Positions 1 through 64,000 of a DNA stretch of 64,000 nucleotides are shown in pieces. Numbering within the stretch: the first letter of the stretch is position 1; each line of letters opens with the position of its first letter. The notes beneath the pieces were generated by a model. The model ran no database searches, had not been told where the DNA came from, and saw only the letters and a list, made by a program, of their open reading frames with translations. The translations under genes were made by a program, and so were the position numbers. The DNA comes from Bacteroidales bacterium (GTDB taxonomy: Bacteria > Bacteroidota > Bacteroidia > Bacteroidales > Marinilabiliaceae), in the NCBI GenBank assembly GCA_024401295.1, contig JAKSLG010000001.1, positions 124,001 through 188,000 on the forward strand, written 5' to 3'.

Positions 1-69
1 ATGGCAGAGAACGAAAGCCTCTTTGCACACAAAAATGCTATGACACTGAGAATTAAGTCTATAGAATAG
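1..69 (+). CDS. hisD: Histidinol dehydrogenase, C-terminal end (partial)
   Basis: Only the last 22 codons and the stop lie in the window. The reading frame is open from base 1 and ends in TAG at 67-69. The peptide contains AHKNAMTLR, which matches the conserved C-terminal tail of HisD, the enzyme that oxidises histidinol to histidine in the last two steps of the pathway. The next gene is hisC six bases downstream on the same strand, so a his operon enters the window from the left. The fragment is short, but tail motif and context agree. Confidence 0.75.
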   Translation: MAENESLFAHKNAMTLRIKSIE

Positions 70-75
70 AAGACT

Positions 76-1104
76 ATGAAAACATTGAAGGAACTAGTAC
101 GTCCCAACATATTTGCCTTGAAGCCATATTCGTGCGCCCGCAACGAATTCACCGGCGAGGCATCGGTATATCTCGATGCAAACGAGAATCCGCTCAACGG
201 CCCGTATAACCGCTATCCGGATCCTCTGCAGCTCGAACTGAAGGCCAAGATTGCCAGAATGAAGGGCGTCAGAATTGAGCAGATAATGCTCGGCAATGGT
301 AGCGATGAACCTATCGACCTCATTGTCCGCATCTTCTGTGAGCCGAAAGAAGACAACATCGTTGCAATTGCTCCATCATATGGCATGTACGAGGTGTGTG
401 CCGACGTGAACAACGTAGAGTATCGCAAGGTGATGCTCAACGACGATTTCACGCTCGATGCCGCAAAGCTTCTTGCTGCAGTCGACAAAAAGACAAAGGT
501 CATATTCCTCTGCTCGCCAAACAACCCGACAGGCAATCTGCTTAACCGCAAGGAGATGCTGAAGGTGGTTGAAGGCTTCGACGGCATTGTCGTCATCGAT
601 GAGGCATATATCGACTTCGCATCGGAAGAATCATGGCTCAAGGATCTTGACAGATACAAGAATCTCATCGTGCTCCAGACATTCTCAAAGGCATGGGGCT
701 TGGCTGCCGTGCGCTGCGGAATGGCGTTCGCTTCCGAGGAGATAATGGGCTATTTCAACAAGGTTAAATATCCATACAACATCAACTTGCTGACGCAGCA
801 GTTCGTCAATGAGCAGATCGACATGATAGAGCGCAAGAAGGGTTGGGTGAAAATGCTTCTCGAGCAGCGCGACCGACTCGTAAATGCATTTGAGGCAATG
901 CCTCTTGTGAAAAAGGTATATCCGACCGATGCCAACTTCGTGCTCATCAAGGTTGATGATGCCAATGGCGTTTATAAGTCACTCATGGAGAAAGGTGTCA
1001 TCGTCCGCAACAGAAACAACGTATCTCTCTGCGGAGGATGCCTGAGAATCACGGTTGGAACGGCAGAGGAGAACGACACGTTGCTGGCCGAGATTCAGAA
1101 ATAG
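76..1104 (+). CDS. hisC: Histidinol-phosphate aminotransferase
   Basis: This 342-residue fold-type I PLP aminotransferase converts imidazole-acetol phosphate and glutamate to histidinol phosphate in the cytoplasm. Visible family features are the N-terminal LDANENP substrate-binding motif, the NPTG motif near residue 152, the [10 protein letters not shown] segment, and the PLP lysine in FSKAWGLA (Lys205). Length is normal for bacterial HisC. The gene follows hisD directly and is the last his gene here. An 8-bp perfect inverted repeat lies just after its stop. Confidence 0.95.
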
Positions 1105-1124
1105 ATTCGTTTGCGAAAACGAAT
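1105..1124 (+). terminator. Possible terminator or 3' hairpin after hisC
   Basis: ATTCGTTT and AAACGAAT form a perfect 8-bp stem with a GCGA loop immediately after the hisC stop. The following bases (GTTTCAAAAT) contain only a weak T run, so this may be a processing or stability hairpin rather than a strong intrinsic terminator. Confidence 0.4.
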
Positions 1125-1141
1125 GTTTCAAAATAATAAAA

Positions 1142-1182
1142 TCGCCGATAGTTTTTGCATAAATTGTAAGGACAATCGGCGA
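1142..1182. repeat. Inverted repeat upstream of the DUF1846 gene
   Basis: TCGCCGAT (1142-1149) and ATCGGCGA (1175-1182) are exact reverse complements separated by 25 bases. The right arm lies in the spacer of the proposed promoter of the downstream gene. It could be an operator with two half-sites or a DNA or RNA hairpin; the sequence does not decide. Confidence 0.4.
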
Positions 1183-1197
1183 AATTGTTTAACTTTG
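1163..1197 (+). promoter_or_regulatory. Putative promoter of the DUF1846 gene
   Basis: TAACTTTG at 1190-1197 fits the Bacteroidota -7 consensus TAnnTTTG. A TTGT about 22 bases upstream can serve as the -33 element. The start codon follows at 1234. Confidence 0.5.
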
Positions 1198-1233
1198 TAA
1201 CCCGATTTAAGGCATCGCACAATACTATATAAA

Positions 1234-2700
1234 ATGACACACATAGGTTTTGACAATGACAAATACCTGCAGATGCAATCGGAGCATATCAGAGAACGCA
1301 TTTCGCAGTTTGGTGGTAAACTCTACCTCGAATTTGGTGGCAAGTTGTATGACGACCATCACGCATCTCGCGTCCTTCCTGGATTCTTGCCTGATAGCAA
1401 GCTTCAGATGCTTTTGCAGCTGAAAGAGAAAGTCGAGATGGTTATTGCTATCAACGCCGACGACATTGAAAAGAACAAGATACGTGGCGACCTTGGAATC
1501 ACCTATGATCATGATGTGATTCGTCTCATTGGTGTTTTCCGCGGATTCGGTCTCTATGTCTCAAGTGTCGTCCTGACGCGTTTCAGCAATCAGCCTTTGG
1601 CATTGGCATTCCAGGAACGTCTCGAAGGAATGGGCATCCGCGTGTATCACCACTTCACAATCGAGGGCTATCCTTCAAACACTTCGCGTGTGGTTAGCGA
1701 AGACGGTTTTGGCAAAAACGACTATGTCGAAACTTCGCGCGAACTCATCGTTGTAACTGCACCTGGACCTGGTTCGGGAAAACTCGCTACATGTCTCAGC
1801 CAGGTCTATCACGAATATCAGCGTGGCATCAAGGCCGGATATGCAAAATTCGAGACATTCCCGATTTGGAACATTAACCTGAATCACCCTGTCAACCTTG
1901 CCTACGAGGCTGCTACGGCAGACTTGAATGATGTCAACATGATTGACCCATTCCACCTCGATGCGTATGGCATCACGACGGTCAACTATAATCGCGACGT
2001 TGAGGCATTCCCTATTCTTGATGCTCTTTTCGAGAAGATTATGGGCAAATGTCCATACAAATCGCCTACGGATATGGGCGTGAACATGGTCGGAAATTGC
2101 ATCTCGGACGACGAAGCCATCAAAGAAGCATCGCGTCAGGAGATTATCCGCCGCTACTACATTGGCGCATGCGAGTTCAAAAAAGGCAAGTGCAACGAAG
2201 AGGTTGTTGACAAGTTGAAGCTTCTCATGCGTAAGGCCGGTGTCAATCCGGAATCTCGCAGCACGGTAGCTCCTGCATTGGCATGCGAAAAAGCAACCGG
2301 CAGTCCTGCCGCAGCAATGGAACTCCCTGATGGCACGATAGTGACTGGCAAGACTACAGACCTCCTCGGAGCTTCATCGGCATTGCTTCTCAATGCATTG
2401 AAGATTCTGGGCAATGTACCAGACGACATGCATCTCATGGCTCCGGTCATCCTCGATCCTATACAGCATTTGAAAGTTGATCATCTCGGCAATCGCAATC
2501 CTCGTTTGCATACAGATGAGACGCTCATCGCACTTTCGATAAGCGCAACGCAGAATCCGTTGGCTGAAATAGCCATGGAGCAACTCGGAAAGCTGAAAGG
2601 CTGTGAGGTCCACTCCTCGGTGATTCTTTCGTCGGTCGATGAGCGAGTGTTTAAGCGTTTGGGCATTAACCTCACTTGCGAGCCTAAGTTCAGCGTATAG
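1234..2700 (+). CDS. DUF1846 domain-containing protein
   Basis: The 488-residue protein begins with the family signature around IGFDNDKYLQMQSEHIRERI and resembles the DUF1846 family along its whole length. That family consists of cytosolic proteins of about 490-510 residues whose biochemical role I cannot state. A glycine-rich stretch, APGPGSGK near residue 177, looks like a nucleotide-binding loop, which is inference. No signal peptide or membrane segment is present. It appears to be transcribed alone: its own promoter lies upstream and a strong hairpin terminator follows its stop. Confidence 0.85.
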   Translation: MTHIGFDNDKYLQMQSEHIRERISQFGGKLYLEFGGKLYDDHHASRVLPGFLPDSKLQMLLQLKEKVEMVIAINADDIEKNKIRGDLGITYDHDVIRLIGVFRGFGLYVSSVVLTRFSNQPLALAFQERLEGMGIRVYHHFTIEGYPSNTSRVVSEDGFGKNDYVETSRELIVVTAPGPGSGKLATCLSQVYHEYQRGIKAGYAKFETFPIWNINLNHPVNLAYEAATADLNDVNMIDPFHLDAYGITTVNYNRDVEAFPILDALFEKIMGKCPYKSPTDMGVNMVGNCISDDEAIKEASRQEIIRRYYIGACEFKKGKCNEEVVDKLKLLMRKAGVNPESRSTVAPALACEKATGSPAAAMELPDGTIVTGKTTDLLGASSALLLNALKILGNVPDDMHLMAPVILDPIQHLKVDHLGNRNPRLHTDETLIALSISATQNPLAEIAMEQLGKLKGCEVHSSVILSSVDERVFKRLGINLTCEPKFSV

Positions 2701-2725
2701 ACAAAATCATATACTATGGCCATAG

Positions 2726-2758
2726 AGGAAGATTGCTTTTGAGGCAGTCTTCCTTTTT
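2726..2758 (+). terminator. Intrinsic terminator after the DUF1846 gene
   Basis: AGGAAGATTGC (2726-2736) pairs with GCAGTCTTCCT (2744-2754) with one G-T pair, followed by TTTTT. The same T run forms the -33 element of the next promoter. Confidence 0.8.
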
Positions 2759-2787
2759 GTCTTATGTACGAATTATTCTTACCTTTG
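2755..2787 (+). promoter_or_regulatory. Promoter of the 2810-5011 operon
   Basis: TTTTG at 2755-2759, a 20-base spacer, and TACCTTTG at 2780-2787 match the Bacteroidota consensus. The start codon of the next gene is 22 bases downstream. Confidence 0.7.
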
Positions 2788-2809
2788 CATATACCAATGC
2801 ATTAATACC

Positions 2810-3208
2810 ATGATACGACGTGATTATATATTGAAAATCATCGAAGAGTTAATGAAGGCTATTGCAACTCTCCTCAATAAGCCTGGCGCAACGGTGTCGG
2901 AGCGTGAGAGCGACATTAACGCATGCTATTCAATGCTTGGCTTCACAGCCGATGACTGTCGTACATCGGAGATTGAAGATATCTTGCTGAAAATTGCTGA
3001 GGAGGAAGAAGGCTACATGATGCGCGTTGAGGGAATGGCAGACCTGCTGTTTGTCGACGCAACGGTATGCGACCATTCTGAAAAAGGAAGGAATGATTTG
3101 CTGAGAAAATCACTCACTCTGATGCAATATGCCGATGAGAAATCGGGAGTATTCTCTTTTGAGAGAAACGAGAAGATGAACCGGATAAAAGAGATGATAA
3201 AAGAGTAG
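2810..3208 (+). CDS. Small unknown protein upstream of a LytTR regulator
   Basis: This 132-residue protein has no signal peptide or membrane helix and is mostly predicted alpha-helical and acidic. The N-terminus (MIRRDYILKIIEELMKAI) faintly resembles small DUF6483-like proteins, but I am not confident of a family. It has its own promoter, and only four bases separate it from the LytTR regulator downstream, so the two are probably co-transcribed and may work together. No catalytic motif is visible. Confidence 0.7.
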   Translation: MIRRDYILKIIEELMKAIATLLNKPGATVSERESDINACYSMLGFTADDCRTSEIEDILLKIAEEEEGYMMRVEGMADLLFVDATVCDHSEKGRNDLLRKSLTLMQYADEKSGVFSFERNEKMNRIKEMIKE

Positions 3209-3212
3209 GCAG

Positions 3213-4010
3213 ATGTCTGTACGCGATTTCTTCAACAAACGCATTGCATATCATGATGTGAATATGTGGCTGGCCGGTGCTGCGTATGGATTGGCCGTAT
3301 ATCTTATACTCATCATCTTGCAGCCGTTTGGCATCACGATTCATGGCGATGCAAGGTTTGTCAGAATGTTGCCGTTTGCCTTTGTGACAATGGTAGGCTG
3401 TGTCGCGCCATACTATATTCTGCCTCTTGTGAAAAAGGATTTTTTCTATGTTGAGAACTGGACTCGAGGCCGATATACGATTCTGCTGCTGACGATAATG
3501 ACCATCGTCTCGATTGGCAATATGGTGATTTTCGTATCAGTTCTTGGGGCACCCGTCACTCTGGAAGTGGCGTGGATAGCCTTGTGGCAGACAATCGTCA
3601 TGTGGTTCCTGATCTTTGGCATCGTTCTTTTCCTGCCGGAAAAGAAAAGACAACGTGAGAAATTGCCGGAGAAGACAAAAGAGGTTATCGTCAGAGGTGC
3701 TGGAAAGAACGAAGAGGTGACGATAAGCATCGAGACGTTGCTGTATGTCGAGTCGTCGCGCAACTATTGCAACATCGTGACCGTCGAAGGTGAAAGACAA
3801 ATCCGTTCGACAATAACAGCCATCGAAGAGCAGTTGTCCGGCTGTGACGAAGTGAAAAAATGCCACAGAGCCTATTTGGTGAATACGGCCAACGTCGTGA
3901 CGATGGACGGCAGCAGCACATCGGGCTATAAAATCATTATGAAAGGCGGGCTTCAGACGGTGCCCGTTGCCAGACAATATGTGAAGGAGATGATGACTTT
4001 GTGGGAGTGA
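3213..4010 (+). CDS. Membrane-anchored LytTR-family transcriptional regulator
   Basis: In this 265-residue protein the first 150 residues hold about four hydrophobic helices (for example around 17-40, 47-70, 88-110 and 118-142). The last 100 residues match a LytTR DNA-binding domain: LLYVESSRNYC, then CHRAYLVN near the C-terminal third and VPVARQYVKEM at the end. There is no receiver domain, so this is a membrane-bound one-component type rather than a response regulator. It sits between a small helical protein and a lipoprotein, suggesting an envelope-sensing unit. Ligand and targets are unknown. Confidence 0.85.
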   Translation: MSVRDFFNKRIAYHDVNMWLAGAAYGLAVYLILIILQPFGITIHGDARFVRMLPFAFVTMVGCVAPYYILPLVKKDFFYVENWTRGRYTILLLTIMTIVSIGNMVIFVSVLGAPVTLEVAWIALWQTIVMWFLIFGIVLFLPEKKRQREKLPEKTKEVIVRGAGKNEEVTISIETLLYVESSRNYCNIVTVEGERQIRSTITAIEEQLSGCDEVKKCHRAYLVNTANVVTMDGSSTSGYKIIMKGGLQTVPVARQYVKEMMTLWE

Positions 4011-4030
4011 AACCTATATAATACCATAGC

Positions 4031-5011
4031 ATGATGAAAACACTATCCTTTCTGTTTTTTGTTTTGATGACTGTTTTTGTTTCTTGTACACGAAAGAAAG
4101 CAGTTAATGAACCTTCTCAGTCAACAGTTGTTCCTAAGGCCGAAAAGGAAGTAGTGTCGTCTATTTCGTCTGACAAGAATATCCAACAGTTAGATTCATT
4201 GGCTCAGATCCTTAGAAAAGAGATGTTACATAATGAAGGCGTGGTGAATTATCGTAGAGACGTAAAAGTTCTACCACAAAATGGCGGCAGTATTAAGTGT
4301 CGGACAATAGTAAGTGAGGCAAATGGGCAAAAATTGTCAATCCGACGTACAATAGAGCATTATCAACTTAAAGAAGATGGCTCTTTTATAATAAGAACGT
4401 CATATTTTGATGATGATTCAGATTCTTGGGATTACGGTTATTGCGATACAGTCAATCACAGCCAAGCACTGTTTGAAATGATAGATAGGTCATCCGATGA
4501 GCAGCGACCAGGATTTAGCAAAGATTTTATACCGATAAAAAGAACGGATGATAATAGGTATGTCATTAGTAGTGTAAGCAATTATATATATTGTGAACCA
4601 GATCATCTATACTTCGATTTACCTGAAGGTAGTGTTCACATGATATCTTATGATGTCGGCAATGGCTCATACATATTTCTTGTAATTATATACCAGGGAG
4701 AATCTGATGAATGCCTTCCATTCTTATATGCAAATGGAACTTTCACTTCTATGCCGAACTTCTTCGGGTACGACTGTCCTGTAGATCCTTTGTTCCGAAA
4801 CAAGCGAGAAGGAGAATGGCCATGCGGTGACGGTAGTGATTTCTATATGGTGAAAGTTTTCGATCCTAACCATATAAGAGTAGAGCTTGCTGACATGAGA
4901 GGTAGCAAAACAGATACAATCTATGTCGCTAATTATGTTGACTACGAATTTGACCAATCTTCGCGAAGCATGCATGTAATAGGTAAAGGGTACTTAGACG
5001 AAAAGGAATAA
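4031..5011 (+). CDS. Putative lipoprotein of unknown function
   Basis: The 326-residue product starts with a lipoprotein signal peptide (hydrophobic stretch to VFVSC, lipidated Cys19), so it should be on the outer or inner membrane. The mature part is rich in Asp, Ser and Tyr with no family I recognise. It lies 20 bases after the LytTR regulator on the same strand and is probably in the same operon. Its DNA is visibly richer in A+T than the flanking genes, which may indicate acquisition or relaxed constraint. Confidence 0.7.
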   Translation: MMKTLSFLFFVLMTVFVSCTRKKAVNEPSQSTVVPKAEKEVVSSISSDKNIQQLDSLAQILRKEMLHNEGVVNYRRDVKVLPQNGGSIKCRTIVSEANGQKLSIRRTIEHYQLKEDGSFIIRTSYFDDDSDSWDYGYCDTVNHSQALFEMIDRSSDEQRPGFSKDFIPIKRTDDNRYVISSVSNYIYCEPDHLYFDLPEGSVHMISYDVGNGSYIFLVIIYQGESDECLPFLYANGTFTSMPNFFGYDCPVDPLFRNKREGEWPCGDGSDFYMVKVFDPNHIRVELADMRGSKTDTIYVANYVDYEFDQSSRSMHVIGKGYLDEKE

Positions 5012-5022
5012 TATCTCATTAA

Positions 5023-5169
5023 GGTAATTACAACACTTGGACTTCAGCTATTGGATTTTATAAAAACAAAATTGGTATTCCTCATCGGTATTTTATTCTT
5101 CTTGTAAAAGGTAACATTACATTTAAAGCAGGTATTGAAAATCTAGTTATACGGACAGAAGTGTTATAA
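5023..5169 (+). pseudogene. Possible 3' remnant of a decayed gene
   Basis: After an in-frame stop at 5020-5022 the frame stays open for 48 codons to TAA at 5167-5169. The peptide reads like real coding sequence (for example NTWTSAIGFYKNKIGIPH) and ends FKAGIENLVIRTEVL. There is no plausible start codon, so it looks like the C-terminal end of a lost gene. It is A+T rich like the preceding lipoprotein gene. Chance cannot be excluded. Confidence 0.3.
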
Positions 5170-5359
5170 TTTGAGGAAAGGATTCAGATACACTTCTGTT
5201 CGTTCACATCATCATTCTATTCACAAATATTATGTGTATTTGATGTTGTTGTGTAATAGCGGCACACTCCCCATTTGTCCCAAAACAGCCTTGCCATTCG
5301 TCCCAAAACCTGCATTTCAGCACAAAACAGCGGGCTTGAACGCTGTGTATCCCACTTTT
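5170..5359. other. Intergenic stretch with no identifiable gene
   Basis: No open frame here has coding character or a family match. It contains short imperfect repeats of CCAAAACAG/CACAAAACAG type and ends at the promoter of the next gene. Confidence 0.5.
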
Positions 5360-5390
5360 TTTGCAGGCTGATTTTTCTGCCATTACTTTG
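5360..5390 (+). promoter_or_regulatory. Promoter of the membrane redox module
   Basis: TTTG at 5360-5363, a 19-base spacer and TTACTTTG at 5383-5390 (one mismatch to TAnnTTTG). It supports the ATG at 5413 as start rather than the longer open frame that begins at 5275. Confidence 0.55.
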
Positions 5391-5412
5391 CCGATGTGAT
5401 TACGAAAAAAAG

Positions 5413-6018
5413 ATGATTGAAGGACTTTTGATAGGATTGAGTGTCGGAGCGTCATGCCTTGCATCATGCGGACCATTGGTCGTGTCGGTTATCATGAAAA
5501 ATACGCCGACCACAAAAGGCGCATACGCATATTTAGGCAAGTTTCTCTTCGGACGTCTGATGGCATATATGGTCATTGCACTCATCGTCGGAATGCTGCA
5601 TGGCACGGATTGGCAGACACGCAATTTCATTGCAACAACAACGTTGCTGGTCGGCTTGATGATGATTGCAATCGGCTTCATGAAGTTGCCGACATATTGT
5701 GCAAAGGGTAGAGGTGTGAAAAACTTCGTGCGACAATATGCACCGCAGATATATGTGCCGGTTCTGGGTTTCATTTCGGCTCTGAATGCCTGTCCTCCGG
5801 TTGTGGCTGCGGCAACATCAGCCGCATCTAAAGATTCGATGGCGGAAGGATTGCTGACTTTTATGATGTTCTTCATCGGATCATCACTATACATGCTTCC
5901 GTTGCCGTTTGTCTCGGTGGCAAAGGACAAGGACGCCTTGCAGACGATAGGCAGATTTGCCTCGTTGATTGTTGGCGTTGTCATGGTAGTTAAAGGTGTT
6001 TTAGCTTTTGATTTTTAG
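5413..6018 (+). CDS. SafE/DsbD-like polytopic membrane protein
   Basis: This 201-residue protein has about six membrane helices and resembles the TauE/SafE-like, CcdA/DsbD-transmembrane-like group (COG2836 type). Cysteines sit in the first helix (GASCLASCGP) and in the fourth (LNACPPV), positions reminiscent of the redox pair that CcdA and DsbD use to carry electrons across the membrane. The frame is open upstream to 5275, but I chose ATG 5413 because the promoter lies in between and the family starts at MIEGLLIG. It is followed at once by a NapH-like ferredoxin, which suggests joint electron transfer to the periplasm. Substrate unknown. Confidence 0.75.
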   Translation: MIEGLLIGLSVGASCLASCGPLVVSVIMKNTPTTKGAYAYLGKFLFGRLMAYMVIALIVGMLHGTDWQTRNFIATTTLLVGLMMIAIGFMKLPTYCAKGRGVKNFVRQYAPQIYVPVLGFISALNACPPVVAAATSAASKDSMAEGLLTFMMFFIGSSLYMLPLPFVSVAKDKDALQTIGRFASLIVGVVMVVKGVLAFDF

Positions 6019-6035
6019 ATTATTAAGTGATAGAT

Positions 6036-7169
6036 ATGAAAAATGGATTTTATTCAACAGGCAGCATTTTGAGAAGTTCATTACTCGCGTTGCCAATGGT
6101 ATTAATAAGCATGATGATGCTTAGCAAAGGAGGCGAGGCCTTGGGCACTCAGACCGACATTGTTGCGTATGTGGCGACGACGCTTTTTTATAGCGCAGTC
6201 TTCTTCATGATGCTATACAAAGGTTCGACAGACAAGTGGAGAGCCGTGGCCTTCACCGTTTCGGCCGTGTTCTTCACGATCGCATTTATGCACAATCTCG
6301 TCGAATTGCGAGGGTCGGTAACCTATTCAGACGAGGAGATGATGATGTGCGAATTGCCGTTCTGCCATATAGTTACAACGATGGTTCTGATTCCGGCAGC
6401 CATAAAACAGACGATAATATTCCCAGGAAGCATCCTGACGGGTTTCGCTTCAATCTCGTCCATGTTCGTCATAGTCTTTGGCTCATCGATAATCTTGGGT
6501 CGAGGCTTCTGTTCGTGGGGCTGTTTCTATGGCGGATGGGATGACGGATTTAGCCGTATTACGCGCAAACCGTTTATAAAAGCTGTGAATACAACTTATC
6601 GATGGTTCGCTTTTGCGATGCTCATTGTGATGGCATTATGGTCGGCAGCAACGCTCATGCCCGAATACTGCAATTGGCTTTGCCCGTTTAAACTTGTCAC
6701 CGAACGCGATGCCATTGTAGACACCGAATCGCTTTTGAAAAACATCGTGATGATGACAATTTTTGCTGTGCTCGTTGTCATATTGCCTTTGCTGACAAAG
6801 AAGAGAATCCAGTGTGCGACATTCTGCCCGATGGGCGCTTTCGAGTCGCTGTTCAACAAGGTCAGCATCTTCCAGGTGAAGAACAATGAGAGCCGATGCA
6901 TCGGATGTGGCAAATGCCAGAAAGCATGTCCGTTGCTTGCCATAAGCAACGAAAACAAGCCTATGATAAACTGCGCAAAGTGTGGCAAATGTGTCGATGA
7001 ATGTCCAACAGGTGCGATGCAATTCCATATAAAAGGCACGCCGCTGGGAAGTAAAATGACGACAGCGCGATTGCTATTCCTCTATCCGTCATATATTTTG
7101 ACGGTCACGCTGCTTGGTGGAAGCATGATGGAAGCAATAAAACTCTTTTTGATGTTTGTAAATATTTAA
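6036..7169 (+). CDS. NapH/CcoG-like membrane 4Fe-4S protein
   Basis: The protein of about 377 residues has several membrane helices, the NapH-type cysteine motifs CSWGC, WLCPFK and CATFCPMGA, and a C-terminal two-cluster ferredoxin domain (CIGCGKCQKACP and CAKCGKCVDECP). Proteins of this type move electrons between quinol or ferredoxin and periplasmic or membrane partners. A GTG at 6027 would add three residues; ATG 6036 seems more likely. It lies 17 bases after the SafE/DsbD-like gene and 11 bases before a small anchored protein, so the three form an operon. The final acceptor cannot be read from sequence. Confidence 0.8.
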   Translation: MKNGFYSTGSILRSSLLALPMVLISMMMLSKGGEALGTQTDIVAYVATTLFYSAVFFMMLYKGSTDKWRAVAFTVSAVFFTIAFMHNLVELRGSVTYSDEEMMMCELPFCHIVTTMVLIPAAIKQTIIFPGSILTGFASISSMFVIVFGSSIILGRGFCSWGCFYGGWDDGFSRITRKPFIKAVNTTYRWFAFAMLIVMALWSAATLMPEYCNWLCPFKLVTERDAIVDTESLLKNIVMMTIFAVLVVILPLLTKKRIQCATFCPMGAFESLFNKVSIFQVKNNESRCIGCGKCQKACPLLAISNENKPMINCAKCGKCVDECPTGAMQFHIKGTPLGSKMTTARLLFLYPSYILTVTLLGGSMMEAIKLFLMFVNI

Positions 7170-7180
7170 TTTTCAAGATT

Positions 7181-7582
7181 ATGAAATATATATCATATAT
7201 AATTGCGGGATTCATGACGATAGCAATGATGCTCGTATTCGTGAATATGGGTGAGTGGATGCAGATGGTTGCAAAGCTCCCGTTTATGAAGGTCGATCCG
7301 TGGATCTCGGGTGGCGAAGTGACCGATTCGATTGTCGCTGATGACTATAAAATCATGATACACGAAGAGGTACATCAGGGGCTATTCACAGAAGATGGCG
7401 ATGGGTATGTTCAGCTCGATGTAAGCGGCTGCTATGATGGAAGCCTCGCCGTCGGTGGATCTTCCTATATCTTGAATGCCGACAGCATGCATGTAATATT
7501 GCTCGAGGCCCAAACAGGCGAAGAGGTAGCCGTCAGGAAATGCCAGTCGGATGGTGTGTGGATTATGCGTGTCGGTTTATAA
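7181..7582 (+). CDS. Small membrane-anchored protein of the redox module
   Basis: This 133-residue protein has one N-terminal hydrophobic helix (about residues 3-24) and a soluble, probably periplasmic, domain with two cysteines (SGCYDG and RKCQSDG) that could form a redox disulfide. I do not recognise the family. Position directly after the ferredoxin gene makes it a candidate partner or acceptor of the electron chain, which is inference from context only. Confidence 0.65.
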   Translation: MKYISYIIAGFMTIAMMLVFVNMGEWMQMVAKLPFMKVDPWISGGEVTDSIVADDYKIMIHEEVHQGLFTEDGDGYVQLDVSGCYDGSLAVGGSSYILNADSMHVILLEAQTGEEVAVRKCQSDGVWIMRVGL

Positions 7583-7614
7583 ATACGGGTATGGATGAGA
7601 TAGTTATTTCAACG

Positions 7615-7646
7615 TTTGTTGCAGAGCGTATTTATAATTAAATTTG
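7615..7646 (+). promoter_or_regulatory. Promoter of the AAA ATPase gene
   Basis: TTTG at 7615-7618, a 20-base spacer and TAAATTTG at 7639-7646. The ATG follows at 7678. Confidence 0.65.
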
Positions 7647-7677
7647 CGTTGAAATCACAAATTGATGCAAACAAGAC

Positions 7678-9000
7678 ATGCGCTTTTACGCACGCGATAA
7701 GGAAATAGCTCTTCTCCGTTCCATCGAGCAGAAGTCGCTCACAACGGCTCAGATGACGGTTATCACAGGACGTCGTCGCGTTGGCAAGACGACTCTTCTG
7801 CGTCGTGTCTTTTTTGAAGATCATGACGGCGGTTCTCCTGTCGTCTATCTCTTTGTGGGACAGAAGAATGAAGCTCTTTTGTGTCAGGAATTCATTTCCA
7901 TTATAGAGTCTGTTCTTGGTGAGGATTTCTCTGGAATGACATCTTTTGCATCTCTCTTTGAGTCGGTTGTCGCACTTTCAGAAAAGATGCATTTCACGTT
8001 GATTCTCGATGAGTTCTCCAACATTGCGTTGGTCAATTCGTCGCTCGTCGAATCGCTTAAGTCCGTCTGGCTAGCCCATCGTGCTTCGTGCCATCTCAAT
8101 CTTATTGCGTGTGGTTCGCTCCATTCGGCCATGACTCGCCTTTTTGATGCCGCTGATGCACCTTTTGCCGGATGTGCAACACAACGAATTTCTCTTGCGC
8201 CATTCTCAATCGCGACGCTCAAGGAGATTCTCGCCGACTATAACCCACATTACACGCCTGACGATTTGCTTACATTCTGCATGATAACAGGTGGTGTGGC
8301 GCGTTATGTCGAGCAGCTCATTCGCGAAGAGGCGTTCACCAAGCAGCGTATAATTCGTGCAACTCTTGGTCATGGATCTTATTTCCTCACCGAAGGTCGC
8401 GATATGCTCTCCGATGAATTTGGCAAGGATTCTGGCACATATTTTTCAATTCTTGCAGCCATTGCCGACGGATGTCTTTCGCGTGGCGAGATTACGGGAC
8501 GCATCAATGTTGAGTGTGGAGGCTATCTCGACAAACTCGAACGTATCTATAATCTCATCAGTCGCCATCGCCCATATCTTCAGCCAGACAACACCCGCAA
8601 TGTCCAGTATGCTTTCAAGGACAATTTCCTCATGTTCTGGTTCCGCTATGTCTATCGCCATAGAAGTGCCATCGAAATAGGAAATCTCGATTTCGTGATG
8701 AAACAGTTTGAGGATGACTATGACAACTTTTCAGCCATACTCCTCAAGAAATATTTCCGTCAGAAATATCGCGAGGAGATGCCCGAATGCATAGTCTCAA
8801 ACTATTGGGAAAAAGGCAATCAAAATGAAATCGACCTTCTTGCGGCCGATGAGGTAAGCCATACAATCGTTTTTGCAGACTGTCATCGTCAGAAGTCTGC
8901 CATCAATCATGAAAATCTTCCAATCAAGGCTCGCGCGATAACCGAAAAGCAGTCCCAATGGACGTTCGTTTTCCTCGCGCTCTCTCTTGATGATATGTAG
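7678..9000 (+). CDS. AAA ATPase with DUF234-type C-terminus
   Basis: This 440-residue protein has a Walker A loop in GRRRVGKTTLLRR (near residues 25-37), a Walker B-like FTLILDEFSN (near 118), and a C-terminal part like the DUF234 region of archaeal-type ATPases, including the EIDLLAADE segment that resembles a PD-(D/E)xK nuclease core. Such ATPases are common in Bacteroidales; their role is not established, and a DNA- or defence-related task is possible. It has its own promoter and converges with the channel gene on the minus strand. Confidence 0.85.
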   Translation: MRFYARDKEIALLRSIEQKSLTTAQMTVITGRRRVGKTTLLRRVFFEDHDGGSPVVYLFVGQKNEALLCQEFISIIESVLGEDFSGMTSFASLFESVVALSEKMHFTLILDEFSNIALVNSSLVESLKSVWLAHRASCHLNLIACGSLHSAMTRLFDAADAPFAGCATQRISLAPFSIATLKEILADYNPHYTPDDLLTFCMITGGVARYVEQLIREEAFTKQRIIRATLGHGSYFLTEGRDMLSDEFGKDSGTYFSILAAIADGCLSRGEITGRINVECGGYLDKLERIYNLISRHRPYLQPDNTRNVQYAFKDNFLMFWFRYVYRHRSAIEIGNLDFVMKQFEDDYDNFSAILLKKYFRQKYREEMPECIVSNYWEKGNQNEIDLLAADEVSHTIVFADCHRQKSAINHENLPIKARAITEKQSQWTFVFLALSLDDM

Positions 9001-9022
9001 TGTATCAGCTTTTGATATACTG
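8997..9022. terminator. Possible hairpin between convergent genes
   Basis: AGTGTATCA and TGATATACT can pair (one G-T) in the 30-base gap between the ATPase gene and the channel gene. There is no T run on either side, so its role as terminator is weakly supported. Confidence 0.3.
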
Positions 9023-9030
9023 CGTGTCAA

Positions 9031-11703
9031 CTATTCGCGAACCAGATGAATGTCGCGTTGTGGGAACGGAATCTGTATGTTGTTCTCGTTGAGAACGTTA
9101 TAGATTATTTCGTTGATTTCGCCACAAGTGCGTAGTTTGGTCTCAATGCGAACCCACATAATGACATACAGATCGACAGAACTGTCGCCAAAAGCAGAGA
9201 AAACGACGCTTGCGCGTTTCTGCGGATCGATGTCTGGCTTCTTCGGATTATTCTGGTTGTCGATGTATTTATTTATGCGTTCGAGAAGTTTTTCGCGCAC
9301 AAATGACACATTCGTTCCGTAGGCGACGCCAATAGGCAACTTCACCAGCTCGTAGGCATGGTTGCGAGTGAGGTTCTTGAAGCTCTTTGCAAAGAGGTTG
9401 CTGTTGAGAATGGCAATGATGCTGCCATCCAGCGTCTGCATCTGTGTACTCTGGTATGTGATGCTCTCGACCGTTCCTCGGATTCCGTCGCATTCAATAA
9501 ATTCGCCTACGCGGACACGTCCTGTCATCAGCGAAATGCCATAGAAGAAGTTGTTGAGGATATCTCTCATGGCGAAACCGATACCGGTTGCAAGACCTGC
9601 CGTCACGATTGAGATGCCCGATTTCGGAACTTTCATGAGTATCATCGCGAAGATGAAGAAAATGCCCCATACAAGTACTGCGATGATATGGTTGCCGAGT
9701 GTGATATTCGCCTGTCGATTGGCATCGTTGCGCTTGCTGATGATATGATTGTATGCAGCCTTCAAGATGTAGTTGAAATACTTGAAGAAGAAAAAGATGA
9801 CTGAAACGATCACAATCTTGAAGAGTGAAAGCTGGATAACATCTTCGATGTCGATGAAGTCGGCAAAGAAGATCTTTGCCCAGGCATCCTTCATGTCAAA
9901 TATGTCCGAAGCCCAGTAGATGCAGACAGGAAGTGACATGACAGCCAGAACCGGAATCAATGTCATATTGATGAAATCGTAGAGAGCTGTCAACTTGAAG
10001 TATTCGCCGGTGCGTTTGTTGTAAGCGTTTCTGATGGCCTTGACCTTATCTTTGTCGTACTTCCTGTGCAGATCTACCTCGAAATATCTCTTTTCGAAGT
10101 TCTGCATCGCGTCATAGCAGCATGTGATGCCGTGGATACATGTCAGCTGGATCATCCACCACATGAAGATCTGAACGGCCAGAAGCGTAAATCCGCTCCA
10201 GCTGGCAATGCACGATGCAAGAATCGTAGCGAAACTTATCCATGTATAGTATTTGTCTGCAACTGGCACTTCGTTGCTGTATTTGTGCACACCTTTGTAT
10301 TGGAATATTGTCGCAACCAGCAAAAGTGGAGGAAGCAGCAGATTGACAACGCTATTTGGAACGAAGATGATTCGGAACAGGATGACGATGAAACCCATTG
10401 TCACGATAGGCAGATAGAGTCTGACTCCATGGCGAAGTTGCTGTGCCTCAAATCGGAATAGCATCGAGGCGATGATTGCCGAGATGAGCAGCGAAAACTC
10501 GACGAGAAGTCGGCTGGCCATCTTGAAGAAATAGTTGTTCTCAATCATATTGGTCAGTACGACCATGACAAGTGAGAACAGGACCATTGACCATGCAGTG
10601 ATGTAGTAGTTCTTCTTTATTTCAAAGTTCTGTCTCTTCTTTTCGTCATTCTTTTTGATGCGTTTCGAGAGGAAGACGCGGAATATTATGTTGCAGATGA
10701 TGATGGCAATCACAAGATAGAAGATTGCAGCAAATGCAAACATCAGAACAACAGGACCTTTCCAGTCCGACGACACCTTTTCTTCGCCGGTAAGAATATA
10801 CTTGTCCTTTATGTCGAACATCGCCGTACCAAAGCTGTATTTTGGCTGTGTAATCATCGAGAGGAACGATGATTCGCCATTCTTGAAGATGTTCTGCTGA
10901 ATAGATGCATATTTCTCGATAGCGTAGTCGTTCAGCTTCTTGAGTTTGTCGCTTATGGCGTTATATTGTTCAAAGTCGAGTTTGATCCCTTCGCCAACTT
11001 CTACGAGAGCATCTCTGATCTGTATGGCCAGCATTACGCATGAGTCGCGTTCTGCCTGTAGCTCTGGCGAGAGGAAGAAATCTGGGCGTGTTCGGTTCGT
11101 GACTGTCGCATTGACGAGGCTGTCGACGATAGCGACATTTGTGCTGTCAATCAATATTGCAATGCTGTCAACCTCAGGCGCATGGTCGTGTTCGTGATCA
11201 TGAGGTATCGCTTCTGTATATAGCGAGTCGGCCAGGGTCTTCATGGAGAGCTGATCAGCTGTGGCAATGTCATCGCTCAATGACGAACGAGGAGGCAGCG
11301 CCAGCAATGCTTCGATCAGTCTGTTATAGCGGTCGATGTCATTGTTGATGCGGTCGATGTATGCGTTGTATGGCTGGCGTTGACGCTTGAAAGCACGATA
11401 TTGTGCCGTTGCCTCATTGCATGCATAGGTCAGGTTAAACACGTAGCCGTGTTTCTGCGAATAGAGAATGAGCGCAGTCTGATTGCTCTTTTGCACAAGT
11501 TCAAGCATTTTCTTGTGCTGCATCTCATCGAATTGTTTATACTGCGCAATGTTGATTTTCTGCTGTTTGCGCATCTGCTCGAGTTCATCGTGCAGAACTT
11601 GCAGTGTCAAAACGAGGTTGCTCTCGTTGAGCACGCCTGCAGAAGGCATGGCTGCTGTTATGAGCACCAATAAGATTGCCAGTCGTGTGATAATTCGCTT
11701 CAT
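9031..11703 (-). CDS. Large mechanosensitive channel (MscS family)
   Basis: The 890-residue protein has an N-terminal signal-like segment (to about residue 24), a long periplasmic, partly coiled-coil region to about 300, some eight to ten membrane helices, and an MscS core near residues 690-800 with GLATGIGFAMRDILNNFFYG and the beta-domain VRVGEFIECDGIRG. It should open under membrane tension and release solutes during osmotic downshock. Size and layout resemble the large MscK/YbdG-like forms. A -7 element (TATATTTG on the minus strand, 11729-11736) lies upstream. Confidence 0.9.
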   Translation of the reverse strand: MKRIITRLAILLVLITAAMPSAGVLNESNLVLTLQVLHDELEQMRKQQKINIAQYKQFDEMQHKKMLELVQKSNQTALILYSQKHGYVFNLTYACNEATAQYRAFKRQRQPYNAYIDRINNDIDRYNRLIEALLALPPRSSLSDDIATADQLSMKTLADSLYTEAIPHDHEHDHAPEVDSIAILIDSTNVAIVDSLVNATVTNRTRPDFFLSPELQAERDSCVMLAIQIRDALVEVGEGIKLDFEQYNAISDKLKKLNDYAIEKYASIQQNIFKNGESSFLSMITQPKYSFGTAMFDIKDKYILTGEEKVSSDWKGPVVLMFAFAAIFYLVIAIIICNIIFRVFLSKRIKKNDEKKRQNFEIKKNYYITAWSMVLFSLVMVVLTNMIENNYFFKMASRLLVEFSLLISAIIASMLFRFEAQQLRHGVRLYLPIVTMGFIVILFRIIFVPNSVVNLLLPPLLLVATIFQYKGVHKYSNEVPVADKYYTWISFATILASCIASWSGFTLLAVQIFMWWMIQLTCIHGITCCYDAMQNFEKRYFEVDLHRKYDKDKVKAIRNAYNKRTGEYFKLTALYDFINMTLIPVLAVMSLPVCIYWASDIFDMKDAWAKIFFADFIDIEDVIQLSLFKIVIVSVIFFFFKYFNYILKAAYNHIISKRNDANRQANITLGNHIIAVLVWGIFFIFAMILMKVPKSGISIVTAGLATGIGFAMRDILNNFFYGISLMTGRVRVGEFIECDGIRGTVESITYQSTQMQTLDGSIIAILNSNLFAKSFKNLTRNHAYELVKLPIGVAYGTNVSFVREKLLERINKYIDNQNNPKKPDIDPQKRASVVFSAFGDSSVDLYVIMWVRIETKLRTCGEINEIIYNVLNENNIQIPFPQRDIHLVRE

Positions 11704-11751
11704 CGTGAAAACGTGTTGTTTATGCTGGCAAATATAAGAAAAAAATGTTCC

Positions 11752-12396
11752 CTATTTTTTCCTGATGAGGAAAAGTCCGTCGCGGATAGGCAGAATTACC
11801 TTCTCAACTCTGTCATCGGCGGCAACGATGTCGTTGAATTTCATGATAGCTTTTGTCTGTGTGTCGCCATTTGCAACGGGTTGTACGACGTGGCCGTCCC
11901 ACAAAATATTATCTGCCAAGATGTATCCGCCGCTTGAGACGCGTGGCAGTATCATGTCATAGTATAACGGATAATCGCGTTTATTCGCATCCATAAACAC
12001 AAAGTCGAACTCGCCTTCAATCTGGCTTATGACTTCTGCCACGTCGCCGATATGAAGCTCGATCTGGTCGCGATGTTCGCTTTTATCCACAAATTTCCTG
12101 ATGATCGGTTCTAGTTCGTCATCAATCTCAATTGTATGAATGATTGCGTCGGGACGCAGGAGACCTTCTGCCATTGAGAGTGCAGAATACCCGGTGAATG
12201 TCCCGATTTCAAGCACTTTCCTCGGATTAGCCATGCGTATGAGCATCTTCAGCACAGCACCTTGAAGATGACCGCTGAGCATTCGCGGAGCAAGCACTTT
12301 CAGATGTGTGTATCTGTCAAGTTCGTGGAGTATGTCTGGCTCTTTGTCGATGTGTTCGGCAATGTAGCGTTCCATCTCTATGCTGTTGAAATCCAT
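11752..12396 (-). CDS. SAM-dependent O-methyltransferase
   Basis: This 214-residue cytosolic protein has the class I methyltransferase SAM motif VLEIGTFTGYSALSMA and the FVFMDANKRDYPLYYD segment, typical of the bacterial catechol-O-methyltransferase-like family. The physiological acceptor is unknown. It starts five bases after the stop of the M16 peptidase gene, so they are co-transcribed on the minus strand. Confidence 0.9.
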   Translation of the reverse strand: MDFNSIEMERYIAEHIDKEPDILHELDRYTHLKVLAPRMLSGHLQGAVLKMLIRMANPRKVLEIGTFTGYSALSMAEGLLRPDAIIHTIEIDDELEPIIRKFVDKSEHRDQIELHIGDVAEVISQIEGEFDFVFMDANKRDYPLYYDMILPRVSSGGYILADNILWDGHVVQPVANGDTQTKAIMKFNDIVAADDRVEKVILPIRDGLFLIRKK

Positions 12397-12400
12397 GGCT

Positions 12401-13621
12401 TTATGTGTATATTAGTGAAGATAGTTTCTGTGGATCGACAACATCCTGCGCTACTTTCTGAATATCGGCCGAACTGATCCCGTCAATACTTTTACATGTG
12501 GTTTCGATATCGATGGCATCGCCATAAAGAATGACGCTTCTGCCCGCCGACAGCATTTGGTTTTCACCATCATCGGCCGACATCATGATCTGTCCGGTAA
12601 TCTGACGTTTGAGTTTCGACAGTTGCGTGTCAGTCAATGGCGACGAACAGATCCGTTCAAGCTCTTTTCTGACGATGCGCAATGATCGCTCGATGTTCTC
12701 TGCATCTGTTCCGAAATAGATGCTGAAAATGCCCGAATCGCTGAATGTCGTGTAGTCTGTCTCAACGTTATATGCAATGCCGTTTTTCTCGCGGAGCAGA
12801 AGGTTGAGACGAGAGTTCATGCATGCTCCGCCAAGCATATTGCTGAGCATGAACATCGGCAGGCGTCGTGTGTCAAATGTGCTTGGCGCAACATTTCCAA
12901 TGACCACATGTGCCTGATTTGTACCTTTTGCAACTGTTTCGGAAAAGCGTGGGCGCAACTCTGGCGTTTGTCGTTGCCACGTACGCTTGTTTACTGCAAT
13001 TTTACCAAGATATTTCTCTGCAATTCTGATGATATTGCGCCATTCGAGATTGCCATGAACGCTCATGACAATCTGTTCCGTGTTGTAATTCTTTTCAATG
13101 AAACGGCGCACTTTTTCGGCCGAAAATGATGCAATGGAATCAACGGTGCCGAGTATGTTGTGGCCAAGTGTGTCGTGAGGGAAAAGCAGCTCTTCAAAAT
13201 CATCGAAAATCAACTCCGAAGGCGTGTCTTTATACGATGTAATCTCATCGGCAATGACCTCTTTCTCTTTCGCCAGTTCTCGCTCCGGAAATGTCGAGCA
13301 GAAAACCATGTCGGTTATCAACTCAACGGCTCGCTCGAAATATTCCTTCAAAAAAGCCGCGTGAACAACGGTCTCCTCCTTTGTCGTATATGCATTCAGC
13401 TCACCGCCGACTTCATCGAGGCGACTCAGAATGTGAAAGGCTTTGCGTTTCTGTGTTCCCTTAAAAACAGTATGCTCGATGAAATGAGCCATTCCATGCT
13501 CGTCTTTGTCTTCATCGCGCGAGCCCGTGTTGACGATTATTCCACAATAGCACACGTGTGACGCTGACGGCACGTGAACAACGCGCAATCCATTTGACAA
13601 ACTATGAACATTGTAATTCAT
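12401..13621 (-). CDS. M16 family zinc metallopeptidase
   Basis: The 406-residue protein carries the inverted zinc motif HxxEH in AHFIEHTVFKGT near residue 46 and the downstream glutamate region, plus the second M16 lobe with NGIAYNVETDY. No signal peptide is seen, so it is probably a cytoplasmic processing-type peptidase of the PqqL/mitochondrial processing peptidase group. Length fits a complete single-chain member. The deacetylase gene ends 27 bases upstream of its start on the same strand. Confidence 0.9.
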   Translation of the reverse strand: MNYNVHSLSNGLRVVHVPSASHVCYCGIIVNTGSRDEDKDEHGMAHFIEHTVFKGTQKRKAFHILSRLDEVGGELNAYTTKEETVVHAAFLKEYFERAVELITDMVFCSTFPERELAKEKEVIADEITSYKDTPSELIFDDFEELLFPHDTLGHNILGTVDSIASFSAEKVRRFIEKNYNTEQIVMSVHGNLEWRNIIRIAEKYLGKIAVNKRTWQRQTPELRPRFSETVAKGTNQAHVVIGNVAPSTFDTRRLPMFMLSNMLGGACMNSRLNLLLREKNGIAYNVETDYTTFSDSGIFSIYFGTDAENIERSLRIVRKELERICSSPLTDTQLSKLKRQITGQIMMSADDGENQMLSAGRSVILYGDAIDIETTCKSIDGISSADIQKVAQDVVDPQKLSSLIYT

Positions 13622-13648
13622 TGCGTCTCTATGTGTGCTTATGAAGTT

Positions 13649-14638
13649 CTAGTCTTCGCGGTAAATATCCATTGTGCGACCATCTGGAATGATGTCGGCA
13701 ACGATCATGCCGTCGTCCGTAATCTCGTATGTGTTTGCGCCATCAACACGTGCTGAATTCCAACCTTCCGGCATCGGACGGCAGATGGTTATCGGCATGT
13801 TATATATCGTTTTGTCAAGCGATGTCCCAACCTGTATCGAAACGAAATCGTCTTTCTGGTTGACAAGTTCAATCTCTACGTTGTCGCGCTCTTTGCTGTA
13901 TTTGACGAGATTTGCAAATGTCTCTGTGCAAAAATCTTCCTTGTTGTTTGCAACGTATGCAAGCGTACTGTCAAGAGCCACAGATGAGTATGGCGAATAG
14001 CCTGTGCCGTTGTCAATCTCATGAATCAGAAGTACACACCATCCGCTCTTGCGTCGTGTCTCGTCGAAGAGGTCGATCACGCTTTGCGCACTTTTAAAAT
14101 CCGATTCCGTGCCAATGCAGAACGAGCTTATGTGATAGTAACTTTCCGGCGTCGGAGGCTCAATGCGTCTGTCGCAGACTCGTGCTCCGATGAAGTGCTT
14201 CATGGTTATCGTTGTGTCGCATGTCACACAATATGGATAAGCCATGGTGATGCATTTTTCACCATCTGTATATTTCTCTATTGTCTCGACCGATGTTGCA
14301 AATTCATTGTCAGCTTCATCTGCCGATGCTGCAGAAAGCGAAATGTGGTTGAACGTATGGCTGCCTATTTCATGACCATTGCCGGAAATCTGTGCAAGAG
14401 CGTCCCAATTTTCAAAATCTTTCAAAATCGGGAAAAATGTTGCTTTGATGTCATAGTTGTCGAGAAGTGGCACAGCTGTAGTAAACTGATTCTCAAGGCC
14501 GTCATCAAAAGTATAGGTTATGGCAGCCTTGCAGAAATGAGGCCATGTCGCAACTTGACATTCGTGTGCTGTAGGGTCGATTTTGGTGCATGCGGACATC
14601 ATTGCCACAGCAACCATCATAAATAATATCTTTTTCAT
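13649..14638 (-). CDS. Polysaccharide deacetylase-like lipoprotein
   Basis: The start is set at ATG 14638, because MKKILFMMVAVAMMSAC is a clear lipoprotein signal with Cys17; the frame is open for 27 more codons upstream, but these overlap the next gene and have no coding character. The mature protein (329 residues in total) has the NodB fold motifs TFDDG and HEIGSHTFNH, which bind metal in carbohydrate esterase family 4 enzymes. It should act on a glycan in the periplasm or at the surface. Substrate is unknown. Confidence 0.8.
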   Translation of the reverse strand: MKKILFMMVAVAMMSACTKIDPTAHECQVATWPHFCKAAITYTFDDGLENQFTTAVPLLDNYDIKATFFPILKDFENWDALAQISGNGHEIGSHTFNHISLSAASADEADNEFATSVETIEKYTDGEKCITMAYPYCVTCDTTITMKHFIGARVCDRRIEPPTPESYYHISSFCIGTESDFKSAQSVIDLFDETRRKSGWCVLLIHEIDNGTGYSPYSSVALDSTLAYVANNKEDFCTETFANLVKYSKERDNVEIELVNQKDDFVSIQVGTSLDKTIYNMPITICRPMPEGWNSARVDGANTYEITDDGMIVADIIPDGRTMDIYRED

Positions 14639-14649
14639 GAATCTTTTTT

Positions 14650-15339
14650 TCAGAATGTTATGCAAAGACTTGCTCCCAACGATTTGTTCTCCATGTCTGG
14701 AACGATGGTTGGCTGCCACTCCAACGACAGATCGTCGCTGACGTCAAATTTGAAGAAATGTGCGTCCACGGCAGCATCAACAATCTGTATCACATAGAGA
14801 CCGATAAGTCCAAAATAGCTCAAATCGCGATAGCGGCGGAAATAATCCTTGTTGCTCTTCAGAGCGCCTTGAAACCATGAACGATGTGTCGTCTCTATCT
14901 CCTCAAGCGTAAGACCAGTCTTTTTGATTAGTTTCTCGTAGCTTTTGTTGTTCGGATCGCCTATCAGAAAATCGCGATAGGCATTTTTATAGGTGACGTA
15001 TTTTTTATTGTTGAAATGAATCGCATAGCACAACGCACCAATACCTCCATAGAGGATTGGCAGTTTCCAGTATTTGCCGTTGTAAATCTGTCCAAGTCCG
15101 GGAAGAACAGCCGCATACATCGTTGCCGTATGCGGAGAATGACCCATCGCGCCCCATTTGTGTGATTTGATAAGCTTGTCTCCGTTGGGCAATATCGTAA
15201 CCATCGAGTCACGCAATACAACGTCTGCAATGGTAATAGTATCTGCAGCGCCGATGTTCTCAACGGGCGTCGCTTCTTCCTGTGACCATGCTGTTGCCGA
15301 TGAAAGCAAGAACAATATTATCCAGAAAATCCTATTCAA
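14650..15339 (-). CDS. DUF5683-like membrane protein with non-ATG start
   Basis: The product (about 229 residues) begins with a signal peptide (NRIFWIILFLLSSATAWS) and contains AAVLPGLGQIYNGKYWKLP, typical of DUF5683 proteins, and two or three membrane helices. No ATG exists at this position: the start must be TTG at 15337-15339 (or TTG 15343-15345), directly after the parB stop. ATG codons further upstream lie inside parB in another frame. It follows parA and parB and is probably translated from the same message. Function is unknown. Confidence 0.7.
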   Translation of the reverse strand: MNRIFWIILFLLSSATAWSQEEATPVENIGAADTITIADVVLRDSMVTILPNGDKLIKSHKWGAMGHSPHTATMYAAVLPGLGQIYNGKYWKLPILYGGIGALCYAIHFNNKKYVTYKNAYRDFLIGDPNNKSYEKLIKKTGLTLEEIETTHRSWFQGALKSNKDYFRRYRDLSYFGLIGLYVIQIVDAAVDAHFFKFDVSDDLSLEWQPTIVPDMENKSLGASLCITF

Positions 15340-15352
15340 TGCCAAATTCTGT

Positions 15353-16240
15353 TTAGGCGTGCTGATCAAGTGCTGCAAGAATACGCTCCAACTCCTCGTC
15401 TGAGTTAAATGGAATCGTAATTTTTCCCTTGCCGTTATCTTCTCGGCGTTCAAAACGTACCGACGTTCCGAAGAGTTTCGACAGATTTGTGCGCATCTCT
15501 TCATACTCCTGACCAAGCGAACCCTTGTTGCGGGATTTTGTCGCCTTTTTGTCGGAATTTTTCGATTTCTGGCCGTTGTATTCTCTGACAATCTCTTCGA
15601 TGTGGCGAACAGAGTAGCCGTTTTCAACGGTCTGCTCATAGAGCATTATCTGTGTAGCCTCATCTTCGATGCTTATTATCGCACGTGCATGACCTGTCGA
15701 TATCTTTTTCTCGCGAAGACCTGCCTGAATCTCTGCTGGTAACTTCAACAAACGGAGACTGTTTGTGACTGTCGAACGGTTCTTGCTGACTTTTTCAGCA
15801 AGTTGCTCCTGAGTGAGCTGACATTCGTCGATGAGTCGCTGATAGCTGATAGCCTCTTCAATCGGGTTGAGATTCTGACGCTGTATGTTTTCAATGAGGG
15901 CATACTGAAGCATCGCATCGTCGTCAACTTCGCGTACGTATGCAGGAACAGTCGTCAATCCCGCAATTTTCGATGCACGGAAGCGACGCTCACCACTGAC
16001 AATCTGATACTTGCCATTCTGCAACTGACGAAGTGTCAATGGCTGGATGATGCCAACCTCCTTTATTGATGCGGCCAGTTCCTCAAGCTGCTGCTCGTCG
16101 AAATCGCTGCGAGGCTGCCATGGATTGACCTCAATGAGATCAATCTCAATCACGCTTGTGTTGGCTTTTTTCTCAATTATATCGTCGCTGACGTCCTGAA
16201 GCAATGTGCCCAGACCCTTGCCTAATCCTTTCTTGTTCAC
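15353..16240 (-). CDS. parB: Chromosome partitioning protein ParB
   Basis: This 295-residue protein has the ParB/Spo0J N-terminal CTPase/clamp domain with VSGERRFRASKIAGL, a helix-turn-helix region around LTQEQLAEKVSKNRSTVTNSLR, and a C-terminal dimerisation segment. It binds parS near the origin and works with ParA in chromosome segregation. The gene lies 24 bases after parA on the minus strand. I did not find a convincing parS palindrome in this window. Confidence 0.95.
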   Translation of the reverse strand: MNKKGLGKGLGTLLQDVSDDIIEKKANTSVIEIDLIEVNPWQPRSDFDEQQLEELAASIKEVGIIQPLTLRQLQNGKYQIVSGERRFRASKIAGLTTVPAYVREVDDDAMLQYALIENIQRQNLNPIEEAISYQRLIDECQLTQEQLAEKVSKNRSTVTNSLRLLKLPAEIQAGLREKKISTGHARAIISIEDEATQIMLYEQTVENGYSVRHIEEIVREYNGQKSKNSDKKATKSRNKGSLGQEYEEMRTNLSKLFGTSVRFERREDNGKGKITIPFNSDEELERILAALDQHA

Positions 16241-16264
16241 TTTTTCTCCCTTTTGACGTTACAA

Positions 16265-17041
16265 TTATTTCGCGTTGTTCTCGTGCTTGTCAAGAATTTC
16301 GCGGGCAAGATTCAAATAGTTCTGTGCACCTGTCGATGACGCATCATATTCGATGACGGATTTTCCGTGGCTTGGAGCTTCGCCAAGTCGTACTGCGCGA
16401 GTGATTAGAGTCTCGAAAACCATGTCCTGGAAATGTTTCTTAACCTCTTCGAGCACCTGCTTCGAAAGGTTCAGACGATTGTCGTACATCGTCAGAAGGA
16501 ATCCTTCGATTTCAAGATTCGGATGCAGTCTCTTTTGGATAATCTTAATGGTATTCAGGAGTTTGCCAAGACCTTCAAGAGCGAAATATTCACACTGAAC
16601 CGGAATGATCACCGAGTCAGCAGCAGTAAGGCAATTTACAGTTATAAGACCAAGCGAAGGACTACAGTCAATCAGGATATAGTCGAAATCATCACGCAGT
16701 TTGTCAACCATTTTGCGCATGATTTTCTCGCGATCTGTCATGTTGAGCATCTCGATTTCAGCACCGACAAGGTCTATGTGCGATGGCATAACATACAGAT
16801 TCTCAATGCGACACTGCAAAAGAGAAGACTTTGGATCAGCTCCGTTCACGAGACATTCATATATAGAAGTCTTGACGTCGTGAAGGTCAAAGCCCAAGCC
16901 TGATGTCGCATTTGCCTGTGCATCTGCATCAATCACCAGAACTTTCTTTTCCATGATTGCCAAACCGGCTGCCAGATTAATGGCCGTCGTGGTCTTTCCT
17001 ACGCCGCCCTTCTGATTTGCTATAGCTATAATTCTTGCCAT
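16265..17041 (-). CDS. parA: Chromosome partitioning ATPase ParA/Soj
   Basis: This 258-residue deviant-Walker ATPase has KGGVGKTTTAINLAAGLA at the N-terminus, DADAQANATSGLG, and DYILIDCSPSLGLITVN. It forms DNA-bound dimers that ParB stimulates during origin segregation. It is the first gene of parA-parB-DUF5683. A minus-strand -7 element (TACCTTTG at 17071-17078) precedes it. The presence of parAB suggests proximity to the origin in some relatives, but no dnaA or origin sequence is seen here. Confidence 0.95.
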   Translation of the reverse strand: MARIIAIANQKGGVGKTTTAINLAAGLAIMEKKVLVIDADAQANATSGLGFDLHDVKTSIYECLVNGADPKSSLLQCRIENLYVMPSHIDLVGAEIEMLNMTDREKIMRKMVDKLRDDFDYILIDCSPSLGLITVNCLTAADSVIIPVQCEYFALEGLGKLLNTIKIIQKRLHPNLEIEGFLLTMYDNRLNLSKQVLEEVKKHFQDMVFETLITRAVRLGEAPSHGKSVIEYDASSTGAQNYLNLAREILDKHENNAK

Positions 17042-17173
17042 ACGTTCTCTAAATTCAATTGCTTTTGGCGCAAAGGTACTCTTTTTACACCGATTCGCTT
17101 GTTAATAACTATGCTTGTTTTGAACAACTTTTTGTGTGGTTATCAACATGGTTTTCGACAAATGTCGATAATA

Positions 17174-17662
17174 CTATTTGCATATCAGAGCTACTGCGTA
17201 AGCTGAAGCGCCCTGCTCTTCGCCTTCAAAACCTAATTTCTCTGTCGTTGTTGCTTTTACGCTTATTCGATCTACATCCACGCCGATAACGTCCGCTAAT
17301 GTCTGCTGCATATTTTCTATCAAAGGCTTGATTTTCGGACGTTGAAGAGCAATCGTGGAATCAATATTCCCGACTCGGTAACCTTTTGTCGCAATCAGAT
17401 CAACAGTCCTTTTGAGCAGAATCTTACTGTCAATACCCTTGAAATCATCACTTGTATCTGGAAAATGATAGCCGATGTCGCGCATGCCTGCTGCACCCAG
17501 CAAAGCATCACAAATGGCATGAATCAGGACGTCACCATCCGAATGGGCAACCCAGCCTTTAGTGTGCTCAACCTTGACACCGCCAATCCACATCTCCAAT
17601 CCTTCGCGCAACTGATGCACGTCATAGCCATAACCCACACGAATATCCATCATAGTGGTCAT
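17174..17662 (-). CDS. ispF: 2-C-methyl-D-erythritol 2,4-cyclodiphosphate synthase
   Basis: This 162-residue protein has the IspF signature GYGYDVHQL and the metal-binding HSDGDVLIHAICDALLG. It cyclises CDP-methylerythritol phosphate in the MEP isoprenoid pathway, as a cytosolic trimer. Its start overlaps the porV stop by four bases, giving translational coupling. The porU-porV-ispF order is, from memory, also found in Porphyromonas gingivalis. An internal ATG at 17650 is a possible alternative start. Confidence 0.95.
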   Translation of the reverse strand: MTTMMDIRVGYGYDVHQLREGLEMWIGGVKVEHTKGWVAHSDGDVLIHAICDALLGAAGMRDIGYHFPDTSDDFKGIDSKILLKRTVDLIATKGYRVGNIDSTIALQRPKIKPLIENMQQTLADVIGVDVDRISVKATTTEKLGFEGEEQGASAYAVALICK

Positions 17663-18831
17663 TTTTTTATGACTTGGCCAAGATCAAAGCCCAATGTGAT
17701 ACGAACAGTGTTTGCAAGAGCACTATTATTGTTGGCCTGACCGACTGTGAAGATATAGCTTGCATCAACATTCAACATCTTGTACTTCACGCCAAGACCG
17801 ACTGTTGCATATCTCAGATTTCCCTTGTTCTCATGGTTGAAATGATAACCGCCACGAGCTGAGAATATGTTATTGTATGTATATTCCAAACCACCCATCA
17901 CATCAATTTCCTGAAGTTCCTCGCGAGCACCATTTGGTGCATCACCAAACGATGTGAAGATAGAACCGATCACCGACTTGTCGTAGTATTTCATGCGACG
18001 TGTGTACGCATCATCGCCATCTTCACCGTCGTCATATCTATAGGTCGGCGTTGGAACAAGCAGTTTGTTGATGTCTATCGCAGCACCGATGCGGTTATAT
18101 GTGTCGATGTCATACCAGAAACCGCCACCGATTTTAAGGTTGGCTGGCAGATATTCATTTGTATTGCCGTCGTCATAGGTAATCTTTGTACCAATGTTCG
18201 ACACATTCACGCCAAACATGACATCTGCTGTGCGTCCTTTGTCAACTTTTATCTGCTTTTTGAAGTAAAACGCAAGGTCAGCAGCTGCAGCATTGCCTGC
18301 CGAGTATGAGTCGTCTTCTTGCTGGAAGCCAAGGTCTGAATGAATGTATCTAAGTGCTACAGAACCAGACCAATAGTTGCTCAATTTCAGCGAATATGCT
18401 GCATCAATCGCAAATTCGTTTGGCTTGTATGTGCCTTGCTCATCGCCTGTTTCGTTGTAAAAAACGAGGTCGCCAAGCGAGAAATATCTTACAGAAGCGC
18501 TGACATTGTTTCTTTGGTCAATTTTATAGTAGCCAGCCATATAAAACAAGTTTATATCACTGACGAGTGAGCGAAGCCATGGCGTGATTGAAACTGAAAC
18601 GCCAGTCTTCGAGTCCATAAAGGCATATTTTGCAGGGTTCCAGTGTTGGGAGTTGATATCTGGAGTTGACGCAACACCTGCATCACCCATTGCTGTACCA
18701 CGAGCCTCTGGTGCAATGTTCAACATTTGTACGCTCGATGGAATAGGATTGTAGTCCTTTTGCGCATTCGTGTTTGTCGATAACGTCATGGCAAAAAATG
18801 CCAAGGCCATTGTCTTAAAAATCTTGTTCAT
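17659..18831 (-). CDS. porV: Type IX secretion outer-membrane protein PorV
   Basis: The 390-residue protein has a signal peptide (to about TNTNAQ) and a FadL-like beta-barrel with the PorV features NIAPEARGTAMGDAGVA near residue 40 and the closing TVRITLGFDLGQ. PorV shuttles cargo from the translocon to the PorU sortase in the attachment complex of the type IX system. It lies directly after porU on the minus strand and overlaps ispF by four bases. Its length is that of the family. Confidence 0.92.
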   Translation of the reverse strand: MNKIFKTMALAFFAMTLSTNTNAQKDYNPIPSSVQMLNIAPEARGTAMGDAGVASTPDINSQHWNPAKYAFMDSKTGVSVSITPWLRSLVSDINLFYMAGYYKIDQRNNVSASVRYFSLGDLVFYNETGDEQGTYKPNEFAIDAAYSLKLSNYWSGSVALRYIHSDLGFQQEDDSYSAGNAAAADLAFYFKKQIKVDKGRTADVMFGVNVSNIGTKITYDDGNTNEYLPANLKIGGGFWYDIDTYNRIGAAIDINKLLVPTPTYRYDDGEDGDDAYTRRMKYYDKSVIGSIFTSFGDAPNGAREELQEIDVMGGLEYTYNNIFSARGGYHFNHENKGNLRYATVGLGVKYKMLNVDASYIFTVGQANNNSALANTVRITLGFDLGQVIKK

Positions 18832-18892
18832 CTTTACTTTTTGTTATATCCAAATTGTGTAGATGTTCTCTATAGGCTCAATATGTTGATTA

Positions 18893-21800
18893 TTAGTTTA
18901 CTGCAATCATTATACGACACACAAAGTGGCCTTTTCGACCACTGCTGCTTGTCACATTTGCTTTGACGATATACATGCCTTTCGGCAATGCGTATATGTC
19001 CGGAACTATCTCGGCAAGCGCGATTCGTTCTATTTGCATTTGTGAAGCAATTATCTGCTCTGTACCTTTCGCTACGCATTGTCCGGCGAGCGAATACGCG
19101 TTCACTTCAACATCAAGAGTTGTGCCTCCATCGTTGTGGCTGAACTGCAGAATTGCTTCGTCTCCAGCATGAATGATATTTGGATAAATCTCGGATTTTC
19201 CAAATGTTATCTTGCTGTTGTTCTTGACGTTGACGTCAATCGACACTTCAGACGAGTTGTTCATGTTGTCCCACGCCTTCAGTGTTAGTTTTTTCTTGCC
19301 ATCCTCAAGTTTGCCAAGTCGATATATCAGCATTCCTTTCGTATGGCTGCCTTCTTCGTATGCAAAGTTATTATTCAAAATGATATAATCACTCCTGTTT
19401 TCATCAAAAAATACAGAAATGTCGTGTCCGATTCCCAATCCAGATACGTTTATGCCTGATTCATCCTCGATTTTCGCGAATAGTGTAGGGTATGATCCTG
19501 TCGTTTGGCCATCTGAAAATTCTTCGTAATCTATCCATGCATTAATGGTCGGACCAATGGTGTCAACGGGAATGTCCTTTGAAATGCCGCCAACGAGCAC
19601 TTCGTAGTCGTTGCCATCGGCTTCTCGTCCATCGTCTGAGACTGCATAATATGATAAAAGACCATATCCAACCTCTAGGTTCATATCTATTGGCATCGGA
19701 ATATCAGCACAGAATCGTCCGTTGTGTACTCGCGTCGAACCATTGAATAACAATGTGTTATACTGCTTGAATACATATACGGGGCTCTTTGAGCCATTGG
19801 TTTTTATGGAATTTTTCTTGTCGTAGAGATTTATAATTACTTCTCCGTTAAATGATTCGTCAACTTCTCCGTTTTCGTCGGTTACGATTCCGCAAATCTG
19901 ATTAGTCTGCAATGCCGCTATTGACAGATCTGTGTTGTCAATGTCTTCTCCATTAATCTTCTCTGTTATAACTGATTGACTATTGCTGTATAATCTGATG
20001 GCAGGGTCTCCCAAAAGGATATATTTTAGCGAGTTTACCAATCCTCCGGTCTCTACTTTTGCATATCTAAGGGCTTCGCCAATGGAACAGAATCTTCCGT
20101 CTGCTTCAAGAGTGAACAAGCGATTGTAAAATTCTTGATTGAGTCTGTAGTTGCTGTCGCTGAACACGACACGTGTCGAAACAATTGCTCCTATGAATCC
20201 GCCGTTTGCGTACAGGACAGACTCTTCTGCCGAACTGTATAGTCCATGGTCGAATGGGCCGAATTCACATGCGGCTGTTATCAGGAGAGGCAATCGTGTC
20301 TTGTTTGTCCAGTTTTGGATGTCTTTTTGTCTGAAAAGGTTGTCTGCCGTGAGCGATGTTGGGCCTGCATGGCCGACGTAATCAATGATGAGGCTTCCGT
20401 CATTTATTGCTGATGTGAAATCATTGAATGCACCAGCGTAGAATATACCTGTCGCTGTTTTTGATGGCAGGTACGATTCCTGATATATGCGCTTTACGTT
20501 TAATTGTGGCATGCTTTTTTCAATCTGACTTGCCAATTTCTCTGCATTGGTCAGATGTTCGTTGCTATCGCCATCGTCGGAAACAACGACAACTCTTTTC
20601 TTCCAGATGCCATGATCAAGACCTTTGATATAAGTCTCGCTTTTGTCCACAAGGATTTTTGCCTCTTCAACGGTTGTGCATGGGAAACGTCCGACGGCAA
20701 TATCCATGCGTGCTGAAATGTCGCTGCCTCCTTCGTTGTCGTCAAGCCATCCAAAGAAATCATCGGTGACATACGTCTGCGACTCATGTATCGAATTGAG
20801 CGATTCATAAACTGGAACGAGATTGTTCTTGTTCGTCGAGTTCGGTCTGTTGTCGTAATATCCGTTGCCAAATAATAATAGGTATTTCAGCTCATGATCG
20901 CCTCCTTTTGAGCGGTCGTATATCATCTTTGTAAAGTCGCGTATCGCGCTTACGTCAGTTTTGCCTCCTGAAAATTCGTTGTAAATCTCCGGACAGGTTG
21001 CAACGACGACATTCAAGCCTTGCAAATCGTGGTGAATCGTGGCAAGACGTTCCGCCTCTTCTTTGAAACTTTCGTGCGTAACAATCAGATAATCCGCTTC
21101 TTTAATACTGTGCAGATTTTGGTTCGTTACGTTCTCAACGAATTCTGGTTCTTCAAAATCGGCATTTGGATTGAATGCAATGAAGTCGCTTTGCAAACCG
21201 TTGTCATACGCAAATGACAGTTTGTTGCCGGAAAACTCTGTCTTCATTTGTTGCTGGTCGGCATATTTGCCAACGCTCCATACTAAGGTCCCCTTCGGCG
21301 CATTGCTGATCTCAAACCTGGTAGCTCCGTTGCCGTTATATGTTCTCTTGTGCCTGAAATTAAGTTCGTTGACATTCTTCATATCCAGCAAAGACTCCGC
21401 CGTGACATCGACATAATCCACCCATCCTCTGTCTGACGTCGAGTTCAGTTTCATCTCTATCTCTACGTGGCATTTGTCGTTCGCAGCGTTGTCTACGGTA
21501 AAGTATCTGATTACAGATTTTGCATAATCGGAATATTTGCCGTTTCCAATCGGACTTATTGTGCCCGATGTCGCTTCTGCGCCATTGACTTTGATCGTAT
21601 AAGCTACTGCTTGTGAGGATCTTGCGAGTAATCGTGCAGCGAAAAGCATTTGCGTTGACTCACCATCGCGTTTCTGAAGCTTGATGTCAAATGCCGTTTT
21701 AGGCTTGCCTGTCGACAATTCGTTGCCGAACCATTCTCGTCCGGATTTCTGAATGTTATATGTGTTTTCTTCGTAATGAGCTCTTGTGTTATACACGCCC

Positions 21801-22345
21801 GTATTGCGAATGATATCATTTGCTGTCGAATACTCTTCAGGACTGCCAGAGGGCTCGCCACTGTCTGTTATATAATAATATGTATAATCGCTGTTCTGAT
21901 GCAATGATCCGATGAATCTGGAGTAGGCAGCATTGTAGTTCCAAGCCAGAACTCCTTCGGCATAAAATAGTATGCCTCGGCTGTTTCTGACGACAGGCAG
22001 TTTTATCAAGTCGGTAACTCTCTCTGCGCCATTGCTCAATGGCAATTGCGTGCCTCCAAAACCATACACGGAAACCTTCGAAATGTCATTAAAGCCCATT
22101 TGCTTCAATGCCGATGAAGTAAGCATTTTTATTCCGGATGACTTTGTACGGACCTTGGCCCATTTTCCTGTTGAAAGGACGGAATTGTCAGGTTGAACAA
22201 CAGCGGATTTGTTTTTGCCATTGTCTGCAATGTCGCTGTCTGTCAATTCTTGAACTTGCTGAGGATCACGCAATAAGGAATAATCCTGTGCGTGCATGGT
22301 TGCAACACAAAGGATAATGGCAAGTATGGTGTGAATTGTCCTCAT
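18893..22345 (-). CDS. porU: Type IX secretion sortase PorU (C25 peptidase)
   Basis: The start is set at MRTIHTILAIILC, which gives a clean signal peptide (1150 residues); the frame is open ten codons further. The C25 gingipain-like catalytic pair is visible as His in DYVGHAGP and Cys in ITAACEFGPF. The C-terminus ends in a sorting-type beta domain (from SEIYPNIIHAGDE on), as in other PorU proteins. PorU removes the C-terminal sorting domain of cargo and attaches A-LPS at the cell surface. It is the first gene of porU-porV-ispF; a -7 element TAAATTTG (minus, 22364-22371) precedes it. Confidence 0.92.
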   Translation of the reverse strand: MRTIHTILAIILCVATMHAQDYSLLRDPQQVQELTDSDIADNGKNKSAVVQPDNSVLSTGKWAKVRTKSSGIKMLTSSALKQMGFNDISKVSVYGFGGTQLPLSNGAERVTDLIKLPVVRNSRGILFYAEGVLAWNYNAAYSRFIGSLHQNSDYTYYYITDSGEPSGSPEEYSTANDIIRNTGVYNTRAHYEENTYNIQKSGREWFGNELSTGKPKTAFDIKLQKRDGESTQMLFAARLLARSSQAVAYTIKVNGAEATSGTISPIGNGKYSDYAKSVIRYFTVDNAANDKCHVEIEMKLNSTSDRGWVDYVDVTAESLLDMKNVNELNFRHKRTYNGNGATRFEISNAPKGTLVWSVGKYADQQQMKTEFSGNKLSFAYDNGLQSDFIAFNPNADFEEPEFVENVTNQNLHSIKEADYLIVTHESFKEEAERLATIHHDLQGLNVVVATCPEIYNEFSGGKTDVSAIRDFTKMIYDRSKGGDHELKYLLLFGNGYYDNRPNSTNKNNLVPVYESLNSIHESQTYVTDDFFGWLDDNEGGSDISARMDIAVGRFPCTTVEEAKILVDKSETYIKGLDHGIWKKRVVVVSDDGDSNEHLTNAEKLASQIEKSMPQLNVKRIYQESYLPSKTATGIFYAGAFNDFTSAINDGSLIIDYVGHAGPTSLTADNLFRQKDIQNWTNKTRLPLLITAACEFGPFDHGLYSSAEESVLYANGGFIGAIVSTRVVFSDSNYRLNQEFYNRLFTLEADGRFCSIGEALRYAKVETGGLVNSLKYILLGDPAIRLYSNSQSVITEKINGEDIDNTDLSIAALQTNQICGIVTDENGEVDESFNGEVIINLYDKKNSIKTNGSKSPVYVFKQYNTLLFNGSTRVHNGRFCADIPMPIDMNLEVGYGLLSYYAVSDDGREADGNDYEVLVGGISKDIPVDTIGPTINAWIDYEEFSDGQTTGSYPTLFAKIEDESGINVSGLGIGHDISVFFDENRSDYIILNNNFAYEEGSHTKGMLIYRLGKLEDGKKKLTLKAWDNMNNSSEVSIDVNVKNNSKITFGKSEIYPNIIHAGDEAILQFSHNDGGTTLDVEVNAYSLAGQCVAKGTEQIIASQMQIERIALAEIVPDIYALPKGMYIVKANVTSSSGRKGHFVCRIMIAVN

Positions 22346-22492
22346 TTGTTCATAAAAGTTCTGCAAATTTAGCAATTTCTTTCTTTAATGTTAATGGTTG
22401 AATTTTTTTCGTTTATATCGTGTTGATGCGGACCTTATTTGCAGAAAAGAAAATGTCGATTCAAAACATTTTGAAATATTTTTACATAAATA

Positions 22493-22524
22493 TTGAAAAG
22501 AACTCAACCTTTTTTGTATTTTTG
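22493..22524 (+). promoter_or_regulatory. Promoter of gldJ
   Basis: TTG at 22493-22495, a 21-base spacer, and TATTTTTG at 22517-22524. The start codon is at 22587. The divergent porU promoter lies about 130 bases to the left. Confidence 0.6.
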
Positions 22525-22586
22525 CGTTATAATTGGTTGCCTATAGTGGCAAAACTGAAGTAGCATAACATATAAGTACAGATATT

Positions 22587-24092
22587 ATGAAATTGAATTT
22601 CAAGCAATTGGCTATGTTTGTCGGCGTTGGAATGTCGATAATGCTGATGTCTTGTTCAAAGTTCGGCGGTTCAAATGTTTCTAATACCACAGGCTGGGCA
22701 TACAATGATCCAGATTGGGGTGGTTTTGAATATCAGTCGGGCTATGAGCAGCAGACAGGTCCAGGTCTTGTATTTATCGAAGGCGGTACGTTCATTCAGG
22801 GACGTGTAGAACAGGATGTAAACTGGGGTATGGATAATGTTCCACGCCGAGTAACTGTTGCATCTTTCTATATTGATGAATGTGAGGTTAGCAACGCAAA
22901 CTACCGCGAATGGCTTCACTGGGTTCGCCGAGTATACAGCGAATATCCAGACCAGTACAGAAATGCTTTGCCGGATACTCTCGTATGGCGTCGTCCATTG
23001 GCATACAATGAGCCTTATGTCGAGAATTATCTCCGTCACCCTGCTTATGCGGATTATCCTGTCGTTGGTGTTAGCTGGAGGCAGGCTACGAACTTCTGCA
23101 AGTGGCGTACTGACCGTGTAAACGAAATGATTCTTGTTCAGGAGGGTATCCTCGATTTGAACATCAACGACCAGCAGGGTTCGAACAACTTCGATACTGA
23201 AGCATATCTTTATGGCCAGTACGAAGGAGTTCAGGGTAAGCATCCTATGGAAGATCTTAGTCCAGACAATGAATATCGTCGTGTTCGTATTGATGATGGT
23301 ATCTTGTTGCCGAAGTATCGCCTCCCAACTGAGGCTGAATGGGAATACGCTGCTCTTGGTCTCATTGGAAACACTGAGGAAGAAAGACTTTCAGATCGCA
23401 AGATTTTCCCATGGAATGGCCATGTTGTTCGTAACGCAGGTGAAAATGAACGCGGTCAGATGATGGCTAACTTCGTAAGAGGAAATGGTGACTACATGGG
23501 TACTGCAGGTCACTTGAACGATAAGGGTGATATCACAGTTCCAGTGAAGTCGTACTGGCCAAACGACTATGGCTTGTATTGCATGGCAGGTAATGTTAAC
23601 GAATGGGTTGATGACGTATATCGTCCTTTGACATTCGATGATGAAGATGAGTTCAATCCTTATCGTGGTAACGTGATGAAGAAGAAGGTCCTCAATGAGG
23701 ATGGCGCTCCTGTCGAGAAGGACTCACTTGGTCGCATCCGTTATGTTGAAGAAACAGACAAGGATATCCTTGACAGAAAGAACTATCGTACAGCAAATAA
23801 CATCAACTATCTTGATGGTGATAATCGTTCTAATATTGCCAATGATTGGACTAACAGCGATAACAACACAGAATCGATGTATGCTGGTACGCGTAATGCA
23901 AATGGTCTTCGCAACCTTGTTTCGGACCTCACACGCGTCTATAAAGGCGGTGGTTGGAGAGACCGTGCATATTGGTTGAGCCCAGGTACTCGTCGTTTCC
24001 TTGACGAACGTGAGAGCCGTGATGATATCGGTTTCCGTTGCGCAATGGTTCGTGTAGGTTCACCTGTTCAGGGTGGCGGTTCAAGAAGATGA
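22587..24092 (+). CDS. gldJ: Gliding/type IX secretion lipoprotein GldJ
   Basis: This 501-residue lipoprotein (lipobox LMSC, Cys23) has a SUMF1/formylglycine-enzyme-like domain. The order GPGLVFIEGGTF, LPDTLVWR, YLRHPAYADYPVVGVSW and NVNEWVDDVYRP fits GldJ rather than GldK, and the context porV-porU-gldJ-murF resembles the Flavobacterium johnsoniae locus as I recall it. GldJ is needed for gliding and stabilises GldK in the type IX machine. gldK, L, M and N are not in this window. It is divergent from porU and ends in a strong terminator. Confidence 0.8.
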   Translation: MKLNFKQLAMFVGVGMSIMLMSCSKFGGSNVSNTTGWAYNDPDWGGFEYQSGYEQQTGPGLVFIEGGTFIQGRVEQDVNWGMDNVPRRVTVASFYIDECEVSNANYREWLHWVRRVYSEYPDQYRNALPDTLVWRRPLAYNEPYVENYLRHPAYADYPVVGVSWRQATNFCKWRTDRVNEMILVQEGILDLNINDQQGSNNFDTEAYLYGQYEGVQGKHPMEDLSPDNEYRRVRIDDGILLPKYRLPTEAEWEYAALGLIGNTEEERLSDRKIFPWNGHVVRNAGENERGQMMANFVRGNGDYMGTAGHLNDKGDITVPVKSYWPNDYGLYCMAGNVNEWVDDVYRPLTFDDEDEFNPYRGNVMKKKVLNEDGAPVEKDSLGRIRYVEETDKDILDRKNYRTANNINYLDGDNRSNIANDWTNSDNNTESMYAGTRNANGLRNLVSDLTRVYKGGGWRDRAYWLSPGTRRFLDERESRDDIGFRCAMVRVGSPVQGGGSRR

Positions 24093-24113
24093 TTTCATTG
24101 AAATATACAGAGA

Positions 24114-24145
24114 AGAGGGTTGGATGTTCCAGCCCTCTTTTTTTT
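24114..24145 (+). terminator. Intrinsic terminator after gldJ
   Basis: AGAGGGTTGG and CCAGCCCTCT pair with one G-T, with loop ATGTT, followed by a run of eight T. It separates gldJ from murF. Confidence 0.85.
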
Positions 24146-24158
24146 AGACGTGATAAAT

Positions 24159-25454
24159 ATGATTATAGAAAAGATGTATGAGGCATTCCGTAAGTCAAAC
24201 GGGGTCTCAACAGATACGCGCACGATTGGTGAGGGGACTTTTTTTGTTGCTCTCAAAGGTGAGAAATTTGATGCGAATACGATGGTTGATCAAGCTCTTG
24301 AAAAGGGCGCTCTTCATGTCGTTACATCCAATAAGGATTATGTCGGTAATAATAAGGTGACCGTTGTTGACGATACGTTAAAGGCTTTGCAGGATTTGGC
24401 TTCATATCACAGGAATCAGCTTGGTCTTCCTATTGTCGGAATTACAGGTACAAATGGAAAGACGACGACAAAAGAGTTGGTTTCGGCAGTTTTGCGCAAA
24501 AAATATAATGTGTATTGCACGAAAGGAAATCTTAACAATCATATTGGTGTGCCTTTGTCTCTACTGTCCATTACGGATCAGCATGATATGGCTGTTATTG
24601 AAATGGGTGCAAGCCATCCGAATGAAATCAAGGAGCTCGCTGCTATTGCACAACCAAATACCGGACTCGTTACAAATGTCGGTATCGGACATATCGAGGG
24701 TTTTGGATCTTTTGATGGCGTCAAGAGAACAAAGGCGGAGTTGTATGCGCAATTGAAGAAAAATAGCGGTACTGTCTTTATAAATGCCACCAATGACAAT
24801 CTTGTTGAAATGCTTGGCGATTATGACCATACATTCTCGTATGGTACAGATATGGAGCAATGCCTTGTAGATGGTCATGTTGTCGAAATGCAGGAAACGC
24901 TCAATTTCGAGTGGCGATATAATAATGGTAATTATCATGTTGTCCGCACACATTTGAGTGGTGCCTACAATCTTGAGAATGCGTTGGCAGCCGCTGCGGT
25001 GGGTTGTTTTTACGATGTCGATGTAGCAGACATTTGCGAGGCGATTTCTGATTATATGCCTACAAATGGACGATCGCAGATCGTTGAGACCAAGAGAAAT
25101 CGACTCATTGTTGATGCGTATAATGCCAATCCAAGCAGCATGAATGCTTCGCTTGATAATTTCGTATCCTTGCCTGGTGATAATAAGACGTTGCTACTTG
25201 GTGCGATGCGAGAACTTGGGCCGGAGCAGGATGCACAACATTTGGCACTGCTTGAGAAGATTGAGCGCTGTGGTTTTGATTCTGTTTACCTCGTCGGAGG
25301 TGAATTCAAGAAATTCCAGGATAAATTTTCGAAGTATCACATGGCAGATAACGTCGAGGAATACAATGATGCTCTTGGTTGTATGTCAGGACGATACATT
25401 CTGATTAAGGGATCTCATTCAAATCATCTCGAGCGAGCTGTTGAACTTCTTTGA
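24159..25454 (+). CDS. murF: UDP-N-acetylmuramoyl-tripeptide--D-Ala-D-Ala ligase
   Basis: This 431-residue Mur ligase has the ATP loop GITGTNGKTTTKEL near residue 96, the central DAYNANPSSM motif, and the C-terminal domain with LLLGAMRELG. It adds D-Ala-D-Ala to the UDP-MurNAc-tripeptide in the cytoplasm. I chose ATG 24159 (MIIEKMYEAF); the earlier in-frame ATG at 24120 lies inside the gldJ terminator. No promoter was clearly identified. Confidence 0.93.
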   Translation: MIIEKMYEAFRKSNGVSTDTRTIGEGTFFVALKGEKFDANTMVDQALEKGALHVVTSNKDYVGNNKVTVVDDTLKALQDLASYHRNQLGLPIVGITGTNGKTTTKELVSAVLRKKYNVYCTKGNLNNHIGVPLSLLSITDQHDMAVIEMGASHPNEIKELAAIAQPNTGLVTNVGIGHIEGFGSFDGVKRTKAELYAQLKKNSGTVFINATNDNLVEMLGDYDHTFSYGTDMEQCLVDGHVVEMQETLNFEWRYNNGNYHVVRTHLSGAYNLENALAAAAVGCFYDVDVADICEAISDYMPTNGRSQIVETKRNRLIVDAYNANPSSMNASLDNFVSLPGDNKTLLLGAMRELGPEQDAQHLALLEKIERCGFDSVYLVGGEFKKFQDKFSKYHMADNVEEYNDALGCMSGRYILIKGSHSNHLERAVELL

Positions 25455-25495
25455 TGCTTTAAGTTGAAGTTTTTTCAAAAAAACGCGACAAAGTC

Positions 25496-25526
25496 TTTGC
25501 AGATTCAAAATTATAGCTTAACTTTG
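25496..25526 (+). promoter_or_regulatory. Promoter of the tRNA-Gln pair
   Basis: TTTG at 25496-25499, 19-base spacer, TAACTTTG at 25519-25526, about 38 bases before the first tRNA. Confidence 0.7.
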
Positions 25527-25563
25527 CATCGCATTTGAGAGATATATCTCGTGCATTGAGGAT

Positions 25564-25634
25564 TGCCCTGTAGTATAATGGTAGTACAGAAGATTCTGGT
25601 TCTTTTGGCGAGTGTTCGATTCATTCCGGGGCAA
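25564..25634 (+). tRNA. tRNA-Gln (anticodon CUG)
   Basis: The acceptor stem TGCCCTG/CGGGGCA closes with one G-T, the discriminator is A, and the anticodon stem GAAGA/TCTTT surrounds the loop TTCTGGT, giving anticodon CTG. The T arm has TTCGATT. CCA is not encoded as such (ACA follows). Confidence 0.85.
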
Positions 25635-25640
25635 CAATGA

Positions 25641-25666
25641 TAGGGAGCAAGCTCCCTATTTTTTTT
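25641..25666 (+). terminator. Terminator after the first tRNA-Gln
   Basis: TAGGGAGC and GCTCCCTA form a perfect 8-bp stem with AA loop, followed by eight T. Confidence 0.8.
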
Positions 25667-25731
25667 ACATAGAGGATAACTTTGTGTAGCGTTTAATCGA
25701 CGGAAGACGTCGTGAGAACAACTGTTGGGAT

Positions 25732-25802
25732 TGTTCCATAGTATAATGGCAGTACAGGAGATTTTGGTTCTCTTAGTCGAGGTTCGAATCCTCGTGGAAC
25801 AA
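25732..25802 (+). tRNA. tRNA-Gln (anticodon UUG)
   Basis: The acceptor stem TGTTCCA/TGGAACA is perfect, the anticodon loop TTTTGGT gives TTG, and the T arm is GAGGTTCGAATCCTC. It lies about 100 bases after tRNA-Gln(CUG); the two differ enough that they are not a recent copy. Confidence 0.9.
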
Positions 25803-25810
25803 CAGTGAAG

Positions 25811-25840
25811 GACCTGTCGGGTTTCCGACGGGTCTTTTTT
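25811..25840 (+). terminator. Terminator after the second tRNA-Gln
   Basis: GACCTGTCGG pairs with CCGACGGGTC (loop GTTT, one G-T), followed by six T. Confidence 0.85.
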
Positions 25841-25979
25841 CTTTGTAATAAACCTTTTTCTTTTTTTTATTTGCTTTTCTGGATTCCATTTTTTTGTGAA
25901 TTGTTGAAAAGTTGCCTATAAGTAATTCCAAAGACATTAATTATTAATATCTTTGCATAAATAAGATAAAAGAAGAAAA

Positions 25980-26696
25980 ATGAAAAAAAATATACCTAAC
26001 ACCATCACGCTTTTGAATATGTTGTGTGGCGTTATTGCAACAGTGTGTGCGGTTAGTGGTCTTGTTAAAGAAGCTGCATTCTTGATTTTTGCAGGTGCCA
26101 TATTCGATTATTTTGATGGCTTTTTTGCACGTTTGCTTCATGTGAGCAGTCCTATTGGAAAAGAACTTGATTCGTTTGCGGATGTTGTGTCGTTTGCCAT
26201 AGCTCCTGCCGCAATATATTCGACCTACGTCAAATATCTTGTCACTGGTGACTGGTATATTAATATTTACTATTTGAATGGAACATGTTTGCTTTTCGTA
26301 ATCATGCCTTTTGTCTTGGCTTTGTTTGGAGCTCTCAGACTTGCTAAGTTTAATCTTGATGACCGCCAGACAGAGAATTTTCTTGGTTTGACAACAACTG
26401 CAACGGGTCTCTTTACCGCATCTTTGATGATTTACATTGTTGATCATCTTTCGGCTTTCAAGTGGGTTCATCCATGGATGATATTGATGATGATTTTCAT
26501 TTTCTGTGTGCTCCTAGTTAGTGAAGTTCCTATGTTTTCACTCAAGATTAAGCATTTAACCTTTAAGGGAAATGAATTGAGAGTAGCACTTGTGTTGATT
26601 GGGCTTGTATCTATATTGTTCTTGGGTTGGGGTGGTATTGCATTGACGATTTTGCTTTATGTGATTTTCTCGCTCGTCAATTACGTGATTAATTGA
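25980..26696 (+). CDS. pssA: CDP-diacylglycerol--serine O-phosphatidyltransferase
   Basis: This 238-residue membrane protein has the CDP-alcohol phosphotransferase motif DGFFAR, then G and two aspartates in GKELDSFADVV (near residues 48-74), and about six to eight membrane helices. It makes phosphatidylserine, the precursor of phosphatidylethanolamine. A -7 element TATCTTTG lies at 25948-25955. The next gene starts seven bases after its stop, so the two form an operon. Confidence 0.92.
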   Translation: MKKNIPNTITLLNMLCGVIATVCAVSGLVKEAAFLIFAGAIFDYFDGFFARLLHVSSPIGKELDSFADVVSFAIAPAAIYSTYVKYLVTGDWYINIYYLNGTCLLFVIMPFVLALFGALRLAKFNLDDRQTENFLGLTTTATGLFTASLMIYIVDHLSAFKWVHPWMILMMIFIFCVLLVSEVPMFSLKIKHLTFKGNELRVALVLIGLVSILFLGWGGIALTILLYVIFSLVNYVIN

Positions 26697-26703
26697 TTCT
26701 GAA

Positions 26704-29322
26704 ATGAAGAAATGGTGGATCACAATAGGCATTGCGCTACTGCTGATTATTGTCAGCGGTGTTGTCGTATGGCTTATGATGAACCGTCATTTCGACAATA
26801 ATAATCCTCTTGGATTTATCCCTCGTTCGGCTTCGTCCGTATTGAAAGTCAATGGAACTGAGCGCTTTTTACAGAAGTTGTCGGAGTCTGATTTTTGCGC
26901 CGAATTCAATGCTTCTATAGTCAGTGATAATCTTTGCAAGACGTTTGTGATGGCAAGCAATTTGTTTGCAAATGCTTCATCGCAAGAACCGTCTGTTGCT
27001 AAGCGTACAATTTATATTTCTTCTCATAATGTTGGTTCTTCCGAAGTTGGACTTGTCTCTTTTGCGCTGAATAACTTTGCAGAATGGCGGGAGATTACCA
27101 CCATGATACAGGCAGAGACTGATGGTGATGATATTTATCATGTTAAGAATGTTTATCTGACCATTTTAGAAGGCTGTCTGTTCGCTTCTTCGGATAAGAC
27201 GATGATTGAGAAAGTCGCAAGCCAGAAAGAAGAGCCATTGAGTGGAGATCAGTGTTTCTGCACGCTTGAAAGAACGGCATCGCCATCTGCGGAGGCCTCG
27301 CTGTTTTTAAATGTAGGCATTTCAAACGAACATCCATTAGGTATAGTTGGTGGCTATAATCTTGAAAGATTTGGAAAATGGGCCGAATTCGACATCGAGA
27401 TACAGAAAAAGAACGTCGTTTCTAATGGTTTCATGACGACAGAGAAGCATACAATTGCGTCGATGCTTGCAGAACATAAACCATTGCCTTTCCGTGTCGA
27501 CAATCAAATACCACAGTGTGCACAGACATTTATCAGCTATGCGGCTGGGAAAAGAGGCATTTCAGACGAATCGTATGTGAAACTGCTGCAGCAAGATGGT
27601 AAATATGACGATTATGTTGCTAAACAGAATGAATTGTCAGGATCTTGCGGATTTAATATTGAGGAACAGCTATCGGATGTCTTTTCAGGCGATATTGCAT
27701 TGTTTAGCATGTCTGGAACGTTGACAGATACCGCTTCCGTCTGTCTTATTGTTTGCACACAGAATGGAACTATTGCTCAGGCAACTTTAAATAACGCTAT
27801 CGGGGGACTTCGTAAGGTCGAAACGCCGAATGAACTTGAAAAGTTGTCGCCAATACCGACAATTTCAGTTCCGGTATATGAGGCTTTTGCGGATGATGAT
27901 GAGATGTTTTTCTTGAAGGACATGCTTCCTTTTATTCCGCGACGCTATTACATTCGTTACGAGAATACACTGATGTTTGCTGACGAGATTTCAATTCTCC
28001 AACGCACGTTGTATGAAATTTTGTTGAGTAGGACTTTTGCAAACGATGCGGATTTTCGCAACTTCAGGAGTTCGTTTAGCGATGATAATGTATTCTTTGC
28101 TTATAGTAACAGTCAGTCGATGTGTGAGACGATATCTGCCAAACATGGACTTGATGAATCGAACAGGCAGACGTTGTTGAAATTCTATGGATTTGGTTTC
28201 CAACTCTCAAATTTAAGTGGTTTGCCTTATATCACGACATGTGGAATGTATGAACCAAGTCGGACTGAGTTGCCTCCTACATTGTGGCAAAGCAAAGTCG
28301 ATACAACGATTGTCGGTCGTCCTTACGCAGTTGTCAATCACAATACACTGGAGACGGAGTATATCATTCAGGATGCCTCAAACATGATACATCTTGTCAA
28401 TCCAAAGGGTTTGATATTATGGAGCAGAAAGGTTGATGGTCCGATTGTCGGTGGTTTGTGTCAGATTGATTACTATAACAATAAGAAACTCCAGTATCTT
28501 TTTGCTACTCCTGGAAGTGTGCATTTGATTGATAGAAATGGTAATAACACGGCAAAATTCCCGATCCATTTGCAGGTTGAAGCAAGTGGCCCTGTTAAGT
28601 ATATAGACTATGGCAATCCTGCGGAATTTAGATTGTTTGTGCCGTGTGCGGACAGGACAATTGCTCTGTATGACAAGAATTGCAAGCGTGTCGATGGTTG
28701 GGAAATGAAGCATACAGAAGGACTTATAAGCCGTGAAATAAAGCATTTTGTCAACAGCAACAGAGATTATCTGATTGCCAAGGATGAGTATAAACTCTAT
28801 ATCACGGACCGTCGTGGTAATGAGCGTATTCATGTCGCAAAACCTTTGGCTCCAAATGCGTATAGCGACGTATATCTTGTGCGACAGAATACTCCAGAGG
28901 CTGCATTTGTGACATCAACTCCAGATGGAAAAATGGCCTCGGTTGATATTGCAAGCGGTAATGTCGAATTCGTTGATATTGATAGTATTGGGCGGGACCG
29001 CCACTATATGCTTCAGTTGTCGGCAGATCGATTTGCTTTCGTAAGCAATAGGCATTATGTCGTGACTGATGATAAGGGACAGGTCGTTTCTCATAATAGG
29101 CTCTATCTCTCTAGTGTAGATAATGCAGAAATGACGTATGACGGCAAAATTGCCCTCTGGGATCGTGAAGAATCATTGGGATATTTGATAAATGGTGACG
29201 GGCACGTGGCAGATGGCTTCCCGATACCCGCAAAGAGTCCTTTTACGACGGTAAAAAATAATGGAACTGACAATATTGTTGTTGTCGGAGAGAGCTCAAC
29301 GCTCAATGATTACATCAAATAA
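26704..29322 (+). CDS. Large membrane-anchored protein with propeller-like C-terminus
   Basis: This 872-residue protein has a single N-terminal helix (about residues 6-28) and a large domain presumably outside the cytoplasm. The last 330 residues read like repeated beta-propeller blades (for example LYDKNCKRVDGW, LYITDRRGNERI, VVTDDKGQVV), each near 40-50 residues. The first 500 residues have no family I recognise. It lies in an operon with pssA, but any link to phospholipid synthesis is only contextual. Confidence 0.7.
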   Translation: MKKWWITIGIALLLIIVSGVVVWLMMNRHFDNNNPLGFIPRSASSVLKVNGTERFLQKLSESDFCAEFNASIVSDNLCKTFVMASNLFANASSQEPSVAKRTIYISSHNVGSSEVGLVSFALNNFAEWREITTMIQAETDGDDIYHVKNVYLTILEGCLFASSDKTMIEKVASQKEEPLSGDQCFCTLERTASPSAEASLFLNVGISNEHPLGIVGGYNLERFGKWAEFDIEIQKKNVVSNGFMTTEKHTIASMLAEHKPLPFRVDNQIPQCAQTFISYAAGKRGISDESYVKLLQQDGKYDDYVAKQNELSGSCGFNIEEQLSDVFSGDIALFSMSGTLTDTASVCLIVCTQNGTIAQATLNNAIGGLRKVETPNELEKLSPIPTISVPVYEAFADDDEMFFLKDMLPFIPRRYYIRYENTLMFADEISILQRTLYEILLSRTFANDADFRNFRSSFSDDNVFFAYSNSQSMCETISAKHGLDESNRQTLLKFYGFGFQLSNLSGLPYITTCGMYEPSRTELPPTLWQSKVDTTIVGRPYAVVNHNTLETEYIIQDASNMIHLVNPKGLILWSRKVDGPIVGGLCQIDYYNNKKLQYLFATPGSVHLIDRNGNNTAKFPIHLQVEASGPVKYIDYGNPAEFRLFVPCADRTIALYDKNCKRVDGWEMKHTEGLISREIKHFVNSNRDYLIAKDEYKLYITDRRGNERIHVAKPLAPNAYSDVYLVRQNTPEAAFVTSTPDGKMASVDIASGNVEFVDIDSIGRDRHYMLQLSADRFAFVSNRHYVVTDDKGQVVSHNRLYLSSVDNAEMTYDGKIALWDREESLGYLINGDGHVADGFPIPAKSPFTTVKNNGTDNIVVVGESSTLNDYIK

Positions 29323-29535
29323 GCATTTTTTTTCATTAAAATAAGTTAAAAATACGCTTTTGGGCAATCTCCCCTGTCCGAAAAAGTGTGTTTTTAAAGC
29401 TATAATTGTCTTGTTATAGTGAGTTTTTAACCAACATAAAAGTTATTGTGATTATTATAATGCAAAATGTCATATATTTCAATATTGCTAGTGCGTAAAT
29501 GTCGCATTTATAGATAGTTGTATGTCTAAAAGTCA

Positions 29536-29568
29536 TTGGCGTGATTCGATTGTTTAGATGTATATTTG
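29536..29568 (+). promoter_or_regulatory. Promoter of the Crp/Fnr regulator gene
   Basis: TTG at 29536-29538 and TATATTTG at 29561-29568 with a 22-base spacer. It places the transcript start near 29575, which rules out the open-frame start at 29558 and supports ATG 29597. Confidence 0.55.
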
Positions 29569-29596
29569 CATCGTTACAAATGTATATCTATGTAAT

Positions 29597-30304
29597 ATGA
29601 AAAGGTATTTTGATTCTAATGACATTTTGTGTATAGATCTAAAAAAGTTTGACTTGTTCAAGGATCTTACAGAGCCAGAGCTTCAGGAAATAGAAGACAA
29701 TATCAAATTGTCTAAACAAAAGCGAGGTGCGCTCATATATAGTCAGGGCAGTGAAATTTCAGGTGTCTACATAGTTATAAATGGTATATTGAAGATCTTC
29801 AAGACCGGCGCAGAAGGGAAGGATCAGATAATTCGATTTGCCAAGATGGGTGATCCTGTGGGTTTCCGTTCTGTTATGACAGATGAACGTGCGTGCACTT
29901 CGGTCGAGAGCCTTACAGAATCTACAGTGTGTTTTATACCGAAAGAGAATATTTTAAAGTTATATTCCTCAAATAGTCTTTTCTCAAAAACGATGTTGCG
30001 AATCCTTTGTCGTGAGCTTGGTGATGCAAATGACAGGATACTTAATCTGGCTCAAAAGACAGTTCGTGAGCGACTAGCAGAGGCTATATTGTCGCTTATG
30101 GATGCATTTGATTTGGATGAAGAACAGCGTTTGCGAATAGCATTGACGCGTGAAGATCTTGCAAATCTTGTAGGCACGGCGACAGAGTCGATTATTCGCC
30201 TTTTGTCAGAGTTTAAGCACGATAAACTCATTGAGATTCAAGGCAGATACATAAAGCTTTTGAATGTTCAGCAATTGATAAAAGTTGCAAATATCCGCGT
30301 TTGA
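29597..30304 (+). CDS. Crp/Fnr family transcriptional regulator
   Basis: This 235-residue regulator has an N-terminal cyclic-nucleotide-binding-like beta-roll (ISGVYIVINGILKIFK) and a C-terminal winged helix with LTREDLANLVGTATESIIRLLSEF, the Crp recognition helix. There is no Fnr-type N-terminal cysteine cluster, so it does not look like an oxygen-sensing iron-sulfur Fnr. Ligand and targets are unknown. The start MKRYFDSND is chosen from the promoter position. Confidence 0.88.
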   Translation: MKRYFDSNDILCIDLKKFDLFKDLTEPELQEIEDNIKLSKQKRGALIYSQGSEISGVYIVINGILKIFKTGAEGKDQIIRFAKMGDPVGFRSVMTDERACTSVESLTESTVCFIPKENILKLYSSNSLFSKTMLRILCRELGDANDRILNLAQKTVRERLAEAILSLMDAFDLDEEQRLRIALTREDLANLVGTATESIIRLLSEFKHDKLIEIQGRYIKLLNVQQLIKVANIRV

Positions 30305-30336
30305 ACAGATATCCCAAAGAATCTATAATTGTCCGG

Positions 30337-30364
30337 GGTTACATCGTTGATGTAGCCTTTTTTT
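30337..30364 (+). terminator. Terminator after the Crp/Fnr gene
   Basis: GGTTACATC pairs with GATGTAGCC (one G-T, loop GTT), followed by seven T. Confidence 0.8.
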
Positions 30365-30388
30365 ATATAAAACTTAGACAAAAGGGCA

Positions 30389-30421
30389 CAAAAAAAGGTT
30401 GAACATTTCTGTTCAACCTTT
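30389..30421 (-). terminator. Terminator of the tRNA cluster
   Basis: Perfect 12-bp stem AAAGGTTGAACA/TGTTCAACCTTT with a four-base loop; on the minus strand it is followed by a T run, downstream of tRNA-Thr. Confidence 0.8.
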
Positions 30422-30439
30422 CTAAATCTTCACTCCTAG

Positions 30440-30511
<72 letters not shown>

Positions 30512-30515
30512 AGAG

Positions 30516-30588
30516 AGCGGAAAACGAGACTCGAACTCGCGACCCCAACCTTGGCAAGGTTGTGCTCTACCAACTGAGCTATTTCCGC
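30516..30588 (-). tRNA. tRNA-Gly (anticodon GCC)
   Basis: Acceptor GCGGAAA/TTTCCGC is perfect; the anticodon stem CAACC/GGTTG encloses TTGCCAA, anticodon GCC. It lies four bases from tRNA-Thr. Confidence 0.92.
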
Positions 30589-30594
30589 AAAAAG

Positions 30595-30669
30595 TCGGGG
30601 TACTAGGATTCGAACCTAGGACCCCCTGCTCCCAAAGCAGGTGCGCTAACCGGACTGCGCTACACCCCG
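30595..30669 (-). tRNA. tRNA-Pro (anticodon UGG)
   Basis: Acceptor CGGGGTG/TACCCCG, anticodon stem CCTGC/GCAGG with loop TTTGGGA, anticodon TGG. T arm TAGGTTCGAATCCTA. Confidence 0.92.
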
Positions 30670-30676
30670 TAAACAG

Positions 30677-30764
30677 CGGAGGGAGGGGGATTCGAACCCC
30701 CGGTACGGTAATCCCGTACGTCAGTTTAGCAAACTGGTGGTTTCAGCCACTCACCCATCACTCC
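30677..30764 (-). tRNA. tRNA-Ser (anticodon GCU)
   Basis: This 88-base class II tRNA has a long variable arm (TACGGGATTACCGTA), anticodon loop TTGCTAA giving GCT, and discriminator G. The acceptor stem GGAGTGA/TCCCTCC has one U-C mismatch at pair 5-68. Confidence 0.9.
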
Positions 30765-30814
30765 AAAATTGTAAATGAACGTTGCTAAATCGGTGTCTTT
30801 CCCGAACTGCGATG

Positions 30815-30844
30815 CAAAGGTAGTGCTTATTTTTGAAACAGCAA
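30815..30844 (-). promoter_or_regulatory. Promoter of the Ser-Pro-Gly-Thr tRNA operon
   Basis: On the minus strand TTG (30842-30844), 19-base spacer and TACCTTTG (30815-30822). All four tRNAs lie downstream in the same direction. Confidence 0.7.
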
Positions 30845-31128
30845 GCGTTGAGGAGTTTTTTTTTGAAAAAATCTATCTTTTTGTTTTGCTGCGAAAGTCG
30901 CTATTTTGTGTCATAATACGTTATGTGTTGATTTACATCGATTTAAAAAATACGATGTAAAGACTGGAAATTTGTGCTAAGAACATGTAGAATCATTATT
31001 TTGTATTTGGTAGCCTTTCAAATATATTTTTTGTCGAAAAAATCTTTTGGATTGCTGCTTACGGCAGTCTCAGTGTTGAGATTTTCTAATGGTTATTTTC
31101 TGTATTTTTGCAAAAAACTATCTGTGCG
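30845..31128. other. A+T-rich intergenic region with inverted repeat
   Basis: Apart from the tRNA promoter on the left and a TATTTTTG -7 element for the helicase at 31103-31110, this stretch holds no convincing gene. A 61-codon open frame across it has poor, low-complexity sequence. TTTACATCG (30932-30940) and CGATGTAAA (30953-30961) form a perfect 9-bp inverted repeat with an A+T-only 12-base centre. Confidence 0.5.
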
Positions 31129-33036
31129 ATGAAATTGGAGAGTCAACTGGCGCTTTTGCGCAAAGAATATCAGTATGTCAAAAACGAGTTCCGGCGAGCA
31201 ACCGAAGTCGTTGGCATTGGTCGCAAGGTGAAGAGAGGCGAGTGCTGGTATCCTGTCAGTACAGGGCGAAGCTATTACAATTCGATGAACGAATTTGTTG
31301 TGGAGCTGACTAGGCGCACAGATACGGAGATTGAGCATTTGTTTGAGTATGGGCGGACGGTTTGTCTGTTTAGCATGTCTGTTGACGGCGCGATAAGTTA
31401 TTTGCCTTTTTCGTGCACAGTTAGCCGGGCCTCAGCTGAGACTATGGCCATAACCCTTCCGTCGGCAGAATCGCTTTCGGTTATTGACAAGCTTGATAAT
31501 CTTGGAGTACAGCTGAATTTCGATGAGACTTCTTTTTCGCTGATGTTCGAAGCTTTGACGAAAGCTATTGAGGCAAAAGACAATAAATTGGCAAGAGCTC
31601 GTGAGATATTTCATGGAAATATTGAACCGGAGTTTTCCGCCCCTAGCGCTGCCCCTTTGCGAATGCCATGGCTGAACGGGTCGCAGGAAGAGGCCGTAAG
31701 AAAGATCGTTTCTGCTCGGGATGTAATGGTTGTTCATGGCCCTCCAGGAACAGGAAAGACGACGACACTGATCGAGGCCATAGGTGAAGTCCTTCGTCGC
31801 GAACCGCAAGTTCTTGTATGTGCACAGAGCAATACGGCTGTTGACTGGATTTCTGAACAACTTGCAGATCGAGGTATCAGTGTTTTGCGTATTGGAAATC
31901 CGTCGAAAGTGACGGACAAGATGCTTCAGAATACATATGAGAGACGTTTCGAATCTCACCCAGAGTATCCGTCATTGTGGCAACTTAGGCGAGATATACG
32001 AATGTTACGTGAGAAGCCTCGCAATGAGCGGACAGCTTCGCATCATCAGAAAATTGCAAGGTTGCGCGAGCGTGCTGATGAGATTGAGATGCATATACGT
32101 CAGTCGTTGTTTGATAATTCGCGAGTCATTGCTTCGACACTTGTCGGTTCGGCAAACAAACTGCTGATGGGCCAGAAATTCCATACGCTTTTTATTGATG
32201 AGGCTGCACAGGCTCTTGAAGCCGCTTGCCTTATTGCTTTGCAAAAGGCTGATAGAGTGATTCTTGCTGGCGATCATTGTCAGTTGCCGCCGACGATAAA
32301 ATCACCAGAGGCAATGAAAGGCGGCCTTGGAACGACGTTGATGGAGACTGTTGCAAAGCGTTGGCCACAATCGGTTGTGCTGCTTGATACACAATATCGT
32401 ATGAACGAGGAGCTTATGAAATTCTCGTCGGACTGGTTCTATGAAGGCAAGCTACGTGCATCGGCCGACGTTAGGCATCGTAGTTTGTTTGATGAAATTG
32501 ACACGCCGTTGGTGTGGGTTGATACGAAGATAGGGACATTGCCAGAAGATGTAGAGGCGGAGCGTGAAAGCATGATGGAGACGTTTGTCGGTATAAGTTA
32601 TGGACGAGTGAATAGGGGAGAGGCGAAGTTGACGATGAAGACGTTGTGTGATTATATTGAAAAATTCGGTCGCAAGAGATTCATCGATGAGGGTATAGAT
32701 TTTGGAATTATCTCGCCATATAAAGCGCAGGTACAATATCTACGTATGTTGTTGAAACATAATGCGTTCCTTCGTCCTTTGCATAAGCAGATAACAATCA
32801 ATACGGTTGATGCTTTTCAAGGTCAGGAACGAGATGTTATTATAGTATCGCTTGTGCGAGCCAATGACGAAGGACAGATAGGTTTCCTTTCAGATTTGCG
32901 ACGAATGAATGTCGCAATGACACGTTCGAGAACCAAACTGATAATAATCGGTTCGGTTGATACGCTTTGCAAGCATGGTTTCTACAAGAAATTATATGAG
33001 AGGTGTGTGAGCCTTCAGCAACGTGAAAAGTGCTAG
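31129..33036 (+). CDS. Superfamily 1 DNA/RNA helicase (AAA_12 type)
   Basis: This 635-residue protein has all SF1B helicase motifs: GPPGTGKTTTL (Walker A), FIDEAAQALE (II), GDHCQLPPT (III), DTQYRM (IV), VDAFQGQERDVIIVSLVRAN (V) and VAMTRSR (VI). It resembles the IGHMBP2/Dna2-like cytosolic helicases common in Bacteroidales. The start ATG 31129 is chosen because the earlier TTG at 31108 lies in the promoter -7 element. It converges on dnaG, and the two stop codons overlap by four bases. Confidence 0.92.
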   Translation: MKLESQLALLRKEYQYVKNEFRRATEVVGIGRKVKRGECWYPVSTGRSYYNSMNEFVVELTRRTDTEIEHLFEYGRTVCLFSMSVDGAISYLPFSCTVSRASAETMAITLPSAESLSVIDKLDNLGVQLNFDETSFSLMFEALTKAIEAKDNKLARAREIFHGNIEPEFSAPSAAPLRMPWLNGSQEEAVRKIVSARDVMVVHGPPGTGKTTTLIEAIGEVLRREPQVLVCAQSNTAVDWISEQLADRGISVLRIGNPSKVTDKMLQNTYERRFESHPEYPSLWQLRRDIRMLREKPRNERTASHHQKIARLRERADEIEMHIRQSLFDNSRVIASTLVGSANKLLMGQKFHTLFIDEAAQALEAACLIALQKADRVILAGDHCQLPPTIKSPEAMKGGLGTTLMETVAKRWPQSVVLLDTQYRMNEELMKFSSDWFYEGKLRASADVRHRSLFDEIDTPLVWVDTKIGTLPEDVEAERESMMETFVGISYGRVNRGEAKLTMKTLCDYIEKFGRKRFIDEGIDFGIISPYKAQVQYLRMLLKHNAFLRPLHKQITINTVDAFQGQERDVIIVSLVRANDEGQIGFLSDLRRMNVAMTRSRTKLIIIGSVDTLCKHGFYKKLYERCVSLQQREKC

Positions 33037-35021
33037 ATCATTGTTCGGCCGCCGAGCATTTTTGAGAGGATACGCTTGACGTTGTTGTATTTGACGAGTT
33101 CTTCCATGATGCCGTTAATCTCCTCTTCAGATGTCTTGTTTTGCTCAGCCTCTCGTAAAGTCCTGTTTAGTTCGTCGATACGATGGGCAACGATGCGAAT
33201 TTGGAGTTCGTTCATGGCGTGTGGAACGAGGTCGTCGAGCATATCGCATTCCTTGACAATCGTGAAGAAACGTTCGTGATATTTGCTCAGTTCGGCACGG
33301 GAACTGAGCAGGTCTACAGCCATATTGCTGACATCGGAATCTGGCTGATTAATAAAGAATTGCGAAGTAATGGAGCTTCGATCTTCGGCACTTCTATAGA
33401 CATCAATGATTTTCTTGAAATTCTCATCTGTGCTTTGGATGTTGTCGCTGTCGAGCAATGAGAGAATGTATTCTCCGACTGTTGTTTCCTGCTCTGTATT
33501 CGCGAAGATTTTTTTGTCGACATAGGTTACGAAAAGTCGCAATATCTCGCGCTCTTCATATACAAAAGGGTTTTGTGCCTTTGGTATATGTGCTGTTACA
33601 GGAATTCCATTGTCAACAGATGGCGTGCTGTTTTCGGGATTGGCAGCCTCTGTTGATTGCTGAGCCAATTTTGCCTGTTTTGCTTCAGCTTCGTGTTTTG
33701 CCACTGTACTATTGATGAGGAATTTCTCGAGAACGCTGAACAACGTACGTTCTTCGATATCCATCATCTTGCTGCACTCCTTGACATAGAGCGAGCGCAG
33801 TACGGTGTCCTGAACAACCGAAATTGTCTTGACAATATCATTTATGAGGCTTGATTTCTTGACAGGATCGCCGTTCGCCTCATCCATAAGCAATTGCGCC
33901 TTGAATCGGATAAAGTCGGTCTGATGTTCCTCGATATATGCGACATAGTCTTCGGCGTTGTGCGTGCGTGCAAACGAATCGGGGTCTTCACCGTCGGGCA
34001 ATAATAACACCTTTACGTTCATGCCTTCGGCAAGAATCATGTCGATACCTCGCACTGCTGCATGTATTCCGGCTGCATCGCCATCGTAAAGGACAGTGAT
34101 ATTGTTTGTGAATCGCTGAATAAGCCGTATCTGACCTTGCGTGAGCGATGTTCCACTCGATGCAATTACATTCTCGATGCCGGCTTGATGCATGCTTATG
34201 ACATCGGTATAACCCTCAACGAGGTAACATTTGTCGCGTTTGGCAATCTCGTTTTTCGCATGAAAGATGCCATATACGATGTCGCTTTTGTGGTAGAGTT
34301 CTGTCTCTGGAGAGTTTATGTACTTTGCTACTTTGTCGCTTTTTTTCATTACGCGGCCACCAAAAGCCACGACGCGACCAGATATAGAATGAATTGGGAA
34401 CATCACGCGTCCCCAGAAACGGTCTGCCTTATAGTTGTTTTCTCCAAAAATGGTGAGTCCGGAATCGCGTAGGAACTCTTCCTTGTAGCCATGCTGAAGA
34501 GCTTCTTTTGTGAAGGCATCGCGTGTGCCGAGCGAATATCCGAGTTCGAATTTTTTGATTATGTCATCGCGGAATCCTCGTTCGCCACGGAAATATGGCA
34601 AGCCGAGCGACTTTCCTTCGTCGCTTTCCCAAAGCTGTTTTATGAAAGTATTCTTGGCATATTCACACACTGCGATAAGACTCTCGCGGCGGTTCTGCGC
34701 TTGCTGCATCTCAGGCGTAAGCTGTTTCTCCTGAACAGTAATGCCGACTTTCTGACCAAGATATTTTATGCCTTCGACGAACGTCAGATGCTCATGCTCC
34801 ATCACGAAGCGCAGAGCGTCGCCACCTTTACCGCAGCCGAAGCACTTGAACATTCCTCGCGATGGCGTGACATGGAATGAGCCCGTCTTCTCCTGGTGAA
34901 AAGGACAACACCCGACATAGCCGGAGCCACGACGCTTCAGCGATACGAAATCGCCGATGATGTCAACGATTCGTGAGTTTGACGCTTCAATGACGTCGTC
35001 TATGGTCTTCTTCTCAATCAT
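33033..35021 (-). CDS. dnaG: DNA primase DnaG
   Basis: This 662-residue primase has the CHC2 zinc-binding domain (CCPFHQEKTGSFHVTP, then CFGCGKGGDA), the catalytic core, and the TOPRIM motif YLVEGYTDVISMHQAG. It makes RNA primers for replication. The start ATG 35021 (MIEKKTIDDVIE) matches the family; the frame is open 11 codons further. It overlaps the end of the preceding ASCH-like gene by eight bases. The C-terminal third, which binds DnaB, is poorly conserved as usual. Confidence 0.93.
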   Translation of the reverse strand: MIEKKTIDDVIEASNSRIVDIIGDFVSLKRRGSGYVGCCPFHQEKTGSFHVTPSRGMFKCFGCGKGGDALRFVMEHEHLTFVEGIKYLGQKVGITVQEKQLTPEMQQAQNRRESLIAVCEYAKNTFIKQLWESDEGKSLGLPYFRGERGFRDDIIKKFELGYSLGTRDAFTKEALQHGYKEEFLRDSGLTIFGENNYKADRFWGRVMFPIHSISGRVVAFGGRVMKKSDKVAKYINSPETELYHKSDIVYGIFHAKNEIAKRDKCYLVEGYTDVISMHQAGIENVIASSGTSLTQGQIRLIQRFTNNITVLYDGDAAGIHAAVRGIDMILAEGMNVKVLLLPDGEDPDSFARTHNAEDYVAYIEEHQTDFIRFKAQLLMDEANGDPVKKSSLINDIVKTISVVQDTVLRSLYVKECSKMMDIEERTLFSVLEKFLINSTVAKHEAEAKQAKLAQQSTEAANPENSTPSVDNGIPVTAHIPKAQNPFVYEEREILRLFVTYVDKKIFANTEQETTVGEYILSLLDSDNIQSTDENFKKIIDVYRSAEDRSSITSQFFINQPDSDVSNMAVDLLSSRAELSKYHERFFTIVKECDMLDDLVPHAMNELQIRIVAHRIDELNRTLREAEQNKTSEEEINGIMEELVKYNNVKRILSKMLGGRTMI

Positions 35022-35805
35022 TGTTGATCCACATTCGCTTCTTGCCAATCGCAATTATCACACATTCCCATTCTTTCTCCTCTTCGAAGAGCGATGGCGT
35101 GCGTACTTCCTCACCTTTCTCATCGAGCCTTATGCCTGCCGTGATCGAGTCGACGTCAAAAAGAAAGCGTCTCGTGTCGCATACGAGTTCAATAGACTCA
35201 ACTTTTTCAACATCATAAACTTCCAGATCGGGAAATAATCCACTTCTCTCGACGTCTTCGTCTATGAAAAAGCTTAGCATGTTGAATTCTCCCGAGAAAT
35301 ATTTCTCTATATTTTCCTGACTTTGCGAGACAATCAGCTTTTTGTCTTTGTATTCAATCGACTTGATATTCGGCTCCTTCATGATGCTTCCGATTTCGTC
35401 TTCGTTCACGAGGTCTGTTGTGCCAAATGTTTTTTTGCTTCCTTCCCATGCAATCGTTTCTTTAGCCATCATTGGGCGAGCAATACGCCACACAGAGTTC
35501 ATCTTTGGCGTCTGCCATATTGAGTAGCTCTCTTCAACTTCATCTACGATTTCAACCGAGCCGACAATACATTTCGATGGCATATTGCCGAGATCGGGAA
35601 TTTTTCCAAAAATCGATGCGTTTGTTACAGCGACAAAAAGTTCATACGGCAATCTGTCTGTATAGTCGAAAACATGGTTGTTCCCGCCGGCAACTACGAG
35701 TACGCGACCGCGTATGTCTTTGTTGCTTGGTTCTGATGCGATAACATCAATAACGCCAGCGCAGACAAGCGACGCCAATGGTTGTTCAAGACAGATATAA
35801 TACAT
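35014..35805 (-). CDS. ASCH/PUA-like domain protein
   Basis: This 263-residue cytosolic protein begins like an ASCH domain (LEQPLASLVCAGVIDVIASE, then CIVGSVEIVDEVEE near residue 80), a fold related to PUA RNA-binding domains. The second half is unique. It is directly upstream of dnaG with an eight-base overlap, implying coupled translation. The link to replication is contextual only. Confidence 0.7.
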   Translation of the reverse strand: MYYICLEQPLASLVCAGVIDVIASEPSNKDIRGRVLVVAGGNNHVFDYTDRLPYELFVAVTNASIFGKIPDLGNMPSKCIVGSVEIVDEVEESYSIWQTPKMNSVWRIARPMMAKETIAWEGSKKTFGTTDLVNEDEIGSIMKEPNIKSIEYKDKKLIVSQSQENIEKYFSGEFNMLSFFIDEDVERSGLFPDLEVYDVEKVESIELVCDTRRFLFDVDSITAGIRLDEKGEEVRTPSLFEEEKEWECVIIAIGKKRMWINND

Positions 35806-35895
35806 ATTCGAAACTCTATTTCGGTAGCAAAGATATAAAAAAAAGAGGCAACATTAAATGCTGCCTCAATTTGTGATTTGCAAACGCTGACGGGT

Positions 35896-36447
35896 TTATT
35901 CAGCTGCTGGAGCTGGAGCCTCTTCTGCTGCAGGTGCTTCAGCTTCTGCCTTAGCTGCTGCTTCAGCCTCAGCCTTAGCTGCAGCCTCTTCAGCCTTCTT
36001 CTTAGCAATTGCCTCAGCGCGATCTGCGTTGATCTTCTGCTCTGCAGTCTGACGAGCCTTCTTGTCCTCAGCCTTCTTTGCTGAATTCTTCTGAGCGATC
36101 TGCTGCTTAGCTTCTTCTTTCTGCTGCTTCCAAGCGTTGAACTTAGCCTCTGCTGCAGCCTCATCGAATGCGCCCTTCTGAACACCACCAAGGAGGTGCT
36201 TCTTCAAGAGTACGCCTTCCTTTGAAAGGATGCTGCGTGCTGTGTCAGTTGGCTCTGCACCGTTGTTGAGCCATGCTACTGCACGGTCAATGTCGAGTAC
36301 TACAGTTGCAGGATTCGTATTTGGATTGTACGAACCGAGCTTCTCAATGAACTTGCCATCACGTGGCGCCTTGCTATTTGCAACGACAATGTGGTAGAAG
36401 GCATAACCCTTGTGACCATGACGTGCCAAACGAATTCTTACTGCCAT
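35896..36447 (-). CDS. rpsP: 30S ribosomal protein S16 with Ala-rich tail
   Basis: The first 80 residues match S16 ([25 protein letters not shown], then [21 protein letters not shown]). The rest, to residue 183, is an Ala/Glu/Lys-rich helical tail ending in an Ala-Pro-Glu repeat. Such tails occur in Bacteroidota S16; function is unknown. A -7 element TAACTTTG (minus, 36510-36517) precedes it. The leader contains a 7-bp hairpin (36485-36503). Confidence 0.93.
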
Positions 36448-36484
36448 AATTGGTAGATTTTAATTTAAATTATTAATAGCTTTC

Positions 36485-36503
36485 TGCATTCAACTCGTGA
36501 ATG
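36485..36503 (-). promoter_or_regulatory. Hairpin in the rpsP leader
   Basis: GCATTCA and TGAATGC form a perfect 7-bp stem with loop ACTCG, between the proposed -7 element and the start codon. It would be in the 5' untranslated RNA; a regulatory role is only possible. Confidence 0.35.
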
Positions 36504-36675
36504 CGACCGCAAAGTTAATCTCTTTTTGAATACGATGGTGCTTTTTTTCTTTTTTTCTGTGTATCAAGCATAAATGAATGTCGTTCGTTTTCTCTGTTTT
36601 TTGTTTTTTTCAGTGAAAAACTAAATTTTTTTGCCTAAACTATAAAATTTAGTTATATATGAAGTTTTTTTAGTT

Positions 36676-36683
36676 TATATTTG
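36676..36683 (+). promoter_or_regulatory. -7 element of the TPR gene
   Basis: TATATTTG, 31 bases before the start codon of the TPR gene. No clear -33 element at standard spacing. Confidence 0.45.
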
Positions 36684-36713
36684 CGCACATAACAAAATGT
36701 AAACTCTTTTTAT

Positions 36714-37868
36714 ATGAGAAAGATAATATTGGCATTGGTCGCATTGGCTGTCATGTCTGCTGTTAATGCACAGAATATCAGCTCTAAAATGTATGTCGAA
36801 GCGCTTAGGGACAGCGTTGAAAATGATTCTACGAACTGGAAAGCCATGCATAAGCTTGCACAATATTACAAAGAGCATTCGAATAGTCATAGAGCTTTGT
36901 TTTGGACAGAGAAGGCTCTCGGAATACATCAAAGCGATACGTTGCGTCGTGAACTGGCAACATGCTATTATAATCGCGGCTATTATCGGCAATGTATCGA
37001 TATTTGTCGCAGTATTGGTCTGTCAGAGCAGAATGCTGAAGATGCAACGGCACTTTATATGATTGCAAGATGCTATGATAACATGGAGATGGTGGATTCT
37101 GCATTGTCCTATCAGAGAATTGTTGCCGACATCGACATTGAGAATCAAGCGAATCTGATTTCGTTTTCAAAAAAGCTGATTTCGTTGCAGAGCGCTAAAG
37201 TCGCAATTAGCTATCTTGATAGATATCAGGAACTTGACAGCATGAATCTTGCGGTGAACAATGTACGCGCTTTTGCCTACTATAGTGCAGGAATGCCAAA
37301 AAAAGCGATCAGTATGTATGAACAGCTAATAAGCATTGGCGATACGTGTAAGCCGATGACATATTATTATCTCGGTATGGCTTATAATCAGAGAAATATG
37401 AGGCAGGAAGCATGGGAGTGTTTGAATAAGGCAAACAATATGCTTAGAAACAATAACCCAGTTGTACTTGCTCGTCTTGGTATTACGGCGCTAGACATTC
37501 CTGATTATGAAGAAGATGGACTTGAGAATATTCGAAAGGCTATTGAGCTGATGCAGCCCGATAAGGAAATGATGTTTACAATTTATTTTAGTTTGGGTGA
37601 TTATTATGTGACGCGCGATGTGAAAAAGGGAATCGAGTATTTCCATATGGCCGAAAGCTATAAACCGAATGATGTGAATCTGCTTTATCAGATTGGATAT
37701 TGCTACTTTATGGCTGGCAATGAGGATAAGGAATATCAATATTGGAGCAGATATCTCGAGTCTATGGGTGAAGATTCTGATGATATTGTCGTCAGCAGCG
37801 TAAAGAATATTCTCAAGAAAATCCGAGAAAAGCGTTTCATGGAGGGAAAGGAAGAGAAACCTTTATAA
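36714..37868 (+). CDS. Secreted tetratricopeptide-repeat protein
   Basis: This 384-residue protein has a signal peptide (MRKIILALVALAVMSAVNAQ) and about eight TPR-like helix pairs, for example AMHKLAQYYKEHSNSHRALF and GDYYVTRDVKKGIEYFHMAE. It should be a periplasmic or outer-membrane scaffold protein. No enzymatic domain is visible. It converges with trpD across a bidirectional terminator. Confidence 0.8.
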   Translation: MRKIILALVALAVMSAVNAQNISSKMYVEALRDSVENDSTNWKAMHKLAQYYKEHSNSHRALFWTEKALGIHQSDTLRRELATCYYNRGYYRQCIDICRSIGLSEQNAEDATALYMIARCYDNMEMVDSALSYQRIVADIDIENQANLISFSKKLISLQSAKVAISYLDRYQELDSMNLAVNNVRAFAYYSAGMPKKAISMYEQLISIGDTCKPMTYYYLGMAYNQRNMRQEAWECLNKANNMLRNNNPVVLARLGITALDIPDYEEDGLENIRKAIELMQPDKEMMFTIYFSLGDYYVTRDVKKGIEYFHMAESYKPNDVNLLYQIGYCYFMAGNEDKEYQYWSRYLESMGEDSDDIVVSSVKNILKKIREKRFMEGKEEKPL

Positions 37869-37913
37869 AAAAAACAGATGTCAGGAGGTCCCGACATCTG
37901 TCTTCTTTTTTTT
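37867..37913. terminator. Bidirectional terminator between TPR gene and trpD
   Basis: CAGATGTC/GACATCTG stem (with inner GGA/TCC pairing), flanked by an A run on the left and a T run on the right, so it can end transcription from both sides. Confidence 0.8.
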
Positions 37914-37927
37914 GATTGCCTGAAATC

Positions 37928-38929
37928 TTACGAGTTCAATTCGACATATTTCTTGAGTGTGTTGTAAGCCTTCTTAGATTCGAGTGATTCGCGAGCAATG
38001 GCGAGACATTCTTCGAGGCTCTTTTCTGGCTCGATGATGTTGATTGCGAATGCAGCATTTGCGAGCACGACGTTTGTTCGACTTTCGACATCGCGACATT
38101 CGAGGATTGCATCGAAGACCTTGAGTGCATCTTCTTTTGTCTGGTCGGCACTGCCGGCAAGCTCTTCAGGTGTAACAATGCCGAGTCCGAGGTCTGCCGG
38201 TTTGTATATTTTCTCTTGTACCTTCGTCGTTACCTTGAAGTCGCCGGTGAGCGAAATTTCATCGTAGCCATCAATAGAGTTGACAATGCCATAGTTGATG
38301 CCAATGCGTTGATATACATTGTTATAGAGTCGCATCTGGTTTAGGTTCGCGACGCCAAGCATCTGATATGCAGGACGGCAAGGATTGACAATCGGACCAA
38401 GCAGATTGAAGCAAGTCGGCACTTTCAACGCTTTGCGGATTGGTGCAACGAATTTCATTGCGCGAGCAAAAAGTGGGGCATGCAGATAGACGAAACCACA
38501 CTCTTCGATGCTGCGGAGAAGTTTGTCGTTTTCGTTTGTGAATTTCACTCCGTGGCCTTCGATCACGTTGCTGGCACCACTGACAGATGTCGCAGCATAA
38601 TTGCCGTGCTTTGCAACTTTATAGCCAGCACCCGCGACAACGAAACTTGCACATGTCGAGATGTTGAATGTGTTTTTGCCATCACCGCCAGTACCGACGA
38701 TGTCAATTGGTTTATATGGCGCGAGGTCGACAGGAACGCCAGTCTTGAGAATACCGCTGCGGAGTCCGACGAGTTCATCGACGCTGATGCCACGAACCTG
38801 AAGGGCCATGATGAAGGCCGTGATCTGCTCGGTCGGATAAGCCTCTTTGGTTATATTGATAAGAATCTCCTCTGTCTCTTCTGCCGTGAGTTCATCATGG
38901 GCGATGAGGCGTGAAAGTATGTTTTGCAT
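37928..38929 (-). CDS. trpD: Anthranilate phosphoribosyltransferase
   Basis: This 333-residue enzyme joins anthranilate to PRPP, the second dedicated step of tryptophan synthesis. The family motif GTGGDGKNTFNIST and the KHGNYAATSVSGASNVIE segment are intact. The start ATG 38929 (MQNILSRLIAH) avoids an overlap with trpG; the frame is open 17 codons further. It is last in trpL-trpE-trpG-trpD. Confidence 0.95.
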   Translation of the reverse strand: MQNILSRLIAHDELTAEETEEILINITKEAYPTEQITAFIMALQVRGISVDELVGLRSGILKTGVPVDLAPYKPIDIVGTGGDGKNTFNISTCASFVVAGAGYKVAKHGNYAATSVSGASNVIEGHGVKFTNENDKLLRSIEECGFVYLHAPLFARAMKFVAPIRKALKVPTCFNLLGPIVNPCRPAYQMLGVANLNQMRLYNNVYQRIGINYGIVNSIDGYDEISLTGDFKVTTKVQEKIYKPADLGLGIVTPEELAGSADQTKEDALKVFDAILECRDVESRTNVVLANAAFAINIIEPEKSLEECLAIARESLESKKAYNTLKKYVELNS

Positions 38930-38957
38930 ATGTTTGTGGTTTATAGTTAGTTTGTGT

Positions 38958-39521
38958 CTATTTCTTAAGCCAGTTTCCAATCATTGTTTTGCCATCTGGC
39001 GTCAAGACAGACTCCGGATGGAATTGAATTCCACGAATGTCCAATGTCTTGTGTCTGAGCGCCATAACTTGTCCTTCGTCACTTGTTGCCGTGATTTCGA
39101 GGCAAGAAGGGAATCCGTCAGTGTCCACAACCCATGAATGATAGCGACCGACGTCGAATGTCTTTTCAAGACCGCTGAACATATAGTCGTCTGCAATGGC
39201 TGTCGCCTTTGTCTGAACGCCATGGAAAACGTCTGAGAGATTTGTCAATTTGCCACCAAAGAATTCACCAATTGCCTGATGTCCAAGACATACGCCTAGA
39301 ATAGGTTTCTTGTCGGCATATTCTTCAATGACTTTGAGTAGCAATCCTGCTTCGGATGGAATGCCCGGACCTGGTGAGAGTACGATTTTGTCGAACTCTT
39401 GGAGTTGTCCGAGTTCAAAACAGTCATTGCGATAGACGGTCACATTAGCACCCAATTCTTTGAGCAAGTGCGATAAATTATATGTGAATGAATCGTAATT
39501 GTCGATTATAACTACTTTCAT
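38958..39521 (-). CDS. trpG: Anthranilate synthase glutamine amidotransferase subunit
   Basis: This 187-residue class I glutaminase has the nucleophile Cys in GVCLGHQAIGEFFGG and the His-Glu pair in IQFHPESVLT. It supplies ammonia to TrpE. It is a free-standing component II, not fused to trpD or trpE. Twenty-one bases separate it from trpE. Confidence 0.95.
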   Translation of the reverse strand: MKVVIIDNYDSFTYNLSHLLKELGANVTVYRNDCFELGQLQEFDKIVLSPGPGIPSEAGLLLKVIEEYADKKPILGVCLGHQAIGEFFGGKLTNLSDVFHGVQTKATAIADDYMFSGLEKTFDVGRYHSWVVDTDGFPSCLEITATSDEGQVMALRHKTLDIRGIQFHPESVLTPDGKTMIGNWLKK

Positions 39522-39542
39522 AACTCTTTGACTTAAAAATTA

Positions 39543-40943
39543 TTACATTCCTTCTGCCAAGAAGATGGCCTTGCGCAATGCACCAAGTTTGTTGTTGACT
39601 TCTTGAAGCTCATATTCTTCGTTGCTCTTTGCAACGATGCCACCACCTGCCTGGAACCACAATTCGTTGTTTCGGCTGACGAACGTACGTATTGTGATAG
39701 CTTGATTGAGAGAACCGTCGAATCCGATCAGTCCAATGCAACCTCCATATGCTCCGCGGTTGTGTGGCTCGATTTCGCTGATGAGCTGCATGGCTCTCAC
39801 CTTTGGAGCACCTGAAAGTGTCCCGGCAGGGAATGTATCGATGAATGACTTCACAGGATCTGCACCTTCATCAAGTTGTCCGCTGACACGGCTGACGAGG
39901 TGGATGACATGGCTGTAATATTGCATATCCTTATAGAAATCGACCTTCACATCGTGGCAATTGCGGCTGAGGTCGTTGCGTGCGAGGTCAACGAGCATAA
40001 CGTGTTCGGCGTTTTCTTTTGGATCGTTGCGCAGATAGAGCGCATTTTTCGCGTCTGTTTCGGCATCGCCGGTTCGCTTTGTCGTTCCTGCGATTGGATC
40101 GATGTATGCTGTCCGTTTCGATGTTATGCGGCAGTGTGTTTCTGGTGATGAACCGAAGATACGGAAGCCGCCCATGTCGAAGTAGAAGAGATATGGCGAA
40201 GGGTTGATGCTGCGCAAAGCTCGGTAGAGCTTGAAGTCGTCGCCCTCAAAACGCTGCTTGAAACGACGTGAGAGCACGATTTGGAAAACGTCGCCGCGCA
40301 AGCAGTGTGCAATACCTTTGCGGATGTTGGCTTTGTGCTCTTCATCCGTCAATGTGCTTGTCGTTTCACCCACAGGATGGAATCCGTAGTCCGTCGGATT
40401 GTTGCCATTCATCAGTTTCTCAATGCGATTGATATCGTCGTCCGCTCCGTCGGCCACAAGCTGAACGATGTGGAGCGAGTTGTTGAAATGGTCAAACGTG
40501 ATGATTGTCTTGAAGAGCACGTAGAGCACGTCTGGTGCATCGTTCATTGGCTGGGTTTCGTCCTTGACGTTGATGTTTTCAAAGTATCGGACAGCGTTGA
40601 ACGATGTATAACCAAAGAGACCGGAGTGAATAGCTTCGCCTTTGATGTCGAACGAACCAAGGAATTCGTTGATGGCCGCATCGCTCTGATAATCTTTGGT
40701 GATTGTTTTGCGCGTCGATTGGCCATCGGGATATGTGCATATAGCTTCGCCGTGGCTGATTGCTACGTTGGCAATAGGCTCGATGCCAATGAACGAGCAG
40801 GCATTTTCGCCACCATGATAGTCAGAGCTCTCCATCAGTGCGCTCTGCGTATATAGGTCTCGCAGCTTCATATAGAGGCTGACTGGCGTGTGAAGGTCGC
40901 CGAGGAGACTCTTTTTGACAGTTGTGTATGAATATTTCTTCAT
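39543..40943 (-). CDS. trpE: Anthranilate synthase component I
   Basis: This 466-residue chorismate-binding enzyme makes anthranilate with TrpG. Visible are the LMESSDYH region of the tryptophan feedback site near residue 40, the IAGTTKRTGD segment, and the AGTLSGAPKVRAM active-site region. The start MKKYSYTT (40943; ATG 40949 is possible) is chosen because the longer frame starts inside the leader terminator. Expression is preceded by a leader peptide and attenuator, so it is probably controlled by tryptophan at two levels. Confidence 0.95.
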   Translation of the reverse strand: MKKYSYTTVKKSLLGDLHTPVSLYMKLRDLYTQSALMESSDYHGGENACSFIGIEPIANVAISHGEAICTYPDGQSTRKTITKDYQSDAAINEFLGSFDIKGEAIHSGLFGYTSFNAVRYFENINVKDETQPMNDAPDVLYVLFKTIITFDHFNNSLHIVQLVADGADDDINRIEKLMNGNNPTDYGFHPVGETTSTLTDEEHKANIRKGIAHCLRGDVFQIVLSRRFKQRFEGDDFKLYRALRSINPSPYLFYFDMGGFRIFGSSPETHCRITSKRTAYIDPIAGTTKRTGDAETDAKNALYLRNDPKENAEHVMLVDLARNDLSRNCHDVKVDFYKDMQYYSHVIHLVSRVSGQLDEGADPVKSFIDTFPAGTLSGAPKVRAMQLISEIEPHNRGAYGGCIGLIGFDGSLNQAITIRTFVSRNNELWFQAGGGIVAKSNEEYELQEVNNKLGALRKAIFLAEGM

Positions 40944-40949
40944 TTGCAT

Positions 40950-40983
40950 AAAAAATTTAAGGCCCACCGGAGTTCGGCAGGCC
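40950..40983 (-). terminator. Attenuator terminator in the trpE leader
   Basis: On the minus strand GGCCTGCCG and CGGTGGGCC pair (9 bp with two G-T) around AACTC, followed by TTAAATTTTTT. It lies between the Trp-codon leader peptide and the trpE start, the position of a classical trp attenuator. Confidence 0.8.
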
Positions 40984-41033
40984 TTTGTTCTATTGTTTCG
41001 AGAATCACAAATAGGCTGATGCTCACACCCCGG

Positions 41034-41087
41034 TTATGAAAGGATGCTGCGCCACCACCACATATTGCTGTTTCTCTTCATTGTCAT
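41034..41087 (-). CDS. trpL: trp operon leader peptide
   Basis: ATG at 41087, 17 codons and TAA at 41034-41036, encoding MTMKRNSNMWWWRSILS. Three consecutive Trp codons in a 17-residue peptide in a 155-base leader ahead of a terminator and trpE are the hallmark of ribosome-mediated attenuation: stalling at the Trp codons when tryptophan is scarce should prevent the terminator from forming. The proposed transcript start is about ten bases upstream. A second in-frame ATG is at 41081. A competing stem (GAGCATCA/TGATTCTC, one mismatch) lies between peptide and terminator; I could not settle the antiterminator pairing by eye. Confidence 0.85.
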   Translation of the reverse strand: MTMKRNSNMWWWRSILS

Positions 41088-41103
41088 TTCTTAATTATCG
41101 ATG

Positions 41104-41134
41104 CAAAAATGCTAACATTTTTTCAATATTGCAA
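41104..41134 (-). promoter_or_regulatory. Promoter of the trp leader and trpEGD
   Basis: On the minus strand TTG (41132-41134), 20-base spacer and CATTTTTG (41104-41111, one mismatch to TAnnTTTG). The -33 TTG lies in one arm of the inverted repeat below. Confidence 0.6.
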
Positions 41135-41148
41135 CAATGGTTGCGAAA
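41127..41148. promoter_or_regulatory. Putative trp operator at trpE
   Basis: GCAAC (41131-41135), AATG, GTTGC (41140-41144) form an inverted repeat covering the -33 element. The same core with the same four-base gap is found upstream of trpB at 62932-62945. This suggests binding of a dimeric repressor shared by both units. Confidence 0.65.
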
Positions 41149-41161
41149 ATTTTCAAAAAAA

Positions 41162-41917
41162 TTATCGATTTTTCTTTCCGAGCAGGCTGAGCATAGCGTT
41201 GACGAATGTCAATGGATGTGTCGGATTGCCTGGAATGTAGAGATCAACATGGTATTTGTCGAGCACTTTGCGATCAACGGCAGGGCTGTCTTCGAAAAGA
41301 CCACCGCTGATGGCATCTGTACCAACGAGAATCAGAACTTTCGGGTCCGGAGTGCAATTGATTGCATCTTCGAGCGGTGCTGCCATGTTTTCGCTGATCG
41401 GACCTGTTGCAACGATGCCGTCTGCGTGGCGTGGCGATGCAACAAAGTCAATACCAAAACGGCCTATGTCGAAGTTGACATTACCGGTTGCGTTGAGTTC
41501 CATTTCGCAGCTTGCGTCGCCGCCAGCCGACACTTGACGCAACTTTATCGACTTGTTGAAAAGTTTGCGCACTTCTGGGCGAATCTTAGATTCATCGAGC
41601 GTGATAGGCTTGTCTTCGCCTGCCTTGACAATGAGACCTTCGCGCGTGTTTGAAGCCAGTTTGTAGTCCTTTGTGAATTTTATTTTTTCTGGACATGCAA
41701 AAGCACATTCGCCGCAGAACGAGCATCGGCCAAGGTCGATCGTCATTGGATGAGTGCCGATCGCGTTCATCGGACAGAGTTCGGCAAGCGCCTCTTCATC
41801 AACTTCAGCATTGCTGATGACCGGACGTCCACGAAAAACACCAGGAACGTCAGTCGTTGTCACATCGGGAATATACTGCTTTCCCTGATGAAGCCATATT
41901 TTGAGTGTATTTAACAT
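41162..41917 (-). CDS. Ehr-type small subunit with N-terminal ferredoxin domain
   Basis: In this 251-residue protein an N-terminal ferredoxin-like part (Cys48 in LCP, then C65xxC68xxC71xxxC75P) is fused to a NuoB/HycG-like part. The ferredoxin part can bind one complete cluster. In the NuoB-like part only Cys137 (DASCEMEL) of the usual four ligands remains; positions expected to be Cys are Asp134, Asp201 (LVGTDAISGG) and Asn231 (YIPGNPTHP). The proximal cluster is therefore probably absent. It follows the large subunit gene by 27 bases and should face the cytoplasm on the membrane complex. Confidence 0.82.
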   Translation of the reverse strand: MLNTLKIWLHQGKQYIPDVTTTDVPGVFRGRPVISNAEVDEEALAELCPMNAIGTHPMTIDLGRCSFCGECAFACPEKIKFTKDYKLASNTREGLIVKAGEDKPITLDESKIRPEVRKLFNKSIKLRQVSAGGDASCEMELNATGNVNFDIGRFGIDFVASPRHADGIVATGPISENMAAPLEDAINCTPDPKVLILVGTDAISGGLFEDSPAVDRKVLDKYHVDLYIPGNPTHPLTFVNAMLSLLGKKNR

Positions 41918-41944
41918 CGAAGTTCTACGTTTTAGTTTTAAACT

Positions 41945-43438
41945 CTACAAGTCGTGACCGCAATATGAGAGGTCGAAACTCTTGTTGCATATTGGGAAAT
42001 CGGAAATGCCGTTGTTGCGAACGGCAAGGGCAAGTCCCATCCAATTGTGCATCGATGGATCTTTTATCTTATATGCCTTGAGCTTGCCTTCAGCATCGGT
42101 CAGGCCACAATGACAAATCTCGCCACGCCAGCCTTCTGTGAGCGAGACGACAAATCTGTTTGGCTTCAGTTTCATATCAGGCACAGGCTGATAGCCATTC
42201 TGAGTCTCTTCCGGCATCTTGTCGATCAAGGCATTGATATTGTCGATTGAGTTCAGCACTTCTTCATAGCGAACGCGAGCGCGAGCATAGACATCGCCCG
42301 TTGATTTGACAACAGGTTTGAAATCAATCTTGTCATATGCTGCGTATGGATGCGAAGCGCGGATGTCTCGCTCAAGTCCTGCAGCTTTCGCTGGCATACC
42401 GACGAGTCCGAGGCTCTTGGCTGTCTCCTTGCTGACGACTCCGGTCTTTTCGATACGCGAAAGGACCGATGGCAAATCGAACATCTCCTGAGCCATCTCA
42501 ACAAAGTGAGGCTTGTATTTTGCTATAGTTTCGCGCCAATCGTCGGCCAAGGCCTTCGTGAATGGGAAGTTTGTCTTGCCCGGGCGGATGAGTCCCTTTG
42601 CAAAACGGCTGCCCGACCATTTTTGGAAGTAGTTGATCATCGGTGTGCGCAGACGTCCGAAAACGGCATTGCCAAGCTGGTATGCAATGTCAGTACAGAT
42701 GGCGCTGAGGTCGCCGGTGTGGATGGCAATGCGCTCTTGCTCCAATGCAATTGTACGGTCAAAATTCAATTTTTCGCTGATGCCATATTCTGCAAGCGAC
42801 TCGTAGGCCTGAGCAAATGCAACGCTGTGTCCGACAACTGTGTCGCCGGCAATCTGCTCGGCAAGCGTTGCGCGCTGAAGCACCTTGTCTTTCTTGAGGA
42901 AGATGTTTTCCAATCCGCGGTGCTGCCATCCAAGTTGAATCTCGAGGTGGTGGATTTTTTCGCCTTCACAGATGAAGCGGAAGTGGCCAGGCTCGATGAT
43001 GCCGGCGTGAATAGGTCCGACGCCAACGCGGTGGAACTCTTCGCTCTGTATGTTGAAGAATGGATAGTCGTAGATTGTTCCATCATTGGCTCTGTCGTGT
43101 GGAAAACGCAGTGGCTTGAGCCATGGATGTCCCTCAAAACCAATGCTATACAACTCGTGAATCTCACGTTCGAAAGGATGGAAGGCACGATGCATTGCCG
43201 TGAGCGACGCAACTGTCGCATCTTTGGCAATCGTTGTTGAGAAGATGTCTATCGAATGCTCATCATCGACAGCAATGCAGCAGAACAAACGCAACTCGTT
43301 GCCTTCTGGCACTGCAAAATAGTTGACGCAATGAGCAGATGGCTTCTCCATCGTGCTGTTGATGTCGGCATAAAACAACTCGTAGCTCTGCACTTCGATG
43401 TCTGCAACATTTACCGACTGACCGTTGTTTACTTTCAT
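41945..43438 (-). CDS. Ehr-type large subunit (NuoC-NuoD/HycE-like), no Ni site
   Basis: This 497-residue protein is a fusion of a NuoC-like part (about 1-125, with FHPFEREIHELYSIGFEGHPWLKPLRFP in sequence) and a NuoD/HycE-like part. The two N-terminal Ni-binding Cys of hydrogenases are Ala197 and Thr200 here (EQIAGDTVVGHS), and the two C-terminal ones are Ser462 and Asn465 (DPSMHNWMG). It therefore cannot be a NiFe hydrogenase. It groups by logic with energy-converting hydrogenase-related (Ehr) complexes. It is divergent from the membrane-arm genes. Confidence 0.85.
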   Translation of the reverse strand: MKVNNGQSVNVADIEVQSYELFYADINSTMEKPSAHCVNYFAVPEGNELRLFCCIAVDDEHSIDIFSTTIAKDATVASLTAMHRAFHPFEREIHELYSIGFEGHPWLKPLRFPHDRANDGTIYDYPFFNIQSEEFHRVGVGPIHAGIIEPGHFRFICEGEKIHHLEIQLGWQHRGLENIFLKKDKVLQRATLAEQIAGDTVVGHSVAFAQAYESLAEYGISEKLNFDRTIALEQERIAIHTGDLSAICTDIAYQLGNAVFGRLRTPMINYFQKWSGSRFAKGLIRPGKTNFPFTKALADDWRETIAKYKPHFVEMAQEMFDLPSVLSRIEKTGVVSKETAKSLGLVGMPAKAAGLERDIRASHPYAAYDKIDFKPVVKSTGDVYARARVRYEEVLNSIDNINALIDKMPEETQNGYQPVPDMKLKPNRFVVSLTEGWRGEICHCGLTDAEGKLKAYKIKDPSMHNWMGLALAVRNNGISDFPICNKSFDLSYCGHDL

Positions 43439-43477
43439 ATAATAATTATATGTATGTGATTAGCGAAAAATCGCGTG

Positions 43478-43485
43478 CAAGTTTA
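43478..43485 (-). promoter_or_regulatory. Possible -7 element of the Ehr large-subunit gene
   Basis: Minus-strand TAAACTTG (one mismatch to TAnnTTTG), about 40 bases before the start. No clear -33 element. Confidence 0.35.
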
Positions 43486-43619
43486 TAAAAAAAAGACATA
43501 CGAAGAATTTTGTTTACGGATAATTAAGAGAAGATGGCGATTTGTTAATAGATGTATATGCAGCAATTTACAACAGAATGTAATTAAGGTTAATTAATCG
43601 TAAAAGGAGCGAAGCGGCT

Positions 43620-43650
43620 TTTGCCGAGAGATAGTTTTTTGATAAAATTG
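43620..43650 (+). promoter_or_regulatory. Promoter of the Ehr membrane-arm operon
   Basis: TTTG at 43620-43623, 19-base spacer, TAAAATTG at 43643-43650 (one mismatch). The start codon follows at 43676. Confidence 0.5.
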
Positions 43651-43675
43651 CGCCGTTTTTTTGATTATTATAATA

Positions 43676-45529
43676 ATGTCAAACCTTCTATCAGTACTGA
43701 CCGTCGCTTTCGCTCACAACATGTTTGGCGAAATCGGTTTTTCGGTCGATAGCCTTTCGGCATGGTTCATGGCCATTGTCAGCTTTGTGTTCATTGCTGG
43801 CGCGTGGTATGGTCGGGGCTATCTTTCGCATTATCAGCAAAATCCGCTTCAGAACCGTCTTCATTGGTTCAGTGTCGTCATGACATATCTTGGCATGATG
43901 ATTCTCTTCTCGACCAGCAACATGATTATGTTCCTCGTCGGATGGGAGATGATGGCCATCGCTTCGTTCTTTGCTGTCGTGTTTGAATACGACAAGTCGG
44001 TCGTCCTTAAAGCTGGTATCAACTACTTCATTCAGAGTCACTTGGCTGTACTGCTGATCACGGCTGCTTTTGGTTGGGCCTATTCGGTCAGCGGCGATTT
44101 GACGTTCAACGGCATTGCCACGTTCATGAAGCAGGCTTCTGAGGGCCAGACAATCATCTTTATGATGATGCTGATAGCAGGCTTCGGTTTCAAGGCCGGC
44201 ATCATTCCGTTCCACTCATGGCTCCCACATGCACACCCTGCCGCTCCATCGCACATTTCGGCTGTCATGTCGGGCGTCATCGTTAAGGCCGGCATCTATG
44301 GCATCATTCGTTTCGCATCGTTCATGCAGCAAGCATACACGGAGGTCGGTGTCATCACTCTGATTCTCGGCCTGGCAAGTGGTCTCTATGGCATCGTCAA
44401 CGCTGCCGTTCACCGCGATTTCAAGCGTATGCTCGCATATTGTACAATTGAGAATATCGGCATTATCACAATGGGCATTGGCGTCGGACTCATCGGCATG
44501 GGTCGCGAAGATGCTCTGCTGAGCACACTCGGTTTCGGTGGTGCTCTGCTCCATACGCTCAACCACGCGCTTTTCAAGGCTCTTCTGTTCTTCGGCGCAG
44601 GCAATGTTTACACTGCGACACACACTCGCAATATGGAAGAACTTGGCGGACTCATCTCAAAGATGCCACGCACGGCATTCATCTTCCTCATCGGTTCGCT
44701 TGCAATTGGCGGTCTTCCACCTTTTGGCGGTTTCATATCTGAATTCGTCATTTACGGAAGTTTCTTGCATGGCTTCGGCAGCGAAGGTCTTGGTCTTCCT
44801 GTCCTGATGGTTCTTTCGGGTGCTTCGCTTGCCATCATCGGAGGCATCTCGATGCTCGCCTTCACAAAGAGTTTTGGCGTGATTTTCCTTGGCACTCCGC
44901 GCACCGACAAACATTGCTCTGGTGAGGTCAGCCTCGGCATGCAGTTGCCATCATACCTGCTCATGATTCCGATGCTCGGCGTCATGATTTTCCCAGGACT
45001 TCTTTTTGAATATGTAAGCGGAGTTGCTGAATCTACTTTTGGAATATACATCGGCACAGTTGCAGCCGGTCATATATATGACTTCTCTGTGATATTGACA
45101 AAAGTGTCGCAGGGCTTCATGATTTTTGTTGCCGTCATCGGCATGATGCTGGTAATTAGAAATCTTGCAATCAGAAATCGCAGCATCAGCCGCACCAATA
45201 CTTGGGGTTGTGGTTATGCTCAACCAATAAAGGGAATACAATATACAAGCAAATCGTTCGCAAGAACGCTCGTAGACCTCTTCCGTGTGATATTGCCAAA
45301 CAGCAGCCGATACAAGGCAATAACCACGGAAGAGATATTCCCTAAAGACCGCAGCCATATCAGCAGCGACGGCGATTTTTGGGAGGAAAAGCTCATCGAT
45401 CCTGTCACAAACGGCATCGGTCTCACACTTGGCAAATTCCAGTTCATTCAGAATGGTGACCTTCAGCGCTACATCGTCTATGGATTGGGTTATATCTTGC
45501 TGCTTGTGGCAAGTGCAACACTTTTATAA
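43676..45529 (+). CDS. Ehr/hydrogenase-4-like subunit B (NuoL/HyfB type)
   Basis: This 617-residue polytopic protein has about 16 membrane helices and the antiporter-like core of complex I (GWEMMAIASFF, then HSWLPHAHPAAPSHISAVMSG split over residues 180-200, and the KRMLAYCTIENIG and LNHALFKALLFFGAG segments). Conserved Glu, Lys and His residues for ion translocation are present. It should pump protons or sodium in the complex. ATG 43676 is preferred over TTG 43661. It is first in a four-gene operon. Confidence 0.88.
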   Translation: MSNLLSVLTVAFAHNMFGEIGFSVDSLSAWFMAIVSFVFIAGAWYGRGYLSHYQQNPLQNRLHWFSVVMTYLGMMILFSTSNMIMFLVGWEMMAIASFFAVVFEYDKSVVLKAGINYFIQSHLAVLLITAAFGWAYSVSGDLTFNGIATFMKQASEGQTIIFMMMLIAGFGFKAGIIPFHSWLPHAHPAAPSHISAVMSGVIVKAGIYGIIRFASFMQQAYTEVGVITLILGLASGLYGIVNAAVHRDFKRMLAYCTIENIGIITMGIGVGLIGMGREDALLSTLGFGGALLHTLNHALFKALLFFGAGNVYTATHTRNMEELGGLISKMPRTAFIFLIGSLAIGGLPPFGGFISEFVIYGSFLHGFGSEGLGLPVLMVLSGASLAIIGGISMLAFTKSFGVIFLGTPRTDKHCSGEVSLGMQLPSYLLMIPMLGVMIFPGLLFEYVSGVAESTFGIYIGTVAAGHIYDFSVILTKVSQGFMIFVAVIGMMLVIRNLAIRNRSISRTNTWGCGYAQPIKGIQYTSKSFARTLVDLFRVILPNSSRYKAITTEEIFPKDRSHISSDGDFWEEKLIDPVTNGIGLTLGKFQFIQNGDLQRYIVYGLGYILLLVASATLL

Positions 45530-45553
45530 TTCAGATAATCAGGAAATTAAGAT

Positions 45554-46456
45554 ATGATCGGTTTTATTCTCATATTGATAGCGAGTTTCTTCTTCACGGG
45601 CATCGTCATCCGTGTGAAGAGCATCGCGCAGGGACGCAAAGGTCCTGTGATTCTGCAGCCGATGTATGACATTTGGCGACTTTTGCGCAAAGGCTCTGTG
45701 TTCAGCACAACATCGAGCACAATCTTCCAGATTGCACCGTCAATTTATTTTGCATCGGTGCTGATGGCAATGGCCGTTGTCCCTTTCTGTGGTAACGAGG
45801 GACTTATTTCGTTCGAGGCCGACTTCGTGTTCTTTGCCTATGTTCTTGCAATTGGCAAGTTCTTCAACATCATTGGAGCTCTCGACACTGGCAGTTCATT
45901 CGAAGGCATGGGTGCAAGTCGCGAGGCACTCTTTTCGATGCTTGCCGAACCTGCTTTCTTCGTGTTGATGGGAACTCTCGGATTGCTCACAGGCCATATG
46001 TCGTTTGCCAATATTTTCCAGACTTTCCACTTCGGAACATATAATTCATACGCCTTTGCCGGCATCGCAGCCATCGTTCTCTTTGTGATATGTTTGATTG
46101 AGAACAGCCGTATGCCAGTGGATGATCCAAAGACGCACCTCGAGCTTACGATGATTCACGAGGTCATGGTCCTCGATAATTCTGGCTTCGACATGGGTCT
46201 TATTATGCAGGCGACGAACATGAAGTTTGCAATGTACAGCGCATTGATTGCAAACCTCTTCATTGGCAGCTTGAGTATTGCAGCCTCGATTGCTGCATTC
46301 ATCGGCATCGAAATACTTTGTGCAATCGGTGTCGGATTTGTTGAGTCGTTTATGGCCCGCTATCGCATGAGCCACAACGCTCAGTTCATTCTCGTTCTTA
46401 CGTCGCTCGCTTTGCTCATGTTCTTTGGAGTCGTGGCAAGTCTCGGAAAACTCTAA
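45554..46456 (+). CDS. Ehr/hydrogenase-4-like subunit C (NuoH/HyfC type)
   Basis: This 300-residue membrane protein of about eight helices has the NuoH/HyfC features RKGPVILQPMYD, MGASREALFSMLAEPA and the acidic loop VDDPKTHLELTMIHE. It links the soluble arm to the ion-pumping arm. It lies 24 bases after the subunit B gene. Confidence 0.9.
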   Translation: MIGFILILIASFFFTGIVIRVKSIAQGRKGPVILQPMYDIWRLLRKGSVFSTTSSTIFQIAPSIYFASVLMAMAVVPFCGNEGLISFEADFVFFAYVLAIGKFFNIIGALDTGSSFEGMGASREALFSMLAEPAFFVLMGTLGLLTGHMSFANIFQTFHFGTYNSYAFAGIAAIVLFVICLIENSRMPVDDPKTHLELTMIHEVMVLDNSGFDMGLIMQATNMKFAMYSALIANLFIGSLSIAASIAAFIGIEILCAIGVGFVESFMARYRMSHNAQFILVLTSLALLMFFGVVASLGKL

Positions 46457-46481
46457 ATTATTAAGTATAAAGTTCTAGGAT

Positions 46482-47114
46482 ATGACAGATATACTTCTGA
46501 TAATCTTTTCGATAACGCTCTTCTACTTTGCCATTGCCAACAGGCTTATGACATATGTGAGAGTGCTGACCGTTCAAGGACTGCTCATTTGTGGCATCGC
46601 GATTCTTTCGCTCCACGAGATGAACATTCTTAATCTTGCGACAATCCTCATCGAGACACTTGTCGTTAAAGCCATAGCAATGCCGGTGTTCATATCGCAC
46701 GTGATCCGTAAGAACGGCATCACTCGTGAGGCTGAGCCAAGTGTGCCGAATTATGTCTCGCTCATCATTACGACGGCCATTATCGGACTTACATTCCTCG
46801 GCTCAAGATTGGTTGAGGCGGTCAACCTCAACAAACTCTTTTTCGTCGTGGCACTTTCGACAATCCTTTGCGGACTCTACTTTATCGCAACACGTCGCAA
46901 GGTCATTACACATGTGATTTGCTATGTGATTGTCGAGAATGGAGCATTCATACTTTCGCTCGCGCAAGGAAACGAGATGCCGCTCATGGTCAACCTCGGC
47001 GTTTTGCTCGATGTGCTCGTGAGCGTATTCCTTCTCGCAATCTTCATCAATAAAGTTGATGACATCACTGGCGACGGTGATGTATCGCACCTCAACCAAT
47101 TGAAAGACAATTAA
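46482..47114 (+). CDS. Ehr/hydrogenase-4-like subunit E (HyfE type)
   Basis: This 210-residue protein of six or seven helices is similar to HyfE and partly to NuoK (VICYVIVENGAFILSLA with a membrane Glu near 155). It should be part of the ion channel. Gap of 25 bases to the previous gene and 24 to the next. Confidence 0.85.
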   Translation: MTDILLIIFSITLFYFAIANRLMTYVRVLTVQGLLICGIAILSLHEMNILNLATILIETLVVKAIAMPVFISHVIRKNGITREAEPSVPNYVSLIITTAIIGLTFLGSRLVEAVNLNKLFFVVALSTILCGLYFIATRRKVITHVICYVIVENGAFILSLAQGNEMPLMVNLGVLLDVLVSVFLLAIFINKVDDITGDGDVSHLNQLKDN

Positions 47115-47138
47115 TAACCACGAAAAACGATATATATC

Positions 47139-48572
47139 ATGAGTATTGTTTATTTGATAGCAGCTATCGGATTAGGACTCGCTCAGTTCGTCATTCGCAA
47201 TCTTAGACTCAGTCGTTGCGTTTCTGCTTTGGCAATCGTTCTTCAGTGGATTTTCACAGCGTATGCATTCACTGTCGAAGGCACTACGGAATATGAATTC
47301 TTCCGCTTCGATGGTCTTGCACTCGTCATGCTCTCGACGCTCACAATCATTGCTACAGCAGCATTTAGCCACACGAATCACTATCTTAACAGCGACGAGG
47401 ACGCAAGTCGCATCCGTGCACAATATTATGGCGCAATGCAGTTCCTCACGATGGCGCTCACGATGGCTTCGCTCTCTGTTCACATCGCAATGACGTGGAT
47501 TTTCATCGAGATAACGACGCTCAGTGCATCGGCACTCATTTTCTACAGACGTAATCCTGGCTCAGTAGAGGCAACATGGAAATATGTCTTCGCATGTTCA
47601 ATAAGCCTTGTCCTTGTTTATGTCGGCATCCTGTTTTTCTCAATCGCAATGGGCGAAAATGCAGAAACAGGACTCAGCATCGATGATCTCCTTGCCAATG
47701 CTGCCAACCTCGATCAGTTCTGGCTCAAACTTGCGTTCATCTTCATCCTTGTAGGTTATACGGCCAAGATGAGTCTCGTCCCGATGTTCACGGCCGGTAT
47801 TGATGCAAAGGATAAGGCTCCAACGCCTGCTGCAGCTATGCTTTCAAGTGTTGTCATGAATGCAGGTTTCGTCGGTTTCTATCGTGTATATGGCGTTGTG
47901 GCACAGACTGACATCAAGCATTGGGCCGACGCAGTCGTACTCTTCACAGGCCTCATCTCGATCTTTGTTGCCGCCGTCTATCTCGTGCGAGTTAAGAACG
48001 TAAAGCGACTCTTCGCCTATTCGAGCGTCGAGCACATGGGCGTTGTAATGCTCGGCATCGCAGCTGGTGGCATCGGTATCTATGCCGCAATTCTCCACCT
48101 CGTGCTTCATGCGCTTGTTAAGTCGTCAATTTTCATGCATATCGGCCAGCTTTATCGCGTTTATGGCTCGAAATATATTGATGCAATGGGCCGTTATTTC
48201 AACCATTCAGGCCTCTATGGCACATTCCTCATCATCGCGATGCTTTGTGTGACGGCAATGCCGCCATCGGGACTTTTCGTCACCGAGTTTATGGTCTTCA
48301 AGTCGCTTATCGACGGCAACATGTGGATTGTCATGGCAATAGCAATGATTCTTCTCACAGTCATCGTCTGGGCCATTGCTCGCGACATGTTCTCCATACT
48401 ATTCCTTGGCTCAACGTCTCCAGACAGCATTAAAGCTCGTCATATCGATGCTCCTTGGTATGAGACGTCATGGCAATACATTCTCATTGCGCTCAGCATC
48501 TGGCTTGGTCTCTGGACACCAGAATGCGTCATGCATCTCATTGAGAATGCAGCCGCAATCGTGACAATGTAA
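47139..48572 (+). CDS. Ehr/hydrogenase-4-like subunit F (HyfF/NuoN type)
   Basis: This 477-residue antiporter-like protein has about 14 helices and motifs TWIFIEITTLSASALIFYRR, KMSLVPMFTAGIDAKDKAPTP (across residues 210-230) and KRLFAYSSVEHMGVVMLG. It is the second ion-translocating subunit of the complex and the last gene before a strong terminator. The operon lacks a HyfD homologue, which is consistent with a compact Ehr complex. Confidence 0.88.
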   Translation: MSIVYLIAAIGLGLAQFVIRNLRLSRCVSALAIVLQWIFTAYAFTVEGTTEYEFFRFDGLALVMLSTLTIIATAAFSHTNHYLNSDEDASRIRAQYYGAMQFLTMALTMASLSVHIAMTWIFIEITTLSASALIFYRRNPGSVEATWKYVFACSISLVLVYVGILFFSIAMGENAETGLSIDDLLANAANLDQFWLKLAFIFILVGYTAKMSLVPMFTAGIDAKDKAPTPAAAMLSSVVMNAGFVGFYRVYGVVAQTDIKHWADAVVLFTGLISIFVAAVYLVRVKNVKRLFAYSSVEHMGVVMLGIAAGGIGIYAAILHLVLHALVKSSIFMHIGQLYRVYGSKYIDAMGRYFNHSGLYGTFLIIAMLCVTAMPPSGLFVTEFMVFKSLIDGNMWIVMAIAMILLTVIVWAIARDMFSILFLGSTSPDSIKARHIDAPWYETSWQYILIALSIWLGLWTPECVMHLIENAAAIVTM

Positions 48573-48599
48573 CAGGCTTATTTTCATAGCTCTATAATG

Positions 48600-48633
48600 A
48601 CGCAGGCAATCAATGAGATTGTCTGCGTTTTTT
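48600..48633 (+). terminator. Terminator of the Ehr membrane-arm operon
   Basis: ACGCAGGCAATC pairs with GATTGTCTGCGT (12 bp, one G-T, loop AATGA), followed by a T run. Confidence 0.85.
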
Positions 48634-48641
48634 CTGTGTAT

Positions 48642-48675
48642 AAAAAAACAGATGCCTATGAATTATAGACATCTG
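48642..48675 (-). terminator. Terminator of argF'-argB
   Basis: CAGATG-C-CTAT and ATAG-A-CATCTG form a stem with one mismatch; the minus strand continues into seven T. Confidence 0.75.
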
Positions 48676-48699
48676 CTTGTTTTTGTATGAATGTTCTGT

Positions 48700-49467
48700 T
48701 TAGAGCACCAGACGAGTGCCGCCACCATTCTTGAGACCGTCGGTATTGCTGATAACAACGCTCTTGACTCCCATGCGAATAGCATCGAAGCCGTTGTCCA
48801 GCTTTGGTATCATGCCCTCGTTGATGATTCCCGAAGCCTGATATTCCTTAAACTTGTCGTATGTCAGAGTCGGAATGACCGAAGAATCGTCGTTTGCATC
48901 CATCAATACACCTGGCTTTTCGAAGCAATATACAAGCGTGACGTCGCATGATTTTGCCAATGCTCGTGAAAGTTCCGAGGCAATTGTGTCGGCATTGGTG
49001 TTGAGAAGCTGACCCTTGCCGTCATGTGTGATTGGCGATACGACAGGCACGGCGCCTTGCTCAATGAGCGAGAAGAGCACATCTGTCTGCACGCTTTCAA
49101 CATCGCCGACAAAGCCATAATCGATTGTCTTGACCGGACGTTTGTGCGAAAGTATGATGTTGAGGTCGGCACCTGTAAAGCCAAGTGCATTGACACCGCG
49201 CTTCTGAAGCTGGGCGATGATGTTCTTGTTCACAAGACCGGCATATACCATTGTAACCACGTCGATGGTATCCTGATCAGTGATGCGACGGCCATCAACC
49301 TTCTTGATCTCAACGCCGAGGCGATTGAGCATCTTGTCTGCGGCACGACCGCCACCATGCACAAGAAGCTTATTGCCCTTCATGGCAGCAAAGTCGTCGA
49401 GGAGCGTGTTGAGCGTTGTCTTGTCCTCTACAACGGCGCCGCCGACTTTTATGAGCGTAAGTTCCAC
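48700..49467 (-). CDS. argB: Acetylglutamate kinase-type enzyme (likely N-succinyl/acetylglutamate)
   Basis: This 255-residue amino-acid kinase begins ELTLIKVGGAVVED and has LVHGGGRAADKML and the C-terminal NTDGLKNGGGTRL. It phosphorylates an N-acylated glutamate in arginine synthesis. No ATG fits: the likely start is GTG 49465-49467, 20 bases after the argF' stop; the longer open frame begins inside argF'. Whether the acyl group is acetyl or succinyl depends on the partner transcarbamylase. Confidence 0.88.
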   Translation of the reverse strand: MELTLIKVGGAVVEDKTTLNTLLDDFAAMKGNKLLVHGGGRAADKMLNRLGVEIKKVDGRRITDQDTIDVVTMVYAGLVNKNIIAQLQKRGVNALGFTGADLNIILSHKRPVKTIDYGFVGDVESVQTDVLFSLIEQGAVPVVSPITHDGKGQLLNTNADTIASELSRALAKSCDVTLVYCFEKPGVLMDANDDSSVIPTLTYDKFKEYQASGIINEGMIPKLDNGFDAIRMGVKSVVISNTDGLKNGGGTRLVL

Positions 49468-49486
49468 TTTGATTCTGTTTTTTTGA

Positions 49487-50452
49487 TTACTGAATAGCCT
49501 CCAGCATACGCTTGATGACAACTTGTGCCGAAACTACGCGGTTTGCAGCCTCTGGAATGACAATGCTGTTAGGGCTGTCGATAACCTCATCGGTAACAAT
49601 CATGTTGCGGCGAACAGGCAAACAATGCATGAATTTAGCATTGTTTGTAACGTCCATGTGGGCCTTGTCAACTGTCCATGATGCCCACTTAGCATCGTGG
49701 CAATCGCCAAGAATCTGACCATACTGATCGTAGCTCGACCAGTTCTTTGCATAGATGAAGTCTGCATCCTTGAAGGCCTTCATCTGGTCGCGTTCTGGTG
49801 TGATGCCTTCCATGATGTCTGGAGCAAGGTCGTAGCCTTCTGGAGCTGTGAATACGAAATCAACATCAGCGGCTTTCATCCATTCTGCAAACGAGTTTGG
49901 AACGGCCTGTGGAAGTGCTTTTGGATGAGGAGCCCAAGTGAGAACGACTTTTGGACGTTTCTTTGTCTTGTATTCCTCAATAGTGATGAGGTCGGCAAAT
50001 GCCTGACATGGATGGCGCGTTGCGCTTTCGAGCGAGATGACTGGTTTGCCGGAATATTCAATGAACTGACGAAGAATGCTTTCGTTGTAGTCCCATTCGC
50101 GGTCCTCAAAACGTGCAAACGAGCGAACGCCGATGATGTCGCAATAGCTGCCCATTACAGGGATTGCTTCGCGAAGATGTTCTGTCTTGTCACCATCCAT
50201 AACGACGCCCATCTCTGTCTCAAGTTTCCAGCTGTCGCCATTGACATTGAGAACGATGACGTTCATGCCAAGATTCATGGCTGCCTTTTGAGTCGAAAGA
50301 CGTGTGCGGAGTGATGAATTGAAGAATACGATGAGCATGGTCTTGTTTTTGCCGAGGTGCTGCCATGCAAAAGGTGTTTTCTTGACCTCTTGTGCCTCTT
50401 TGAGTGCTGCATTGAGATCGCCAATGTCGCCTACTGTGAGAAACTGTTTCAT
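49487..50452 (-). CDS. argF': N-succinyl/N-acetylornithine carbamoyltransferase
   Basis: This 321-residue protein is close in sequence to the Bacteroides fragilis N-succinylornithine transcarbamylase as I recall it (FFNSSLRTRLSTQKAA, then FMHCLPVRRNMIVTD). It transfers carbamoyl phosphate to an acylated ornithine. Position 90, Pro in B. fragilis and a known determinant of succinyl versus acetyl specificity, is Thr here (GDKTEHLREA). The start ATG 50452 is supported by a promoter; the open frame starts at 50494 inside it. It heads the argF'-argB operon. Confidence 0.9.
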   Translation of the reverse strand: MKQFLTVGDIGDLNAALKEAQEVKKTPFAWQHLGKNKTMLIVFFNSSLRTRLSTQKAAMNLGMNVIVLNVNGDSWKLETEMGVVMDGDKTEHLREAIPVMGSYCDIIGVRSFARFEDREWDYNESILRQFIEYSGKPVISLESATRHPCQAFADLITIEEYKTKKRPKVVLTWAPHPKALPQAVPNSFAEWMKAADVDFVFTAPEGYDLAPDIMEGITPERDQMKAFKDADFIYAKNWSSYDQYGQILGDCHDAKWASWTVDKAHMDVTNNAKFMHCLPVRRNMIVTDEVIDSPNSIVIPEAANRVVSAQVVIKRMLEAIQ

Positions 50453-50491
50453 ATATTGTATCGTTTTATATTTTCGGTTGAAATACAGATG

Positions 50492-50522
50492 CAAATGTAA
50501 GACAAAAAACAGCGCTATCCAA
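50492..50522 (-). promoter_or_regulatory. Promoter of argF'-argB
   Basis: Minus-strand TTG (50520-50522), 20-base spacer and TACATTTG (50492-50499). Confidence 0.7.
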
Positions 50523-50707
50523 CGACCACGGCCAAAAAAGGGAATGGTTATGCTCTTTTAGATGTCTTGTCCGAACCTCCGTTTTTCAACATGATGTCTA
50601 TCTTGCCGATATTTGTCAAATACTTGGCAATTCTTTGTAACTTTATATCCCAATATCACAACAAAATTGCGCGTTTGACGTATCATCCTTACGCACAAAT
50701 ATGCAAC

Positions 50708-51574
50708 ATGATGAATAGAATACTTTTTATTATATCTTTTGTACTTGCGCTAACCTCATGCACAAGTGAGGAGAATAGAGACTGGATGTCAATGGAATAT
50801 GTTTCCCATTTTGGTTGGGATTCGTCTTTTGATCCTGAAACAAATCACGTCGAATACAACATGTCATGGGGTGGCCGTGGATGGTGGTATGGCGACGATA
50901 ATGGAGATGGCGTTTCTGCGGATCTCTCCGATTACGACCGAGTTGTTGTTGAACTTACGGATATCAAGGGTAAGGTTGGCCAGTTCAATCTTTGTGTCAA
51001 CTATTCGATAACAAACGTGATGAGCCGTAATGCATCAACAATTGTCGATGGCCATGCAACGTTGCGTGTTGATCTCGACAGCATCTATAAGAAAAATGTA
51101 AAGAACATATACATTCAGTGTGATAGTGTTGGCGAGATGGTTATCAAGAGAGCATATCTTGAAAAACGCCCTAAATATGGACCTGCCAAAACACTTGACA
51201 TGACCGATTTGGGTGTGATCTCAAGCGACCAGTTTGAAGGCTATTCGGATAAGGCTCGTGTCGATTTCACGTTCAACACTACGGGTGATATCATGGGTAT
51301 CGATGAAAAGGGCGAATTGGTTGAAATGAAAGGCTGGGGTGTCGGCATCATTTGTTCTGTTGCCGACGTGCTTGGTGCTGAAGTGACTCCATATAGCATC
51401 CTTCTCACAAACATTGGCGAAGAAACGTATTCTTGCGATTTGGGTGACCTTCGTTACATGCTTTCGGTGAAAGATGATGACGGCGAGCAAGGTCTCTATT
51501 GGACTGTATGGCCTATAGGCAATATTACTGAGGCGCACATTATCAGAACGACAATTTCCGAAGTATTGGAATAG
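50708..51574 (+). CDS. Putative lipoprotein of unknown function
   Basis: The start at 50708 (or ATG 50711) gives a lipoprotein signal MNRILFIISFVLALTSC. The mature part (about 270 residues) is rich in Asp, Gly and Trp at its start (WGGRGWWYGDDNGDGVSADL), which looks like a beta-sandwich binding domain, but I do not recognise the family. The open frame extends 47 codons further upstream without coding character. It converges with glyS across a terminator. Confidence 0.7.
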   Translation: MMNRILFIISFVLALTSCTSEENRDWMSMEYVSHFGWDSSFDPETNHVEYNMSWGGRGWWYGDDNGDGVSADLSDYDRVVVELTDIKGKVGQFNLCVNYSITNVMSRNASTIVDGHATLRVDLDSIYKKNVKNIYIQCDSVGEMVIKRAYLEKRPKYGPAKTLDMTDLGVISSDQFEGYSDKARVDFTFNTTGDIMGIDEKGELVEMKGWGVGIICSVADVLGAEVTPYSILLTNIGEETYSCDLGDLRYMLSVKDDDGEQGLYWTVWPIGNITEAHIIRTTISEVLE

Positions 51575-51596
51575 TTGTTATATTCAAGGATAAAAA

Positions 51597-51640
51597 AACG
51601 CGGCATCAGAACTTTTGTTCGGATGCCGCGTTTGGTTTTT
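51597..51640. terminator. Bidirectional terminator between lipoprotein gene and glyS
   Basis: GCGGCATC pairs with GATGCCGC, extended by ACGC/GCGT and an inner GAAC/GTTC stem; A run on the left, T run on the right. Confidence 0.8.
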
Positions 51641-51652
51641 CTATGCGATTGC

Positions 51653-53191
51653 TTATACAAGCTTCTTGAAGAGCTCGTAGTTGTTCACGTTCTTGGAAAT
51701 CATTGCGTGAAGGTCGTCAACAGAGATACGCTCCTGCTGCATAGTGTCGCGGTAACGTACTGTAACAGTGTTGTCCTCAATAGTCTGGTGGTCAACTGTT
51801 ACGCAGAATGGCGTACCAATTGCGTCCTGACGACGGTAACGCTTGCCGATTGAATCCTTCTCGTCATACTGGCAGTTGAACTCGAGCTTCATTGTGTTGA
51901 GAATCTCGCGTGCCTTTTCTGGAAGACCATCTTTCTTGACGAGTGGCATTACAGCGAGCTTGACAGGAGCCAACTGAGCAGGCAACTTCAAAACTACGCG
52001 GCTGTCGCCACCTTCGAGCTGCTCCTCTGTGTATGCACCAGCAAGTGTAGAGAGGAACATACGGTCAACACCGATAGAAGTCTCGATAACGTATGGAGTG
52101 TAGCTCTTGTTGAGTTCTGGATCGAAATATTCAACCTTCTTGCCAGAATATTTAGCGTGCTGTGAAAGGTCAAAGTCTGTACGTGAGTGGATACCTTCAA
52201 CCTCCTTGAAGCCGAATGGCATGCGGAACTCGATGTCTGTTGCTGCGTTTGCGTAGTGAGCAAGCTTGTCGTGGTCGTGGAACTGATAGTTCTCTGCGCC
52301 CATGCCGAGAGCTTGGTGCCATTTCATACGGAACTGCTTCCAATATTCAAACCACTTCATCTCCTCGCCTGGGCGAACGAAGAACTGCATCTCCATCTGC
52401 TCGAACTCGCGCATACGGAAGATGAACTGACGTGCAACGATTTCGTTACGGAAAGCCTTACCGATCTGAGCGATACCGAATGGCACCTTCATACGGCCAG
52501 TTTTCTGAACGTTGAGGAAGTTTACGAAAATACCCTGAGCAGTCTCAGGACGGAGGTAAATCTTCATTGCGCCGTCGGCAGTTGAACCCATTTCAGTTGT
52601 GAACATGAGGTTGAACTGACGAACTTCTGTCCAGTTACGTGTGCCGCTGATTGGGCAGACAATCTCTTCGTCGATGATGATCTGACGGAGCTCTTCGAGG
52701 TTGTTATCGTTGAGAGCCTTAGCAAAACGAGTGTGAAGTGCATCGCGCTTTGCCTGATTCTCCTGAACGCGTGGATTTGTCTCGCGGAATTTTGCTTCAT
52801 CGAACGACTCGCCAAACTTCTTCTTGGCTTTTTCAATCTCTTTTTCGATCTTTTCGTCGTATTTTGCCATCTGCTCTTCGATGAGAACGTCGGCACGATA
52901 GCGCTTCTTTGAGTCTTTGTTGTCGATCAAAGGATCGTTGAAAGCATCAACGTGTCCTGAAGCTTTCCAAATAGTTGGGTGCATGAAAATTGATGAGTCA
53001 ATGCCGACAACATTGTCGTTCAACTTAACCATCGCATCCCACCAATATTTCTTAATGTTGTTCTTGAGCTCTACGCCGTTCTGACCATAGTCATATACTG
53101 CGCCGAGACCATCATAGATTTCGCTCGAAGGGAATACAAAACCATACTCCTTGCAGTGCGAAACAAGCTTCTTGAAAACGTCTTCAGCCAT
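51653..53191 (-). CDS. glyS: Glycyl-tRNA synthetase
   Basis: This 512-residue class II synthetase is of the eukaryote/archaeal-like homodimeric type. Motif 2 is seen around FRNEIVARQFIFRMREFEQME and motif 3 around SIGVDRMFLSTLAGAY. It charges tRNA-Gly; a tRNA-Gly(GCC) gene lies in this window. The start ATG 53191 (MAEDVFKKLV) is supported by the promoter; the frame is open 18 codons further. Confidence 0.94.
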   Translation of the reverse strand: MAEDVFKKLVSHCKEYGFVFPSSEIYDGLGAVYDYGQNGVELKNNIKKYWWDAMVKLNDNVVGIDSSIFMHPTIWKASGHVDAFNDPLIDNKDSKKRYRADVLIEEQMAKYDEKIEKEIEKAKKKFGESFDEAKFRETNPRVQENQAKRDALHTRFAKALNDNNLEELRQIIIDEEIVCPISGTRNWTEVRQFNLMFTTEMGSTADGAMKIYLRPETAQGIFVNFLNVQKTGRMKVPFGIAQIGKAFRNEIVARQFIFRMREFEQMEMQFFVRPGEEMKWFEYWKQFRMKWHQALGMGAENYQFHDHDKLAHYANAATDIEFRMPFGFKEVEGIHSRTDFDLSQHAKYSGKKVEYFDPELNKSYTPYVIETSIGVDRMFLSTLAGAYTEEQLEGGDSRVVLKLPAQLAPVKLAVMPLVKKDGLPEKAREILNTMKLEFNCQYDEKDSIGKRYRRQDAIGTPFCVTVDHQTIEDNTVTVRYRDTMQQERISVDDLHAMISKNVNNYELFKKLV

Positions 53192-53234
53192 TTCTGTATT
53201 TGTTGTAATTATTATTCTTTGTATAAATCGGCTG

Positions 53235-53264
53235 CAAAAATACAAATAATCAGCAATACATCAA
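53235..53264 (-). promoter_or_regulatory. Promoter of glyS
   Basis: Minus-strand TTG (53262-53264), 19-base spacer and TATTTTTG (53235-53242). Confidence 0.7.
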
Positions 53265-53408
53265 TTATGTTTCTCCCTTATTTTGACAACGTTGCGCTCC
53301 GATGTGTTTTCTCTTGCGCTCATTTGCTTATGCAGAAGTCGTTTTTGACTTTTGCTAGGCAAGATATCGGTCTATTATCTCAAATTCTGGTTGTCTGTTC
53401 GTTTGATT

Positions 53409-55676
53409 CTATATACCGATTCCTACGAGTACGGCATCGTCGGTCTGTTCGTATTCTCCGTTGGAATTTAGCAGGCCTTCGCGACGCCATTCGTCGAATT
53501 CCATTTCGATCTTCGACTGCTGTGCGCTGAATGGCAGCTGTGAAGTCTCATTGACGAGCATGCCGAATCTCTTTGCCGTGAACTTGTGGAGGTTACCCTC
53601 TTCGTCGAATCCGAACTGGTCTGTGATGCCATCAGAGAAGAGATAGATGCGGTCGCCATGTTCAATCTTTATCTCATGGTCTGTGAAATGCTCTGACTCT
53701 TTGTAGTGTATGCCTATCGGCATTCGGTCTGGACTTATTTTTTTCAGCTCGCCGTTGCGCGTCATCAGCAGTGGTCGGAATGCACCGGCGTAGTGCATGA
53801 TCATCTGTTGTGTGTCAATCATGACGATGGCGATGTCTATGCCGTCGTGGTTGTCCTCTTCGTTTCCGGTCTGGCGCAGCGACTGCTTGAATGTCTGTCT
53901 CATCTCGTCGAGCATAATGCCCGCATTGGCTCGTGTAAGGTCGAATCGGCTCGACAGTTCGTTGAGTATTGATATGCCCAGGATGCTCAGAAATGCACCC
54001 GGCACGCCGTGTCCCGTGCAGTCACCTACGGCAAGCAGTTTTATATTGCCGGATTGCTTGCACCAATAGAAGTCGCCCGACACGACTTTGAGCGGACGGA
54101 AGATGAGCATGTGTGAGCCGAAGATGCTCTGCATCATCTGCTGCGGAGGCATCGCCGCATGCTGGATGAGGCTCGCGTAGTTGATGCTGTCGTTCATCTC
54201 GCGGTTCCTTTCGCCAATGATTTTGTTCTGCTCTTCGAGACTTTCTTTCTGGTGTCGGATCTTCTCTTCTCGCTCTTCCAGATATTCGTTCTGGACCAGT
54301 ATCTCCTCCTTCTGCTGCTCAAGCTCGCTGTTCTTGACGTCGAGCAGTCTGTTTGTCTCGCGCTGACGTATGTTGTTGCGGTAAATGATTATGGCAATAA
54401 CAATTACGAGTATGAAAACGAGTGAACCGATTATTGATGCCACAACCCACGTCTTTCTCTCGGCTTTCATCAGGATTGCCTCTTTTTGTGCTTTCTCGAG
54501 GCCCATGAGCGTGCTTATCTCGTCTGTCGATGAGTTGCGCATCTCCTGGTTGAGCGAATCGCTGATGGTTATGAGCTCCATGGCAATGTCATAGTCCTTG
54601 TTGTAGTTGCGTAGCATGTGGTTGATGTGGAGCTTGCTCTTGAGGTTATTGAGTTCCTCTTTGCGGTCTATGATGTGGTTGTAGTATATCGCGCTGTCGG
54701 CCGCTTTCAGTCCTTCGTTGTAGTTGCCGATATGTTTGTAGTATGTCGTCAATGTCGTGTAGTACTGGGCGGCCACGTTGTCGTATGCCATCTCGATATT
54801 GCTGAAGATCTTTGTCTCGGCATCAAGATATTCTTTTGCCTTCTCATAGTCGCCCATCGAGCAATATGTGTTGGTGTATGCATCGTTGAGGTAGAAGTAG
54901 TAAACGTCTGTCTTCTCGTCCTTTATCTCTTTCTTGCCGGACTGTTCATACTCATTAAGACATTTCTCGTATTCTTTCACGTAGTGCAGCTTGCGTTCGT
55001 TGTCCGACAACTTGAGGGCTATATTTGTCCTGCCGTCGTATGCATCGCGGCGGTCGGTGGCAAATGCAACTTTGTCAATCTTAGTAATCTCGATACATTC
55101 GTTGTAGTAATCTATGGCTCTGTCATATTCGCCCATGTTTCCGTATGCTGCGGCAATGCACATGAGGGCCGAGATGCGATTGTCGATGCTCAGCGACAGG
55201 CTGTTTTGACCGTCCTTCTTGTCTTTTGCGCTTTGCTTTTCCTGTTCGAGGCTCTTCTCGTATATCTGCTGTGCCTTATCCAAGGCAAGTCTGTATTTGC
55301 CTTGATAGCTGTATGTCTGCGCCTCAACATATTGTATGTAGTCGTAGGTGCGCGGATTCTCTTTTTTCAATGTCGGCTGCTCTTCGATGCTGTCGGCAAG
55401 CTCAAACACTCTGTTATACAGCCCCATGTTGATGTAGCTGCCGGCTCTCAGGTTTATGGCCGAACCGATATGCACATAGTCATTGATATCCTGAGCGACC
55501 TCCTGCAATCTGTCTGCATATTGCAGACCGACATTTGTGCTGTAGTTCGAAAAGGCCATTCTGTACAGTGAGTCGATGACGGCTTTTTGCGCTGGTGTCT
55601 GACCATGTGCAATGGCGGCCTTCATGCCTATGAGCAGAAGTGCCAGTATGTATATGCATCTTTTTATTTGTGGCAT
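53409..55676 (-). CDS. TPR-transmembrane-SpoIIE phosphatase sensor protein
   Basis: This 755-residue protein has a signal peptide, a periplasmic region with TPR-like repeats (about 30-400), one membrane helix (about 428-447, VASIIGSLVFILVIVIAII), a coiled coil (about 450-500) and a C-terminal PP2C/SpoIIE domain with AVGDCTGHGVPGAFLSILG and FSDGITDQFG. It probably dephosphorylates a cytosolic Ser/Thr target in response to an envelope signal. No kinase or anti-sigma partner is in the neighbourhood. It is a single-gene unit. Confidence 0.88.
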   Translation of the reverse strand: MPQIKRCIYILALLLIGMKAAIAHGQTPAQKAVIDSLYRMAFSNYSTNVGLQYADRLQEVAQDINDYVHIGSAINLRAGSYINMGLYNRVFELADSIEEQPTLKKENPRTYDYIQYVEAQTYSYQGKYRLALDKAQQIYEKSLEQEKQSAKDKKDGQNSLSLSIDNRISALMCIAAAYGNMGEYDRAIDYYNECIEITKIDKVAFATDRRDAYDGRTNIALKLSDNERKLHYVKEYEKCLNEYEQSGKKEIKDEKTDVYYFYLNDAYTNTYCSMGDYEKAKEYLDAETKIFSNIEMAYDNVAAQYYTTLTTYYKHIGNYNEGLKAADSAIYYNHIIDRKEELNNLKSKLHINHMLRNYNKDYDIAMELITISDSLNQEMRNSSTDEISTLMGLEKAQKEAILMKAERKTWVVASIIGSLVFILVIVIAIIIYRNNIRQRETNRLLDVKNSELEQQKEEILVQNEYLEEREEKIRHQKESLEEQNKIIGERNREMNDSINYASLIQHAAMPPQQMMQSIFGSHMLIFRPLKVVSGDFYWCKQSGNIKLLAVGDCTGHGVPGAFLSILGISILNELSSRFDLTRANAGIMLDEMRQTFKQSLRQTGNEEDNHDGIDIAIVMIDTQQMIMHYAGAFRPLLMTRNGELKKISPDRMPIGIHYKESEHFTDHEIKIEHGDRIYLFSDGITDQFGFDEEGNLHKFTAKRFGMLVNETSQLPFSAQQSKIEMEFDEWRREGLLNSNGEYEQTDDAVLVGIGI

Positions 55677-55765
55677 AGTTTGTTAGATGTCTGTGACTAA
55701 AATAGAATGGAAAAACGCAACTTCTGCAGGAGGCCGTGTCTCTCTCTTTTTTCCGTGAAACGACG

Positions 55766-56206
55766 TCAGATTTCGTCTGTCGAGTCGTCTTCCTGATAGT
55801 TGTTTGCGTTAAGAAGGAATGAGACAATCAGAATTATGCCCCATATCGCAACAATATACCGTGCCGTTGTCAGGTATTCACCAAAAATACTAAAAGAACG
55901 CTGAAATATAATACATTGATTTACAGCGAAATCATAGACGAGCATGGCTCTGAACAAGAAGTCGTATCCAAGTATTCTCGAAGCTATGTAGAGCATGATA
56001 AATCCCATCACCGACAATCCGCATATCCATTCGGCAAAGAAGAAATTGTGTCCGCACAACAGACAAATGACGTGGGTTGTCATGATCACGCATGCTGCAA
56101 ACACAGCGTATTTCATGAATGTACTCAGCTTTTTGAGAAGATTCTTGTTCATAATTGGCTTTTTCTGAATGATACGCAAAACCATGTAAATAGGTTTTAT
56201 TGACAT
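55766..56206 (-). CDS. Small membrane protein of unknown function
   Basis: This 146-residue protein (or 128 if ATG 56152 is used) has three or four membrane helices and an acidic C-terminus. The first ATG overlaps the mnmD stop by ten bases, consistent with coupled translation. No family recognised. Confidence 0.55.
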   Translation of the reverse strand: MSIKPIYMVLRIIQKKPIMNKNLLKKLSTFMKYAVFAACVIMTTHVICLLCGHNFFFAEWICGLSVMGFIMLYIASRILGYDFLFRAMLVYDFAVNQCIIFQRSFSIFGEYLTTARYIVAIWGIILIVSFLLNANNYQEDDSTDEI

Positions 56207-56859
56207 TTCCTCGCTCTCAATATTTCTCGTTTGCCGCCAGGAGGTCCTGCGAGTCGTTCGACGGTGAATCCCGCGCCCTGAAGCATTCGCCTGACGATGC
56301 CTTTGGCACAGTATGTCACCAGAATGCCTTCATTTTCAAGACATCCATACATCTTGTTGAATATCTCCTGTGTCCACATTTCCGGCTGTTTCTCCGGCGC
56401 AAATGCGTCGAAATATATTACGTCATATTTCTCTTTTATGGCTGTCGTCGTGAAGTCTGTCTCAATTTTTCGCAACTCGAAGAATTGTGAGATGCTGACC
56501 CAGTCGTTCCATTTCGCATCGTGTATGCTTTGATACTCCTTCGTCGTATCGGTTGGCGTCATCTGTGGATATGACATCTGTCCGATGATTTCGCGCGGCA
56601 GTGGATAGCGTTCGAGGGATGTGTAGCGCACTTTGCGACCTTTGTTCGCTTCGCACAATGTCAGCAGTGCGTTCAGGCCCGTACCAAAGCCGATTTCGAG
56701 AATGCGTGGCTGCAAGGCTTTGCTCTCGTTGAGGCCCATTTTGATGAATATGTGCATCGATTCTGTCAGCGCTCCTTTCACCGAGTGATAATGCTCGTCG
56801 AGCGATGGCACGAAGAGTGTCTGACTGCCGTCGGCTGTTGTCTCTATGTTGACTTTCAT
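56197..56859 (-). CDS. mnmD: tRNA-modifying methyltransferase MnmD
   Basis: This 220-residue SAM methyltransferase has ILEIGFGTGLNALLTL and YFDAFAPEKQPEMWT, the signature of the MnmC methyltransferase domain (DUF752). It is a stand-alone MnmD that makes mnm5(s2)U at the wobble base of certain tRNAs. I chose ATG 56859 because the minus-strand -7 element TACCTTTG (56882-56889) would put the transcript start at the earlier ATG 56880. Confidence 0.88.
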   Translation of the reverse strand: MKVNIETTADGSQTLFVPSLDEHYHSVKGALTESMHIFIKMGLNESKALQPRILEIGFGTGLNALLTLCEANKGRKVRYTSLERYPLPREIIGQMSYPQMTPTDTTKEYQSIHDAKWNDWVSISQFFELRKIETDFTTTAIKEKYDVIYFDAFAPEKQPEMWTQEIFNKMYGCLENEGILVTYCAKGIVRRMLQGAGFTVERLAGPPGGKREILRARKCQ

Positions 56860-56931
56860 TGATGTGGCTTTTGTCTCCACACAAAGGTAGCAAACTATTC
56901 ATGAAAACGTACGAAACAGACGAAAAAGCAC

Positions 56932-56939
56932 TATCTTTG
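56932..56939 (+). promoter_or_regulatory. -7 element of the trpC operon
   Basis: TATCTTTG, 19 bases before the trpC start. No standard -33 TTG and no copy of the trpE/trpB inverted repeat are found here. Confidence 0.5.
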
Positions 56940-56958
56940 CGCTAAAGATTATAATCTA

Positions 56959-57753
56959 ATGGGAAACTACCTCGACAAGATAATGGCCACTAAGGCCGAG
57001 TGTGTTGCTTCTGCAAAACGCAAGGTGTCGCTGGCCGACGTGAAATCAATGTGCGCCGACGCGCGTCCTTCTGTTCCTTTTGCAAAGAGCATCCGCGAGA
57101 AGAACGGCATAATTGCCGAATTCAAGCGTCAGTCGCCTTCAAAAGGCCTCATACATGGCAATATCTTTCCGCGTGAAGTGGTGCAATATTACGAGGAAGC
57201 TGGCGTCAGCGCAATATCTGTCCTTACCGACGAACAGTTCTTCGGCGGAACGATTTCCGATGTCCGCGAAGCAAGTTCACTGGTCAACATTCCTATCCTT
57301 CGCAAGGAGTTCATCAACGATCCTTATCAGGTTTACGAGGCTCGTGCCAATGGTGCGTCAGCAATGCTCCTCATTGCCGCTGTTCTCGAACGCAGTCAGG
57401 CTGAAGATCTTGCCGGACTTGCCAAGGAGCTTGGTCTTGAGGTTCTTATGGAGCTTCATAACGAGGATGAATTCGGCTATATCGTGCCAGGCGTTACTGT
57501 CGCCGGCATCAACAACCGCGACCTTCGCACGTTTGTCGTCGACCTTCACCATTCCATCAAGATGGCACACATGCTGCCAAACGAACTCCCAAAGATTTCA
57601 GAGAGTGGCATCCGCACCATCGACGATATGCTCATGCTCCGCGAAGGCGGTTTCGACGGATTCCTCATTGGCGAGAACTTCATGAAGAACGAGAATCCTG
57701 GACCTTCATGCATAGAGTTCTGTAAGAAATATGCCGAAGCGCTAAGTAAATAA
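56959..57753 (+). CDS. trpC: Indole-3-glycerol phosphate synthase
   Basis: This 264-residue TIM barrel has the IGPS motifs IIAEFKRQSPSKG, ISVLTDEQFFGG, ILRKEFINDPYQV and SESGIRTIDDM. It closes the indole ring from the TrpF product. It is the first gene of the plus-strand unit trpC-unknown-trpF, divergent from mnmD. Confidence 0.95.
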   Translation: MGNYLDKIMATKAECVASAKRKVSLADVKSMCADARPSVPFAKSIREKNGIIAEFKRQSPSKGLIHGNIFPREVVQYYEEAGVSAISVLTDEQFFGGTISDVREASSLVNIPILRKEFINDPYQVYEARANGASAMLLIAAVLERSQAEDLAGLAKELGLEVLMELHNEDEFGYIVPGVTVAGINNRDLRTFVVDLHHSIKMAHMLPNELPKISESGIRTIDDMLMLREGGFDGFLIGENFMKNENPGPSCIEFCKKYAEALSK

Positions 57754-57784
57754 AACCAGAAGATATAAATCAAATGAAAATACT

Positions 57785-58399
57785 ATGAAAAAGAGACTAT
57801 TGACCATCCTTCTCGCGCTGACAGCCATTACGGCCGGCGCACAAACAGTGAAGTGTGTCGAGCCAGACGCACAGGCATACATAGACCTGTTGACTCTTGC
57901 AGGATACAAGGCCTACAAGTTCGAGATACCCGAATCGGCAGTAGGCCATATGGCAAGGTTCGTGATAAAGGAGTTCAAAGATGGCAAGGAGGTCAGTTTG
58001 GATGAAAGCGACTTCGGCAGCATGATAAACTCGTTCTCCTTTGATGTAGGCTCGTCAACGATAATCGTAGGATTCCTGCCAGAGAAAGAGGGCGTGCCGA
58101 TGCGCACGGTGGCAATCAAATGGAAAGGCTCGATGGACTTGGCGGGCCCGTTTGTGTACAAGTATCTGATAACCGACTGTATAGACTTTATGACTGGTGA
58201 CAAGAGAGAGCCATACAGCTATTACAACACTGTGGAGAACAAAGAAGAGATTGAATACAAGGAAAAAACCTTCTTGCCATTGTGTCTGCTCGGTTCGGCA
58301 TATAACGTCCCAGACCAAGGGTACAAGTTCTGCGGTGATTTCAAGGACCTCTGCGAATCATCTCCACATTATTATGTAATAGGTATAGTAATATTCTAA
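57785..58399 (+). CDS. Secreted unknown protein between trpC and trpF
   Basis: This 204-residue protein has a signal peptide (MKKRLLTILLALTAITAGAQ), so it is exported, unlike its enzymatic neighbours. The mature part resembles small DUF5041-like Bacteroidales proteins, a guess from general appearance only. It lies 31 bases after trpC and 13 before trpF on the same strand, so it is in the tryptophan unit. Its codon use is somewhat more A-rich than trpC and trpF, suggesting insertion into the operon. Confidence 0.7.
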   Translation: MKKRLLTILLALTAITAGAQTVKCVEPDAQAYIDLLTLAGYKAYKFEIPESAVGHMARFVIKEFKDGKEVSLDESDFGSMINSFSFDVGSSTIIVGFLPEKEGVPMRTVAIKWKGSMDLAGPFVYKYLITDCIDFMTGDKREPYSYYNTVENKEEIEYKEKTFLPLCLLGSAYNVPDQGYKFCGDFKDLCESSPHYYVIGIVIF

Positions 58400-58412
58400 A
58401 GATATAAGAAAG

Positions 58413-59033
58413 ATGCAACGTCCACTTGTCAAGATATGCGGCATGACCGATATCGACAACATCAGTCAGATGTTGTTCCTCGAGCCCGATTTTCTCGGCT
58501 TCATCTTCTATCCGAAATCGCCTCGTTATGTTGTCGGCAAGCTCAAGCCTGATATGCTCAGCATCATTCCCGATACCGTCAAGCGCGTTGGCGTCTTCGT
58601 CAACAGCACCGAAGCCGAGATGCGTCAGATGGCAAGTCTGTACGGCCTTAAGGTTATTCAGCTTCATGGCGATGAAAAGCCTACGGTTTGCAAGCGTCTG
58701 CGCGAAGAAGGCTATGAGGTCATCAAGGCATTCAGCATTGCCAGCGAGTCCGATTTCGAGAAAATATGGGCCTACGAGGATGTCGTTGATTACTATCTTT
58801 TCGATACCAAGACTCCGGGATATGGTGGTAGCGGTCAGGAGTTCGACTGGCATCTGATACTTCGTCAGCCTATCCGTAAGCCTTGGTTCTTGTCGGGCGG
58901 CATCAGCCCAGAGAACATTGTCGCTGCTGCCCAGATTGGCGCTTATGTACTCGATCTCAACAGCAAATTCGAAACATCACCTGGCATCAAGGACTACAGA
59001 CGCCTGCAAGCTGCCCTTGCCTCGCTGAAATGA
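58413..59033 (+). CDS. trpF: Phosphoribosylanthranilate isomerase
   Basis: This 206-residue TIM barrel begins with VKICGMTDIDN and has LGFIFYPKSPRYV, VGVFVNS, IQLHGDEKP and FLSGGISPENI. It converts phosphoribosylanthranilate to the CdRP substrate of TrpC. A terminator follows at 59188. Confidence 0.94.
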   Translation: MQRPLVKICGMTDIDNISQMLFLEPDFLGFIFYPKSPRYVVGKLKPDMLSIIPDTVKRVGVFVNSTEAEMRQMASLYGLKVIQLHGDEKPTVCKRLREEGYEVIKAFSIASESDFEKIWAYEDVVDYYLFDTKTPGYGGSGQEFDWHLILRQPIRKPWFLSGGISPENIVAAAQIGAYVLDLNSKFETSPGIKDYRRLQAALASLK

Positions 59034-59137
59034 TTGCACGTATGTTTTTTTTCTCTATCTTTACAAGCGTTAAATCACATGGCAAAAACATGATTAGTTG
59101 TCGTTTTGTATATAATAATGTGAATATCAGCATTTTA

Positions 59138-59146
59138 GGGGGGGGG
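59138..59146. repeat. Nine-G homopolymer tract
   Basis: Nine consecutive G in an otherwise A+T-rich spacer, immediately followed by TAAATTTG (59147-59154), a perfect TAnnTTTG element. Tracts of this length slip easily during replication. A -33 TTG at standard distance is not seen. Confidence 0.7.
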
Positions 59147-59187
59147 TAAATTTGCTCCGCTAAGATTCTGTATATCAAATGATCATA

Positions 59188-59228
59188 GCCTTCTGAGGAT
59201 GCGAGAAACATCTTCGGAAGGCATTTTT
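59188..59228 (+). terminator. Terminator after trpF, before the FISUMP-type gene
   Basis: GCCTTCTGAGGATG pairs with CATCTTCGGAAGGC (14 bp, two G-T) around a seven-base loop, followed by ATTTTTCG. It lies between the G tract and the next gene. Confidence 0.8.
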
Positions 59229-59260
59229 CGTTTATGAATCTAATTTAATCAATAACTAAT

Positions 59261-60667
59261 ATGAAGAAAATTCTAACACTTTTGTCTTCTGCACTCCTTG
59301 CCACATGCGGTGCATGGGCGCAGAACCTTGTGAATGGCCACGAATATGTTGACCTTGGTCTTTCGGTGAAATGGGCTACGATGAACGTTGGTGCCAATGC
59401 TCCTCAGGAATATGGTTCATACATTGCATGGGGCGAAACGGAGACTGCAACCAAGAGCAGCTATGACTGGAGCACATATAAGTTCCAGGCTGATTTCATC
59501 GGTGACAACAAGACTTCCCTTGACCCGGAAGACGATGCTGCTCATGTGAACTGGGGCGGAGACTGGATTATGCCATCTCCCGATGATTTTGATGAATTGA
59601 AGCAGAATTGTACCTGCACGTGGACAAAACAGAACGACGTGAACGGCTACAAGATTACAGGTTCTAACGGCAAATCCATCTTCCTTCCTGCCGCTGGCTT
59701 CCGCGTAGGTGGAGGTCTCTACGTCGTTAGCATCGTTGGCCTCTACTGGTCGTCGTTGCTCGACGACTCGGACGCCGGTTATGTACTGGACTTCAACGGT
59801 GATGGCACATTCGAGACTTTGTACACCCGCCACAATCGTAGCGAAGGCATGCCGGTTCGCCCTGTGTGCCCTTCCGCAGGGAATACCAATGGTCATGTGG
59901 CCGTAGACCTTGGCTTGCCAAGCGGCAAGCTGTGGGCAGAATGCAACATAGGTGCTGATGCGCCAGAAAGTTATGGTTCATACATTGCATGGGGCGAAAC
60001 GGAGGACAAGGAAATCTACTACTGGAGTACATATAAGTATATGCAGGAAGGAAAATCAAATGAGATTTTTATAAATAAGTATCAGGTACCAGACAATGAG
60101 TATGGTGGTATCTGGTATAGATTCGAGAAATACGGTTACGACGACAACAAGACCACCCTCGAAAAGGCCGATGACGCTGCAACAGCTAATTGGGGCGACA
60201 ATTGGCGCATTCCGACGGCTGCCGAGTGGGAGGAACTCTACAACAACACAACCCAGACATGGACAAACGACTACGAGGGTACTGGCGTAAAGGGCTATAT
60301 CCTCACCAGTACAAAAGAGGGTCATGAGGGCGCGTCTCTCTTCCTTCCTGCCGCTGGCTATCGCCGCAACGGCAACCTCAGCGGCGTGGGCTCTTACGGC
60401 GACTACTGGTCGTCGTCGCTCAACGTGCTCAACTCGAGCTACGGCCGTTACCTGGACTTCCGCGAGGGCGACTTCGACCCTTGGGACAGCAGCAACCGTT
60501 ACTACGGCCAGTCGGTTCGCCCTGTGTTTGCGGTTGAAAAGACTCCAACAGCTATTGAAAGCATCAACACCGACAATGCTGGCAAGACAATAAAGACCGT
60601 CGAAAACGGCCAGATCATCATCATACGCAATGGTGAGAAATTCGACTTGGCTGGCAAAAAGTTGTAG
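59261..60667 (+). CDS. Secreted protein with two FISUMP-like domains
   Basis: This 468-residue protein has a signal peptide (to about CGAWAQ) and two tandem copies of a FISUMP-type domain, about residues 22-207 and 210-425. Each contains a V-DLGL opening, GSYIAWGETE, a DDNKTTLE or DNKTSLD turn, FLPAAG-R and PVRPV. The tail (IKTVENGQIIIIRNGEKFDL plus AGKKL) looks like a short type IX-like C-terminal tail. It is probably surface-exposed. A 33-base exact repeat between the domains points to recent duplication or gene conversion. Confidence 0.8.
   Translation: MKKILTLLSSALLATCGAWAQNLVNGHEYVDLGLSVKWATMNVGANAPQEYGSYIAWGETETATKSSYDWSTYKFQADFIGDNKTSLDPEDDAAHVNWGGDWIMPSPDDFDELKQNCTCTWTKQNDVNGYKITGSNGKSIFLPAAGFRVGGGLYVVSIVGLYWSSLLDDSDAGYVLDFNGDGTFETLYTRHNRSEGMPVRPVCPSAGNTNGHVAVDLGLPSGKLWAECNIGADAPESYGSYIAWGETEDKEIYYWSTYKYMQEGKSNEIFINKYQVPDNEYGGIWYRFEKYGYDDNKTTLEKADDAATANWGDNWRIPTAAEWEELYNNTTQTWTNDYEGTGVKGYILTSTKEGHEGASLFLPAAGYRRNGNLSGVGSYGDYWSSSLNVLNSSYGRYLDFREGDFDPWDSSNRYYGQSVRPVFAVEKTPTAIESINTDNAGKTIKTVENGQIIIIRNGEKFDLAGKKL
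59411..59443 (+). repeat. 33-base direct repeat, copy 1
   Basis: Begins TATGGTTCATACATTGC and ends GAAACGGAG; identical to 59972-60004. It encodes the GSYIAWGETE part of the first FISUMP domain. Confidence 0.9.
59972..60004 (+). repeat. 33-base direct repeat, copy 2
   Basis: Identical to 59411-59443, 561 bases away and in the same frame; part of the second FISUMP domain. Confidence 0.9.
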
Positions 60668-60704
60668 AAATGTGACGACGACGATTTGTCGCGTCTGAAA
60701 ATAT

Positions 60705-60740
60705 TGGGCAGCATCGTAAAATCGGTGCTGCCCATTTTTT
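60705..60740 (+). terminator. Terminator after the FISUMP-type gene
   Basis: TGGGCAGCATCG pairs with CGGTGCTGCCCA (one G-T), followed by TTTTTT. Confidence 0.85.
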
Positions 60741-60815
60741 GTTCGCTCTTATGTTCAGCACCTTCGTTCTGCGTAGGCTCCCGCCTTGCATATTATAATG
60801 CGCTACACCTCTCAA

Positions 60816-60850
60816 GCAAAAAAGCCCCAAGCCATTGCTGACTTGAGGCC
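60816..60850 (-). terminator. Terminator of trpBA
   Basis: Minus-strand GCCTCAAG pairs with CTTGGGGC (one G-T, 10-base loop), followed by TTTTTT. Confidence 0.75.
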
Positions 60851-60872
60851 GTATTGAGCTATGTCGTCTTTT

Positions 60873-61643
60873 TTAGCGGATTGCGCTGACGAATTTCTTG
60901 ATAGCCTCTTCGCTTGTGCCGTTTTCTTTGACGTAATTGACAAAGGCCGTGCCGATGATGGCGCCGTCGGCATGTTCGCATGCGTGCTTGTACGATGCGC
61001 TATCCTTGATGCCGAAACCGATGACAGCCTTGTTGCGCAGTTTGAGGTTGCGGATGCGGTCGAAATATGCTGTGCGGTAATCGACAGAAGTCTTGATGTT
61101 GCCGGTGATGCCGGCCGAAGCAACTGTGTAGATGAAGCCCTCGGCCTGCGAGTCGATGTGGCGGATTCTTTCGTCTGGCGACTGAGGCGCAATGAGCGGA
61201 ATGAAATGAAGGTGATGGCTGTCAAACATTGCCTTATGCTTAGCCACATATTCGTCCCAAGGAAGGTCCGGAAGGATAAGTCCATCGACGCCAGCTGCCT
61301 CTGCATCAGCTGCAAAGCGCTCGATGCCGTAGTGGAGCACAGGGTTGATGTAGCCCATGAGGATAACTGGCATCGTTATCTCGCTGCGCATGTTTTTAAT
61401 CTGCTCAAGAAGTTTCTTGATGCACATTCCATTGTTGAGTGCGTCGATGCTTGCAAGCTGGATGACAGGGCCATCGGCGAGCGGGTCGGAAAATGGCATG
61501 CCGATCTCTACGAAATCAACTCCAGCCTTCTCAAGGCCACGGAGCACTGGCATTGTATCTTCGAGCGCAGGGAAACCTGCTGTGAAATATATGGAGAGAA
61601 GATTCTGCTTCTTCTCAAACATTTCGTCTATTCTGTTCTTCAT
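60873..61643 (-). CDS. trpA: Tryptophan synthase alpha subunit
   Basis: This 256-residue TIM barrel has the catalytic Glu in VDFVEIGMPFSDPLADGP, the MGYINPVLHYG segment with the loop Asp near LILPDLPWDEY, and TVASAGITGN. It cleaves indole-glycerol phosphate to indole for TrpB. It is second in the trpB-trpA unit, 40 bases after trpB. Confidence 0.95.
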   Translation of the reverse strand: MKNRIDEMFEKKQNLLSIYFTAGFPALEDTMPVLRGLEKAGVDFVEIGMPFSDPLADGPVIQLASIDALNNGMCIKKLLEQIKNMRSEITMPVILMGYINPVLHYGIERFAADAEAAGVDGLILPDLPWDEYVAKHKAMFDSHHLHFIPLIAPQSPDERIRHIDSQAEGFIYTVASAGITGNIKTSVDYRTAYFDRIRNLKLRNKAVIGFGIKDSASYKHACEHADGAIIGTAFVNYVKENGTSEEAIKKFVSAIR

Positions 61644-61683
61644 AAAATCCTAAGTTTTAAATCCTTAAGTATTAAGCAACAAT

Positions 61684-62874
61684 TTATGGATTGAGGCGTT
61701 TGATGTAAGTCGCCATATCCTTATCGCCACGGCCCGAAATTGTCACAATGACATTGTCGGTAGGCTTGAACTGGTCTTTCAGTTTTGGCAATGCAGCCAA
61801 GGCATGTGCACTTTCGAGAGCTGGGATGATACCCTCTTCGATTGTCAGAAGACGTGCTGCCTCAAGTGCCTCGTCGTCAGTTGCTGCAAGCACTGTCTCG
61901 CGACCGATGTCGTGCAGATATGAGTGCCATGGGCCAACGCCAGGATAGTCAAGACCGGCCGAAATAGAGTAAGGTTCAGTAATCTGGCCATCGTCGGTCT
62001 GCATGAGCATAGTGCGTGATCCGTGGATGACGCCTTCTGTGCCACGAGCCATCGACGCAGCTGTCTCGCCAGAGTCAAGACCAAGTCCTGCCGCCTCAAC
62101 GGCAATAAGCTTAACGCTCTCATCATCAACGAAATGATAGAACGAACCTGCTGCATTTGAGCCTCCGCCGATACATGCAACAACATAGTCTGGCAATGCC
62201 TTGCCCGTATGTTCTGTGAACTGACGCTTTGCCTCTTCGCTGATTATCGACTGAAGGCGTGCAACCATATCTGGATATGGATGAGGTCCAACGGCCGAAC
62301 CGATGATGTAGAACGTATCTTCAGGATTTGAAATCCAATCGCGCAATGCCTCGTTTGTGGCATCTTTGAGAGTGCGGTTGCCGCTGAGGGCTGGCGTCAC
62401 CTCGGCACCAAGCATACGCATACGGGCAACATTTGGAGCCTGACGCTCGATGTCAACAGCGCCCATATAAACGCGACATTTGAGACCAAGAAGAGCACAT
62501 GCCGTAGCCGTAGCCACACCGTGCTGACCTGCACCTGTCTCGGCGATGATGCGTGTCTTGCCCATCTTCATGGCGATGAGCGCCTGGCCGATTGCATTGT
62601 TGATCTTGTGCGCACCTGTATGTGCGAGATCTTCGCGCTTCAAATAGATGTTTGCGCCAAAAATCTTCGACAATTTCTTGGCATAGAAAAGAGGCGTCGG
62701 ACGACCGACATAATCGATCATAAGACTCTTGAACTCCTTCTGAAACTCCTCAGAATTGATGATGTCGAGATAAACCTTGCGGAGATTCTCGACGTTTGGA
62801 TAGAGCATCTCAGGAACGTAGGCACCGCCAAAACGCCCATAGAGACCAGCTTCGTTGACTTGATATTTTGACAT
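61684..62874 (-). CDS. trpB: Tryptophan synthase beta subunit
   Basis: This 396-residue PLP enzyme has the lysine in [17 protein letters not shown] and [19 protein letters not shown], typical of the TrpB1 type that pairs with TrpA. It joins indole and serine. It is first in trpB-trpA; its promoter carries the inverted repeat shared with trpE but no leader peptide is seen in the short 5' region. Confidence 0.95.
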
Positions 62875-62902
62875 AACTATATGTTTTTCTTCTTTACGAA
62901 TG

Positions 62903-62935
62903 CAAAGATAGATATTATTTCTCTAATTATTGCAA
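62903..62935 (-). promoter_or_regulatory. Promoter of trpBA
   Basis: Minus-strand TTG (62933-62935), 22-base spacer and TATCTTTG (62903-62910). The -33 TTG is in one arm of the operator-like inverted repeat. Confidence 0.6.
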
Positions 62936-62951
62936 CAGCGGTTGCAATAAT
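62926..62951. promoter_or_regulatory. Putative trp operator at trpB
   Basis: ATTATTGCAAC and GTTGCAATAAT form a perfect 11-bp inverted repeat with spacer AGCG. The core GCAAC-N4-GTTGC and its placement over the -33 element are the same as at trpE. Confidence 0.7.
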
Positions 62952-62985
62952 TTTATCTTTCATCAGAAATTCTGTTTTTGCCCCC

Positions 62986-63024
62986 AAAAAACAAGCGGCA
63001 TCAGAAGTTCCCCTCTAATGCCGC
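62986..63024 (-). terminator. Terminator of the 63053-63553 gene
   Basis: GCGGCAT and ATGCCGC pair, and the minus strand continues into a T-rich run (TTGTTTTTT). The left arm plus next bases (GCGGCATCAGAA) repeat the terminator at 51600. Confidence 0.7.
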
Positions 63025-63052
63025 CAAATCGGACAAAAATAATTTTTTATTG

Positions 63053-63553
63053 CTATTTTTTCTTTGCAGTGAATTGCAAGATGGTAGAAACGCCATCTTC
63101 AAACGATTCAATGAAGAAAACTAATTCTTTGTCATCAATGCCATAATAGCCATGGTATAGTTGTTCCTCGCCATTAGTTATTTTTGCAGAAAGAATATTA
63201 TGACCTGAATAAGCAGTTCCATCAGAGTTGCCATCTGCAATGCGGAAGAAGAAACATGTGTTGTCTGATGTATTCATGCAATTTCTCAACTGGAAAATAT
63301 CATTATCCCCATCGATTTGAAACTGCAAATCATTATTAATACGTTTTACTGTGGCTTTACCCGTTGCTATATTATCTAGAACAACAACAACATCGTTCTC
63401 AACGCCAATACCGTCGCAAGAGAAAGTATAATTACCAATTGCGGCATTAACGAATTCAAAAGCATCTACACTTTCGTCATCATCACATGATGTCATTGTA
63501 GCGCCAACAAAAAGTGCACATAAAATGCACATGTATTTATATATATTATTCAT
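63053..63553 (-). CDS. Small putative surface lipoprotein
   Basis: This 166-residue protein has a lipoprotein signal ending MTSC (Cys23), followed at once by DDDES. An acidic run directly after the lipid Cys is like the surface-export signal of Bacteroidota lipoproteins, so it may be displayed outside. The mature part looks beta-rich, without a known family. The gene is A+T rich compared with the trp genes beside it. Confidence 0.7.
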   Translation of the reverse strand: MNNIYKYMCILCALFVGATMTSCDDDESVDAFEFVNAAIGNYTFSCDGIGVENDVVVVLDNIATGKATVKRINNDLQFQIDGDNDIFQLRNCMNTSDNTCFFFRIADGNSDGTAYSGHNILSAKITNGEEQLYHGYYGIDDKELVFFIESFEDGVSTILQFTAKKK

Positions 63554-63581
63554 AATGTAGATTTGTTAGAAATTAAAAAGA

Positions 63582-64000
63582 CTAGAAATCTGAAAGATCA
63601 TTCATCTTTGCAGAGTTCTTTACCTGCTTCTCTCTTACATATTCGTATGCTTCTTTTATTCTCTTGCCCAATTTAGCTGTCTTTTTGTCTGAGAACTCTC
63701 CTTCTGTTACATCTCCGACAATTTGGAATCTGTATTTTGTGAATCCATATTGCATCAAAGAATCTAACTGAGACTCCGTAATAGGGTAATACGCTTTAGA
63801 TGTATAGACGGTTTGTGTGACACCACCTAGTGCTCCAAGAACTCCTGCAGAACCGACATATGAATTGTGAGAGCCGACCCAGTCAGTTCCTTCTTGAGTG
63901 GAAAGGGTCATTGGGTTTCCGGCAACTTTTAGAATGAGCTTCATGTTAGGGTTGATCTCCTTCCATGTTCCAGAACTTGATATCAAAACAACAAGAGATG
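63582..64000 (-). CDS. Unknown protein, N-terminus beyond window (partial)
   Basis: The frame is open to the right edge of the window; the TTG at 63986 is unlikely to be the start because the frame continues upstream (S-L-V-V-L-I before SSSGTWKE). The visible 139 residues hold no recognised domain; the C-terminus is Lys-rich. It is 28 bases upstream of the small lipoprotein gene and probably co-transcribed. Confidence 0.6.
   Translation of the reverse strand, partial: SLVVLISSSGTWKEINPNMKLILKVAGNPMTLSTQEGTDWVGSHNSYVGSAGVLGALGGVTQTVYTSKAYYPITESQLDSLMQYGFTKYRFQIVGDVTEGEFSDKKTAKLGKRIKEAYEYVREKQVKNSAKMNDLSDF

Follow-up and report, generated by a model that had tools for sequence, protein, structure and literature searches.

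What controls the trpEGD operon in this Bacteroidales genome? In the window, by which we mean the whole 64,000-nucleotide stretch of DNA that was analysed, trpE, trpG and trpD lie on the same (minus) strand, downstream of the element described below. trpE, for anthranilate synthase component I, occupies 40949-39543 and is read from the ATG at 40949, with an alternative start at 40943; TIGR00564 was its best family at 417.1 bits, a score below the curated cut-off of 517.7. The glutamine amidotransferase of anthranilate synthase is encoded by trpG at 39521-38958 (TIGR00566, 192.6 bits, above the cut-off of 121.05) and anthranilate phosphoribosyltransferase by trpD at 38929-37928 (TIGR01245, 285.7 bits, above the cut-off of 199.05). 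The trpD start is the ATG after the TTG start of the frame, and the query in the TIGR01245 search was one codon longer. Among the best 80 of 586 TrpE relatives, the nearest named ones belong to Bacteroidales metagenome genomes. trpD converges with the next gene, which ends at 37868 on the plus strand, and where the two meet there is a hairpin with a T run at about 37862-37905; read by eye, this hairpin is probably a two-way terminator. At the other end of the operon, the gene upstream of the leader is on the same strand and ends at 41162, about 75 nt from the leader start.

Between that gene and trpE lies a leader peptide ORF, MTMKRNSNMWWWRSILS, at 41087-41034 on the minus strand, which was read from the sequence and is conserved in relatives. 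It opens with the ATG at 41087, runs for 17 sense codons to the stop codon TAA at 41036-41034, and carries TGG TGG TGG in frame at 41060-41052 (minus strand). The first-pass annotation had claimed a 17-codon frame with three consecutive Trp codons, and direct reading confirmed it. The sequence TGGTGGTGG occurs in 31 copies on both strands of the 2.3-Mb genome, from which about 0.001 copies are expected per 160-nt leader, even before a frame or an ORF is required. The sigma-ABfr promoter consensus is given as TAnnTTTG / TTTG in a passage of PMC7366714. Matched by eye, CATTTTTG at 41111-41104 (minus strand) would be a sigma-ABfr-like -7 box with one mismatch to TAnnTTTG, and the TTG at 41134-41132 (minus strand) a possible -33 box by comparison with TTTG. 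The transcription start proposed near 41097 fits the position of this box.

Just ahead of trpE, the hairpin with a T run that the first-pass annotation had described was found as an intrinsic terminator on the minus strand. Its stem at 40985-40959 has 11 bp including two G-U pairs, with a 5-nt loop (AACTC) and an energy of -18.3 kcal/mol; it is followed by AAA at 40958-40956 and a T6 run at 40955-40950 (minus strand) that adjoins the trpE start codon. Since AAA stands between the stem and the T6 run, the U-run begins 3 nt past the stem, slightly off the textbook form. The leader RNA from 41097 to 40951 folds at -43.5 kcal/mol, with a z of -2.74 against shuffles. An antiterminator, for which a search had been suggested, was found as well. 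The core of its 5' side, ACCGGGGT at 41034-41027, is complementary to ACTCCGGT at 40973-40966, whose bases belong to the terminator's loop and 3' arm. Three shorter helices, with 5' strands at 41025-41024, 41022-41020 and 41016-41013, extend the pairing out to GCCT (41016-41013) with AGGC (40984-40981), so that the 5' side spans 41034-41013 and the 3' side 40984-40966 on the minus strand, the latter overlapping the terminator. The two structures are mutually exclusive, except as a pseudoknot. When the window RNA was ended at 40966, the antiterminator was the best fold at -22.9 kcal/mol, whereas at full length the terminator state reached -28.6 kcal/mol as compared with -23.7 kcal/mol for the antiterminator state. 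Because the terminator is favoured at full length, a choice of the antiterminator would have to be kinetic and made while the RNA is being made. Known attenuators likewise decide during RNA synthesis.

Is this arrangement peculiar to one genome, or is it kept in relatives? TrpE searches gave 160 loci, from which 7 without upstream sequence and 2 exact duplicates were dropped, leaving 151 including the window; only exact duplicates were removed and near-duplicates may remain among the 151. In one of these searches just the best 80 of 586 relatives were taken, so the sample is tilted to close TrpE relatives. A leader was called when an ATG frame of 6-45 codons held at least two Trp within 5 codons and its stop lay 20-300 nt before the first trp gene. 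By this rule 138 of the 151 distinct loci have a leader ahead of trpE or trpB, whichever trp gene comes first, as compared with 5.0 expected from shuffles, and at least three Trp in 5 codons are found in 105 of 151 loci against 0.0 expected, where the expected counts are the mean of 10 dinucleotide shuffles per locus. In 77 loci no trpB was found ahead of trpE, and 72 of these have a leader. In the other 74, where trpB is ahead of trpE, a leader stands before trpB in 66. Since the leader is found before trpB in the trpB-first loci, it belongs to the front of the operon and not to trpE. Close relatives that appeared to be without a leader were rejected as such, most having trpB-first operons with the leader ahead of trpB.

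The rule failed in 13 loci (L011, L026, L032, L047, L051, L061, L067, L091, L095, L096, L111, L113 and L124). Among these, L026, L124 and L032 have a leader further upstream, and L011 is a trpB-first operon with a two-Trp leader by eye. A leader call at L016, one of seven loci without enough flank, was rejected; it looks like a frame within a gene. Of the 138 leaders, 125 are followed by a terminator under a rule that allowed a spacer before the T run, such as the AAA of the window. The comparison of leaders among relatives, called for by the first-pass annotation, therefore found the Trp-rich leader conserved. That annotation had also held that relatives with trpE and without the Trp codons or the hairpin would speak against its reading. 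Such relatives are mostly absent, and the exceptions are the 13 loci that fail the leader rule and the 13 leaders without a terminator by rule.

The 125 loci with both leader and terminator carry 86 different sequence pairs in their antiterminator strands. When the strands of each locus were paired with each other, the pairing score was 17.53, as compared with 13.30 for strands swapped between loci, and it was above the median swap in 113 of 125. The duplex energy likewise changed from -19.77 kcal/mol for own strands to -15.74 kcal/mol for swapped ones, own strands being better in 109 of 125; the P-values of both tests over the 125 loci ignore relatedness. A control segment, the part of the leader 5' of the Trp codons, showed no effect (own 9.09, swapped 9.13, p 0.24). 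As relatedness can inflate the result of a swap, 62 disjoint pairs of nearest TrpE relatives differing in both strands were compared. Own strands outscored swapped ones in 32 pairs, tied in 21 and fell behind in 9 (sign test, p 0.0004), whereas in the control segment own was better in 20, tied in 18 and worse in 24. The compensatory stem changes that had been proposed as a check are thus seen in the antiterminator, also between nearest relatives.

The position of the antiterminator strand is also constrained. In 121 of 125 loci it starts 15-23 nt past the last Trp codon, with a median of 20 and a standard deviation of 2.6; when the letters of the strand were shuffled, just 19% of starts fell in this range and the standard deviation was 14.4. 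The position relative to the stop codon is more variable than that relative to the Trp codons. Such spacing would suit a distance measured off by a ribosome that stalls at the Trp codons. When the RNA was cut off at the 3' edge of the antiterminator, the best fold contained the antiterminator helix in 119 of 125 loci, a count that is partly by construction, as the helix at each locus is the best available one, and that is answered only by the swap and shuffle controls. In the full-length RNA the terminator had the lower energy of the two in 124 of 125, by a median of 8.7 kcal/mol. A ribosome at the stop codon would hide the whole 5' strand in 121 of 125 loci, assuming that it covers 12 nt past the stop, the coverage given in a passage of PMC4833913.

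How, then, would these parts act on one another? RNA polymerase would start near 41097 and a ribosome would load on the leader. When charged tRNA-Trp is scarce, the ribosome would stall on the three Trp codons with its front edge short of 41034, so that ACCGGGGT and the following bases could pair with the terminator's top and 5' arm as soon as these leave the polymerase. Once the antiterminator has formed, before the 3' arm is complete, transcription would continue into trpE. When tryptophan is plentiful, the ribosome would instead reach the stop codon and cover ACCGGGGT, the 11-bp hairpin would form, and transcription would end at the T run. The start site, the stalling, the way polymerase and ribosome are coupled and the tryptophan response are the parts of the scheme that we infer.

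Other readings of the same sequence have to be weighed against this scheme. The leader could act mainly on translation, its translation or stalling opening or closing the start region of trpE, with termination secondary. In the window the T run abuts the ATG at 40949, the end of the hairpin lying 10 nt ahead of it; the hairpin could also hide the start region here. In many of the relatives listed, however, some 25-75 nt separate the end of the hairpin from the start codon chosen. A translational switch also needs no T-rich run, yet the hairpins of the relatives listed carry such runs, and we consider this reading very unlikely. It is known that TRAP and T-box type systems control trp genes elsewhere, and a tryptophan- or tRNA-binding factor, such as a TRAP-like protein or a T-box-like RNA, could read tryptophan in place of the ribosome. 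Apart from that precedent nothing in favour was found, and this is to our judgment an extremely improbable explanation. The spacing is tight when counted from the Trp codons, which lie in frame, and no T-box match was obtained from Rfam, either in the window at the gathering score or in 40900-41200 at E up to 10.

The ORF might also be a matter of chance, the hairpin being a simple terminator or an insulator for the gene upstream, which ends at 41162. A terminator between genes on the same strand is ordinary, and that gene ends only some 75 nt before the leader. Chance nevertheless sits poorly with the excess of leaders over shuffles (138 against 5.0 of 151), the covariation of the antiterminator and the narrow spacing, or with a leader that also stands before trpB where trpB comes first; the probability of this reading is close to nil. 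Ribosome-mediated attenuation, on the other hand, is strongly supported by the frequency of the leader, the pairing of the antiterminator and the narrow spacing in the comparison. A short ORF with clustered Trp codons lies ahead of a trp operon, an intrinsic terminator precedes the first gene, and in silico there is an exclusive antiterminator whose 5' strand is free at the Trp stall and covered at the stop codon. The classical attenuation read by the first-pass annotation is upheld by the Trp codons, the terminator, the exclusive and covarying antiterminator and the spacing, and we are highly confident, on these comparative grounds, that the element controls the trpEGD operon by ribosome-mediated transcription attenuation.

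The reach of the leader was examined in a sample of 148 genomes of the phylum, 80 of which had a TrpE match at E 1e-80 or better, including the window's own genome. Of the 79 other loci, 10 gave no TrpE alignment and were left out. The leader rule was slightly wider here (stop 15-350 nt before the gene) and the counts are without a shuffle control. A Trp-rich leader was found in 32 of the 32 judged loci of the same class as the window, 27 of them with at least three Trp in 5 codons, and outside the class in 26 of 37, 25 of them with at least three Trp in 5 codons. L233, one of five weaker leaders in the same class, is probably a chance call and that of L290 looks like one; L250 has no real terminator (-4.0). 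Classical trp attenuation is supported as the ordinary trp control in the lineage, also where the present Rfam model does not reach, and the element now has a testable antiterminator and a measured spacing attached to it.

The window genome carries its trp genes in three separate units over both strands. Besides trpEGD there are trpBA at 62874-60873 on the minus strand and trpC (56959-57753) and trpF (58413-59033) on the plus strand; trpA, trpC and trpF were named by eye from the sequence. An unrelated, secreted-looking ORF (57785-58399, by eye) lies between trpC and trpF. No leader peptide was seen by eye at the trpBA unit. Among 15 genus members, including the window's own, trpB is at most 35 nt behind an upstream gene, read as trpF by eye, in 11. 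One member, G003, has two near-identical WWW attenuators, one before trpB and one before trpE (L314 1338-1397 and L012 1340-1399). The TrpE sequences of the genus (G001-G014 compared with the window's G000) form two groups, with 72-85% and 48-50% identity to the TrpE of the window, which differ in leader wording, mostly WWW versus WWRW, while TrpB stays at 66-94%; the trpE unit may have been replaced. The rearranged operons form a natural series, with the switch moved, duplicated or missing.

An 18-bp inverted repeat, TTGCAAC-N4-GTTGCAA, is common to the trpBA unit and the trpE promoter. It is present as TTGCAACCGCTGTTGCAA at 62947-62930, over the -33 region of a trpB promoter with a perfect TATCTTTG, and as TCGCAACCATTGTTGCAA at 41146-41129, over the -33 region of trpE and with one mismatch to the pattern, which was chosen after sight of these two sites. 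The window genome has 4 sites at up to one mismatch, as compared with 3 for the reversed control, and two of the 4 are the trpB and trpE sites. Four genus members have no close gene upstream of trpB. Three of them carry the repeat before trpB (the window's own and G004 with 0 mismatches, G005 with 2), and in G003 the second attenuator copy takes the place of the repeat. Over the 15 genus members there are 32 sites at up to one mismatch and 15 for the reversed control pattern, and the repeat is not clearly enriched genome-wide. Judged by coordinates, three of the 32 precede a trp gene (trpB in G004, and both trpB and trpE in the window genome), and the repeat was not seen before trpE in 11 other loci scanned. 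It is a possible operator of a further regulator, a second layer of control, and should be taken as a lead and not as a finding. The Trp-repressor family (PF01371) was found in 0 of 7 genomes, a search in which controls were positive in 2 of 14 and the window's own genome is only 75% complete. We tentatively suggest, at rather less than even chances, that the Bacteroidota attenuator moves with whichever gene comes first in a rearranging trp operon. A detached unit would either have its own copy, as for trpB and trpE in G003, or come under a putative repressor at TTGCAAC-N4-GTTGCAA over the -33 box, which would be the case in the window genome and two relatives; the same site at the trpE of the window would then give two-layer control without TrpR.

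How does the element compare with those already known? The first-pass annotation took trp attenuation to be less known in Bacteroidota, which needs correction: a leader RNA of Bacteroidetes trp operons was published in a 2010 comparative study (Weinberg 2010, PMC2864571) and is Bacteroid-trp (RF01692) in Rfam. As RF01692 dates from 2010, the attenuator of the window is not new in kind. RF01692 gave no match in the scan of the window at the gathering score of 49; in a 301-base search it scored 29.0 bits (E 0.19), and model positions 1-131 align end to end with 41101-40976, with several broken pairs. By this alignment, we regard the window copy as a divergent relative of RF01692 that Rfam misses. 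Both are leaders of Bacteroidetes trp operons with tandem Trp codons. The alignment ends at the 5' arm of the window terminator. In the structure line of RF01692, unlike in our reading, the Trp-codon region is base-paired and the end toward the terminator is not. Three Bacteroides loci (L088, L099 and L119) score 92.6-99.7 bits to RF01692 and have the same layout of leader, terminator and antiterminator as the window. Two other sources score 55.8 and 49.7; in all, 5 of 20 sources in one set reach 49, and 0 of 14 in another (best 48.7).

A 2019 paper likens this element, as it stands before the Flavobacterium psychrophilum trp operon, to the E. coli trp leader (PMC6414381), and a transcriptome study of that species reports clues of leader-peptide attenuation before amino-acid operons (PMC9723704). 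Within the window genome itself, about 2 kb to the left of the window (L248, G000:C1:121902), a His leader, MNTLHHHHHHTDD, lies ahead of hisG, a leader peptide like that of trp with a different amino acid. The hisG leaders of three relatives, MNALHHHHHHHTDD, MILNVHHHHHHHSLQQ and MNNLHQHHHHHTDD, have 6-7 His, one run being broken by Gln. The enteric Trp leader family, which we take to be RF00513, had no match in the scan of the window or in the search of 40900-41200.

The Escherichia coli trp attenuator combines a tandem-Trp leader peptide, alternative hairpins and a terminator before trpE. Background on this attenuator is given in PMC4833913. Unlike in E. coli, no Trp-repressor family protein was found in the window genome, which is 75% complete, and the antiterminator of the window is predicted to pair with the loop and 3' arm of the terminator besides the 5' arm. 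In its tandem-Trp leader peptide, its alternative hairpins and its terminator ahead of trpE, the window element resembles the E. coli attenuator.
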